64,000 bases of DNA from Owenia fusiformis (taxonomy: Eukaryota; Annelida; Polychaeta; Sabellida; Oweniidae), in NCBI GenBank assembly GCA_903813345.2, contig CAIIXF020000012.1, forward strand, positions 17,741,520 to 17,805,519, written 5' to 3'. Each line of letters opens with the position of its first letter. Positions within the stretch are counted from its first letter, which is position 1. Positions 1-64,000 of the stretch are shown here, one piece after another. Below the pieces are notes generated by a model, which was given only the letters and a program-made list of their open reading frames with translations, was not told the DNA's origin and did no database searches. The translations under genes and the position numbers were made by a program.

Positions 1-92
1 ACATTCATCGAAATTTCTAAAAGTGGAGAATGTATTGCGGTCTGGGAGTTACATGTATTACCACGATGAATATTACTGTCAATAACTTTCAG

Positions 93-3000
93 TCTGCTTG
101 TGAAACGTTTTGTGTGGGCGATGGCGTCAATATTTCTGCCGTTACCGGTGCTTTGGCGGATAATGATACATCCTGGAAAGCAGGAAAATACAGACTCACT
201 CCAACAGCAACAGACAAGACATTGTCTCTTCATAAAGGTTGCACCTCGATCATTGATTATTGTTGTTTTAGATTCATGTATTCCAATTTACTTGACTAAA
301 AATATAATTGTTTTCTGAATGCTGTTTTTACCGGTATTCAGTTTATATTCAGATTACAACTGGCAATATTTTGGGAAATTATGTTATGTATAGTTTTCTT
401 TCAAATGTTTAGGTTTATCACAGCTCCATAAGAAAAGTGTATTTCCATGTAAATTGGTATCTTGTGAAAATCTTCAATCGAAGGACTCGGGCCGACGCAC
501 GTTATTGGTCAAGATGAATACGCAAGTTGCAGGATCTGACGAATTATGTTATCAACCAGGAGATCACGTGGGGATATTTGCAGCCAATAGGGACGATTAC
601 GTAAATTTTATCATAACGAGGCTACAAAATGCGCCAACTCCTGACGAATTGATACAAATAGAAATTCGCAAGAGCAACGGTAATTTTACATTCTTTTATG
701 TATGATAAATGTCCATAATACTATTAAAGACAGTTGGCATACATGTATTTCAACAATGATAGGAGATTTACGTTCATCATTATAACAACACTTTTAGCTA
801 ATTCAAATAACTGGGCAGCAGTCGACCGTTTTCCTCCAATGACACTACGCATCGCGTTGAAGAACTACTTAGATATAACAACGCCACCTACACCTGCAAT
901 GCTTCAGCATTTGGCTACCCAGACAAGTGATGCCAAAGACAAACTTGCCCTTGAAAAACTAGCTACGGTCAGTACGGCAACCCCAATTACATTAAATGAC
1001 TGTTAAGTTCTTAACTGAATCAAATTTTTGACATCCTGTTTTGTTTGATTTTAATCTTCGTGCATAACGGATTTATGTTTGTTTTGCTATTATCATTCCA
1101 TCTCTGTATTCAAGGACTCAGCATCGTATGAAAACTGGAAATCCTGGAATCTTCCGAATTTGGTTGAAGTTCTGAAGGAATTTCCCTCGGTTAAAGTCAA
1201 CCCCACTCTACTCCTTGCCCAGCTTCCGCTCTTGCAACAACGCTTCTATAGTATAAGCTCCTCTACTCTAGCACATCCTGACGAGGTCCACATAACAGTT
1301 ATAGTTGTAGAGTATCGCGCACAAGGTGGCAAGGGACCCATTCACAAAGGGGTGTGCTCTGCCTGGTTCGAAAATCTAAAGGAGGGGGATATCATACCAT
1401 GCTTTGTTAGAGCGTGCGTATTCAGATTTAAACTAGATTTCATACTGTAGAATTCTATTATGTTTGCACAACGAACATTTCCTGATTTTTCAATAGTCGG
1501 TTTACTTTGAATTCATCAGTGCAGTGCACTGATGCAAAGGGGAATGGAATTCCGAATTTATTTTTTTTCATTTCTATTTTCAGAGCTCCAAACTTCCATC
1601 TTCCAGAAAACACCAGTTTACCTATAGTTATGGTCGGCCCGGGAACTGGTATCGCGCCTTTTAGAAGTTTTTGGCAACAGCGTAAAGTAGAAGTAGAAAT
1701 GGGACATTTGAATAAACGTAGGTCCTAACAAAATGGAGAGGTTAAGCTAACGATGTTTTTCACAACGTAACCGTGAACGCAAAGTACAAAAATTAACAAA
1801 GGAATGTATCGAGCGCTCATAGTTTTATGCGCGCTTAGTCTACTTCAGATACTCTTTCAGCTTCAGAGTTTCGGGTTTAGAACGGGAGATTTGAATATTT
1901 GACGTTGGGTCAACGGGAACCATTTTACTCGTGTCTATTGAACACTATGCTGTCAATTTTGATTTCGATGCACAGTTGAATTCTTGCTGAACACGGTGAT
2001 GTATGTCATGCATGATTTAGCGCCAAAAATCTTACGAAACGAGCTCGTTTAAAATATGTATTAGAAAACCAGCTATAAAACCGCATCAATGACATACTAT
2101 AGAATCATTACACGCTATGGTGTAGTCTAAACAAACACTGGATTTGAACGGCTATTTATATGAGAAGGCTACATGAATTTGTATATGGTCGAGTGATACG
2201 TACAGGTTCAGTTTCGATTATATATGCAAAGCTTAACCTCTCCAATATCACTTTATAACGTGAAGTAACTTTAAATGTCAAAAGTGCTTTGTAAGCCAAA
2301 GTGTGCCAACAGGAAGGTAGTACAGTTAATTACAAAACAACTGTTCAGTTGTGTCCAAATATTTTGAGCCAATTGGTTGAGCTCATCACGTTTCTCATTC
2401 CAGAAGGGACATTTGGATTCGGAGAGATAGATTTGTACTTTGGATGTCGCAATTCAAAGATGGACGATATATACCGTCATGAAACGATGCCCCTTCTAGA
2501 TGACGGATTTCTTTCCCACGTCTACACGGCACTCTCGAGAGAACCTGGCCAGTCGAAGGTAATAATTAGGTTATATCAATATTCAATGCGATTTAAAACC
2601 CAGTAATTCACGACGCCAAACATGCATAATAACTTATTTCCCAAATTCCGAGTCGCGCATAATAACTTATTTCGCAAATTCCGAGTCGCATCAATAACAG
2701 TTCATTGATTATTTATTTATTTGCAAGCTGGTATTGTGCTTGATTGATTCTATAGTTCATCAAAGACATAAACGTAGCCTACACAAACGGTCTTGGAACC
2801 CAACACCTTTAAAGGTCCCGGATGCACTCGTGATCTCTGATTTTAATTTCAGGAATATGTTCAGACAATTTTGTCGAAAAACTCGAAGGACGTATACCGG
2901 CAAATAGTCGTGGAACGTGGACATTTTTACGTATGTGGTGACGTTACAATGGCGTCAGAGGTCTCTAATGCTTTGAGGCACATAATTAAGACTGAGGGGA

Positions 3001-3382
3001 AGATGACCTCTGATGAAGCACAGCAGTTCATACTTACAATGAGGGTATGAACGTTGTATATTGGATAGCTCTAAGGCAACATAAACATAGATTATTTGGT
3101 GATATGTTTTTGATAAAATAAAAAACAAGGCCTTAGGAATTCTGAAGAAAAACACCCATGCAACAATAAACAATTTGGTCTTAATTAAAAAAAACGGTTG
3201 AGCCCACACGCGAGCAAATTACAAACGAATAGTCAGCGAGGCAATCAGTGTCTAACTTCATATTTATCTTCTTGTAGGAAAACAACAGATTTCACGAGGA
3301 CATATTCGGAGCATCGTTCAAAGTACAGTCAGATCGTAAACTTCAACTCCAAGAATCATTTGAATCCTCTGCGAACTCCTAG
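93..3382 (+). CDS. NOS: Nitric oxide synthase copy A, C-terminal reductase part (5' end outside window)
   Basis: Eight exons are visible: 93-237, 413-679, 798-967, 1115-1413, 1584-1717, 2404-2558, 2853-3044 and 3278-3382 (stop TAG). Spliced, they give 488 residues plus stop with all phases consistent. The protein is the FAD/NADPH reductase half of NOS: a CVGDGVN hinge, the FAD motif QRFYSISSS, the NADPH-site motif [26 protein letters not shown] and the C-terminal FHEDIFG. It would pass electrons from NADPH through FAD to FMN and the haem. The first seven exons have exactly the lengths of the matching exons of copy B near 53-59 kb, and most differences between them are single bases. Oddities are CVGDG where copy B has the usual CVGDD, and a weaker first donor (GTTGCA). 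The frame is open, so the gene is probably functional. The oxygenase, calmodulin and FMN exons must lie upstream of the window. Confidence 0.93.
1735..2243. mobile_element. Short inverted-repeat element with AAT target duplication, in NOS-A intron
   Basis: A 509-bp element in the intron 1718-2403. It begins GGAGAGGTTAAGCT and ends with the reverse complement. The trinucleotide AAT stands directly on both sides (1732-1734, 2244-2246). The same ends and the same AAT flanks are seen at 35243-37743. No coding capacity is visible. The 3-bp target duplication would suit a PIF/Harbinger-type mover, although that group normally prefers TWA. Confidence 0.7.
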
Positions 3383-3467
3383 ATGGACAATGATACTTTT
3401 ACGGTGAAATATAACGGTTCAATATTCCAATAGCTCAAGAGACTGCATGACTTGTACAATATAGTTC

Positions 3468-3473
3468 AATAAA
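3468..3473 (+). promoter_or_regulatory. Candidate polyadenylation signal AATAAA of NOS copy A
   Basis: AATAAA lies 86 bases after the stop codon. The matching place behind NOS copy B has lost this hexamer. Confidence 0.55.
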
Positions 3474-3802
3474 ATTTTAAATCATCAGAGGATTACTGAT
3501 TTAAACTACGCATCAATTAGACTACATGTACGTCATTCAACATTACTGTCCCTAGAGACAATAATAATTTATATGTGGTGTCTGTAAAATTGCTGTTGAG
3601 TGTTTTCAGTCAAGCTTTTACAATTATCATCAGCATCAACGTCATCTATTGTACATTTCAAAAGTTAGAAAATATGTTTTTATCATTTATTATTTTAGTG
3701 AGGATGGTATCAAAAAATACTTTTGACCTCTAAAATTTAGTTTGAAATAGATTCAAGTGTTATTGAACTTCATAAAATCTCTTTTTGAAATCACATATCA
3801 TA

Positions 3803-4733
3803 CAGGGTGGTCAAAAAACGGCAACCCTAGTTTTTCCTAATATTTTTTTTCATTCTAAGAAACAACTCACTGATATTTTACATATTTGTACATCATTCAA
3901 TTTCATTTCATTTTAAGCAACATGCCCCAGATGGCCACTTTTGGGCTGTCTGAGCTGGTCTGTTATTCAAATGAACTCCATTTCCAACTTGTTGCACTGG
4001 TAAACTCTAACACTTATGTATTCTTGGGGAGCCAAGCACTTGATGAAGTAGTGGAGAGGCACCTTCACACAGACAGATGCACAGTTTAGTGTGTTCTCAG
4101 AATATAGGGTGCTTTACCTTTGATGATACCAACGGTTATGCAATAACTGTCAACATCAAACTCTATTTTGTGATTCCCATGGAATTCTTGGGAACTTTAG
4201 GTGAACCCAGGGGAGTATATAGGCAGCAACAGTGGTTCCAACAAGACATAACCATACCCCATACACTCAATAGATACACAATAATTGCTTTGGGACCACT
4301 TCAATGACCACATTATAAGCAGTACAACAGACAATGAATGGGCACCCCGGCCCATAGCCCAGGTATGGCCCCGTTTAATCTTTACCAGTGGGGATACCCC
4401 AAAGATAGAGTGTAGGGTAATAACACCAGAAAGATATCTCACCTCAAAATAAAGATCACATGTGTCGTTCAGGCCATAATTACTGAGGAATGCAGTTATG
4501 CCATTGACAGATTTGGAAAATGTGTGCAGGTTTGCCTACATAACGATAATGGAAAACTGGGGCACCTTGTTTAAAGTGCTGTAACATTGTGAGTATCAGT
4601 CCAGCGTTCATAAAATAATACAGTCTAGTATGACATTCAATGATGTACATGTGTGTCAAATATCAGGGCAAAAATTCTAAAAATGACAAAGATATGAGGA
4701 AAAATTAGGGTTGCCGTTTTTTTGACCACCCTG
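3803..4733. mobile_element. TA-flanked Tc1/mariner-type element
   Basis: A 931-bp element with terminal inverted repeats starting CAGGGTGGTCAAAAAA and running for about 35 bp. TA dinucleotides sit on both sides (3801-3802, 4734-4735). The homologous sequence behind NOS copy B (about 60330-60380) lacks the insert, which gives a paralogous empty site. It contains a decayed transposase. Confidence 0.85.
3946..4415 (+). pseudogene. Decayed IS630/Tc1/mariner-type transposase, C-terminal half
   Basis: Two frames joined by a frameshift near 4080 read like the catalytic part of a mariner-class transposase. The first has SNELHF, matching the S-D/N-E-A-H-F block. The second has WFQQD followed by PHT, the usual block with the second catalytic Asp. 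Further on is HSPGMAPFNLYQWGYPKDRV, matching the SPDL-P-D-FFLWGY block but with Asn where the acidic residue is expected. Stop codons interrupt at about 4305 and 4338. It is dead and lies inside the element 3803-4733. Confidence 0.7.
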
Positions 4734-5050
4734 TATTTTGATAAGATTTAGTAAGTTATGTCAAGTTGGTTTAAACTTCTAAAGGAGGCTAATAGTTTTT
4801 TTTAAATTAATTTTCTCCATTGTCAGTCTATATCGGTTGACTTCATTCATTAATTAGTAATTTCAATGTCTTTGAATTTTGAAATCATCTGTTTTAACTT
4901 TTTATGTTATTTTCTTATTGTCAATTTTGTATATTTCTAAAAACACTATTAACCTCATTAATTATCATTAATCATCGATTTATGTGCATTTGTATGCCAT
5001 AATGATGTATATTTACATTGTTCAAGGTATATGTACGTGCTTTGTGGGTA

Positions 5051-5527
5051 TAGAGAGATTTCGCAACTCACAATAGGATGCATATCATTCCCGTATAACG
5101 AATAACTTATGAAGCATTTGATAACGTGCTCATTTATTGCGTAGCTCTATACATCCATAAGTGTGATATTTTTATAAATTGTCGTTTATACATAAGAATA
5201 TCACACTTATCAGGCCCGTAGCCAGGATTTGCCAAGGGGGGGTCAGTTTTCAAACATTTCCAGGGGGGTTCACTTTTGACAATTTTGGCCCAAATATGGC
5301 TAAAATCACTTGAGAAGTGCTCAAAATGGTGAAAACTGCATGATTTTGAAAGAATTTTTGGCCAGGGGGGGGGTTCGCCCGAACCCTGCAAACCCCCCCC
5401 CCCTGGCTACGGGCCTGCTTATTGACGTATAGAGCGCAATAAATGATGGCGTTATCAAATGCTTCATAAGCAATACGTTATACGGGAATAATTAACATAT
5501 ATATAAGTGAGTTACAAAATCTCTCTA
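5051..5527. mobile_element. Palindromic MITE, interrupted by a second MITE
   Basis: The ends read TAGAGAGATTT...GCAACTCAC and its inverse. Further matching arms are CCCGTATAACG at about 5090 and 5477, and AAGCATTTGATAACG near 5110. It inserted at the very end of the region shared with the NOS-B flank. No coding sequence. It is flanked by TA on both sides if the TA is counted as the target. Confidence 0.7.
5211..5417. mobile_element. 207-bp MITE with 5-bp target duplication CTTAT
   Basis: Perfect 16-bp terminal inverted repeats (CAGGCCCGTAGCCAGG) and CTTAT on both sides (5206-5210, 5418-5422). The inside holds G-runs and C-runs. It sits within the loop of the MITE 5051-5527, so it is the younger of the two. 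Confidence 0.85.
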
Positions 5528-6067
5528 TTGTCTATTTTACTTGTTCCTATGCTATTGCTGTATTCATCGTACGTGCACCAACAATAAAATTTAATTAAAC
5601 AAACCAACAAGTTCAATTGCCATTTCATACATTACATCGTAAAAAAAACTGATGCCATTTGACACTATGCTAAATATGCGATCAATGAATTCAATATGTA
5701 ATTAAAGTATAACCGAATACCAAATACAAAATGACACTTAAAAATAATTATTAACAATATTAAACCTGGGATTGTAACCAACGCCAACGCCAACAAATAT
5801 ACTTTATTTGTACTTTTAGAAAATATATGGCTTATATTGTATAATTTGGTTTCTTAAAATTTATCGAATAGGCCCAATATAATTCCAACCAAATCTACAA
5901 TTGGCATTTGAACAAATGAACATGGCTAACACTGGGGGTAAATGGAACATACGAACAGGACGAAGTTATATTTTTTCGATCAAGCCGCTATTGTATTTAT
6001 ATAAACATTAAAGTCTTACCCCATTTACGCATAATGTTATACATGAGTTCGTTCTACTGTTCATGGT
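5528..6067. other. 3' flank of the amine oxidase gene
   Basis: AT-rich sequence with no gene seen. On the minus strand AATAAA occurs at 5808-5803, about 260 bases after the amine oxidase stop codon, and is the best candidate polyadenylation signal. Confidence 0.4.
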
Positions 6068-9000
6068 TTATAACTCGACATTTACTCTCGCAGGTTTTGT
6101 ATCGTCCTGACAGGGCTCAAAATCTGGTGGATTTTCATTCAGACCTGATATAGAAGATTTAAGATATTTTGGGACATCCATCACAGCTAGGTTGTCGAAA
6201 TAATTATGCGGTTTTAACCAGAATCCCGTAGATACACTTGCCGTCATTGGAATATCTTCAGATGTTGGTAAATGGTTTAAACTTGGGGTTATCCATGTGA
6301 CAATATCTTGATTCGTGATTGGTTCATTGTCTAGATAGTTGTCGAGGGAGCCAACTGGTTCTGCAAGTTGATTAACATCATAGGGATTACTAAGATATCT
6401 CTCAGTATCTCGCTGTCTTGTGACGGCACAATGGTATTTGGTGAACGCCAGAGCCTTGTTAGCGATGTGGTCCGAAGGTAGTATATTTGCTCCTGTCGCC
6501 ATCATCTGGATTCTGTAACCTCTTGGTACGCCCCATTTGTTTTTCTTTGCATCGTTTACCACAACCCAAAAGTGAGGGTTGTCTAAGTTCTTTCTCAAAC
6601 CAATCTCATTTTTCAGAGTCACATATTTGAGGAAGCGTGTGTGTTCATTCTCGAAATACGGTGGATTTGTATTTCGTCTTCCTTGTGATCTAAATGCCTT
6701 GCCCACCGTGTCCGCCTTCCATGCAATTTTCTGAAATGAATTTTTAGTACCACCTATATCCATATCGACTTTGAAACCAAACGCATGATCATGTATCGCG
6801 CCTTGTGTAAAATCCTTCACCTTGTACCCAAAACCATCAAATCCGTCATTATTTTTTCTTCGATTTGGATTATCATCATCCCAAAATGCAGCTTGAAGAT
6901 AACCTGATGCTTCAGCAATCGTTTGCATTTTACCATCCATGTAGAATCTAAAGTCAATCGTATAATCGTAATTACCTGCGGTAAGCGGTATGCGAACTAC
7001 CAGGACATGATTTCTGAGTCCTGCAGAATAGGAATCACCTCGTCGCCATAAAGGGCCTTGCATATCTGCCTCAAAAACACAACCGGCTCCAACTGTTGAT
7101 GCAAAATTCACACTTTTAATCCAGCGATATAAGTTGATTGTGTGAGCGTATTCCGGGCAATCAACTCCAGGTACAAATGGCTTGATTTGGTCTCCCAATC
7201 CGAAAAGAGAATCCATAAGAATATTGTTGGCGTCACCTGATGCGTCCGAGGAATACACCAGGGAGACTTCATTGAGTGAGTTCTCCCAGAGGATTCGCTC
7301 TCCCTTGAATCGAACATCGTGGACACTAGGTCCACGAACTTGTGAGAATCCAACAGAAAACTCCCAGCCCATCCATGTTATTCGATTTCCTACACAGTTA
7401 ATACGGGAGCCAGATGGCTGGTATGTCCGGGGTGGAGCGATGTTTGCACCTTTGCGTGCCCACCCTGTCCCATCCCGCTGAGGAAACGTTGCATTCCAAG
7501 CTGTTGATTTGTAGTTTCTCGGAAGACTGAATTTTCGCAGTTCCCCTTTTGTATACGCCTCGAGCAAATCTTCGGCCGTATCAAAAGGTCCTTGGTTTAG
7601 GTAGAAAATTCTGTGAATCTTCCATATTGAAACATCTGTGCCAGGTGAATATATCGTAAAGGATAGGGGCATGTGATTGATATCATACCCAGATGACGTA
7701 GCTTGTATTCGCAAAACTAATACATAACGCGTGTTTCGCTCAGAAGCAGTAAAACCTTGTGGCGATAATGTTCGAAATCTGAATTCATGGTTCCCGAAAC
7801 TCTCTTGAATTATTAGATCAATAGTATCTGTGAAGGAACGCATCATGCCCAAATGTGTGAAGTATTCGGAACTTGATAGCACTTGGGAATTAAAAGACAA
7901 CTCCCCGTCCTTATACAGTTGAGTTACGTTCATGGAATCGCCACACACTGGACCGACTTTGTATTCCATCAGATCAGGATTTACGGAGTTTCCTCTGATC
8001 ACGTGAACCTCTGCAAAGCGTCCTGGGTGTGAACCACCATTGTCAAGATAATCTAACGCTTTTGCTTTTTCTGGAGGTAGTAACGCCATCCTATGTATAT
8101 ATGTATTCTTAAAACTTGTTCCCCATGGATCGACAATTCCTTTAGATACTAAGGCAGAGTAAACAGTGCGCATTTCGTCTGGGTCCAACATATCGAAAAT
8201 CCCCTTTTCACCACAACTTGGCGATGGTGAACATTGTTTTTCTGATTGTGGACATTTGGTGCAGGTGGAGTCGTCTAAAAGCAAAATGAATTATATGTAA
8301 AATTGAGCGACAAATTCGAGCCTAAGAAAAAGAATATAGCTCCGTCTTCTGGAGTTAATATGCCAGTGAAAATATTATAGTCTAAGGATTTCGGTCTAAA
8401 TTTTGCAATAACCTGTTAGTTTGTACAATTTCTCAATCAACAAAACAAGTTCATTCAAAGTGGGATCAACGGATAAACTAAAATGGCTATTTGCTTCAAG
8501 TTTTTTTATCTCTGTAACACGACAATTGTGTTTAACCAAACCCGATTGGAAGTGAAATAGTCTTCAAGATATCACAGTCTTCTAATTTTTTGAATGTCTC
8601 GGTGTTTACATCGAGACACGGCGCGACAAGTCATGGATGTTTGGAATCCCATATCCTGTAAGGGGGGGGGTGTAGCAATAACCAATTTTATAACCTAGCC
8701 TCATTTGCCATTGGAATTCAGCTCACAATGTTCGCTTTAGTTTAGTTATGATAAGTCTAATGAAAGCTTGGATGGCATTATATTACTATTACCGTAGTTT
8801 AGAAATAATGATGTTGAACTGATATAAACGCCATTTCGACGATTTCAAGTTTTACTTTGCGCATGCGCGGCTCTGAGAAAACAATTGGTCATGATTGTCC
8901 ACTTGATCATATTCTACAATTTGATTGGACATGCTATACTGATGGGCGTGATTTCAATAAATTATGTTCATGAATACCAAGGTATACCTAAGAAGTATGG

Positions 9001-9278
9001 GAGCTACTCACTTCTTCTGTCCTGTAATAATCTGACGTCACTCATGTGACACTAAACGAAGTTCTAGAATGGTGATAATTAATGTTATATTTGTTTAATT
9101 AAAATATCGTAACCATAGTACTACCTTTTATCTCACGTTTTAAACGGCTTGCTGGATTAAACGGATTATTTAAACTCTCTTTTTGCGTCATTGTATCATC
9201 ATGAACGGGATCCCCGTCAACAACCAAATAGAGGAGCGCTGTGAAGTACAAATAAATTAAACTACATCTAATCCTCAT
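6068..9278 (-). CDS. AOC: Secreted copper amine oxidase (TPQ-containing), two coding exons
   Basis: Exon 1 (9278-9125) starts with ATG and a hydrophobic leader of about 20 residues, a signal peptide or anchor. Exon 2 (8274-6068) joins after an 850-bp intron that holds nothing recognised. Codon phase fits (G|AC), giving 786 residues, close to animal AOC proteins of about 750-765. The enzyme oxidises primary amines to aldehydes with release of ammonia and hydrogen peroxide. All key residues are visible: the topaquinone precursor Tyr487 in NYDY, copper ligands His546 and His548 (IHDHAFGF) and His719 (NHLPTSEDIP), the catalytic base Asp406 (MDSLFGLG), and the Cys423/Cys450 disulphide pair. The stretch between Tyr487 and His546 is about 10 residues longer than in vertebrate AOC3, with an Asp/Asn/Arg-rich insert. 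It runs opposite to the two NOS genes. Confidence 0.93.
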
Positions 9279-9953
9279 ATCTTAAACTGAGATGAGAGGA
9301 TATTTACTACAGTTAATCATCGATGTTTATAATAGGATTGTTTATAACGGTATCCTAGTACAATATTGTTTACATACTAGGATTAATAAATTAATAAAAA
9401 ACGATTTTATATTTGCATTAAAAATATTTAAGGTTACAGTCTAATTCATTATGCAAGACTGATCACTGCAAAAAGTATATAACACGACTCTCTAAAAATA
9501 GTCCTGGAAGGGGGGGGGGGGGGTTCGCATTGTCAGTCTGATCGGGAAAAGTGATTTCTTGAACAACAGCATTTCAGCAACATCTACATAATTCATTGAG
9601 ATTTTCTTATAAACGCAAGTATTCTTGAAACTTTCTTGGATTGCTTTATTTAAGTATATTTGAGAACAGTCATTTTAACGTGCTTTTATACAAATTGTTT
9701 TATTTTTAATTGTTGAGAAAGTGTACTGACGTTTGTGAAGCCTCCGTTATCCCAAGCCCTAAAGAAACAATGATTTTAATAATAATATATACGAATGAAA
9801 TAAACCCTCGTACATCGATCAAACGTCACAAAACTCATTTCGATCATTATGGCTATACTACAAGAACATTTTTAACAAATAATTATTTCTAAAGTCCTAA
9901 TACCGCATCCAGTTAAAATAAAATGTGAAAATAGGTAATTGAAAGATACTTAC
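9279..9953. other. Upstream region of the amine oxidase gene
   Basis: AT-rich, with a poly-G run near 9510. No promoter motif could be fixed. A possible short acceptor-plus-ORF on the minus strand (9725-9675) could continue the exon candidate at 9954-10245. Confidence 0.3.
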
Positions 9954-10245
9954 ATATACACAATATTAAAGTCCTCGATGCTTCTGCAGTCATAATTCCA
10001 ATAGCTAGTGAACGAGAACCTGACAGATTTGCAGTCAAACGGAAAATATCAATTACATGTACGTATGTAAACCAGTGTTTGTATAGGACGCTTATGACAA
10101 TACAACTAGAAAACAGCAACGCCACGGAGTAGTGAATTCCACCGAACAAAATATGTGTTGATAAATAGTGACCGTCCTGAAAATAGGTATCAGCAGATAC
10201 AATTCGTAGCAAAATCCGCCCATTGATATCTAAAGCCAAAGCCAT
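9954..10245 (-). CDS. Possible exon of a multi-pass membrane protein
   Basis: An open frame on the minus strand starts at ATG 10245 and runs 97 codons to a strong donor (GTAAGT at 9953). The peptide has two or three hydrophobic segments (LFGGIHYSVALLFSSCIV and a later RSLAIGIM). The spacing of LFG, a hydrophobic stretch, YKHW, and GIM recalls the DRAM/Frag1 type of membrane protein, but the match is weak and made by eye. If spliced to an acceptor near 9725, the frame stays open for 16 more codons. It may also be chance. Confidence 0.25.
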
Positions 10246-10690
10246 ACCATTGCTAGGAATGCCAAATCATCAAAAACTCCTTGAAAAACGAAATATTGAA
10301 AAATCATTCGACCTTCAACCTATTGAGTGTTCAAATCATTTTGGAGTACTTCAAAAAGAGCCAAGTGTTGACAGACAGAGGTTTTAAAATTTGCCACTAT
10401 TTTGTACTGACTGAGAAACAGATGGAAAAATCAGTGTTTACTAAAATGGATAAAAATAAAAAAACGGATATGATTTTTTGCCGATTTCTTGTAACAAAAT
10501 TATTTCATACAACTACTCTTTTTGTATTGTTTTCTGTATTGATGTTGAACAGAAATAACTTAAAACAAGAATCCTATCGACAGAGGTTTTAAAATGTGCC
10601 ACTATTGTCGACGGACGGACGCACACACGCACGGACAGACAGACGAACAAGTGAGTGATTGCAAAAGCTCACCATGTGAGCTAAAAACCA
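10246..10690. repeat. Interspersed repeat ending in GGAC repeats and a GCTCAC...GTGAGC hairpin
   Basis: A 40-bp segment with GACAGAGGTTTTAAAAT is present twice (about 10370 and 10576). The 3' end is a GACGGACGGAC-type tract followed by AAGCTCACCATGTGAGCTAAAA. A related 3' end occurs at about 37297-37390. No protein is recognised. Confidence 0.5.
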
Positions 10691-10985
10691 GTCTTAGTGA
10701 CTATATGTTTCCAAGTCGAGTTTTATACACTGGTCAGTCAGGTTCAATAATTAAGTCAACATTCGAAAATTAAAATCTCAAAAATCGTACATCTTTAATT
10801 TGATTTCCAAAATAATTTGTGAGGTGGTTATTAAGATGATAATTCACATTTGAACGTATCAATTTTGAGTACATCTCGATTTCATTCTCAACAAAGCGCT
10901 CGCGAAATAAGTATTCGAAATGTTTGAGTACGGGGTGATAAAAGTACGTAAGATATACAACAAATTCCTTTGGGAACAAGATATA

Positions 10986-12038
10986 CAAGGGGCGATCCAT
11001 ATGTTCTGATAAAATGCTCTCATTTTGTGATTGGTTCACATTATCCCTCTCATTTTTTCAGAAAATGTAGATTATGTAATGACGCATACAATGCTAAAAT
11101 ATTATAGCTATGTCTTAAATTATCAATGAGATAAGGTTGCCATGGTAACCTGTATTAAGGGTAGGCAGGTCAATTAGATTATAACATATAAATATCATAA
11201 TAACTTGTTATTTTAATTATTTTAAAGCATCCGCAAATCATGCATTTTTTCTCAAAAAGTTTGGTATTGTTACTCGTTGTTTGTTGCTAAACAAATGTTA
11301 TGTGATTACTATAACATCACAACAAATCACAATAGCAACGTATGACAGAATGGCCAATTGACATTACATGTTATGAGACACACCAAAAATCAAATTGTCA
11401 GATGAGAGGTTAATGTGGCTGATGCATAGTGTGACATTAACGGATATATTAGGAGTACCATTAGATTTTATGTACTATCAAGAATAAGTAAGAGAGGACA
11501 CTGTCAGAGACATACATGGACTCATTAAGTGCATGGACAAGGTGTTATATCTGCATAAAGAATCTATAGGTAATATTGTAAAGAGGAAGGGATGGTCACT
11601 GATGAAGATCATCCATAATCTGGTTGCAAGAAAAGCTTGCGGACAGAGAATAACACTACGATAAATTGAGATGTTAATTATGAAAAGATAGCTATCCCAC
11701 TGTATAAATTATCAAACAAGGGCAACAGGGGTATGGAACAGATCAATGAATAGTTGGCAATGACTGGAAGATGCGTTTGATCTGCTTAAAATAGGTACCG
11801 AGGAATGATTAAATTAACATATTTATCTATTTTAGACGTCATAATTTAACTGACCTACCTACCCTAAATACAGGTTACCATGGCAACCTTATTTCAAAAA
11901 TTAATTTAAAATATAACTAAAATATTTTAGCATCGTATGTGTAATTACATAATCTACATGTTCTGGAAAAATAAAAGGGATATGTGAAAAAATCACAAGA
12001 TGAGAGCATTTATATCAGAATATATGGATCGCCCCTTG
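10986..12038. mobile_element. Non-autonomous DNA transposon with inverted repeats over 200 bp
   Basis: Ends are CAAGGGGCGATCCATAT and its inverse, with TA on both sides (10984-10985, 12039-12040). The two arms match with small differences for over 200 bp, including a GGTTGCCATGGTAACC palindrome in each. The central part has no coding frame. The TA target suggests a Tc1/mariner-class mover in trans. Confidence 0.85.
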
Positions 12039-13867
12039 TAGAACCAAAAGCATATTCTTCTTATTTACTCACTGAAACATGGCAAAGAGCGTTACATAAG
12101 TAAATATCTCTGTTTTAAATGAGTATGTTTTAAATAATTTTGTAAACGTTGTTATCTATAAGTGCCATTTTTTATAATTTAGCAACAAAATTGAACATTT
12201 TGCATTTCTAAATTGATAAATGTCTTGGAATACAGCATATAACTGTTTACGATTTAAGTCGTTCTCCTTAGTGATTCCATGATAAATGACAGTAACTGGG
12301 TCAATGTATTATGTTCAACCTTGTTTTCATGACTTTTATTTTTTAGCTTTTAATCATGATGGATCGCCAAAAACTGCATGTACCTTTAAATGAGATGATA
12401 TGTTTTTAAATTTAGAGATGTAAGCTATAAACTCAAACAAAAAATCAAACTAACCGCTATTATTTTGATTGCACAAGACGAAATTTCCATTCCCGGGGAG
12501 CACTTAGGTAACTCTTTAAGAAGGAGAATTCTTGGAAAATCGTTCGAATTTTCACAAGAAGTTTCATGCATTTTCACCATACTCAAATCCGATACCATAA
12601 TTATAAATTGAAATGAAACATTAGACTCACTAGGTTAGATGATAAAGCGTTTTGAGCATTAATGATTTGAGTTAAACTGTGGATATTTATATAAATGTAA
12701 GTCGGCATGCGTTCACCAGTTTATGTACACATATGATGTATGCATCGCCGTGTGACCTAAATATCAATTTGTGACCATAATATTTGACTTTCGAAAATTA
12801 AGTTGGAAGGTACAATGGTTGGAGATTGCCGAGAACGTCAATCACATTCAAATATCCGAACGACGTCAAGTATTAACAATACACTTTGTGCATCTCGAAC
12901 AAGGCAATGTTCTGTGATCCAGCAATGTGCATTCAGAAAGAAAACTTCACAAATATCAACAATTTCCATTGAGTAGGACATTACATTCGAAATTAGAACT
13001 TTCAAAATATTTGCTTCAACCAAAAATTGCAAGAAATTGAAATATGTTGTTACTTTTTCAAACTATACATATCCTCATTCACGTTCGAAATCTAAGTATG
13101 TATGGTATTACAGTGTCAATTGACACGCCTTTGTTCGCTCATATCATGAAAAATAAATGCAGTACCATCTCTCAATATTCGGAAACAGAAAGTTCATTCT
13201 CTAGGTAAACAAGAAAAAATACATTTATGGTTAGTTCATAATGAAGAATGACTAATAACACACATCTTTTGAAGTAGGGGTATACGGGGACACAGGGGAA
13301 ATTCAGAAATTTAGGCCATATCTTAAAGAATGCTGCACCAATATGTAACAGAACATCAAAATTATCATTTACATGTTTGGTGAAAGGTAAATTGACAATT
13401 TTGGCCACTTTCTAAGTAAATATTGATGTTATTGATATTTGTTATTTCGAGCTCTGTCTTTTATGGGACCAATGGCCCGAGTTTTAAAAGCAATGCCATG
13501 ATGACAACAATGCTTCCATTTTGAAAAATGGTATACCGGGTGTCCAAAAATAATGAGACACTTTTTGACAAGTTTTTTCTATTAGACGAACAGAATCTTT
13601 TGAAAAATTTTACTAAGTAATTTTAGGGTATCAGCAATAAGTCTGCAAATTATAGAGACGATCAGTCACAAATCATTCCAGAAAAGATTTAAAACAGTGA
13701 AAATATCATAAAAAGTCAACTATTTCAGTCAACATGAAGCCGTTTTTTTCAAACCGAAGTCATGACTTAATTATCCTGTCTTTTATACACGTTCAATGTG
13801 TTGTACTTTTATGTATGAGTATTTTTATTGTTGCAAGACGTCACTCCCTGCCCAAAAATTCCTTTGT
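12039..13867. other. Unassigned AT-rich region
   Basis: No gene is recognised. Near 13546, CCGGGTGTCCAAAAATAATG looks like a lone end of a mariner-type element. Its partner was not found with confidence; a possible weak one is TCACCCTGTA at 15260. Confidence 0.3.
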
Positions 13868-14799
13868 GACTAATATAGTCCCTGATCTGGACCCTCTGAA
13901 AAAAGGTTTTGTTGTCCGGTACTTTCCCACATAAAATGATTGTACCGTTTGAAAGAACAGACTTCCCTCTTAAAGAAAACACCTCTTCTATTGATGTAAA
14001 CAGGGGCAAAAGGCACCAAAACGGGGTTAGACAAGGTGGCATTCTGAAGTCTCACTTTCTTGTCATCATGATTCCAGGTAAACCATCAGACGGATCTACT
14101 TCAAGTTTTCACACATGTTACATGGTAAGAAATTCTAGAACTGATTAACTTTGCAGCGGCCATCTTGCATTCTGGCGGCCATTTTGGAATTTTTTTCAGA
14201 TAAATATTGTCATCGCGATTCCACAAAAAACACATAACAGATGTACTTCAAATGTTCACACATGTTACATGGTAAAAAGTCCTACACCTCATTATTTTTT
14301 CGGTGGCCATCTTGCATTCTGGCAGCCATCTTGGAAGTTTTAAGATAAATCTTGTCATCACGATTTCAGGAAATCCAAACGGATTTACTTCAAATTTCCA
14401 CACATGTTACATGGTAAGAAAATATAGAGGTGAATAACTTTTCGGCAGCCATCTTGCATTCTTGCGGCCATCTTGGAAATTTTGGGATAAATCTTGTCAT
14501 CGTGATTCCAGGAAAACAACCTAACAGATTAACTTCAAATTTTCACACATGTTACATGGTATGAAATTCTAGAGCTGACTAACTTTTCGGTGGCCATGTT
14601 GCATTCCGTCGGCCATCTTGGAAGTTTTTAGATAAATCTTGTCATCACGATTCCATGAAAACCACATAACAGTTTTACTTCAAATTTTCACACATGTTAC
14701 ATGGTAAGAAGTTATAGGGCTGATTAACTTTCCGATAGCCATCTTGCATTCTGGCGGCCATCTTGGAAGTTTGTAGATAAATATAAAATACAGTCAAAG

Positions 14800-15254
14800 C
14801 ATTTACCACCAACAAAGGATGCTCTCATTCTCCATATAAATAGAGCCAACTATCAGGCCTATATTTGGCGAAACGCAGGCAAATCAAGGATTGATTATCA
14901 ATCCCCCACATTACATGGTTGGACATTCAAAGGGAATAAACTACAAATTAAGGGGATGGAAAACGGTCCTGCCCCACAAGAAATAATGGAGCTTGTTGCT
15001 TGTAGTTGTAAAGGAGCGTGTGACTCAATGAGATGTAGTTGTAAGAAACATGTTCATGTAAGTGCCGCAAAGGTGTGTGTGAGAACTGTCCAACCCATCA
15101 GCAGGATGATGTTGATGAGAGCGACAATGAATTTGAACCAGTTGATGACACCATTACACCAAACGTTGAAGATCAAGAAGAAAATGAATTACCTGAAAAT
15201 CTCTTACCTGACAACTGGATGAACCAACTTGTCAAAGTTGATGCCATAATATGA
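14800..15254 (+). pseudogene. Cys-rich C-terminal fragment of a mobile-element-type protein, frameshifted
   Basis: Frame 1 from 14800 reads HLPPTKDALILHINRANYQA, followed by a YIW block and then HGWTFKGNKLQIKGMENGPA. This leads into a Cys cluster (CSCKGACDSMRCSCK). Near 15048 the frame must shift; in the other frame the cluster goes on (CSCKCRKGVCENC) and ends in an acidic tail with a stop at 15252-15254. The LPPT-x-DA...H-x-RA-x-YQ...W layout followed by paired cysteines is one I recall from many uncharacterised, repeat-associated invertebrate proteins. The function is unknown. The frameshift and missing N-terminus mark it as a relic. Confidence 0.55.
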
Positions 15255-15279
15255 ATTATCTCACCCTGTATATACACTG

Positions 15280-15756
15280 GTGATCCGCTCGATTACAAGT
15301 ACGATTTGTCCTTATTCCTTATTTCATGCACTGTAGGCAGAATCCTCTCGACGTTTTTTCTCACAAACGTGAATCAGTATCATATGTCTTAGAAAATGTA
15401 CATGTTTGCGAAAAATAGCTCAGAAGACGACAGAATCGTCGATTTAATTCCTAACTTAAGTTACATAAACTGATAAAGGTTTGGGTTAGTGCAGATCTGA
15501 ACTGTTTTTTCAAAATACCGTTTATGTATTTAAGTGAGGAATTAAATGTACGATTATGTTGTCTTCTGAACTATTTGTTTGCAAATATGCACATTTTCTT
15601 AAACATATGATACTGATACACGTTTGTGAGAAAAAATGTCGTGGGAATTCTGCCTACAAAGTGTGAAAGGAAAAAGGAAAAATCATACCTTCGATGTTCC
15701 CACATTTTGTTACCGAAACAAACCGTTTAGGTAACCAGCATAATCGAGTGGATCAC
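15280..15756. mobile_element. Palindromic MITE
   Basis: The ends GTGATCCGCTCGATTA and TAATCGAGTGGATCAC are inverse. The inner arms also pair for about 100 bp, for example CTCACAAACGTG at 15360 and CACGTTTGTGAG near 15625, and AGAAGAC/GTCTTCT. No coding frame. Confidence 0.75.
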
Positions 15757-15973
15757 TATAATATACTTTAGTAGTCTTTAATAATGTTAGGGAGGATGAG
15801 TTGTAAGGCATACTATGTCATGTTAGATCATGATCTATACTATTTTTATTACAATTTACCAGTTACATTTTCTTCATGCTAGATTCTGTTATAACTTTTG
15901 TTCCGTTTCCTATGGCATCCGTGCTTTAAACATTTACATTCACAATGGTCCCTTCCTGGTATATTTTTTTAGG

Positions 15974-16097
15974 TTTTATGACTGTTAAATTCTATAGTCT
16001 TGTTAAGACCACTTTATAAACAGGTTTATTATTACTTTTATGACTGTTAAATTATATAGTCTAGTTAACACCACTTTATAAACAGGTTTATTATTAC
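15974..16097. repeat. Two tandem copies of a 62-bp unit
   Basis: The sequence beginning TTTTATGACTGTTAAATT and ending CAGGTTTATTATTAC is present at 15974 and again at 16036, with a few base changes. Confidence 0.8.
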
Positions 16098-16569
16098 TGG
16101 TGTAACTAACACAACAAAAAAATATAATTAATTTATTTGATTTTATATAACATGAAATTATTTTTTCTTTTTGATAAAACATTGCTTATTAGAAATATAT
16201 TTAGATGAAAACTTAGAGTAAACAATCAGTTCTTCTATCACAAAGTTTATTTTGGTTCAGTAGATTTTTCTATACATTATTTTTATGTCACCACCACTAG
16301 TGATTGGGTGACATATTGTAATAGCTTCGAACGTTTATCTTGACACTGTTCAGTAGTTAATGTGTACTGTATATTTAAAAACAAGGTGTGGTGACATTTT
16401 GCATGTTTCTGCATCGTCACTACTATTGAAAGCTTATGTTGATATTGTAGCAGTGTTTTTTAAGTTCTTTTTGTTGGTACAATTAGTTTCCAAACCCTAT
16501 ACTTATATCGATCTGACACACAGTTTTAGTGCAGGTTTAAGTGATTTTTGTTGATTATTAAACGCAAAG

Positions 16570-16655
16570 AGCACATGTGTCTCGAACTCGCAACATTGTG
16601 GATACAGAGCCCATTCACATAGTTTAACATGCTGGTGCTCTGAACCAGCTCGTTA
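16570..16655 (-). repeat. Degenerate tRNA-like sequence (possible SINE head)
   Basis: The minus strand carries an A-box-like GAGCTGGTTCAGAGCACCAG and, at about the right distance, a B-box-like GCGAGTTCGAGAC. The arms do not pair well enough for a working tRNA. Confidence 0.35.
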
Positions 16656-19539
16656 GTTAATATCTGACTAAGAGACAGCTTGCTTTCCCAATGAAGAAAC
16701 GTTATCTGCAGCTTTTATGAGTACTATAGTATCTACAACTATTTTTGATCTCATGAGTATTGGATATCATTATTTTCAATTTTTCTTCAACATGTATTTT
16801 AATGACTTCAGTATGAATGGAATGTCCCTCGGAGTTGTGGTCGTTGATGAGGAATTGGTCATTGAACGGTGTGGATGCTGTTTATTCCCATATTAGATTA
16901 TTGTCTTGGGATATTAAGGTTTGATTTTTGTTTGCCAGTTTTACACTTTACAGTTTGCTTTTCCTACTAGGTTGCTTTACACTTTTTTCCTTTCTCATTT
17001 GTCATTTTTGTTTATATTTAGTAAGGATATGATACGCAGGTCTCTCCTTCTGTGTGATTACCTGTCCAGAAGATAATTCAACTGCATGAAGAACATTTCG
17101 TTGACATGATGCACAGTGAAAGGTTTTCCACACATTTACATTTTCGTTTAAAAGAGCTTTAATTCCGTTATATACTCAGATCAAGGCCAATTTAGCATAC
17201 ATTTCGCTCTCAAATATCACTGTGCAATAATGGATTTCAAAGAAATGTTTGACGTTTTCAATAATCTTTTTTCTTTTTGATGAAATGTAGCTATTTATTC
17301 TAAAAATCAATCGATGTCATACACAAAATGCATTTAAGTGGTATAAAGTACAGAAGCAGAGTAAAAATATGTATTTTAGAATATCACCATGTGTTACCCC
17401 ATTGTAGCGCCTCTTGCCCATGCTTCTATCAATATAAAACATGATTTCATACACCAAATATGCATTTATGTCAAATTATGTGGTTTAAAATACAGAAAAA
17501 TAGATAACATTCTCCTTAGAATACCACCTTGTGTAACCCCACTTTACTGCCTTTTGCCCCTGTTTATATCAATATAAAAGGTAGCATGTAACCTTCCTTG
17601 TAACATGTGTAAAAGTTTCAAGAAAATCAGTAAAGTGGTTTTCCTGGAATCACAATGACAAGATTTATCCAAAAAACGTCCAAGATGGCCGCCAGAATGC
17701 AAGATGGCCACCGAAAGGTTAATTAGCTCTAGAACTTCTTACCATGTAATATGTGTGAAAATTTGAAGTAAATCCGTTTGGTTTTCCTGAAATCGTGATG
17801 ACAAAATTTATCTTTAAACTTCCAAGATGGCTGCCAGAATGCAAGATGGCCACCGAAAAAATAATGAGGTCTAGGACTTTTTACCATGTTACATGGGTGA
17901 ACATTTGAAGTACATCTGTTATGCGTTTTTTGTGGAATCGCGATGACAATATTTATCTGAAAAAAATTCCAAGATGGCCGCCAGAATGCAAGATGGCCGC
18001 CGCAAAGTTAATCAGCTCTAGAACTTCTTACCATGTAACATGTGTGAAAATTTGAAGTAAATCCGTCTAATGGTTTACCTGGAATCGTGATGACAAGAAA
18101 GTGAGACTTCAGAATGCCACCTTGTCTAACCCCGTTTTGGTGCCTTTTGCCCCTGTTTACATCAATAGAAGAGGTGTTTTCTTTAAGAGTGAAGTCTGTT
18201 CTTTCAAACGGTACAATCATTTTATGTGGGAAAGTACCGGACAACAAAACCCCTTTTCTAGAGCCCTTTTGGAAATCAGATCGGGGACTAATAGTCCCCC
18301 CATTCTTTGACCTTCAAACAGTTTTCAATGGTAGCCTAATATCACGTTCACTCAAAGGCGGCTTTTATCCTTCAAAACTAATACTTGGATTTTTGATACA
18401 GACAACAGTGGTAAGACTTGAGATGTATTTCTTGAAATCCCTAATTTCAACCTCTAAAGTCTAGGAATGTGACTGTAATGCATCACATCATATAAGATAA
18501 TATCATAAATAACTAGATTGGAGAAATTGAACAAGTTCAATTCAAGACTCCAGATTCCATTTTTTATTTATAAAATGATTTTGACATCTGATATAGATGA
18601 GAAAGTGAAATTTAAAGAAAATATTTATGTTCGTCACAACTTTAAAAGCAAAATTTGATCAATAGTAAGGTAATCTCAAAATTAACAAAATTGACCTAGA
18701 TTTTGACCTTGACCCTTAGCACTCAAAATTTTACTGAATTTTTGATGATTGGCTATTGATTACCATTAACTTAACATCAGGATGCTACATTGGTGGCAGC
18801 GGTAGGGATTTTTTGAGATTTCAAAAGGCCATAGCTCCTGAACTGGATGTCTGATTTCAATTCTGTTTACAGATTCGGAATCCTGAGAAAATCTCCTATT
18901 ACAGTTAGATTTTGATCTCTGATATTAATAAGAAATGAGAAAATTAACGGTCAGGTAGACATGCCATCAGGGTACCATCATATCATTTTTTTGAAATTTC
19001 AAAATGTTATAACTCCTGAACCGGAAGTCGGATTACAATTTCGTCTTCAGATTCGGAATCCTGAGAAAATTTCCTGTTAAACTGAGACTAATCTTAATAG
19101 ATTTAGAACAATTTAAATTTCACCCTTTTTTGGAGTCAAATTTCTCAAAATTGGTAAAATTTTCATCGAGACATAGAGTGAGCGAAATGTTTGAAATACT
19201 TAGAGGGAGCTATAATTTAATTCATCGCAAGAAATATTGATAGATTAAAAAGAAAATTGAAAATTTGTGAAATTAGAAAAATTGACCTAAATTTTGACCT
19301 TTGACCTAGATAAAAATTTGACCTAATTTCCCAGAAACTAGGTCACGTACCCTAACTGACCATGTAATTAGATTTACTTTAAGTCTTCTAGTTACTGAGA
19401 AATCGTGCTAATAAGAATAAGAATAACTAGACTTTGGAAATTGAACGAAGTTCAATTTCAGACTCCAGATTTAGACCATTTTTAGCCGAGTCATCCAGAA
19501 TAAGCTGAGTCATCCAGAAAAAGATGGATGAATAAAATA

Positions 19540-19745
19540 GGAAGGTAGGATAGGAGAAAATAGGAAGGAACGATGGGATAGAATAAAAAAGAAGGATAGG
19601 ATAGAATAGAATAGAATAGGAAGAAAGGATATGAAAGGATAGGAAGGAAAAGATACGAAGGAAGGATAGATAGGAAGGATAGGAAGGATAGGATAGAATA
19701 GGATCAGATAGGAAGGATAGGATAGAATAGGATCAGATAGGAAGG
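19540..19745. repeat. Purine-strand GGAAGGATA microsatellite tract
   Basis: About 200 bp of AGGAAGGATAGGATAGAATAG-like repeats, nearly all purine on one strand apart from the T of GATA. It sits in the head part of the second array unit. Confidence 0.8.
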
Positions 19746-20900
19746 ATGGATGAATTTTTCAATATTTTTTTCTCTACTCTTGAATTTCTATCAGGATACC
19801 ATCAGATCGATTTTCCGAAATTTCAAAAGGCTATAACTTCCGAACTAGAAGTCGGATCGAAATTTAATTTAAAAATTCGGATTCCTGACAAAATTCTACC
19901 CCTAATTCATAACTCATATGTTAAATTTGGCGAATTTTTATTTTGACCTACTTTTCGGACACGCCATAACTTCGGAACCGGAAGTCGGATTGAAATTTGG
20001 TTTGCAGATTCGGATTTCTGAGAAAATTCTATTTTTAATTCATAACTCAAACGTTAAATTTGGAGAACTTTTTATTTTGACCTACTTTTCGGACACCATA
20101 TCTCAAAAGTGGGTCAAAATACTTTCTGACGGCAAAAGGCTAACACTATTAGCACACTCTTGGCTACATATATACACAATTTCGAGGAATATAATTAAAG
20201 TGTAGTGTCAGAATCACAAAAATAAGGAAAACCTTTGGATTTGACCTAGATTTTGACCTAGGTATTTTGGTGTCAAAATTTTGAAGCTAGATGGCTTTTG
20301 AGGTCCCCTTCTTTTAAAAGCTTTCATTAAATTAAGCTAAACTCAGTCTATATTTCGCATTTTTCACTTCAAAGAAATCTTTTTTCCCATTGACTTAACA
20401 TGGGCACCAAATTTAGCGATTTTTGAGCTTTCAAAACGCCATAACTTCCACACCGGAAGTCCAATCTGAATTTGGTTTTCAGATTCAGAATCCTGAGAAG
20501 ATTTCCTATAAGACTGATATCCTGGACATTTGATTTGGAGAACTTTTTTTTGGACCTCGTTTTCGGACACTGATATCTCGAAATCGGTTTGAGATATCAA
20601 AAAACTAAATCGACCTTAGCTTTCCTACTTTTTTATAAGGAACACAATGAAAAAAAACCGGATCAAAAATATTGAAGGACGACCGAGAAAATCGAAAAAA
20701 GTGACAAAGTACTGGATTTGACCTAGTTCTTGACCTTTGACCTAGATAAAAATTTGACCCAATTTCCGAGAAACTAGATACTGGACCTAAATTGACCATA
20801 TACAGGACTTGACTCAATGTCTTCTAGTTATTGAGAAAACGGGTAGAGAAAAATAATAATAACTAGATTGGTAAATTGAACAAAGTTCAATTTAAGACTC

Positions 20901-21115
20901 CAGATTGATTTACTTGAGTAAAGAGCTGAGTAAGTAACTGAGTAGGAAGCTGAGTAAGTAGATGATTAAGTAATTGAGTAAGTAATTGAGTAAGTAGCTG
21001 AATAAGCAGTTGAGCAGGTAGCTGAGTAAGTAGCTGAGTAGGTAGCTGAGTAAGTAGCTGAGTAGGTAGCTGAGTAAGTAGCTAAGTAGGTAGCCGAGTA
21101 GGTAGGTAAGTAGGA
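20901..21115. repeat. 12-bp minisatellite GTAGCTGAGTAA
   Basis: Repeats of GTAGCTGAGTAA/G, translating on the minus strand as a short repeat of YSAT. Related, more diverged tracts stand at 23530-23740 and 25598-25815, at the same place in the later array units. Confidence 0.85.
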
Positions 21116-22635
21116 ATTTTTGACCGGAAGTCGGATTGAAATTTGGTTTGCAGATTTGGATTCCTGAGAAAATTCTACCCTTAATTCATAACTCATAAGT
21201 TAAATTATGAGAACTTTTTATTTTGACCTACTTTACGGACACCATATCTCAAAAGTGGGTCAAAATATTTTCTGACGGCAAAAGGCTCTCACTATTAGCA
21301 CACTCTTTGCTACCTGTATACAAAATGTTGAAGCAAATCCTAAAAGTGTAGTGCCAGAATCGCAAAAATAAGGAAAAACTATGAATTTGACCTAGATTTT
21401 GACCTAGGCATTTTGGTGTCCAAATATTGAAACTAGGTAGCATTTGAGGTCCCCTTCTTTTATAGGAATTCATTATCTTAAGCTGTACTCAATCTATATC
21501 TCGTATTTTACACTTCAAAAAAATTTTTTTCCTTGACTTTCTATCAGGATACCATAAGATCAATTTTCCGAAATTTCAAAACGCCATAACTTCCGAATCG
21601 GAAGTCAGATCGAAATTTGATTTAAAGATTCGGATTCCTGACAAAACTCTTCCCCTAATTCATAACTCATACGTTAAATTTGGCGAATTTTTATTTTGAC
21701 CTACTTTTCGGACACGCCATAACTTTTGAACCGGAAGTCGGATCGAAATTTGGTTTGCAGATTCGGATTCCTGAGAAAATTCTACTCTTCATTCATAACT
21801 CATATGTTAAATTTGGAGAATTTTTTATTTTGACCTACTTTTCAGACACCATATCTCAAAAGTGGGTCAAAATACTCTCTGACGGCAAAAGGCTAACACT
21901 ATTAGCACACTCTTTGCTACCTGTATACAAAATTTTGAAGCAAATCCTAAAAGTGTAGTGCCAGAATCGCAAAAATAAGGAAAAACTATGAATTTGACCT
22001 AGATTTTGACCTAGGCATTTTGGTGTCCAAATATTGAAACTAGGTAGCTTTTGAGGTCCCCTTCTTTTATAGGAATTCATTATCTTAAGCTGTACTCAAT
22101 CTATCTCTCGTATTTTACACTTCAAAAAAATCTTTTTTCCTTGACTTTCTATCAGGATAACATCAGATCGATTTTTTTCGAAATTTCAAAACGCCATAAC
22201 TTTCGAACGGGAAGTCGGATCGAAATTTGGTTTGCAGATTCGGATTCCTGAGGAAATTCTACCCTTATTCCATAGCTCATATGTTAAATTTGGAGAACTT
22301 TTTTAGTTTGACCTACTTTCGGGACGCCATATCTCAAAATCGCTAAGAGTAATCAAAAAACGGATGGCACACTCTCGATTTGTTTTTTTCTAAGCTACAT
22401 GATGAAAAAAAAAAAGGAGTAACGACAATAAGCAACGAAGATAATTGACAGAATGTTGATTTTACCTAAATTTGACCTAGTTCTTGACCTTTGACCTAGA
22501 TAAAAATTTGACCTAATTTCCCAGAAACTAGGTTGATGGGCTATGTTAGCCATGTAAGTAGGTTAAAGTAAGTTCTTCTAGTTGCTGAGAAAAAGTGTTC
22601 GGAAAGAAAGAAAGAAAGAAAGAAAGAAAGAATGA

Positions 22636-22746
22636 ATAATAATAAGAAAACTGGCAAAAGCAATAGACTCCAGATTTTCATCTGGAGTCTAATAAGAAGA
22701 AGAAAACTGGCAAAAGCAATAGACTCCAGATTTTCATCTGGAGTCT
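22636..22746. repeat. Two copies of a hairpin-forming repeat
   Basis: A GAAAACTGGCAAAAGCAA stretch, then TAGACTCCAGAT, four bases, ATCTGGAGTCTA: a 12-bp perfect stem, present twice. The same unit recurs at 30080-30305. It shares AGACTCCAGAT with the heads of the long array units. Confidence 0.85.
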
Positions 22747-23460
22747 AATAATAGGATTTGGCCATACGCGTATAGAGGGAAATGGCTCTACGGACGCTCT
22801 GAGGGCCTATAATGGTCGATTAAAGGACGGAGAATCTAGGGAGGTAGTTGGGGAGAATGCCTGGCTCGTGCTTCGCGAATCCGTCGAGGTCAAAAAATAG
22901 TCCTTCAAAAAATAGGCCTTCCAGACGTCTATATAGAGCTTTCGACGTAGATTCGAGCAGCGTACGCGTCGTTCTACATTCCGCAATCGTTAGTTTGACG
23001 AAGGGAATCGTTGTTTTAGAAATGCTCTAGTCATCGTTCGGGCCTATTTTCTTTCAAATGTCTGCTGTTCGCAGAGATACGTATACCAAGTGTATTCGTG
23101 CCGTCTAGATATACGGCAACGGTGGCCCGTACGCGAACTTCAAACGCGTATATCTCGATAACTAATGGTCGGATTTCAATTTGGTTCACTGTTTTTTTAA
23201 TGCTCGGAAAACTGTCTTTCCGACCAGCTAGTTTTCCTCCGATTCTGACTTCTTAAGGAGGCTCGAGAGGCCGAAATAGCGGAAATGCAGATTTCGACCT
23301 AGATTTCGACCTTTGACCCAGATAAGGATTTGACCTAATTTCCGAGCAACTACGCCTAGCCCCCTAACAACGTGTATGAGTAAATTTATCCAAATATCTC
23401 TCGTTGATGAGAACGTGTGGTTAGAAGGATTTTTGCTTTTGCACATACAAAAGCAAAAAT
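22747..23460. repeat. Diverged array unit, less AT-rich
   Basis: Still carries the end block (TTTCGACCTAGATTTCGACC and AACTACGCC in place of AACTAGGT) but is otherwise diverged and has more CG. It ends in a perfect hairpin, GATTTTTGCTTTTG with its inverse, at 23427-23460. Confidence 0.55.
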
Positions 23461-25958
23461 CACTAGATTTGTGAAATTGAACAAGTTCAATTTAAGACTC
23501 CAGATTTATTTTACCTAGATAGATCAGTAAAGAGCTGAGTAAGTAACTGAGTAATTAGCTGAGTAAGTACCTTAGTAGTAGTTGAGTAAGTAGCTGAGTA
23601 AGTAACTGAGTAAAAAGCTGAGTAGGTAGCTGAGTAAGTAGCTGAGTAAGTACCTGAGTTAGTAGCTGAGTAAGTTGCTAAGTAAGTAATAACTAATTAA
23701 GTAATTGAGTAAGTAGTCAAATAAGTAGCTGAGTAGGTAGAGAGGTAAAGTAGGGTATGCAGGAATTTTTGAAAGTATATTTGATCAATCTGCATCGTGA
23801 ATACTGGCAAGTGCGAATTTCAAACTTCAAAATGGCGTAGAATCTAAACCGGGGGTCGGATTGCAATTTTTGCTACAAGTATACAAAATTTCGGAGAATA
23901 TCATTGAAGTGTAGTGTCAGAATCGCAAAATAAGAAAAAACTATGAATTTGACCTAGATTTTTTAAACTAGGTATTTTGGTGTCCAAACTTTGAAGGAAA
24001 GTAGCTTTTGAGGTCCCCTTCTTCTATGGGCTTTCATTATGTTTAGCTGTACTCATTCTATATCTCGTATTTTTACACTTCAAAAAATTATTCGGTCCCA
24101 TTGATTTAACATGGGGCACCAAATTTAGCGATTTTTGAGATCTCAAAACGCCATAACTTCAGAACAAGTAGTCGGATCGAAATTTGGTTTGCAGATCTAG
24201 ATTTCTGAGAAAATTCTACCCTTAATTCATAACTCATACGTTAATTTTGGAAAACTTTTTACTTTGGCCTACTTTTTGGACACCATATCTCAAAAGTGGG
24301 TCAAAATACTTTCTGACGGCAAAACGCTAACACTTTTAGCATACTCTTTGCTACCTGTATACAAAATTTTAAAGCAAATCATTTAAATATAGTGTCAGAA
24401 TCGCAAAAATAAGGGAAAACTATAAATTTGACCTAGATTTTGACCTAGGCATTTTGGTGTCCAAATTTTGGAGCTAAGTAGCCTTAGAGGTCCCCTTCTT
24501 TAATAGGCTTTCATTAAATTAAGCTGTACTCAGTCTATATCTTGTATTTTACACTTCAAAAAAATCTTTTTTCCCATTGCCATAACATAGGCACCAAATT
24601 TAGCGATTTTTGAGCTATCAAAACGACATAAATTCCAAACCAAAAGCCGGATTGAAATTTAGTTTGCAGATTTGGATTCCTGAGAAAATTCTACCCTTAA
24701 TTCATAACTCATACGTTAAATTTGGAGAACTTTTTAGTTTGACCTACTTTTCGGACACCATATCTCAAAAGTGGGTCAAAATACTTCCTGACGGCAAAAG
24801 GCTAACACTATAAGCATACTCTTGGCTACATGTACACAAATTTTCGAAGAATATAATTAATCTGTAGTGTCAGAATCGCAAAAATAAGGAAAAACTTTGA
24901 ATTTGACCTAGATTTTGACCTAGGCATTTTGGTGTCCAAATTTTTATGAAAAGAAGGTCTTGTGGTCCCTTTCTTTTATGGGCTTCCATTATGTTTAGCT
25001 GTGCTTAGTCTATATCTCGTATTTTACACTTCAAAAAAATATTTTTTCCCATTGAATTAACATGGGGCACCAAATTTAGCGATTTTTGAATTTTCAAAAC
25101 GCCATAACTCCTGAACCGGTAGTCAGATCGAAATTTGGTTTTCAAATTCGGAATCCTGAGAAGATTTCCCATAAGACTGATATCCTGGACATTGGATTCG
25201 GTGAAATTTTTTTTGGACCTCGTTTTCGGACACTGATATCTCGAAATCGGTTTGAGATACCAAAAAACTAAATCGACCCTAGGTTTTCTACTTTTTTATG
25301 AGGAACACAATGAAAAAAACCAGGATCAAAAATATTGAAGGACGACCGAGATAATGGGAAAAAGTGACAAAGTACTGGATTTGACCTAGTTCTTGACCTT
25401 TGACCTAGATAAAAATTTGACCTCATTTCCCAGAAAGCCAGATACATTCCCTAGTTAATCATGTAAGCAGCTTAAAGTAAGCTCTTCTAGTTGGTGAGAA
25501 ATCTGGGAAGGAGGAAGAAGAAGAAGAATAACTAGATTTGTGAAATTGAACAAGTTCAATTTAAGACTCCAGATTTATTTTACCTAGATAGATCAGTAAA
25601 GAGCTGAGTAAGTAACTGAGTAATTAGCTGAGTAAGTACCTTAGTAGTAGTTGAGTAAGTAGCTGAGTAAGTAACTGAGTAAATAGCTGAGTAGGTAGCT
25701 GAGTAAGTAGCTTAGTAAGTATCTGAGTTAGTAGCTGAGTAAGTTGCTAAGTAAGTAATAACTAATTAAGTAATTGAGTAAGTAGTCAAATAAGTAGCTG
25801 AGTAGGTAGAGAGGTAAAGTAGGGTATGCAGGAATTTTTGAAAGTATATTTGATCAATCTGCATCGTGAATACTGGCAAGTGCGAATTTCAATCTTCAAA
25901 ATGGCGTAGAATCTAAACCGGGGGTCGGATTGCAATTTTGATTTCAGATCCGGATTCC

Positions 25959-28256
25959 GGGTGTCTACAAAACTAAGACCTAAGACCTACAAAACTAAGA
26001 CCCCCCACGTAATAAAACTAAGACCCTGTTATAAAACTAAGACCCCCCACGTTATAAGACTAAGACCCTGTTATAAAACTAAGACCCCCCATGTAATAAA
26101 ACTAAGACCCTGTTATAAAACTAAGACCCCCACGTTATAAAACTAAGACCCTGTTATAAAACTAAGACCACCCACGTAATAAAACTAAGACCCCCCCACG
26201 TTATAAAACTAAGACCCTGTTATAAAACTAAGACCCCCCACGTTATAAAACTAAGACCCTGTTATAAAACTAAGACCCCCCCACGTTATAAAACTAAGAC
26301 CCTGTTATAAAACTAAGACCCCCACGTAATAAAACTAAGACCCTGTTATAAAACTAAGACCCCCCACGTTATAAAACTAAGACCCTCCACGTAATAAAAC
26401 TAAGACCCTCCACGTAATAAAACTAAGACCCTGTTATAAAACTAAGACCGCCCACGTAATAAAACTAAGACCCCCCCACGTTATAAAACTAAGACCCTGT
26501 TATAAAACTAAGACCCCCCACGTTATAAAACTAAGACCCTGTTACAAAACTAAGACCCCCCACGTTATAAAACTAAGACCCTGTTATAAAACTAAGACCC
26601 CTCACGTTATAAAACTAAGACCCCCCACGTAATAAAACTAAGACCCTGTTATAAAACTAAGACCCCCCACGTTATAAAACTAAGACCCTGTTATAAAACT
26701 AAGACCCCCCCACGTAATAAAACTAAGACCCTGTTATAAAACTAAGACCCCCACGTTATAAAACTTAGACACTGTTACAAAACTAAGACCCCCACGTAAT
26801 AAAACTAAGACCCTGTTATAAAACTAAGACCCCCCCCAGAATATTTTGAATTTTTCAGAAAATGTGTCCAACATATTGCTCTAAATGATAGGAGCTTTGA
26901 AATTTTGATTAAATTTCTAGAAATAGTCTAGAGAAAAAATGAAAAAAAATGAAAAAAAATATTTGAAAAGAGGTCTATTTTCCTTTATCTGACCACAATT
27001 TTTGTTTCAGACAATTTTTCTTATTTTCAAAGCTCCTATCATTTGAAGCAATATATTGGGCACATTTTCTGAAAAAATCAAAATATTATGTTCAGTGACC
27101 TTACCGATACCCTTACTTTTAACTTTTTTTCAGTCACATTTTCAGAGGGCTGAAAAACCATTTCAGCATGGTTAGTGTCATTTTGACATGACCATTGTGA
27201 TCCTGGTCATGTAAATGATAAATGGGAGTAGTAAAAATGACAGAAGATCAAAGCAGAACTCTGCTATCTTAGTTCAAAAAATCTAAAATCACATGGTTTT
27301 TTCATTTCCTGTTTGGTGTAAATTTCGAATAACTTCTCCAAGACCTTAAGCTAATCTTTATATCTATATCTATAAGACTATCTTTTGTAGAATCTGTATG
27401 TTACTGGGGAACACATGTGCCAGAGGCAAGACTACCTCGCGAGCAGAGCAAGGCACGATGATTGATTCTTAGTTTTATAACAGGGTCTTAGTTTTATAAC
27501 AGGGTCTTAGTTTTACAACGTGGGGGGTCTTAGTTTTATAACAGGGTCTTAGTTTTATAACGTGGGGGGGGGTCTTAGTTTTATAACAGGGTCTTAGTTT
27601 TATTACGCGGGGGGTCTTAGTTTTATAACAGGGTCTTAGTTTTATAACGTGGGGGGTCTTAGTTTTATAACAGGGTCTTAGTTTTATTACGTGGAGGGTC
27701 TTAGTTTTATAACAGGGTCTTAGTTTTATTACGTGGGGGGTCTTAGTTTTATAACAGGGTCTTAGTTTTATTACGTGGGGGGTCTTAGTTTTATAACAGG
27801 GTCTTAGTTTTAAAACGTGGGGGGGGGGTCTTAGTTTTATAACAGGGTCTTAGTTTTATTACGTGGGGGGTCTTAGTTTTATAACAGGGTCTTAGTTTTA
27901 TTACGTGGGGGGTCTTAGTTTTATAACAGGGTCTTAGTTTTATAACGTGGGGGGTCTTAGTTTTATTACGTGGGGGGTCTTAGTTTTATAGCGTGAGGGG
28001 TCTTAGTTTTATAACAGGGTCTTAGTTTTATTACGTGGGGGTCTTAGTTTTATAACAGGGTCTTAGTTTTATTACGTGGGGGGTCTTAGTTTTATAACAG
28101 GGTCTTAGTTTTATTACGTGGGGGGTCTTAGTTTTATAACAGGGTCTTAGTTTTATAACGTGGGGGTCTTAGTTTTATAACAGGGTCTTAGTTTTATTAC
28201 GTAGGGGTCTTAGTTTTGTAGGTCTTAGGTCTTAGGTCTTAGTTTTGTAGACACCC
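25959..28256. mobile_element. Foldback transposon with minisatellite arms and 10-bp target duplication
   Basis: A 2298-bp insert inside an array unit. The ends are GGGTGTCTACAAAACTAAGA and its inverse. TCCGGATTCC is repeated exactly on both sides (25949-25958, 28257-28266); removing the insert and one copy restores the normal unit sequence. The left arm (about 25970-26835) alternates two short units, ATAAAACTAAGACCCTGTT and a related one ending in CCCCCCACGTT or CCCCCCACGTA. The right arm (about 27468-28245) is the same array in inverse. The 630-bp centre has its own inverted repeat (TAGGAGCTTTGAAA near 26890 and TTTCAAAGCTCCTA near 27037). No protein is encoded. The 10-bp duplication points to a Mutator-class or similar transposase acting in trans. 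Confidence 0.92.
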
Positions 28257-30079
28257 TCCGGATTCCTGAGGAAATTCTACCCCTAATTCATAACTCATAC
28301 TTTAAAATTGGAGAACTTTTTATTTTGACCTACATTTCGGACACCATATCTCAAAAGTGGGTCAAAAAACTTATTGACGGCAAAACGTTAACATTATTAG
28401 CACACTCTTTGCTACAAGTTTACAAAATTTCGGAGAATATCATTGAAGTGTAGTGTCAGAATCGCAAAATAAAAAAACTATGAATTTGACCTAGATTTTG
28501 AACTAGGTATTTTGGTGTCCAAACTTTGAAGGAAAGTAGCTTTTGAGGTCCCCTTCTTCTATGGGCTTTCATTATGTTTAGCTGTACTCATTCTTTATCT
28601 CGTATTTTTACACTTCAAAAAATTATTCGGTCCCAATGATTTAACATGGAGCACCAAATTTAGCGATTTTTGAGATCTCAAAACGCCATAACTTCAGAAC
28701 AAGTAGTTGGATCGAAATTTGGTTTGCAGATCTAGATTTCTGAGAAAATTCTACCCTTAATTCATAACTCATACGTTAATTTTGGAAAACTTTTTACTTT
28801 GGCCTACTTTTTGGACACCATGTCTCAAAAGTGGGTCAAAATACTTTCTGACGGCAAAACGCTAACACTATTAGCATACTCTTTGCTACCTGTATACAAA
28901 ATTTTAAAGCAAATCATTTAAATATAGTGTCAGAATCGCAAAAATAAGGGAAAACTATAAATTTGACCTAGATTTTGACCTAGGCATTTTGGTGTCCAAA
29001 TTTTGGAGCTAAGTAGCCTTCGAGGTCCCCTTCTTTAATAGGCTTTCATTAAATTAAGCTGTACTCAGTCTATATCTTGTATTTTACACTTCAAAAAAAT
29101 CTTTTTTCCCATTGCCATAACATGGGGCACCAAATTTAGCGATTTTTGAGCTATCAAAACGACATAAATTCCAAACCAAAAGCCGGATTGAAATTTGGTT
29201 TGCAGATTTGGATTCCTGAGAAAATTCTACCCTTAATTCATAACTCATACGTTAAATTTGGAGAACTTTTTAGTTTGACCTACTTTTCGGACACCATATC
29301 TCAAAAGTGGGTCAAAATACTTCCTGACGGCAAAAGGCTAACACTATTAGCACACTCTTGGCTACATGTACACAAATTTTCGAAGAATATAATTAATCTG
29401 TAGTGTCAGAATCGCAAAAATAAGGAAAAACTTTGAATTTGACCTAGATTTTGACCTAGGCATTTTGGTGTCCAAATTTTTATGAAAAGAAGGTCTTGTG
29501 GTCCCTTTCTTTTATGGGCTTCCATTATGTTTAGCTGTGCTTAGTCTATATCTCGTATTTTTCACTTCAAAAAAATATTTTTTCCCATTGAATTAACATG
29601 GGGCACCAAATTTAGCGATTTTTGAATTTTCAAAACGCCATAACTTCTAAACCGGAAGTCAGATCGAAATTTGGTTTTCAGATTCGGAATCCTGAGAAAA
29701 TTTCCCATAAGACCAATATCCTGGACATTGGATTCGGTGAAATTTTTTTTGGACCTCGTTTTCGGACACTGATATCTCGAAATCGGTTTGAGATACCAAA
29801 AAACTAAATCGACCCTAGGTTTTCTACTTTTTTATGAGGAACACAATGAAAAAAACCAGGATCAAAAATATTGGAGGACGACCGAGATAATGGGAAAAAG
29901 TGACAAAGTACTGGATTTGACCTAGTTCTTGACCTTTGACCTAGATAAAAATTTGACCTAATTTCCCAGAAAGCCAGATACATTCCCTAGTTAATCATGT
30001 AAGCAGCTTAAAGTAAGCTCTTCTAGTTGGTGAGAAATCTGGGAAGGAGGAAGAAGAAGAAGAATAATAATAATAATAA

Positions 30080-30305
30080 TAAAGAAAACTGGCAAAAGCA
30101 ATAGACTCCAGATTTTCATCTGGAGTCTAATAATAATAATAAAGAAAACTGGCAAAAGCAATAGACTCCAGATTTTCATCTGGAGTCTAATAATAAAGAA
30201 GAATACTGACGAAAACAATAGACTCCAGATTTACATCTGGAGTCTAATAAGAATAAGAATACAGGCAAAAGCAATAGACTCCAGATTTTCAATCTGGAGT
30301 CTAAT
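30080..30305. repeat. Four copies of the hairpin repeat with AAT spacers
   Basis: Four units of about 60 bp, each with TAGACTCCAGAT and its inverse separated by a short loop and joined by (AAT)n or (AAG)n spacers. Same unit as at 22636-22746. Confidence 0.85.
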
Positions 30306-30310
30306 AAAAT

Positions 30311-31658
30311 GACATTGATTGTTCTGATATGATGTGATATCGTATACGATATATCGTATATATAATATATGACACATTTAGGGGACTTGATAAATCATGA
30401 AATAACATTAATTGATTTGATATGATATTATCGTAAATCATATGATACATTTAGGGGACTTGACAAATAATGAAATGACGTTGATTGTTTTGATGTGTAT
30501 TTAAGACAACTTTAATTAATTTATTTTATTTAGGACGCACGTGCGTATTTGGCGTAACATACGCTTTTCCCATTACATGGTATAGACAGAGTTACTAACT
30601 AATGAAAATTATTGCTTGCATTTTGTCTTTAATAGCTAAAGAACTTGATTGGGGATACCTTATTACGAAATTGTCTTGCATCCCACCTATTTTGACCCCT
30701 TCTAATTAACTGTTGTAAAAATGTAATAAAATGGCAGTCAAAACCTTTAATTTATTAAGTAATCTTTAACTTGGCTCACAGAACAAATCGTTTGTTGCAT
30801 TTTAAAAACACAGATTTTACCATTGCTTTTGACTCTGTCAGTTGAGTGTCCAAATTTCGAATTAAGTTAGCTAAAGAGGTCTTCGAATTTAGCGGCAAAT
30901 TGACAAACGTTTCATGCATCAATTTACAATTATGTCATGTAGCTTGAAACGTTGCTCTGGGGTTGAAATCAGATTTCTTGCGAGAAGAGGTACTGGCTGA
31001 CTATATATCCCGGATAACCTGAAATGAAATTTTGGGAGTGTTAGTTGTTCACCATCGCAAAGTGTGTCATTCACATGTAGTTCACTGAAAAACAAACTTA
31101 AAAAACCACGTAAACGTTTTATATGTCACTGGGTGAATGGAAAAAAGCAAACAGTAGCTTAACATTAAATTGATCGAAGGACCCGGACCAATAAAATATT
31201 GTCCTACTTTGCGCGATGCATTGTGGGAGATTTTATGTCAATAACCATGTTTTCGTCTATCGCGTATTATTAGTCTCTATTGGTTAGAGGAGAGCTTACG
31301 ATTGGATGATCTTCTTCAGTCTTTATGATTTACAAGAGCACCGGGGATATAAAGTTACTTGTGACAATAAATCATGATCACTTCGGGAGGTGAACACTGA
31401 ACGAATACCTGAAACGGGCCTAAAACACCATATCACATTTAATACGTATTAGAGTGACGAACGCACACTATATATTTCGCCAGTGTTGGAATGAAGAAAC
31501 AATTGGAACAAAAATAGGGTAACTTGTACTAAACGTTTGGCATTTTGAAGCATGCTCGATGTTACAACATTAAAAGTACTGACGCGCAGCATACATTCTT
31601 TATAGTTTGACAAATCTGATTCTAGACATCAACCGACAGGAACGCAATACGAGTCACC
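30311..31658. other. Upstream region of NOS copy B, with its 5' untranslated leader
   Basis: At 30365-30500 a roughly 105-bp segment with CATTTAGGGGACTTGA is present twice. Further on there is GCATTGTGGGAGA near 31220, half of a ZNF143-type motif. The last 150-190 bases before 31659 are probably the 5' untranslated leader. No other gene is seen. Confidence 0.4.
31468..31476 (+). promoter_or_regulatory. Candidate TATA box of NOS copy B
   Basis: CTATATATT lies about 190 bases before the split start codon. Its position fits a leader of about 160 bases, but the hexamer is common in this AT-rich DNA. Confidence 0.3.
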
Positions 31659-34600
31659 ATGTGAGTAAAACTATTAAAATAATTACTTGATTACTAATTA
31701 AGTCAACACTGCTTGCACATCCTGGATCATGTTAAATAATATTTTTGATAGGTTTAACTGTCTGTATTGTATACGATAATAGTTAACTACATGTTAAATA
31801 CGTCAATTTTATCGAAAACGTTACTGTCATGATATTGTGAATGTTTTCTTATAATTGTACATACCTAACTGCTAACTTCTCTAGATTTTTGGGGAGAGGT
31901 CATTTACATGAATACTTATTCACTGTCATATTCCTCACTCTCTGAGTCCTGCATGTGACCGGGAAATAAGAATCCTTTTACAGAGTGTAAAAAGACGTCA
32001 GCGTTTGGATACGGTACAGTATACTGTATAATGCTATAAAGCAAAAAAGGCCGAAAAGATTTTGAACGAATATCGATCAAAAATATCCATGAGCTGAGGT
32101 GAGAAGGCTGATCTGTTTCTCTGGTCTGAAGCAAAGGGAATGGATTTGATTTTGGGGGAGTTTTATTTGAGCAATCATGGAATAAAACCGTTATTCAATG
32201 ATTGGAGTGAAATACAGAAAATATTCTTCCCGAGAAGGTCCGCATTTCACGATGCGATAATATTATTTGTTAGTACCTCAGTTGAAATACTCGATTTTGA
32301 TTGGTCAACGAGCGGTGAATAATTTTAACTGTACACCGCGCAATGCATTGCCGGTGAATAATATTCCCAGCATTCCACTAAAATGACGTCATTATCAGAC
32401 GATAAAATGGCCGCCGCTAGCACTAGCCGTTTCAAAAATGTTGAAGATGAGGATATTATTGGTCTCTTAGAGAGTAAAGACAGTCAAAATACGAAGAAAA
32501 ATCTAAAACTTTGTACAAGAAGCTTTTAGTGGACTTCGCCCATGAGAGTAATTTGACTCCATTTAGTGAACTTACTGCCGTGGCAGATGTGGATCCAACT
32601 TCAAGTCAACTTCAAGGGTCAGAAAAATCTAAGATATTCTTCGGACTAACAAAACAATTATAGACCTCTCCATTCGGTTTACTGTCAAAATTATATCCCT
32701 CGACTGTAAACCTCGACCTACGGTCTCGGTTTACAGTCTCGGGATATAATTTTGACAGTAAACCTCTGGAGAGGTCAATAATTGTATACTGTCTCAGTGA
32801 GTGTTTGACCACTGAAATCTGAACCTTCGCCAGCGTAATTCGTCCGGTGTACCTTTATACCTGTAAACATAATAATGTTCTAATCTAACATTTTACATAT
32901 ATCGGGTGTCCCAAAGAGTGAATCACTCTTTGCCAATTATTTTCTCAACATTTGATCACTCGGTTTGGAGAATGAAGTTCTTCGGCTTATTTCGACGCCA
33001 TCAATGCCGCAAACAATTATGATTTTTTACATAGTGTAAATTGAAATGTGATCCTCTGAATATTTAGATTAATTGTGACAATATTTTTTAAACGATTTGA
33101 TGGTCGAAAGAATCGATTCTAAATGTAAAACTACGCTGGATTACCAACATAGTTAGCGAGTACTAATATGAATGAATCCTGGATTGATTAAGTACGTTTA
33201 TTACGTGTAATTGTTGAATGATACTCCTGAAAGTATCAGAAATGTGTAAATCGTGATTGCCAATACCACATCGGAATAGCCTGACAACGGTAAAGTCAGA
33301 TACCGTTGTCACAAATGGCGGAGATAACCGTCGCTTCAATAAGATTTTCATGAACTGTATGTTTAATAGAGAGCACATAGACTAAATTCCTTTGGATCAA
33401 CAATCAATCAAAGTGCCTTAATACTCATTGTACAGTAAATGATGTTCTACCATCGAAATAAAGTCTTTGATTTAATCGATCAAAATGAGATACGGGACAA
33501 CGGACACTGTAATTACCATGTGCAGTTGTCTTTCTGAATTACTCAAATTCAGATTCCGTTGTCATTGACGATGTCGATGACGCTATTGTGCCGATTCACG
33601 ACCCAATTTGATCGAAATTTGGATTTCATATGAAACATCATCACATTAAACTGTCCTATATATAAACCTGCAAAAAGACTGTATTATATATATAGTCTAT
33701 ATGCGCAAACAGGTTCCCAGCCTCCTAAATTCTTACCTGAACAGTGTAGCTCACTTCATTCAGTCCAGCAAGTATAATATAACATCATCGTCATTAAAAG
33801 CATTCATTTGAATGAGTGTTAATTAATGACGAGAAATCACTATCAAAACATCGAAACAATTACAGTTTAAAAGATTGATATCAATACTAGTATTGTTGAT
33901 TTGTAAATTGTAGAAATGTAATTCCAGGCACTCATCCGTGGCGCATCCACAAATACAAAAGAAATATATACGTGTGAGGAATGTTCAGGATGCCAGTCTC
34001 GGATTCAACGATACCTTACATAAAAAGGCGGCTAAGGTACGTGAGATCAAGAGTAAAAAGTCTTCTTCGGTCGAAAGATTCTTTTTCCAATTAAAAACTT
34101 ATTTTATCACTTATCTTTTCTTACACCTTACAGATAGTTGTTTGACCGGGTTAACAGTTTCAAAGTAAAAACCCAGATATCTTAAAATAGGGCAAGGAGG
34201 ATTGGCTCCCAGAGTGCACCACCGATATTCTGTCCCATATATGGGTATGTCGTAATACAAAATTCGAATTCAAACAGCCGCCATTTTGTTCACTTCAACA
34301 TTTAAATCGTGAATTTTGGTCTTATTTCCAAACGAAAAATTCCCAAACTCACAAGAAATGATCGAGATATTGGTTCGAATCTTTTGAACTGTTTATTTTG
34401 AATTTATAGTCGGTTTTAATTTCAGAAAATAACGACATTTCGACGTTTTCATTGTTGGAAAATATCGAGTTTCGATCCTGGGAGCCAATCCTCCTTGAAA
34501 ATAGGGGCAACATTTCTAGTTCTCACTTTTGGCTCACGACGCATGTAATTATTTGCATAATCTTGAACTCATCAATAGGTATACCGAATCCCAGCCAGAC

Positions 34601-37600
34601 ATTGTTGAAGTAGAGTGTCAAACTAAGAAACATTTTGACATAGATTATGACCTTTTGACCTTGATAAAAAAAGATAATAAAAATTACTTTTAGTTTAGCC
34701 AAGATTAACACGAGGGCCATATTAAATAGTGGATCATTCAAAGGAGCACGGAAAGTATCGCAACAGATTTCAGACAGTCATACTTGGATTTTGTCCATTT
34801 TCTGAGGATTTAAACAGGTGCATATGTTATGCAAATGCACTACCTCCAGGAAAATTACTCATAGATAACTTTGAGACTGGGAAAGTGCAAACAACCCACC
34901 CACGTATTTTTGGAAATGTTGTCCTAATTTCCAACCCCTTACACCCCTGCTTTTTCAATATTTGTTACATCAATATGTTGCGTTTTGAGACACAGTACTC
35001 ATTTCTATGAGTACTTTTCTTGGAGGAAATGCATTGGCCTTACATATGAACCTGTACAAATCCCCAGAAAATGGGCAAAATTCAACATATGACTGTCCAA
35101 AACCTGTTGCGATACTTTCCGTCCTCCTTTAGCTGAAAGTAGAAGTGCAACGAAGAATAAACTAGACATAAAAATTGCAGGGACACCAATTTCGGTTTGA
35201 CTTTGATTGTCGGTTGACGCTACGTCTGTAAATTCGGGGAATAGAGAGGTTAAGCTACACGTATTTAACAAAACTTGAACGTGAACTTCAATGCGCGCGC
35301 AGATAAATGACGTCAGATTTGATTATTTCCTGCAGGCCAGCGTGAAGTTTACAGGTTTTACATGAGATTATCATATTCGTGCAATTTACATACGCGTATT
35401 CAACAAAGCATGAACGTGTACTTCTATGCGCGCGCAGGGAAATGACTTCAGATTAGTCTACTTTCTACAGGTAAGCGTGAAAGTTACAGGTTTTTACGTG
35501 TAGATGAGTGATTACACGTTCCTCATTACGTGATTGATTTTAGCTATGTTCTAGGATGGCCCTAGAGCTCATATTTGATACAGACAATCTTACTTGTTTG
35601 TTTGGTAAACCCCAATCCTTAATTGGAAATAAAAATACATTTTAATGGGTAAATGACAACTTCAAATGTGATCGTTTGTTCATTTCGTAGAATTTAAATT
35701 GGCTAGACCAATTTGATGCCCGGGGCTTAGTACAATATGTATACTAAACGAAATGAAATGACAACCAGGGCAAGAAAGGATTTAGTGCGCCCTCCATTAT
35801 GATCTCCCCATGAACAAAGATAAATTCATCTGATTTTTCAAAATAAATATACTGCTTTTATTATTACATTTATATGTACACTAGTATCTTGTTGAACTAT
35901 ATTCAGCACTTATTAGGGCCAAAATTCAATCATAAAGTGTACAGGGGTAGAGATGCCAAACCATGAAGTCTTTTTGTGTCTGTCAAAATCCATTTGCATC
36001 CTACACATCCCTACATCTTATCCAAATATGTTATTAATTAATGAAACATAACAGTATAATTTTTGTATTTACAGAGTTGTATGGGATTTCATAAGTGTAA
36101 AAGTTGCTTTTGAAGCATTTTTCTATAGCCATTTTGTAGGAAAAAAATGATGAAAAAATGTATTATCTTTTAATTTGAAGTATGACCTGAATCGATTGCA
36201 AACTTTATATTTGCACATCTGATCAATAGAAACCAATAGCCTCCATCGGAATCTGATGGTATCCACATGTTAGGTCAATAGAACACATCCAATGTCAAGT
36301 TAATCTACCCTTGCTGAACTTGTTGACCTCAACCTCAGCCAATGTGGGTCCAAACGCTTAAATATATTCCAAAGTATTATGTGACATTGTATTCTTAATG
36401 TTACAGTTAATGAAGGACCCACGGTCCTGTGCTCACACAGTTCGGAACCTTCAGAGGAATGTATATCCTGACTTTCAAACAAAAATATTGATTTGGATTT
36501 GTAGTCTCGAACTTTGAGAAACTTAGATAGCACAGTTGTGTGACCTAGTTTGATGACCTTTGACCTTGAACATTTTACTAATTCAGAGCTCAGTAAGGTC
36601 TTTTGTGATTAAGCTGACCAAAATTTACATACAAAAATCAATTTGAAAAATCAACTTTTTTGACCTTTCGAAGGTCAAGTAAAGGTCAAATCCTAAAACT
36701 AATGTCAGATTCGAACTCCTGGCAACTTGTAGATGATTTTCAAAAAAATAGGTCAAATTGAAGCAAGTTGAAAGATAACTTATTTCTACTGTTTTTTGAC
36801 ATCAAATATCTCAAAAACGGTAAAAATTTGATGCTGACATATATTGAGCAATATGTAGGGAATGCTTAAATCTAGTAATGATGTAATTCATTGCAAGAAA
36901 TGATCAAGTATAAGGCAAACTTTGAGAAACTTGTCAATCACAAAACCTGCCATTGACTTTATACATGAGAAAGTTTCCTGAAAATGATATAAGTCCTACT
37001 TTTTGTCAAATTTTATAGAGTAAACACCAAAAACTGTAATTCCAAGAGCTTTGAAATCTTCAGAGGACATAAGTTGCATATACAGCAACTGCTAAACGTT
37101 ATTTGAAAGTTCTACTTCAACAAAGTGTCTAGTATTTACAGAAAATTTGACTTTTTGACGTCGAAATCCGCAATTTCTCGGAAACCAGGCGAACTTGGGA
37201 AATGGCGATGATAGGTCAAATAGGCATTATGGATATGCATAAAATGAATGTAGATATGACTCAATCCGAATAGCAATTTTAATTTGTGCGGTCAATGTTG
37301 ACGGACGGACGGACCAACGGACAAACAGACGGACGGACCAACGGACGGACGGACGCCTGGTCGATCCCATAGGCTCACTGTGTGAGCCAAAAATGATTCA
37401 TTTTAATTTGTTCATGGGGAATCCATAATGGAAAGTGCACCAGACCCTTTAATTGTGGTTGAATATGAAATAAAGCAAAAATAAAAAACAAAATGTTTTA
37501 TTGCGACTAGATTCGAACCCAGGCCTAACGGACTTACGTGAAGTGCTAGATTGCCGAAGTGCTATCCATTACACCATAGAGACATGATCTTTAGACATAG

Positions 37601-40600
37601 TCTCCACATAAATATAGCTTCACGTCCACTGACAAGGTTTCAGACGTGTAGCTTAACTGCAAATTTTCTTAAACGTGTAATTGAGCGTGGACTTACGCGT
37701 TCAGGTTTACGGTTTGCATTTATACGTGTAGCTTAACCTCTCTAATAAGTACATGTGTACTTGTAACTTTTCTTACAGATGCATTTTATATTTGGCAACT
37801 CTAAATAAAATGCAAGGCATGGAATAAGGAAATTTCCATGGACAAATAAATTTGATCGCTCCCTGAATGAAAAAAAAACATCAACTTAAACATTATTTAA
37901 TGGTGAAAGTCAACCATCAATGTCGAAAGTTTGACCTTTTTAACTCTAAGTACATTGCAACACAATGGTACTAATTGGAATCAATTTGAGGAATCTTAAA
38001 TTTTGATTTTTTGTCATTTAAGGTTACTTAGAGGTCGAATTACAAAACCGAAATTATTTTCGTAACCAGGGCCTTCCACACTTCATATCTGGAAAGAAGT
38101 GGGATGACATTCATAGTTTTGAAATTTTGACCCGCTGGGTATCCACTTTTTAGTTTGGGGCACCCAATCTGAAGACCTGGAATACATGTTAGAGTCGTGA
38201 ATTGTATGGGATGGCATATGTATATGTATGGCCATGGCTAATTAAGGAAAGGCTAATTAAGGAAATAAAGGTGTTTCGATCTGGGGACATGCGCAGTTCT
38301 ATGGTACTGGTTAATTAGTTAACATTAGTCTGTGAAGGGAGAGTTGGAAAATTAAAATTTGCAAAAATATGTTTAACGTCATTCTACGTAAAAATTAACA
38401 TCATTTTATGGTAAAGGTCAAAGGTCAAGTTTAAAATTACAACCTAATTTTATATTTATAGATCATGTAGAACATAGAATATGTATTTATTTGTACCAAA
38501 TGTAAACCAGTGACACTATAAACTATTTTAATAAATAAATAAAACATAGTTGTACCAATTTTGAATCGAATCTAGCCAAATCGTTTCAAGGTCGACCAGA
38601 GGTCGGATTCCAAAATTGAAAGCATAGATAAGGGTCTTCATTTGTCATTTCTACCTTCAAAATTAAAAACTGTGACTCTATTTTTGGAGAGCTACCTGTA
38701 CATGTATCCTAGGAATTACGCTACCAAAATATGGGGATTGAATTCAAATGTCAGAATGACAGGAGATCTGTTTTGGCGTTTTCCCAAGAAAGGTGGGCTG
38801 GTACCTAATTTTAGAAATGATGAACTTTCCCTGCAACTTGAAGCTAGGTCATAAATGCTAATTAGCCAGAAAAAGAGTAAAAATCATGGAATGCCGTATC
38901 TTCGAAATCGACATTAAATAAATGATAATATCAATAAAATTATTAATTATATATAGAGAAAGAAAGACTGGTAACGACACAATCCAGGGGATCAAATATA
39001 TAGCGCAGCCCTGGAATCAGTTTTGAAATGAAGTCTTAATTGATAGCATTCATTAAGTTCAGTTCTTATTTTCAACTCAAAGAACGATTCATATTTGGTG
39101 AAAACCCTGGTAATTCACAATGAATACCTTTTGATGTATCAGTTATCTTTCATGTAATGGCAATATTAATCATATGTCACATCTGAATAAATGAATTTTA
39201 AGTGAATTAAAATGTACTGGGTGTATTGAATAACTTGATAGAACCATTCATCTACTATTTACTTATCACGAACAACAACAATTGAGTATTCTAGTTTATA
39301 TAGTTCATAGTTCAACAGTAAGTAGAAATGAAATAAAGGTTCTATTATACTAATAACAAATACCGACAGTCAATCAAATTATTTATGATTTTATGTTTTG
39401 CGACATCTTAAAAAATTGATAATTACATGTCTCAAAATAGAAAATGGTGGGAAAGTTTTGAAAAAATAGCAGACTTCTATTATAGTGTTATTTTAAACAT
39501 GCATACTTTGCATGTAAGAAAACGCAAACCTTTATTTTTATAAAAAAAATTTAAAATAATTTAACTACTCAATAAGTGACGATTATTCATTAATTTCTTC
39601 GGTGCCTTTTACCTACATGTACATGTATATATATATAAGTGGACACTGAGAAACCTTTATGTCTTGGAGTTAGCCCACTAAGAATATACAATTTTCATAA
39701 GTTTGACCCATCGTCAATTTTACTTTTATCATTGCCCCATATATCAATTAGCATTACAAGGATTAATTTTGTAAAACCTTTGAAGTGAAACATGTAATTT
39801 GTAATACATGAGCAAAGTAGAGCCTCTAAGTGCGCTCATTAGTGAAAAAAACATTACCCCATTTGCACTAATGTTTCAATAAACCATTGGAAAGCTGAGG
39901 TTGCCAACTTTAAGAGTTTGACCGCTTCTCTATTTTATTGATTGGAAAATAGATGTCAACCCTTTCATCCCGAATGGGTAAAGTGAAGAAATCAATTGTG
40001 CCTTTTTCTAATTTCCCCCAAAATAGAGTATTAAATGCGGTCATTATATATTAAAGTATTCTAGATTTTTGCTAGAAGGGGGAGAGGTGGTGTTGGCCAC
40101 CTTATTGGTGGCATTTCAATTGATATATATATATTTTTGTAACATTCTATCGAGTTTTGAAATATTGGAAAATATGGAATATTGGCAACTTAATCAAAAT
40201 TAATATGCTTACTAATTTCCATACTAAAGGATGGGTATCGATATGATGAACTGAATGCAACAATGTTTTTCTCTTAAACCAATTTTTAAAACATTCTGTA
40301 AAAACACGGTCCTTTATGTAATGTTGACTGATTGACAACAATTTAATGCGATAATTATTTATATATATTTTATATAACTGTTTTTGTTAACATTTGTTTT
40401 TTAGTTAATTGTTTTTTGTTCCTTCTACCCATTCTTGAGAATGAAATAAAATATCTTTCCGAACCTTGTTGGGACAAAATAGCATATACAACATTTTCTT
40501 CGACCTCTCAATATTAAATTTATACAAAGGAAAGTTTGGTTGATTTAACAACAAAGAAACAACAAATAAAAAAACAAAATAGATAAAAATTAAGATAAAC

Positions 40601-43600
40601 CTTTTATTTCATTAACAAGGTCCTTTTAAATCAACTAAACTTTCCTTTGTACAGTTACATAATTGAGAGACCTAACCATTTTTTTGTCATTTTGTTCCAA
40701 TGAGGTTCGGATGGATGTTTCATATTATTTCGATACCAAGAGCAAAAGATATAATGTTATCATTCAAAAGATGATCGTTAAATTAACGATGTGTAAAATT
40801 TTCAGAATTTTTTATGACTGGTTTAAGAGAAATATGTGTTCAAAAGGTTCACCATATCGATACTAATCCCTTTCCCTTCAGAAATCTATCCATGGCCAAT
40901 TAACGGCCCAATATAGTATATTTATTAGTAGAATCCCATCTTCAATTTCCATTTGAGATGTTTCATTATATACATATATGAATAACATTTTAGCCTACGT
41001 TATGCACCCGGGAGCGTTGCATGGGTTCTACTATGATGACCGTGAAGCAATCGGGGACGCCTCGGGCAAAAGAAGATGTGCTTACACAGGCTAAAGATTT
41101 CCTCGAGCAGTTTTACATCTCTATGAAACGGTAATTACAAAACAAACCATAGATGTATATTATTAGATACTGACATGTTTATAAGTATAAGTGTAAGTTA
41201 CAGATTAAAATCATGTTTCCATATAAGTATAAATACAGGGTGGGCCAAAAAAGCCACTTTTTTCAAGGCACTACAACTTTTTTATTGTCCAACCTACACA
41301 CCCCAAATTTTGAAGTAATATAGTGCCAAGGGTGCTTAGAAATAATATAATGTAACAAGTCCTTCAACTTGGATTATATTTGATCTAAAGGGTGAGTTCA
41401 ATTGGTCTGCCATCCTAATTGATGATCTATTTTAGATTTAGTCGCCTTGCTGATATTGCAGTATCAATGAAATGTTAGCTAAGTTTTTTTCAACCTGTCT
41501 TAATTGTCAGCTTTAGTTGAGCAATTTTCTAGATTGGGTGCCTCCATACAATCTCCTGGAAACCTTCCCATACCCTATACTCACTGGGGTTTGCATCAGG
41601 GCTATTAGCTTGGCGATCATCAGGCCTTATCAGTTTAGGAACATTTTGCATATTATGCTAACTTACTTCGCAAGGCACACGACATGTTTAAGTGAGACGC
41701 TGGTGACATATTTTATTCCAGAAGTAAAAGCGTATAATTCATGATCCATGACTAGATAACAACCTCTAGTTGTCACATCAGATGGTCTACATTCAATCTG
41801 AACACACGACGTTATTTGGCATACCTATAATGCGGGTAGAGGAAATCTTCCTTTAAATAGTTTTACACGCAGGCGCAGTTTTATACGTTCGTATTGACCA
41901 CAAGCTGTAAAGTTTTATGATACTATGCGACAGACATTTACCAATTTCATTTACATGTTGAAAGCCTAAACAATTACATATTGGATTAGATAAGAGTATA
42001 TTAGAAATGTCCTATCATCTTACATGGAAGATGCCTATAATGATATTACCATGAAAATTGAAATGTTTTTACCATCAATATAAATAACCACACACGTCAT
42101 ATGACAGCTCAAATATTGAACTAGTTGCCAAAATACTTCTATCTATGTTTAATTTTTGAAATCGACCATAGTATTAGGATGGTAAGACAAAAGATTAACC
42201 TTAAAGCCATTTACATACAGTGATATATTTTTTATTCTGTTAAAAGATCTGGTACCCCAGCACACCAGAAACGTCTAGATGAAGTTGTGGAGTCCATTGA
42301 GAAAAGAGGAACTTATGACCTTACTTCCAGTGAACTTACTTTTGGTGCTAAAACCGCATGGAGAAATGCACCTAGATGTATTGGTAGAATACAATGGTCA
42401 AAATTACAAGTAAGTAGAATATAAAGGAGTTTGAATAATGGATTTTATCGCGAGGGCCGACTTATCTAATATATATATGTACTAGGTGATACTGTATGTT
42501 AGAACATACATCAGTACCGCTGGTTCCATAATTGGTAAAAGTTGATGATATCATTGTTTAAAAAATCCAAGAAAACTATGTTTATCTATAGCGAGTTTTG
42601 ATCATTTCAAAACTTTGATATACCAATGCCACAGATCATAGGATAAGGTTCCTCAGTTGGCTTTAGCCACGTATTGCCATGGTAGTAAACGTATACCTCT
42701 TTCTTTAGGTGTTTGACGCCAGACACATAAACACTGCAAGAGGAATGTTTGAGGCAATCTGCAACCACATCAAGTATGGCACCAATAAGGGTAATATTCG
42801 CTCGGCAATCACCATCTTCCCACAAAGGACAGACGGAAAACATGATTTCAAAGTTTGGAATCCCCAGTTTATTCAATATGCTGGTTATAAACAACCCAAT
42901 GGGGGTGTTATTGGAGACTCAGCAAATGTGGCAATCACAGAGGTATTAATTAATTACCATTAGTTAACGGTAGAATTAAATCTATAGGGAATGTCAAAAT
43001 TGCAAGCAATATGTACGATTGATCTTCCAATGGATCACTTACAAGCTCAAATAAAATATCTCCCAAAAGATCAGTGATATGTTATCAATTGGTGAAGTTA
43101 TTTGATATTAAAAGTGCAAGAATAGGGGAATAATATTTAAATTCTTCCAAATAATAAGAATGGTAACCATTCTTATAGACAAATGATAGCATTCTTCTAA
43201 AAATCTTTAGTTTTTCCTCAAATAAAATATTTACTTGGAGCATTTTTAGAAAATAGAGATGGCAAGAAATGATGATAATGATCCCAAACTATTCTAAAAT
43301 TGAAACAATTTTCGTCAAGACGAAGCACCAAAGTAATCAAAGTAATTGCTAGATCTGATTCCGCCTTTAATATCATCATTACTTAAATTTGATAGATTAT
43401 TGCAACATGTTATTGAGTAAAACTATCCTTGGTAATACAGATTTGCTGAAAAGAACATGTCATTCTTTTATCTATAAAGTATAAATCTAAATGCTAGCAC
43501 AGGCTTACTTAACAGACTTGATTTTCTCAATCTAACTAGTTTTGTAACAAAGACACTTCTCTGTATATTATCTTTTTATGCTTATTGCTAATGCTCGTTA

Positions 43601-46600
43601 CAATTGCTAGATAAAACATATTTAGTACTGTACATTGGTTATAAAACAGGTGTGTATTAAGCTTGGTTGGAAGCCAGGAAATGGGATGTTTGATGTGCTT
43701 CCCCTTGTTCTTTCTGCAAACGGCCAAGATCCTGAAATGTTCGACATTCCAAAGGATCTTGTTTTTGAGGTTCAATTTGAACACCCAAGGTAAACTTAAC
43801 TCTATTTCATTCGTCACCAAAAATGTTACGTCAGTTGAAAAGGAAATTATGATCCTAGACGGAGGAACATTCAATTTCATTTGTGCATACGGATGTTTCA
43901 GGTCCACATATTAACCTCATAATATCTTACAGAATGAATGACCATATATATACATACACATATTTGAAGTCAAGTAGTACAAGATGACAATATTGACTTT
44001 ATATAAGGTTGTTGAAACATTTTTTAAATGATATATTATACAAATATTGAATTGTACATGTATCGTATGATCTTTTAAAGACAAAAACAAAGAAATAAGA
44101 TTTCAAAATCGCAGGAAACATGCCAGACCTCCCTCCCATATATTCCTAACCGTCTCAGTCATAAGTTATCCCCAAGAGAGAGGGAGAGTGAAATTCGGAC
44201 ATCCATATTTAAAGCATTCAGTTACTGAATCAATGCAATTCAATGAGCCGAAATCCGAAATTCAAAGTGAGGCAACCCTTTTTAGAGTTTTCTATGTTGT
44301 ACTGTTAAATTGACACCAAGATCCCGGCCATTTTGTAACTGTAAAATATTTGCATCGACTGCCTCATGCATGGCTATACGTGCGGTCATGCATTCATACA
44401 GATGTTACCTCTCCAATCTACATAATTCCTACATACTTTTAGATTCGATTGGTTTGAGAGCTTAGGGCTGAAATGGTTTGCCTTGCCTGCAGTGTCGAAT
44501 ATGTTGTTTGATTGTGGCGGTCTCGAATTTCCAGCAGCTCCCTTCAATGGATGGTACATGGGAACTGAAATTGGTGCTAGGGATTTAGCCGATCCAGCCC
44601 GGTACAATATCCTCGAGGTAACGCATGATACTACACGACTGGATATATATTTTAAGATTTTGTTGATTTTATATCTGACTCCTGAAGGCTAATTAATATT
44701 TTGTAGTATTTGTTCTTCTCTTGTCGTTTTCTCTGTACATTTTATGCATCCATAAGGTTTAAACATAAAATCTTTTTTTGTGAATACTAACAAAAACAGA
44801 TTAATAAAGACACTACCCTAATAAATAAACATATATTTTTCCGCATCATTGGTATACTTTGTGCCTCATATCCCCCATACAAAATGCCATCATATATTTC
44901 TATTGAAATAGTTTTTTGTATTGAATAATTATGTATTTTGTAGCGAGTTGCTGTACTGATGGGTCTGGACACCAAAAAATCGTCCTCTCTATGGAAAGAC
45001 AGTGCTCTCGTGGAGGTCAATATAGCTGTGTTACACAGTTTTCAGGTAAAAACAAATGTGGTTTGAGGTATATGTAAGAGTACAAATCGTTCATTAGGCC
45101 AAAATCTCCGAGTTAGAGTTTGACACTACTGTATATAAAATACAACTGAGTGATCAATCTGAAGAATAAAAACATTTCTTCATCGTATTTCACTTAGGAC
45201 TTTATAGATAAGGATATTTGATTCATAACAGACTTCGGATACACGACCCGAAAAACGTATATAATGCTGACGTTTTGTCGGCCTTTTGATCCGTAGAATC
45301 TGTCGCCGACTGTGATGGATGGTGTGCCTATTGTTTTGGGGGGTTATCTTGAATAACCGAGATCTAATTTTTCACTCAATTTAAATGATTGGAAGAAGAT
45401 AAATAGACTTAACAAACTGAGTATCTTTGATCCAAAGTTATCATCTTTCACTTATAAATGTGTGGACTCATAGAGTCAAACATTTGCAATTTTTGTAAAG
45501 CAAATCCTGAAACGATTTGCTATCTTCTGTATGAATGAAATATTGTAAGTGCTGATGAGTGCTGATAAGTCGAAAATCATGGAAGCAAAATTAAACAAAT
45601 GACACTGATAATTTTTCTTTAAAAAATTGCCAAAGGTATGAAATTCTAAAACACTAAAGTGTAACCAATACCGTAATGTAAAATGTACGTTTTCCATGTA
45701 ACTGTATTGTAATTGTATTTTGCAATTGCTTTAACATGTTTTTTCTTCTCTGAAATAAAAAATAATGATAAAAAATTGACCTTGACCTGTTGTGATTAAT
45801 TGGATTTACTCCTTATACTGTCTTTGTTTTTATTACAGAAAAGTAACACAACAATAACAGACCACCATGCAGCCTCGGACTCATTTATGAAACACATGGA
45901 AAATGAGGTCAAGGCAAGAGGAGGGTGCCCCTCTGATTGGGTATGGGTGGTGCCACCTATGAGCAGTAGTATGACACCTGTCTTCCACCAGGAAATGGTC
46001 AACTACAATTTGAAACCAAGTTATGAATATCAGGTAGGATACACTTTATACACCAGGTTTGTACCGCTTACACGTACAGTACATGTTATTGGAATTGAAT
46101 GTAGCTAGCTCTATAGAATGATATATGAAAGAGGAAATAGATATCATTGTACATTATAATCTCTGAATGTTCTTGTATCGAACGACGTTACCAAATACTT
46201 TTTCTATTCTATTTTATATGTTTTTTACGAAGGAGTTAGCCTGGAAGACGCATGAGTGGAAGAAGGATAAAGAAAGGGGAAAAGCAGTCGGTGCAAGAAA
46301 GAAGAGAAAAATTGGATTTAAAGAGTTAGCGAGGTGCACCTTGATTTTATTCACGGATATATTAAACAAATTCAAACAAATTATATAAAAAATGCATGTA
46401 TTATACATTCATATGCCACAGTACTTGTAGACTCTTAATTAATGGTCATGCATATTAACTCTGTTGCAGGGCTGTCAAGTTCAGTTCTAAATTGATGGGG
46501 AAAGCCTTGGCCAGAAGGATTAGTTGTACGATCCTTTATGCCACGGAGACTGGGAAATCTGAAAGCTATGCTAAGACACTTTGTGATATATTTATGCATG

Positions 46601-49600
46601 CATTTGATGCAAAGGTAAAGAAATATTCACATTCTATACAAGAACTACAAATATTATATATTTCATAATGTGCATGTTTATAAATTGGTACATTGGTATC
46701 TCTGTATATTATATGAGCCATATGGCATAAGAGAAGTTATATAGATATACATTTAGCACAACATTTCCATCGTAGTGTTGTACCCAAGGCCTTCACAAAA
46801 ACCATCAATTTGTAGATTTACACATTTAGATACTTAGAGCTTTTTATCGCACTTTGAAGAAGTGCTATATTGCCGTCGTCATTCAAATACAAAACATTTT
46901 AATAACCCCCCTATCACACCAAACTAATTCTTACCCGTTCTTGCCATTCATATAAAAACGTCGTAAAACGGGCTAAATCTGGCTGCGGTCGGGATATATG
47001 TCTAAAATAATTAGCTACTTCGTTCATGAACAGTCTTCAATACGTCTGATTCGCAGTTCGTTCAGGTCGCACCACGTCGGTGTGCAACGTCGCATAACGC
47101 GTCCCTTAGTCTAGAAGGTCATCATGACCTGATTACAGAACGGTATGGTCGCCATCGATCGAATTTTGAATCATTTCAAAATTCTAAAATCACATCCTCG
47201 CTTTGATAATGCTTCTTTATCTCGTCTGCGACTCGATAAAGAAGAATTATCAAAGCTCATCTAGAATAGACGATCTTGCAAGCACAGGTACTCATATAAG
47301 AATTTCTACAGTGCGTCCCAAAAATACGCAACAAACAAGAGATTGTAAAATCACAAATCCAGTGATGATTACATCAATTTGATTTAATTTACCAGGAAGC
47401 CACATGTCTCCTCTTTCGAAAGGTATGTCAATTATTCATATAGGACCGCAGACCACTGAATAATCATTCCTTTTCTACAACGGGCCAAAATTTGCTCTGG
47501 ACCAAGTTCTAGACATTGCAACAGTCAACAGAGAGTCACCAATGAGGTTGCTGCTCTCCGCAAGAACCCCAGATGATTCAAAGAGGTGTGCGACATGGAG
47601 ACACAAGCCAGTCTCTGTGTGTAAGGGCATGGAATGTAATCTTTCATGAGTAATCTTTCATAAGATGACAGGCAATGACTGTTTATGCCACTTCTTTTTT
47701 CCATATCTTTTCTTAACTGAACCATCAAGGATACTGATGAACACTTAAAGTTAAATTTTCTTTTTCTTTTTTCTTAGTAATCAAAATCAGAAATTTGTGT
47801 TATGTAAATCTTGTGACAAGAATATAATCCCAGTATCAATTACATAATGATTTACCTGATTGCACAATAAGGATCTTTTTTTTTTTATTGGATCCTACAC
47901 GTACATCATACATAATATACATACATGTTCATATAATTATTTAACATTTTTACAATGGATACTATTTTGAACAGCTCATCTCCATGTACAGAGGATTTCC
48001 AAATAATATAATTTACAAACGTTTACATCACAATAGCACAATAGTCTTCAAGAACATATGGGTTACCATGGTTTTATAATATATACTCCATACCTTAAAT
48101 ATATGATATATTATTTTACATTTTACAAATAGATACTATTTTCAACAGCTCATCTCCATGTGTACAGAGAATTTCCAAACAATATAATTTACAAGTGTTT
48201 ACATCACAATTGCACAATAGTCTTTAATAACATACCATATATGTTATTACAGTTTTATTATATATATTCCATACCTTAAATTGATACAGAGTTATTGGCT
48301 TAATAGTTCAATAACCCATCTCCAAGTCTTATTGAAGGTTTCTTGCATATCATTTAAATTTGCGATGTTTTGTTCATCTTTGATTTTATATTTTATGATT
48401 TCCTTTATTTGGATAAAAGTGATTTTAGTTTTAATCAGTCTAGATTTATGTATTAGACTTTTTGTATACAAGATACAAAAATGTATGGCAATAAGGATCA
48501 GTTGATTGATATTTCATCACTTGGCACAAAGGCCTTTTCACCCATGTGTGAAAAAACAATGAGTTTTCAGTGGTCCATGATCAGATATGAACAAATGACA
48601 TACCATTGGAAATGAGAGACACGTGGTTTCATGGTAAACTAAATGAAATTGATGTAATCATCACTGGTTTTGTGATTTTACAATGTTTTTGTTTGTTGCG
48701 TTTTTTTGGGACGCACTGTATATCTACGTTTCTCAAAGTTCGAGCCTACAAATCAATTCCTGCCATCAACATTTTAGGAAAATCGCTAATAAAGTTTTGA
48801 GGATGCTGGTTAATTTACATCATGGTGACCATTTTGGTCTTTAAAGTGCGATATTTATCACTGTGAGTGTCTTGTTTCTTGTATCAATTGCCATTAAAGT
48901 GTACACCATTGCTTGGAAGGACTCTGTAAAAGAATAATAGTTACATAAATGAATATCATTTTACAAACGTCTAGGTGTTATCCATGGATGATTATGACAC
49001 AGCGGAGCTTGAACATGAAGCGCTTGTACTTGTCATTACCAGTACATTTGGAAACGGAGACCCACCAGAGAATGGAGAGGTGACAAAGCATTTTTTATTT
49101 CTTGACCCTTTCTTGACACATTTTAATACTAACTGTCCAATTATTACAATCCTCGTTCCAATACAACTATAATCCTTGTTCCATTATTTTGTATTAGGTT
49201 CCATGGAAAGTCTAGATACGAGATTTTAAATGACGATTTCGTCGTACTCTTGTATATCATTGGTTAATGAAAGCACGCAAGCTTTGATTTTATAACTGAC
49301 TTTCTATTGACTTTTTAAATAATCCCCAGGGCTAAAGTAAGATGGCTTGCACATAAACATGTTTACAATACCATACAAAATACATTCATGGCCTCTCTTT
49401 TGGACAAATATTTTGAAAGAATAAAAAGTGTTTTCCAGACGCACTGATTATTTGCGTGATAATAATTGACTAAGCAGACAAACAGTTTTATATGACTGGC
49501 AAAGAGGTGGCATATGTCTAATAAAGTGCAGATGAAATAAGATGTAGGTTGACATATCAAAACGGACCAAAATAAGTTCTAGATAATAATCTGCATGAAA

Positions 49601-52600
49601 AAAAATTCAATTGAAACTCCGTGCTCCAAAGAACTCGATCATGTTAACCTGAAGTGAGATATAAAACATTCATTTAACATTTCATGTATGACGAAAATAA
49701 CCTGATATATTTGTTAATATTTTCTATTCATCGCGTATTCTATGAATTCTTCTCTGTAGGTATCCTCAGAGATCACTCAAAATTCGGGAACCATATTTAA
49801 CTATTTTCGAGAAACTAGCTTTTTGAGATTTTTTATTGAAAAATGTGTTTTAAATTAATCTTTTGGACATACAATTTCAAACTTTTGCGAAAAGAATCTT
49901 GTCTCGCCACTATTTTCTGGTCGTAGCCAGGATTTTTTTTGGGCTAATTAGTATACTGAATGTCTTGTTGATAGATCTTTTAAACACACCATTTCAAAGA
50001 TTTAATCGAGGATACAGACGTAAAGCTACGTCACTCATAACATATAATTTAAAATAAATCAAAGTGGATCACAATATGGTTGATGTTTTTCTACAAAACA
50101 AATATAAGTATGTCAGTGTTTTGAAAAAATGTATGTCAATGTGTTAAGAAAGAATCCAGATCAGTATTGACTTCGTTTGCGTGCCAAGGGATAAATCGCA
50201 TAATGATGTATTGATTTTAAAAATTCCTTTTTTATAAAAATATTTATTCTCTAAGTTCATAGTGATTTAACTTCAATGCATAATTACTCAAAAGTAAAGC
50301 AATATGAATAGCCTTTGAAACAGTTTGCAGGGTTCTTGTTTTTAATATAAATAGAACATAAGACTTACGATGGTGAATCCAAATCCAATCCAAATACGAT
50401 ATTTCAAGCATTGCGTCCTGGTAGATGACTTTAAAATTTTCTGTAATCACGTTTTCCATTCGGGTATACTTTCACGTGAAGTCGTCAAAAGTGTTCAAAA
50501 TTACAATTTTCTGAAATTGGTATTTCTGAAGCCACCATTTGAGCCATTTTTACATTGCTTTCACACATATTTTTTAATGATATATCCTATCTATCCAAAG
50601 TTGATAAACATTTTTTAAACATAATTTCAATTCTATTCAATTTGATATTACTTTGGCTAAATTTTGAATATATAATGACGAAAAACAAGACTACTACTTG
50701 CATCTTGTCTCTTATATACGAGGATATGGCGGCTTTCAAAAACACTGCGGTCGTAACGGTATAACCAAGTCATAAATATTTAAAAAGATGCACCGTAAAT
50801 TACGACGGTCGTAGTTACGACCGGTCCAAAAAAGCCCCGGGTGCTTTAGTTTGAAAATGAATGTAAGTGAAACAAAACTAATCTGTAATATTTTAGGCGT
50901 TCGGAAAAGCATTGTATCACCTGAAGGAACCAGATAATAAAAGCGGAAGCGCGTCAACTATTATGCGACTTGGATCAGATTCAAAGGAGACCAGGCCAGA
51001 ATCACTCACAAATGGTAGTGATTTATTGGACAGAGACATCGGTCCGATGGGAAACTTAAGGTATTGGATTAGTTACGATAGTCGGCTTAAAGTACATGTG
51101 TTGTTGCCGTTTATATGCATTCTTGTTATGCTGAAGATTCGTGCACATTGTTGTGTACCGAAACCGTTATTGTCACGATTATAGTGACTCTGCTTTAATA
51201 GCTATGCCATGCATTTTCACGAGGCAGTCTTTGAATTCATTTTTGCGCTGAGACTAGAGCGTTATCCTAAATTCAGACGAACGTGATTGATACCCAAGCT
51301 AGAGTGCATATGTGAACGATTGCTTTAACCTCCCAAAATTGCACGACTTTTGCTACCTTAAACTATCTTTTCTTCTTTTCACAACCTTTATTTTACTATA
51401 CAGGACGTTTCGGATTCTGTCTGGATCCTTTTTTTCAACTGTATATAAACTAAACCGAAGCGCTACAAAACAAAGAATACCTTTAGACAAATATAAAACG
51501 CTGAACGTTATAGAACACTCATTCGCATCAGTATACAGTTCTTGCATCCATTATAGCTTTGCGGTGTGCCCTTTTTATATATATTCGCTACGCTACCTTT
51601 ACCTCTTTCCTTTAATATGCTTATTTTGCTTTCATCACTTTGTCTATTTAACATGTTTCGCCATAAACGTCATTGTTCTGCAGTAGTTACATGTAAAAGG
51701 GTTGGCTTTTAGTATATATGGGTAAAACTGAAAACCCTCTTCATGTCCGTATGAATGGTCACAGGGCTAACATTCGAAACAGAAATAAATTAGTTGCTGG
51801 ACATTCCAAATCGGATTTTTCTGTCCAAATAATTGACAAACGTTTTAAAATTCAAGGAGAAATCGATCATCAAACTTTTCATATTATTTTCTGCTAAAAC
51901 AAATAATTTGCCCCGGTTGACGTCACATTGGGTTACCATTAAATTTATGATAATAACTTAAGTTCATTTACTTCAGAGTAAATGTTTTATTTTCGACGTT
52001 TCGCTTATTATCCAATTAGTTTTATCAAGATTACATTAAAAAACAAAACATAAAACAGTTTACTCTGAAGTAAATGAACTTGAGTTATTATTAATATATT
52101 ACCAGAGTGATGAATTTACACAGAAATTATATTTATAGTTACCATAGAATAAAAAAAACATTTAAAAAATTTAGAATGTTCACTGAAAAATGTAATAATG
52201 ATATAAAACGGATCTATCTTCAGATTTTCAGTATTTGGTCTTGGGTCGAGGGCTTACCCTCATTTCTGTGCTTTCGCCCATTACGTCGACAACATTCTCT
52301 ACGATCTCGGGGGTGAACGCATTCACACGTTGGTCGAAGGGGATGAGCTTTGTGGACAGGAGGAGTCGTTCAAAATATGGGCACATGCAGTATTCAAGGT
52401 TTGTCTCAACACGTTTTGTAATAATTTCGCATCTGACACTATTTCTATTTCTTATTTTACACTATATATGGTTTTTTAATTGTCTTAGCTCAAATGGCAT
52501 ATATTCAAACAATTGTGGTGGAAATGTTTAACTTACATTATTTACCTATATCGATTTGTGTGCTTCTGTTTTTGTATACAAGACACTTGGTAACAATAAT

Positions 52601-54654
52601 GTTACAACATGGATCTCTATCTCGGGAATAGAGGTCCATGTATTGACCAACTAAAGGGAGAAAAGTAATTTAATGTGAGTGCCAGTTTGTATAATGTTCA
52701 ATCTGGGCGATAATATATGAATAATTGTTAGTGTTTTTGTCAAACGTTCTATGTGTAAGATTACTTCAATTTGCTATTCGTTAAAATATCCTAAATAGGA
52801 GAATATATCACAGTCGGGGAGTTACGTGTTTATCACGATAATAATACATAACTTCCAGTCTGCTTGTGAAACGTTCTGTGTGGGTGATGACGTCAATATT
52901 TCTGCCGTTACTGGTGCTTTGGCGGATAATGATACATCCTGGAAAGAAGGAAAATATAGACTCACTCCAACAGCAGCGGGCAAGCCATTGTCTCTTGATA
53001 AAGGTAAAATATGATTGTAAAAATGAAATGTATAATAAGGAGTTATGGTTTTCTGAAAGTTCTTATGTTTGTTTGTCAACATTTTTATAACCTGAGAGAG
53101 GCCCACTACACTTAATTTAGAAGAATAAAGAAAAAATTATCATTGAATCATGTTACTCACACTCTAGCTCAAATATGACACAAAGTTTTGTTTGCTTTAA
53201 TATTTAACTCACAAATAAAAAAGCATTTGAAGTTCAGAGATCATTAGTAGGGCATGCACATGTTCTTCAAATCGCACGTTTTAAATTGCTCTTGGTTTAA
53301 AAGATGGCGACACTTCTATAAAAATGAATGTATCATGTAATAGAAACAACTTCGCCATCTTTTAATGACATTGATAAGAACTTGATATATAAAGCTTGAC
53401 AGATCGAATTATTTTTTGATAATTTATTGTAAGCTTTCATGTGGTCCGTTTGAGCTATTGTTTGTGTCAAATGAAAGATAGGGTTGTGATATATACTATA
53501 CAATTCAAATGTAAGTCATTATTTTGCCCAAAACCATTGAAAATACGCAAAGTGGGTCTTTAAGTGTTAACTCGCTTCTAAACTATACAGGGTGTCAAAT
53601 TAGTCCCGCCCCTTCCCTGCTACAGCATAAAATCTGTATATGGATCTGATATATGGGGTACGGGTATCTTAAACTCGAGTAAAATTAAAAAAGACCCACA
53701 ATGGGCATTAGAAAAGGGATATGGTGGAATAACATTTGAATCTCTTCATATATCATTTATGAAATCGATACTCGGTGTTAACAGAAAGGCCAGTAATGAC
53801 GCTACACGAGGCGATTTAAGTAGGTTTCCACTATTTATTTCTTTGTTTTATCAACAAATGAAATATCTTAATCATATTAACAATAAAGGAACCGACTCAC
53901 TTCTACGTGAAGCCCTTGAGGTAAATAAACAACTGACAGATATGAATAAACAATCATGGCTCACGCACATCAATGATGTACTTAAATATATTTACAATGG
54001 TACTTCACCAAACTATTTAAACTTAAAACCAAGAGAAATTAAGAAATTACTGGAAAATAGATACATACAATTTTGGGAAACTAAAATAAAATCAAATAAT
54101 GGTAAATTGAGGTTTTATAAGATAATAAAAGCAAAATGGAACAAGGAACCCTACTTAGATTTAATCAAAAATGAATTAGACAGAAATAACTTGACAAAGC
54201 TAAGAATTAGCGCACATAAATTAGAAATCGAAACAGGTCGTTGCACAAAACCAATTACCCCTATTGAAGAAAGAAAATGTTTAATGTGTAACAAGAAAAC
54301 CGGTTCAGAATGCCATTTCCTATTAGAATGCAATAAGTTAAAAGATGTTCGGTCAAGTTACATGGATAAAATAAAAAACACTGTCAAAATTTAGAAAACA
54401 TGAATAACGTGGAACATAAATTAATGTTTCTATTTAATTCAGAGGGAATAATATTAAATATACTAGCAAAATATATATCCAATATTTTTATCGAGAGAGA
54501 AAAAAACACGAAATGCATCCAATAAAATCTTGCAATGATCAAGCACCCTTTGATTAGTTAATATACTATATAGATAATTAGTTAAGCTTTTTCATTTTCT
54601 TCTGTTTAAGCTGTACACTTTGCCCAAATGTGGGATACAAGTATAATAAAGCTC

Positions 54655-54699
<45 letters not shown>

Positions 54700-57600
54700 T
54701 ATGGTACCTAGTGTGATATACCATTGGGAAGATCATCCAAAGTTCCGTTAACTCACCAACTCTCAAGTATTTTGGGAGAAATTTATCTATATTTTCATGA
54801 TGTCCTTTACAGTTAGTGTGCCCTCCTCAAGCAGCTTTTATTGAGTCAAAATCAGAAGGATGTGACCTCAGAAATACGCCACAAGTTAATATTTTTTCGC
54901 ATTCCAGCTGTTTCTAAAAAGTCTTCCCTACTATCCTCTATTTTCTTCACATCTAACCCAATCGAGAAATTAGTTAAACATATGTTATCATCTTGAGCTT
55001 CTCTGACTCTGACGCCTATGCCTGAGTCTTAAAATCCTGCCAAATTGTCATGTTTCTGGGTCTATGTTCACCTCAATTAATACGTGTAGCAATTTGTGAC
55101 ATTGATTGACAAGTATCAGATTATGCCAATCAACATAACTTTGAATAATCTTTCCACTGATATATCACACTTGGTACAATATACCTTGGTTTTGGCTGTA
55201 GATGGAGGGGACGGGACTTACGTATGTGATACCCTGTAGTGTCCATTCTGTTTTAGCATTTCTAAGAGAAATCTCTGTACTTCCTTTTATATAAATATAA
55301 TCAAGAGTCAAATTAACTCAATAACGTTTATTTCATTGGTTATGTTATGTGCATTCTTTCAAATTATTAGGTTTATCAAAGCTGCATAAGAAAAGTGTAT
55401 TTCCATGTAAACTGGTATCTTGTGAAAATCTTCAATCGAAGGACTCCGGCCGACGCACGTTATTGGTCAAGATGAATACACAAGTTGCAGGCTCTGACGA
55501 ATTGGGTTATCAACCAGGAGATCACGTGGGGATATTTGCGGCCAATAGGGACGAATATGTAAATTTTATCATAACGAGGCTACAGAATGCGCCACCTCCC
55601 GACGAATTGATACAATTAGAAATTCGCAAGAGCAGCGGTAATTGTTTTTATCTTATGAATAATAAAAATCAATTATAAAGACAGTTGATATACTGGTATT
55701 TCAAAACAAAAGTCAAGTTTTTCATCATTTTTAGAATGTTTTTATTCATTTCAATAGGTAACACAAATAAATGGGCTGCAATCGACCGTTTTCCTCCCAT
55801 GACACTGCGCACCGCATTGACGAACTACTTAGATATAACAACGCCGCCAACACCTGTGTTGCTTCAGCATTTCGCTACCCAGACAAGTGATGCCAAAGAC
55901 AAACTTGCCCTTGAAAAACTAGCTACGGTCAGTACGACAACCCTGATTACGTTAAAATATTGTTTTTTATTCCAAACTAATTCATTTTTTGATAACTGGT
56001 TAGGGGAATTCACCCTATACTTGGCAGGATATTTCGGTGAAACAAGTATAAACGTTGCCCCTCAGAAAGGTGGTGGGAAAGCAAGATAGTCAGATCTCAC
56101 ATTGTGATGCAGCCATAGCCACAGTTGTTTTCTTAGTTTATTTCTACTACATGTGTTAGAGCATTTCCACTTCGTTACTGTAACTCCAACGGACTTTAAC
56201 ATTAACATGGATTGATGTGTTTGTCCATTCGGATATGATAAGTCTCAATGCAACAGCATTAGTCACCTTCCAATCAGTTGCCATTTATAAGATAATCAAA
56301 TGGACTCCCGTGGATTAATGATTTAAGTGGTTTGGACCCGGTGTAAAAGGGTAGGAGGTCCTATCAAATTATGGTCCTTCTCTCCATTGATTTATATGGT
56401 GACCTCTTTAGCTCTCTTTCCCTTATCATCTTATACACACTCAGGGCCAGTAAGGGCCGTTTAGAAAGGGGTCCATAATCCCCAGGGGACCATAATTTCT
56501 TTCACACCGGGTTTGGAGTGGTTTGATCCCGAAGGCTAGGTTGATCTGCGTTTGGAGGGTGGTGAAAAGGTTTATATCACCATTTGAAGTATTTCCAACC
56601 AAATCCCCAACTTAACCTGATATTAATCTCCGTACATAACAGATTTTATTTTTTTAAATAACATCATTTCATCTCTATATTCCAGGACACTGCATCATAT
56701 GAAAACTGGAAATCCTGGAAACTTCCGAATTTGGTTGAAGTTCTGAAGGAATTTCCCTCGGTAAAAGTCAACCCGACTCTCCTACTTGCCCAGCTTCCGC
56801 TCTTGCAACAACGCTTCTATAGTATAAGCTCTTCTACTCTGGCACACCCTGACGAGGTCCACATAACAGTTATAGTTGTAGAGTATCGCGCACAAGGTGG
56901 AAAGGGCCCCCTTCACCAAGGGGTGTGTTCCGCCTGGTTCGAAAAGCTAAAGGAGGGGGACAGCATACCATGCTACATTAGAACGTGCGTATACAAAAAA
57001 CTAGATTACAAACTAGTAATGCAGAATTCGATTAAATTTGCATAAAGTATATTTCTTTGTTTAATGACATAATGTAAAGAAACACGTCATTGATGGTGAG
57101 TTTCCTTTAAATTGATCCAAGTTATTTATTTTTCAGAGCTCCCAACTTCCACATTCCAGAAAACGCCAGTTTACCCATTGTTATGGTCGGCCCGGGAACT
57201 GGTATCGCGCCTTTCAGAAGTTTTTGGCAACAACGTAAAATAGAAGTAGAAATGGGAGAATTGAACAAGCGTAGGTCGCATCATACATTTCACTTACTAA
57301 AGTGGAAAAAAATTTAATTAATGTGTTCCAACAGAGCAAAACCACAAAGCAAATTTCAAAATTAAACAAATTCCATTCGAAATCAGAGTGTATAGGAACT
57401 AGTCATTAGAAAATAGAAAGAGATACATGGTAACAGTTTTACTTTTATTGAATCATGATTGGGTGTAAATGTCAGAATGTAATATTGAAATTCGTAAGAA
57501 TTCACCCCGGAATAGCCTGACTACGGTAAAGTCAGATACCGTTGTCACAAATGCCGGACATAACCATCGCTTCAATTAGATTTTCCTGAACTGTATGTTT

Positions 57601-59817
57601 AATAGAGCACCTAGACTAAATTCCTATGGAACAACAATCAATCAAAGTGCCTCAATACTCATTGTACAGTTAATAATGTTCAACCATCGAAATAAAGTCT
57701 TTAATTTAACCGATCAAAATAGGATACGGGACAACGGACACTGTTATTACCATATGCCGTTCTCTTTCTAAATTACTAAAATTCATATTCCGTTGTCATT
57801 GACGATATCGAAGACGCTATATTGTGGCGATTCACGACCCAATTTGATCGAAAATGGGATTTCATACGATACATTATCACAAGAGCTTAATGCATGCACA
57901 GAATTAGCGACGATAAAATCCCATGAAATAGAGACCAATTGATTAAACAGTTGAAGCGACGGTTATGTCCGCCATTTGTGACAACGGTATCTGACTTTAC
58001 CGTAGTCAGGCTATTCCGGTGTGAGAATTGATGACTAACTGTTTGAGAGTTCAGGCTCACAATCAAACATTTACGGAATTCAGTTTTGTCCAAATATTTT
58101 CGGCCAACTTGAACTCATGAACATTTAATTTATTCCAGAAGGGAAATTTGGATTCGGGGAGATAGACTTGTACTTTGGATGTCGCAATTCAAAGATGGAC
58201 GATATATACCGTCACGAAACGATGCCCCTTCAAGCTGACGGATATCTGTCTCACGTCTACACTGCATTCTCGAGAGAACCTGGCCAGTCGAAGGTAAGCC
58301 AAAGGCTTTAACAAATTTCAATGCGACTTAAAACCCGTATATTCACGACGCCACTCATGAAGAGGGGAGTAACCCCAGGATTTGGGGATAACATACGTCT
58401 GTATAATGTAAATCTGTATTGAGATGACATATTCGCTGATTGGTCGACAGACAAATGACGTCATTCAATGGCGGTTTCAAAACACGCTTCGAATGATAGC
58501 ATATGTTGATTTCTGACGTATTAACCAATACTATAGCTCGTTACTTTACATCAAGATAAAGAAAGATGTAAGGACTATACTCACATTAATTAAAACATCT
58601 TCACATATAGCTCTGGGCAAGGTGTGCCCAATTCCATCCAATCAGAACACGCAATTTCACGTAATTGCATTCAATTATATAACCAATCACCGCATACATT
58701 GTATATTTGCCAATGGTTGTCAAGGTGAGAACCGGATTCTACAAATTGAAATTGATGCTTTGCAAACTTGACCCTTGCAAAAAATTTCAATGAAAATATG
58801 TTCTTTTTGTGATTTCGTATCTCGTAACTGACATGGTAGAATTTTCTTTGCAATGTATGAAACAAATTTAAACCCAAAACTCAATGCATGGTGGGATGAC
58901 CATTCCTTTCAGGCGCTGTTTCCTAATATTAACACGTCTCGTGAAAATTTTTGAAAACAGCACCTTCAACGAATGGTCATTCCACATTGCAGTTTAAACA
59001 ACGACGTGTCGTTTTTGGAAACTAGCCGGTGAAATGAAAATTCGGACGAACAAAGGTGATCAGCAAGAAACGTAACTTTGTCTGTCACCTCTAAAGCTCT
59101 GGGGTTTTCTCTCCTCTTCGATGCATACATAATAACTTATTTTCAAACTTACATGTCATTTAGACATTTTATCGATTTTATCAATTTTTGCCAGCTGATG
59201 TACTTCATGAGTTCTAGTTTATCGAGACATAAACGGCCATAAACGGTTTCCTTTGGAGGCCCCGGTTGCACTCATAATCTCTGACTTTAATTTCAGGAAT
59301 ATGTTCAAACAGTTTTGTCTAAAAACTCAAAAAACGTATACCGACAAATAGTTGTGGAACATGGACATTTTTACGTATGTGGTGACGTTTCAATGGCGTC
59401 GGAGGTCTCTAATGCTCTGAGGCACATAATTAAGACTGAGGGGAAGATGACCTCTGATGAAGCACAACAGTTCATACTTACAATGAGGGTATGAAAGTTA
59501 TGTATTGGATAGCTCTAAGGCAACATAAACAGATTATTTGCTCTTGAAATCTACCTTTGATGATAAAACGTCGATGCATCAATTGAACAGTTTGGTTTAG
59601 AATTTAGAAAACCAATAAAAAATCAATTAAGCCCACACGACAAATTACAAACGAATAGTCAGCGGGGCAATCAGTGTCTAACTTCATATTTATCTTCTTG
59701 TAGGAGAACAACAGATTCCACGAGGACATATTCGGAGTGTCGCTGAAGGTACAATCCGATCGTAAACTGCAACTTCAAGAATCATTTGATTTTTCTGCAC
59801 AAATTCCTGAGCGATGA
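31659..59817 (+). CDS. NOS: Nitric oxide synthase copy B, complete, 22 coding exons
   Basis: Makes nitric oxide and citrulline from arginine, NADPH and O2. Exons: 31659-31660, 33928-34036, 40994-41130, 42247-42409, 42709-42942, 43650-43789, 44443-44617, 44944-45045, 45839-46033, 46233-46333, 46470-46614, 48975-49079, 50897-51060, 52224-52398, 52859-53003, 55371-55637, 55758-55927, 56686-56984, 57137-57270, 58139-58293, 59297-59488, 59704-59817. Sum 3423 nt = 1140 residues plus TGA; every junction phase agrees. Exon 1 supplies only AT of the ATG, in context GTCACC|AT and followed by donor GTGAGT; exon 2 begins with G. No PDZ domain is encoded. Domains run oxygenase (about 1-420), calmodulin helix (about 441-470), FMN (about 473-650) and FAD/NADPH (about 650-1140). 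Length is near that of inducible-type NOS, but the FMN domain has an autoinhibitory-type insert, as in constitutive calcium-dependent forms. Confidence 0.95.
32383..32620 (+). pseudogene. 5' fragment of a Crypton/DUF3504-type gene, frameshifted
   Basis: From ATG 32383 the frame reads [20 protein letters not shown] and then QNTKKNLK before a stop at 32527-32529. In the next frame the sequence goes on as [15 protein letters not shown]. The layout SRF...V.E.DI..LL..KDS.NTKK is one I recall from the start of tyrosine-recombinase-derived (Crypton, KIAA1958-like) proteins. The rest is missing. It lies in intron 1 of NOS copy B. Confidence 0.45.
32654..32785. mobile_element. 132-bp near-perfect palindrome
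   Basis: ACAATTAT, GACCTCTCC and GTTTACTGTCAAAATTATAT are each followed further on by their inverse, with a small loop around 32715. It could be a tiny MITE or the hairpin end of the adjacent Crypton-like relic. Confidence 0.7.
33267..33645. mobile_element. Partial second copy of the MITE at 57503-58023
   Basis: From CACATCGGAATAGCCTGAC to ATCATCACA it matches 57503 to about 57880 with scattered base changes. The right end with the second inverted repeat is missing. It lies in intron 1 of NOS copy B. Confidence 0.75.
33928..46033 (+). CDS. NOS: NOS copy B: oxygenase-domain exons
   Basis: Nine exons (2 to 9 of 45839-46033 inclusive, less exon 1). Exon 2 gives YIRVRN and DTLHKKAAK. Exon 3 has the zinc-binding CTRERC pair (Cys41, Cys46) that links the dimer. 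Exon 4 has the haem-ligand Cys127 in [13 protein letters not shown]. Exon 7 has the substrate-binding Glu304 in GWYMGTEIG. Exon 9 has [16 protein letters not shown] and the pterin/dimer segment [13 protein letters not shown]. All residues needed for catalysis are present. The introns at 42943-43649, 43790-44442 and 45046-45838 hold nothing recognised. Confidence 0.93.
34193..34497. mobile_element. 305-bp MITE with 9-bp target duplication
   Basis: Perfect 20-bp terminal inverted repeats (CAAGGAGGATTGGCTCCCAG) and an exact 9-bp repeat AAAATAGGG on both sides (34184-34192, 34498-34506). The 9-bp duplication suits a Mutator-like mover. No coding frame. It lies in intron 2 of NOS copy B. Confidence 0.88.
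35785..37440. mobile_element. Nested element with inverted ends, carrying a GGAC microsatellite
   Basis: GTGC.C..TCCATTATG.AT and CCCCATGAACAAA near 35790-35820 are found in inverse at 37400-37440. Inside are TTGACCT-rich sequences similar in style to the 18-30 kb array, a (GGAC)n tract at about 37297-37355, and GGCTCACTGTGTGAGCC, a short hairpin. No protein is encoded. Confidence 0.55.
37503..37578 (-). repeat. tRNA-like sequence (pseudo-tRNA or SINE head)
   Basis: The minus strand reads ATGGTGTAATGGATAGCAC (A-box-like, closest in feel to an arginine tRNA) and GGGTTCGAATCT (B box) about 40 bases later. The acceptor arm does not pair, so it is not a working tRNA. Confidence 0.4.
37747..40227. 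other. Rest of NOS-B intron 2, nothing recognised
   Basis: AT-rich intron sequence. The only noted signal is a perfect AGGTCAAAGGTCA at 38415-38427. Confidence 0.4.
40228..40870. mobile_element. Diverged foldback MITE in NOS-B intron 2
   Basis: GGGTATCGATATG...GAAC at 40230 and GTTCACCATATCGATACTAA at 40845 are inverse, and the arms continue to pair (TCTCTTAAACCA with TGGTTTAAGAGA; CCGAACCTTGTTGG with its inverse near 40700). It ends about 120 bases before exon 3. Confidence 0.6.
41236..41400. mobile_element. Lone end of a mariner-type element
   Basis: TACAGGGTGGGCCAAAAAAG resembles the termini of elements such as 3803-4733, but no second end was found. Confidence 0.35.
46233..52398 (+). 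CDS. NOS: NOS copy B: calmodulin-binding helix and FMN-domain exons
   Basis: Exons 46233-46333 and 46470-46614 carry [17 protein letters not shown], continuing [13 protein letters not shown]: a basic, amphipathic calmodulin helix (about 441-470). The FMN phosphate loop ATETGKS follows at 477-483, and [14 protein letters not shown] ends exon 48975-49079. Exon 50897-51060 codes an insert of about 40 residues rich in Ser, Asp and Thr, in the place and near the size of the autoinhibitory loop of neuronal and endothelial NOS. Exon 52224-52398 continues with [15 protein letters not shown] and [12 protein letters not shown]. The introns at 46615-48974 and 51061-52223 contain transposons; that at 49080-50896 holds nothing recognised. 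Confidence 0.93.
47309..48718. mobile_element. 1.4 kb TA-flanked element with inverted repeats over 150 bp
   Basis: Ends CAGTGCGTCCCAAAAA and its inverse, pairing for more than 150 bp, with TA on both sides (47307-47308, 48719-48720). The middle has two tandem copies (about 47950 and 48125) of a roughly 175-bp AT-rich block containing CAGCTCATCTCCATG. No intact transposase. It lies in the NOS-B intron 46615-48974. Confidence 0.85.
51709..51897 (+). pseudogene. GIY-YIG endonuclease fragment of a Penelope-like retroelement
   Basis: The frame reads [20 protein letters not shown], then an IRNRN block and [18 protein letters not shown], and stops at 51895-51897. The Y-x-G-x-T start, the Arg in LHVRMNGHR and the AGH-SDF-IID order match GIY-YIG domains at the C-termini of Penelope-like elements. 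The reverse transcriptase part is absent. It lies in the NOS-B intron 51061-52223. Confidence 0.6.
51950..52090 (-). mobile_element. Penelope-like terminal repeat with degenerate hammerhead motif
   Basis: On the minus strand, 52029-51994 reads CTTGATAAAACTAATTGGAT, then AATAAG and CGAAACGTCG. This resembles the hammerhead ribozyme of Penelope-like terminal repeats (CTGATGA, stem, CGAAAC, GTC) but has changes in the first core block. It is framed by a 20-bp inverted repeat, TTCATTTACTTCAGAGTAAA and its inverse. It points the opposite way to the GIY-YIG fragment next to it. Confidence 0.5.
52859..59817 (+). CDS. NOS: NOS copy B: FAD- and NADPH-binding reductase exons
   Basis: Eight exons, from [11 protein letters not shown] through [73 protein letters not shown] to FHEDIFG. 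The last exon adds a short tail ending at 1140, with Phe1131 in ESFDFS at about the place of the aromatic residue that stacks on FAD in other NOS. Seven of these exons have the same lengths as in copy A. The tail differs between copies (DFSAQIPER here, ESSANS in copy A), so the C-terminus is the part that has changed most. Confidence 0.93.
53600..54704 (+). mobile_element. 5'-truncated non-LTR retrotransposon (LINE) with reverse-transcriptase C-terminus
   Basis: The frame is open from about 53600 to the stop at 54392-54394. It reads YGSDIWG, then a long helical region, and near the end [18 protein letters not shown]. That leads into a Cys/His cluster ([18 protein letters not shown]), the usual end of many LINE reverse transcriptases after the thumb. 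A 3' untranslated part of about 260 bases follows and ends in (AAT)n at 54651-54700, which would be the element's 3' tail. It lies in the NOS-B intron 53004-55370; the rest of that intron, to 55370, holds nothing recognised. Confidence 0.75.
56337..56511. mobile_element. 175-bp MITE with 6-bp target duplication TTTGGA
   Basis: Ends CCCGGTGT and ACACCGGG, with inner pairing of TTATGGTCC and GGACCATAA. TTTGGA on both sides (56331-56336, 56512-56517). It lies in the NOS-B intron 55928-56685. Confidence 0.75.
57503..58023. mobile_element. 521-bp MITE with inverted repeats of about 70 bp
   Basis: Left end CACCCCGGAATAGCCTGACT, right end its near-inverse. AGAATT on both sides (57497-57502, 58024-58029). 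A partial copy is at 33267-33645. It lies in the NOS-B intron 57271-58138. Confidence 0.82.
58359..59119. mobile_element. Inverted-repeat element absent from the NOS-A intron
   Basis: GAAGAGGGGAGTAACCCCAG at the left and its near-inverse at the right. In the NOS-A intron the flanks are joined directly (CACGACGCC to CATAATAACTTATTT at about 2605-2635), so this is a paralogous empty site. A second inverted pair, GGGATGACCATTCC and GGAATGGTCATTCC, lies near 58890-58985. Confidence 0.7.
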
Positions 59818-60642
59818 ACAACACTGATACTAATCCAGTGAAATAGAACCATATCGATGATTCAAAAGACGACTTGTATTTTATATTCAAGATTCATTGT
59901 GCTCGAAGCCAAACATTTGGCTTCCCCACATATCAATTTATATTACATTTACTGTACATATAGTAATACATTTATACAGTAGCATTGCTTGTGATATATT
60001 TCAATGCTAACCATTAAAATGATTTGTAGAACATCATTTTTAAGGCATCAGAGCATTGCTGATATTGAACTGCTTATTAATTGAACTGCGTCATTTATCA
60101 TTACATTCTATGGAGAAAATTATGATTTATGTATAGTATCTGTAAAATTGGTGTTGGGTGTTTTCAGTCAAGTTTCTGCATTTGTCGAACATATTATCAA
60201 CATCATCGTCATCTAGTATACATTTTAAAAGCTCCGTGTGCGAATAAATGCTATGCATTGATTTGAATTATCTTTTTTAAAAGATACGCTTGAAATTTAG
60301 TTTTAAATATTTTTAAGATTTTTCGAACCAAAAGTCCACTTTTTGAAATTTCAAATATCACCTTTTGATAACATTTGGTATGACTACAGTATAAGTGGTT
60401 TGAACTTTATACGGGGCCTCTAATAATTTTTGTTTAATTTCCTCATTTGACACTTTTTCAATTGACTTTATTCATCTATAGTAGTTTCAAAGTCTGTGAA
60501 TTTCAATTTGCTTGTTGTAATTTTTGCATATTCATAAAACAACATTAGACCGATTGATCATCAATCACTTATGTGCAATTGTATGAAACTGATGTATATT
60601 TAGATTGTTCATGGTAGATGTATACGTACCTTATAATATTAG
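59818..60642. other. 3' untranslated and flanking region of NOS copy B
   Basis: Aligns in patches with the flank of NOS copy A (about 3590-3660 and 4735-5045). AATAAA at 60243-60248 is the nearest clear polyadenylation signal, about 430 bases after the stop. No other gene. Confidence 0.5.
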
Positions 60643-61680
60643 GGAGGTTAAGGTTGCATATAAAAACGCGCGCACATGATTGCATACATTTATCTCGGTT
60701 ATACCCGTTCAGCTTCGGTGCGTATTCTTTGAATGGGAGTGTGACTTGAAATGATTTTTCTCGTTATTCCTGAATATGTATAGTGATGCGTGTTTCTTTA
60801 CACTTGTAAAATGCAAGAAAATACAAGAACTTTCAAGAACCCGCGATTTTGGAGACATTTAAAGAAAACGGCCTCACTTAGAATGACTAACTGAACTTGA
60901 TGGTGACGTAGGAATGACACGTCATCAGTACGTTCAGTTAGAGTCATTCTGAAATCTTAGGTTTATCGAAAACGAAAGAATTTTGGCCTCCATCTTGAAT
61001 GATACTAACTGCAGTGAGAGTCATCCAGCTGTCGAAAAGTTAGATAGAGCGTTCTCACTTTTTGTCAAAAACTACTTGATGGATCTATGAAATGAATGCA
61101 TAGCAAACAATACATATTTGCAGCTTACTGAATAGTAGGCAAGCTGTGATAATCTTTCAAAACACTATTCACTGACTATGATATAGTATTCGATTTATCT
61201 CGATGTGTATTGACCTACTTTTTGAAAAACCAATAACATAAATGTATACCGGTACATAGTTTTCAATCAACATGAGTTAATCCGTAGACACCGACATGTA
61301 ATTTCACATTTCCCATTGCGTTCTAAACATGAACCACTGATAAGAAGCTAAACGGGTGTTGCAATGATACAAAAGTATGCGCACACTGCACATTCCTATA
61401 TTGACTTCACGTTTACGGTGTGAAAGACAGTTTAAGTATAACACCCCAGTCACATTTCTTACGGCGACCGTATGGTCTATCATTTCTGCACGGCGAATTT
61501 TTAATTTCTGCTGATAAATGTTAATGTTTTTTTCATTTTATTTACATCAGCAACAATTCATAAATGTTATTTATAGTGCTAGGATATAATATTAAATAAA
61601 TAAAAACAGTCTAGTGAAACATTGACCGAGTAACTTTAGCTTTTGTAAAATAGGTTGCTGTCGTTTCCAGAAGTACTCGA
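60643..61680. other. Unassigned region with a lone element end and a hairpin
   Basis: AGGGAGGTTAAGG followed by CGCGCGCAC resembles the ends of 1735-2243 and 35243-37743, but no partner is seen. A hairpin (AGAATGACTAACTGAAC with GTTCAGTTAGAGTCATTCT) spans 60880-60950. No gene. Confidence 0.4.
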
Positions 61681-61945
61681 ATGCAAAACCCGCTTTTACA
61701 AACTGGCTTCTTACGTACTACAGAAGCCGGCTTCTGGAGTCACCAAGAAGCCGGCTTTTAAAAGCCGGATTCTGAAGGACAAGAGAAGCCGGCTTCTGGA
61801 GTCACCAAGAAGCCGGCTTTTACAAACTGGCTTCTTACGTACTACAGAAGCCGGCTTTTAAAAACCGGCTTCTGAAGGACAACAGAAGCCGGCTTCTGGA
61901 GTCACCAAGAAGCCGGCTTTTAAAACTGGCTTCTTACTTACTGAC
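61681..61945. repeat. Minisatellite built on the palindrome GAAGCCGGCTTC
   Basis: Alternating blocks of AGAAGCCGGCTTCTGGAGTC, ACCAAGAAGCCGGCTTTTA and CTTACGTACTACAGAAGCC. Each holds GCCGGC or a near form. It translates as a chance frame of 68 residues; no protein is claimed. Confidence 0.85.
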
Positions 61946-62021
61946 CTACTGCAGAAGATGGCTTTTGAATATAGTTTATATTGTCATATTTTTGCAAAAC
62001 TATACGGGTAAATTGAATTCT

Positions 62022-62759
62022 AAGCATGGATATCGATGAATTTGATCACGTTCATCTATTCCAAAAATATTATGCATTGTATTTCTGTTTAATAAAAACG
62101 CACCGCTCATTTTTCAAAACTGGCTCCAATTTGGAGCCAGTTTTCAAATCAGCTCGCACCATTAAACACAAGCTATTAACGGACAATCTAGCCACTGGGA
62201 ATCATGAGATACTGTCTCCCGATCATTTTGATGTGGATTATGCATCTTATTCTCGTATAATCTGCATGAAAATAAGGAAAAACTGAAAAATATGTAAAAT
62301 TATAACATAATTCAAGATTTTTTGCAAAAAGTCATTTCAAGTCAAAACTATAAGAGAAAATTGAAGTCTAAGTAAAAACATCGATGAATTAGATCATGTT
62401 CACTAAATCAGAACAGATTATGCATTGCATTTCCGTTTTATAAAAACGCACCGCTCATTTTTCAAAATTGGCTCCAACTTGGAGCCAGTTTACAAATCAG
62501 CTCGCTCCATCTTACTCAAGCTATGTAGGGACAATCTAGCAACTGGGAATCACGGGATACTGTCTCACGATCATTTCTATGTGCATTATGCATCTTATTC
62601 TCGTATAATTTGCATGAAAATGAGAAAAAACTGAAAAATTCGTAAAATTGTAACTTATTTCAAGATTTTTTGCAAAAAAGTCATTTCAAGCCAAAACTAT
62701 GAGAGAAAATTCATTTCTAAGTAAAAATATCGATGAATTAGATCACGTTCACTAAATCA
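62022..62759. repeat. Two tandem copies of a 348-bp satellite unit
   Basis: Units start at 62022 and 62370 (TATCGATGAATT.GATCA.GTTCA), and a third start at 62719 is cut short. Each unit has a palindrome, in the first copy a perfect ACTGGCTCCAATTTGGAGCC AGT. Frames in it are chance translations. Confidence 0.85.
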
Positions 62760-64000
62760 GACATTTCGTCTAGAGCGCATTGTAAAGCAGAGCTTTGCGA
62801 CAAGACCTACAATTCAGATACTCTATATCTCATGAATAGAATGACCAATCACCAAGTCCTTGGTAGGGCATATGTAAAAGTGTATCCTTAAACATCTCAC
62901 CAATTAGCAAATATCATGCTGTCACCAGCGTTACGTACGACTGGTCCGAAAATTGACATTTCTTCTAGAGCGCAAACTGCATCAGAGATTGAAGACAAAT
63001 TAGATATTAAATATATTACGAACTTACTCAAGAAGTTCTTGGTAGAACATATACAAAAATATATATTTTAACATCTCGTAAATTAACAATCAACATACTG
63101 TTACCAGCGTGACGCTAGACCGGTCCGAAAATTGACATTAACGTCTAGAGCGCAATATAAATCAGACAAATTACATATTCTATATCTTTCGAATCGAATG
63201 ACTAATCAACAAGTCCTTGGTAGAGCTAATACAAAAATGTATACTTACAGATCCTTCTAATTAGCAAATAACATGCTGCCACCAGTGTTACGTACGACTG
63301 GTCCGAAAATTGACATTTCTAATTGCAATGTAAATCATTCAGATCTTTGTAACAAATCTTACAAATTAGATACTCTATATCTGACGACTAGAATGACCAA
63401 TTAACAAGTCATTAGTAGGGCAAATGTGAAATTGTATCCTTAAACATTTCACTAATTAGCAAATATACAGCTTTTAGCAGCATTACGTACGACTGGTCCG
63501 AAAATTGACATTTCTTTTAGAACGCAAACTGCATCAGTGATTGAAGACAAATAAGATATAAAATATATCACAAAGGGGAACATCAGTCATCAAATCCATT
63601 GATGAGCATACTTCAAAATAAATACTTAAACGTTTCACAAAATAGCAAAGGACTAGCTAGTAGCAGTGTGACGCACGACTGCTCCGAAAATTGACATTTC
63701 TTTTAGAGCGCAAACTGCATCAGCGATTTGAGACAAATTAGATGTAAAATATTTCATGAATGGAAACATGAATCATTAAATATTACGTAGAGCAAACGTA
63801 GAAACATATTCTGAAACGTCTCTCAAATCAGCAAATTGACAGTTCGTCTAAAGCGCAATGTGAATCAAAGCTTTGTGACAAATAAGATACTCAATATGTC
63901 ACGAATAGAATGACCACTCAACAAGTCCTTTGTAGAGCGAAATGCAAAAATATATACTTGAACGTCTCTCAACCTAACAACCCACATGCTGCTACCAGCA
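62760..64000. repeat. Satellite array with a period of about 180-195 bp, running off the window
   Basis: The block GGTCCGAAAATTGACAT recurs at about 62942, 63121, 63300, 63495 and, changed, 63681. Each unit also has CTAGAGCGCAA, ACAAGTCCTTGGTAG and AGCAAAT.ACATGCTG.CACCAG. At least six units, diverged from one another; the array continues past 64000. Confidence 0.85.

Follow-up and report, generated by a model that had tools for sequence, protein, structure and literature searches.

A young, non-autonomous foldback transposon family with minisatellite arms in Owenia fusiformis, likely moved by a MULE-type transposase

Introduction

The foldback elements FB of Drosophila and Galileo carry long, internally repetitive inverted arms of variable length and have been linked with inversions. 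FB leaves target-site duplications of 9 bp and Galileo of 7 bp.

Other foldbacks with tandemly repeated arms have been placed with Mutator elements. According to the available part of its description, Tm1 of root-knot nematodes, a Mutator/Foldback element, makes 9-bp duplications and has ends built from one to nine units of mostly 14 bp, with a transposase-encoding copy known (PMC3169594). Tetris of Drosophila virilis was assigned to the Mutator superfamily on the basis of 8–10-bp duplications and by analogy, as stated in the accessible text of PMC4079207. For MULEs in general, the corresponding part of PMC6446971 gives duplications of 8–11 bp, and the same source lists Rehavkus, which is characterized by a PHD finger and a minisatellite, from arthropods and annelids.

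Here we analyse a stretch of 64,000 nucleotides from the annelid Owenia fusiformis, referred to as the window throughout, in which an insert had been predicted to be a foldback transposon, together with the genome-wide family to which this insert belongs. Elements of this kind are known, and the family is a further foldback; in the open-licence literature we recognised no report of it and found no match to its end sequence.

Results

Structure of the insert

The insert comprises 2298 bp (window 25959–28256) and is flanked on both sides by TCCGGATTCC (Table 1). It starts with GGGTGTCTACAAAAC at 25959 and is closed by the inverse of this sequence at 28256. The original prediction had described defined inverted ends, an exact 10-bp duplication, arms of alternating 19- and roughly 23-bp units inverted relative to each other, and a core of about 630 bp with an inverted repeat of its own, and all of these features were found. 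The arms are 42-bp arrays in which spacings of 19 and 23 mostly alternate, and they contain inverted stretches of 195–197 nt with 95–96% complementarity, while the core harbours a palindrome at its positions 5–258 (window 26837–27090). The clean empty site that had also been claimed is seen in both of the two loci fetched, where a single uninterrupted TCCGGATTCC lies between flanks that are 96–97% identical.

Most of the core is a section of a separate dispersed palindromic repeat, here termed P, with the palindrome forming the centre of this section. When complete, P is about 770 bp long, with arms that are 88% alike, and is about 80% like the section in the window. Dispersed examples are present at loci L077, L078 and L079. 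Adjacent in the core lies a stretch that overlaps the P section with its first 100 bases and closely resembles part of the 14.9-kb copy c2; its counterpart in c2 adjoins the broken gene described below. Elsewhere in the window, a 740-aa open frame (6071–8290, minus strand) looks by eye like a copper amine oxidase; an exon at 1055–1447 (plus strand) resembles the reductase part of a nitric oxide synthase, likewise by eye.

Table 1. Features of the insert and its surroundings in window coordinates.
Feature	Position	Strand	Remark
Host repeat, 475-bp tandem unit, left of insert	23872..25166	.	
Left target-site duplication TCCGGATTCC	25949..25958	.	read from sequence, flank comparison
Left terminal sequence GGGTGTCTACAAAACTAAGACCTAAGACCTACAAAACTAAGACC	25959..26002	+	first 29 bases vary little across the family
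Left arm, 42-bp (19+23) minisatellite	25991..26835	+	TRF rows 25991-26707 and 26070-26835
Section of separate dispersed palindromic repeat P, making up most of the core	26837..27354	.	
c2-like stretch	27255..27465	.	97% identity to 14.9-kb copy c2 (core 423-633)
Remnant of inner-arm 75-bp repeat	27374..27471	-	common to other copies
Right arm, 42-bp minisatellite	27483..28217	-	inverted relative to left arm
Right terminal sequence	28207..28256	-	
Right target-site duplication TCCGGATTCC	28257..28266	.	read from sequence, flank comparison
Host repeat, 476-bp tandem unit, right of insert	28260..29702	.	

Genome-wide copies and target-site duplications

The genome searched has 525 contigs and a total of 498 Mb; among the contigs seen, 12 are 32–62 Mb long. 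Exact copies of the 15-bp end occur 68 times in forward and 69 times in reverse orientation, while the reversed end pattern, used as a control, gave no match genome-wide. Allowing up to three mismatches over the first 29 bases yields 69 and 74 ends. Two end types are represented almost equally among 86 ends, with CAAAACAAAG at 44 and CAAAACTAAG at 42. For flank comparison we selected copies with two exact ends. Together with the window copy, 42 pairs drawn from 100 of the 137 exact-end places listed make up a first set of 43, and nine more pairs from a T-type list of 84 places bring the total to 52. These copies account for 104 of the 137 exact ends; the remaining 33 comprise 24 T-type ends and nine others.

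The original prediction had proposed such an end search with flank comparison and had named copies without duplications or with different ends as evidence against it. Across the genome, this comparison supports both the foldback reading and the 10-bp duplication: dispersed copies carry a flanking duplication in 50 of 52 cases (44 exact 10-bp, five 10-bp with one mismatch, one exact 9-bp), although L022 and L045 have none and C10:24621860 has the 9-bp version (TTGATTTTT, read by eye from the flanks). Within the first 43 copies, 40 have exact 10-bp duplications and L048 has one mismatch. The nine further pairs add exact 10-bp duplications in L050, C9, C13 and C14:181 and one-mismatch duplications in L051, C11:12.675, C14:120 and C116. 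A second reverse end at C3:20294578 lies near L022 and may be its real partner. The left and right flanks of the same copy are identical at all ten positions in 40 of 43 copies, compared with 34 of 1806 mismatched flank pairs, a number given by count (4 + 30) by copies that share one target site.

Median pairwise divergence of the main interior is 1.05%, measured over those copies in which 600 bp or more of spacer could be aligned (23 of 43). This low divergence, together with the small number of ends gained at three mismatches, points to a recent burst. With its long inverted arms containing internal tandem repeats, the family is a real, young, non-autonomous foldback.

Variation of arms and interiors

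In 43 copies the arm motif AACTAAGAC recurs at spacings of 19 (1780 times) and 23 (1732 times), which mostly alternate. Arm length varies both between and within copies, from 0 to 2324 bp with a median of 978 bp, and left and right arm lengths are not significantly correlated (rho 0.26, p 0.10; both for 43 copies). One arm of L051 reaches 3.8 kb, with up to 175 motif copies, and one arm of the 5.7-kb copy at C11:10358479 measures 3.8 kb. Duplications are present despite a single array in L020 and C10 and despite a nearly absent core in L017 and L027 (15 and 23 bp). Both long arms therefore seem not to be needed, and the ends seem to be enough for insertion.

The commonest interior measures about 1.3 kb (1.2–1.4 kb in 18 of 43 copies) and looks non-coding; its longest open frames cross an inner 75-bp tandem repeat, the unit of which is a multiple of three. 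The window-type core differs from this interior and is mostly part of repeat P. In C147 (7.9 kb), which has a long interior, the longest among the ORFs listed encodes 80 aa. Inspection by eye of the one side fetched of a one-ended relative at C4:26.49 Mb (C4:26499233) revealed no transposase-like ORF.

A shared target site in a tandem host repeat

The insert site falls within a tandem repeat with units of about 475 bp, a setting that the original prediction had not mentioned, and the two flanks resemble each other across the insert (24200–25246 and 28261–29306, 84%). Among the matches listed, this host repeat has 40 other long matches (>1.3 kb) at 95–99% identity; scoring covered 40 of the 2830 first-look candidates, some of which gave several rows. 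The host repeat is young and very abundant, and it resembles satellite-bearing Helentron-type elements, for which the available part of PMC7492417 provides a lead. It is also found at window 30068–30307 and 22635–22751, and contains a 12-bp minisatellite and units with the hairpin AGACTCCAGATTTTCATCTGGAGTC.

Sixteen of the 52 copies occupy one shared target site, TCCGGATTCC: the window copy, L019, L024, L033, L034, L039, L041, L042, L048, L050, L051, C11:12.675, C13:600, C14:120, C14:181 and C116. On the right, both L041 and L024 match the host repeat of the window at 94–95% over about 1.45 kb; on the left, L024 matches at 93% over 1.34 kb and L041 in one piece of 305 bp at 96%. All 16 contain the window-type core, either complete or partial. 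Genome-wide this core occurs in 22 places (18 full, 4 partial), 16 of which were checked for target site. Outside the shared site, where interiors were read in the 34 other copies of the first set and in C10, it was found in part in c2 (right part) and in L043, which has a different target site and holds two fragments of it as shorter fragments of repeat P; C10 is without core. Three of the 16 copies (L019, C13:600 and C14:120) carry the core inverted with respect to the flank, as recombination between the inverted arms would produce.

Candidate sources of the transposase

Two copies are 14–15 kb long, c2 (C2:10955186–10970049, 14.9 kb) and c7 (14.2 kb). Beside the right inner arm, c2 contains broken pieces of a gene (12480–13963) with PYGNQSESINNK and a SWIM-type finger, CxCx8CxH, identified by eye. 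We compared PYGNQSESINNK by eye with the stretch around the catalytic E of MULEs, RTNNDTEGWH in L061. The pieces gave no Pfam match and have only distant relatives elsewhere in the genome. An ORF on C32 scores 102 against the c2 gene (shuffled mean 29.9; reached in none of 1000 shuffles); in the genome search it came up only at E 0.17, and tblastn at E 0.01 did not recover it. Likeness to a MULE-like gene on C12, whose own MULE match lies under the Pfam cut-off, is weak, with 23 of 1000 shuffles reaching the score of the finger and 15 of 1000 that of the cysteine-rich part behind it, and with E 0.31 for a profile of the c2/C32 pair. The gene pieces could be captured sequence, since repeat P overlaps the stretch that separates them from the inner arm.

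A second SWIM-finger ORF in c2 (8527–9174) was rejected as the family transposase because it belongs to a different, nested MULE-like element (3618–9338), the inverted ends of which measure about 200 bp and the site of which shows a 9-bp overlap. This site is uninterrupted in c7, and the nested element has a relative at C12:10.35 Mb with matching pieces that are about 90–99% identical. The length of c7 (L003/L004, C7:33443495–33457878) is due to nested retroelements, in which two reverse-transcriptase-like ORFs (609 and 925 aa) were recognised by eye; no transposase was seen in it, also by eye.

MULE-domain matches occur in 17 places of the genome, and five loci were fetched (L059–L063). Open MULE ORFs with FLYWCH are present in L060 (2310–4106, 599 aa) and L061 (2120–3970, 617 aa), the latter with a PHD match under the cut-off. 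Both have arrays of a 16-bp unit as inverted ends, as does L059 on the one side seen. L060 and L061 are thus protein-coding MULE foldbacks, and tandem-repeat MULE ends occur in this genome. L062 contains a MULE-like gene with a run of N, either a gap or a withheld stretch, within its 331-aa frame (2756–3748). The duplication of L060 is the 8-bp GTTTGAAA by script (alternatively 10 bp with one mismatch and ends shifted by one base); that of L061, 8-bp GTACATAG, was read by eye, as the ten script rows listed are matches inside the array.

Their arrays are short, and their ends start with GGT, in contrast to GGGTGTC in the foldback family. Neither GGGTGTC ends nor the arm motif AACTAAGAC were found in L059–L063, where L063 has one GACACCC. 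An AACTnnGACC likeness between the arm motifs was discarded as evidence of kinship, because 387 of 2000 shuffles reach it. The open MULEs thus differ from the foldback family in their ends and probably in duplication length, and the differences in ends and arm unit from L060 and L061 do not place the family among the PHD/FLYWCH (Rehavkus-like) MULEs.

Discussion

Taken together, the data favour, with a probability of roughly 0.7, a non-autonomous foldback DNA transposon family served in trans by a MULE transposase, the window copy having multiplied with its host repeat. A MULE-type transposase supplied in trans would recognise the ends of about 30 bp, and perhaps the repeated arm motif as well, cut the element out and insert it with a 10-bp stagger. 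The arms would lengthen and shorten as tandem arrays, and recombination between the two inverted arms could flip the core. The window copy would descend from one insertion into the tandem host repeat, which later multiplied together with its passenger. A MULE-type mover is likely: we infer it from the 10-bp duplication, which falls inside the 8–11-bp range stated in the available text of PMC6446971, and from the MULE-like pieces in c2.

It is unlikely, though the most serious of the alternatives, that the family is moved by another superfamily, for example a P/Galileo-like or an undescribed one, and that c2 picked up its MULE-like pieces as cargo. No transposase, and hence no MULE, was found with GGGTGTCTACAAAAC-type ends. 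The c2 gene, which gave no Pfam match, lies beside a fragment of P and may have arrived with other sequence, and both c2 and c7 contain much nested sequence. Against this stand the exact 10-bp duplications in 44 of the 52 copies, which lie within the MULE range and depart from the 7 bp of Galileo. Somewhat more speculative still is a foldback lineage with a transposase type of its own, a strict 10-bp duplication and a very recent sweep, the transposase source being gone or never in the assembly; the single host-repeat insertion would then be a second, independent multiplication with repeated flipping. That the structure is not a transposon at all, but a tandem-array palindrome or an assembly inversion artefact, is extremely improbable: long inverted arrays are generally hard to assemble, but duplications are found at numerous unrelated sites, sites without the insert exist, and copies with arms of unequal length lie on many contigs.

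The presence of 16 of 52 copies at one site in a young, abundant tandem repeat makes it probable that a single insertion was copied along with its host, and the window copy probably represents no independent jump of its own, having spread as a passenger of the host repeat. Sixteen independent insertions in both orientations at a preferred site of this repeat would agree with the three cores opposite to the flank and with the abundance of the host, but they are improbable given that all 16 have the window-type core, at least in part, and that no other copy among the first 43 (34 copies) has it whole. Target-site preference is moreover slight, at most 0.21 bit per position across 34 aligned sites (the shared site counted once; L022, L045 and C10 excluded).

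With more than 50 checkable copies, this clean, young foldback family is good material for asking what repeat arms are for, and in the 16 copies resembling one insertion, changes in arm length and inversions of the core are naturally recorded.

By description, the family resembles FB and Galileo in the build of its arms, their variable length and the link with inversions, and differs in its duplication of 10 bp compared with 9 bp in FB and 7 bp in Galileo.

The PHD/FLYWCH MULEs of L059–L061 resemble Rehavkus as given in the accessible part of PMC6446971. Tm1, as far as the available text of PMC3169594 describes it, shares with the family composite inverted ends with variable tandem short motifs, motif numbers that differ between the two ends of one element, several non-coding classes and short conserved outermost motifs. 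In contrast to Tm1, the Owenia family has 10-bp duplications, a 19/23-bp dimer, up to 175 motif copies per arm and no coding copy found. Tetris likewise has tandem-repeat arms and no autonomous copy found, but in the part of PMC4079207 available its unit is 220 bp with three complete copies, compared with a 42-bp unit and 52 two-ended copies checked here. Among the foldbacks compared, and as portrayed in these portions of the sources, Tm1 and Tetris are the closest described relatives in kind.
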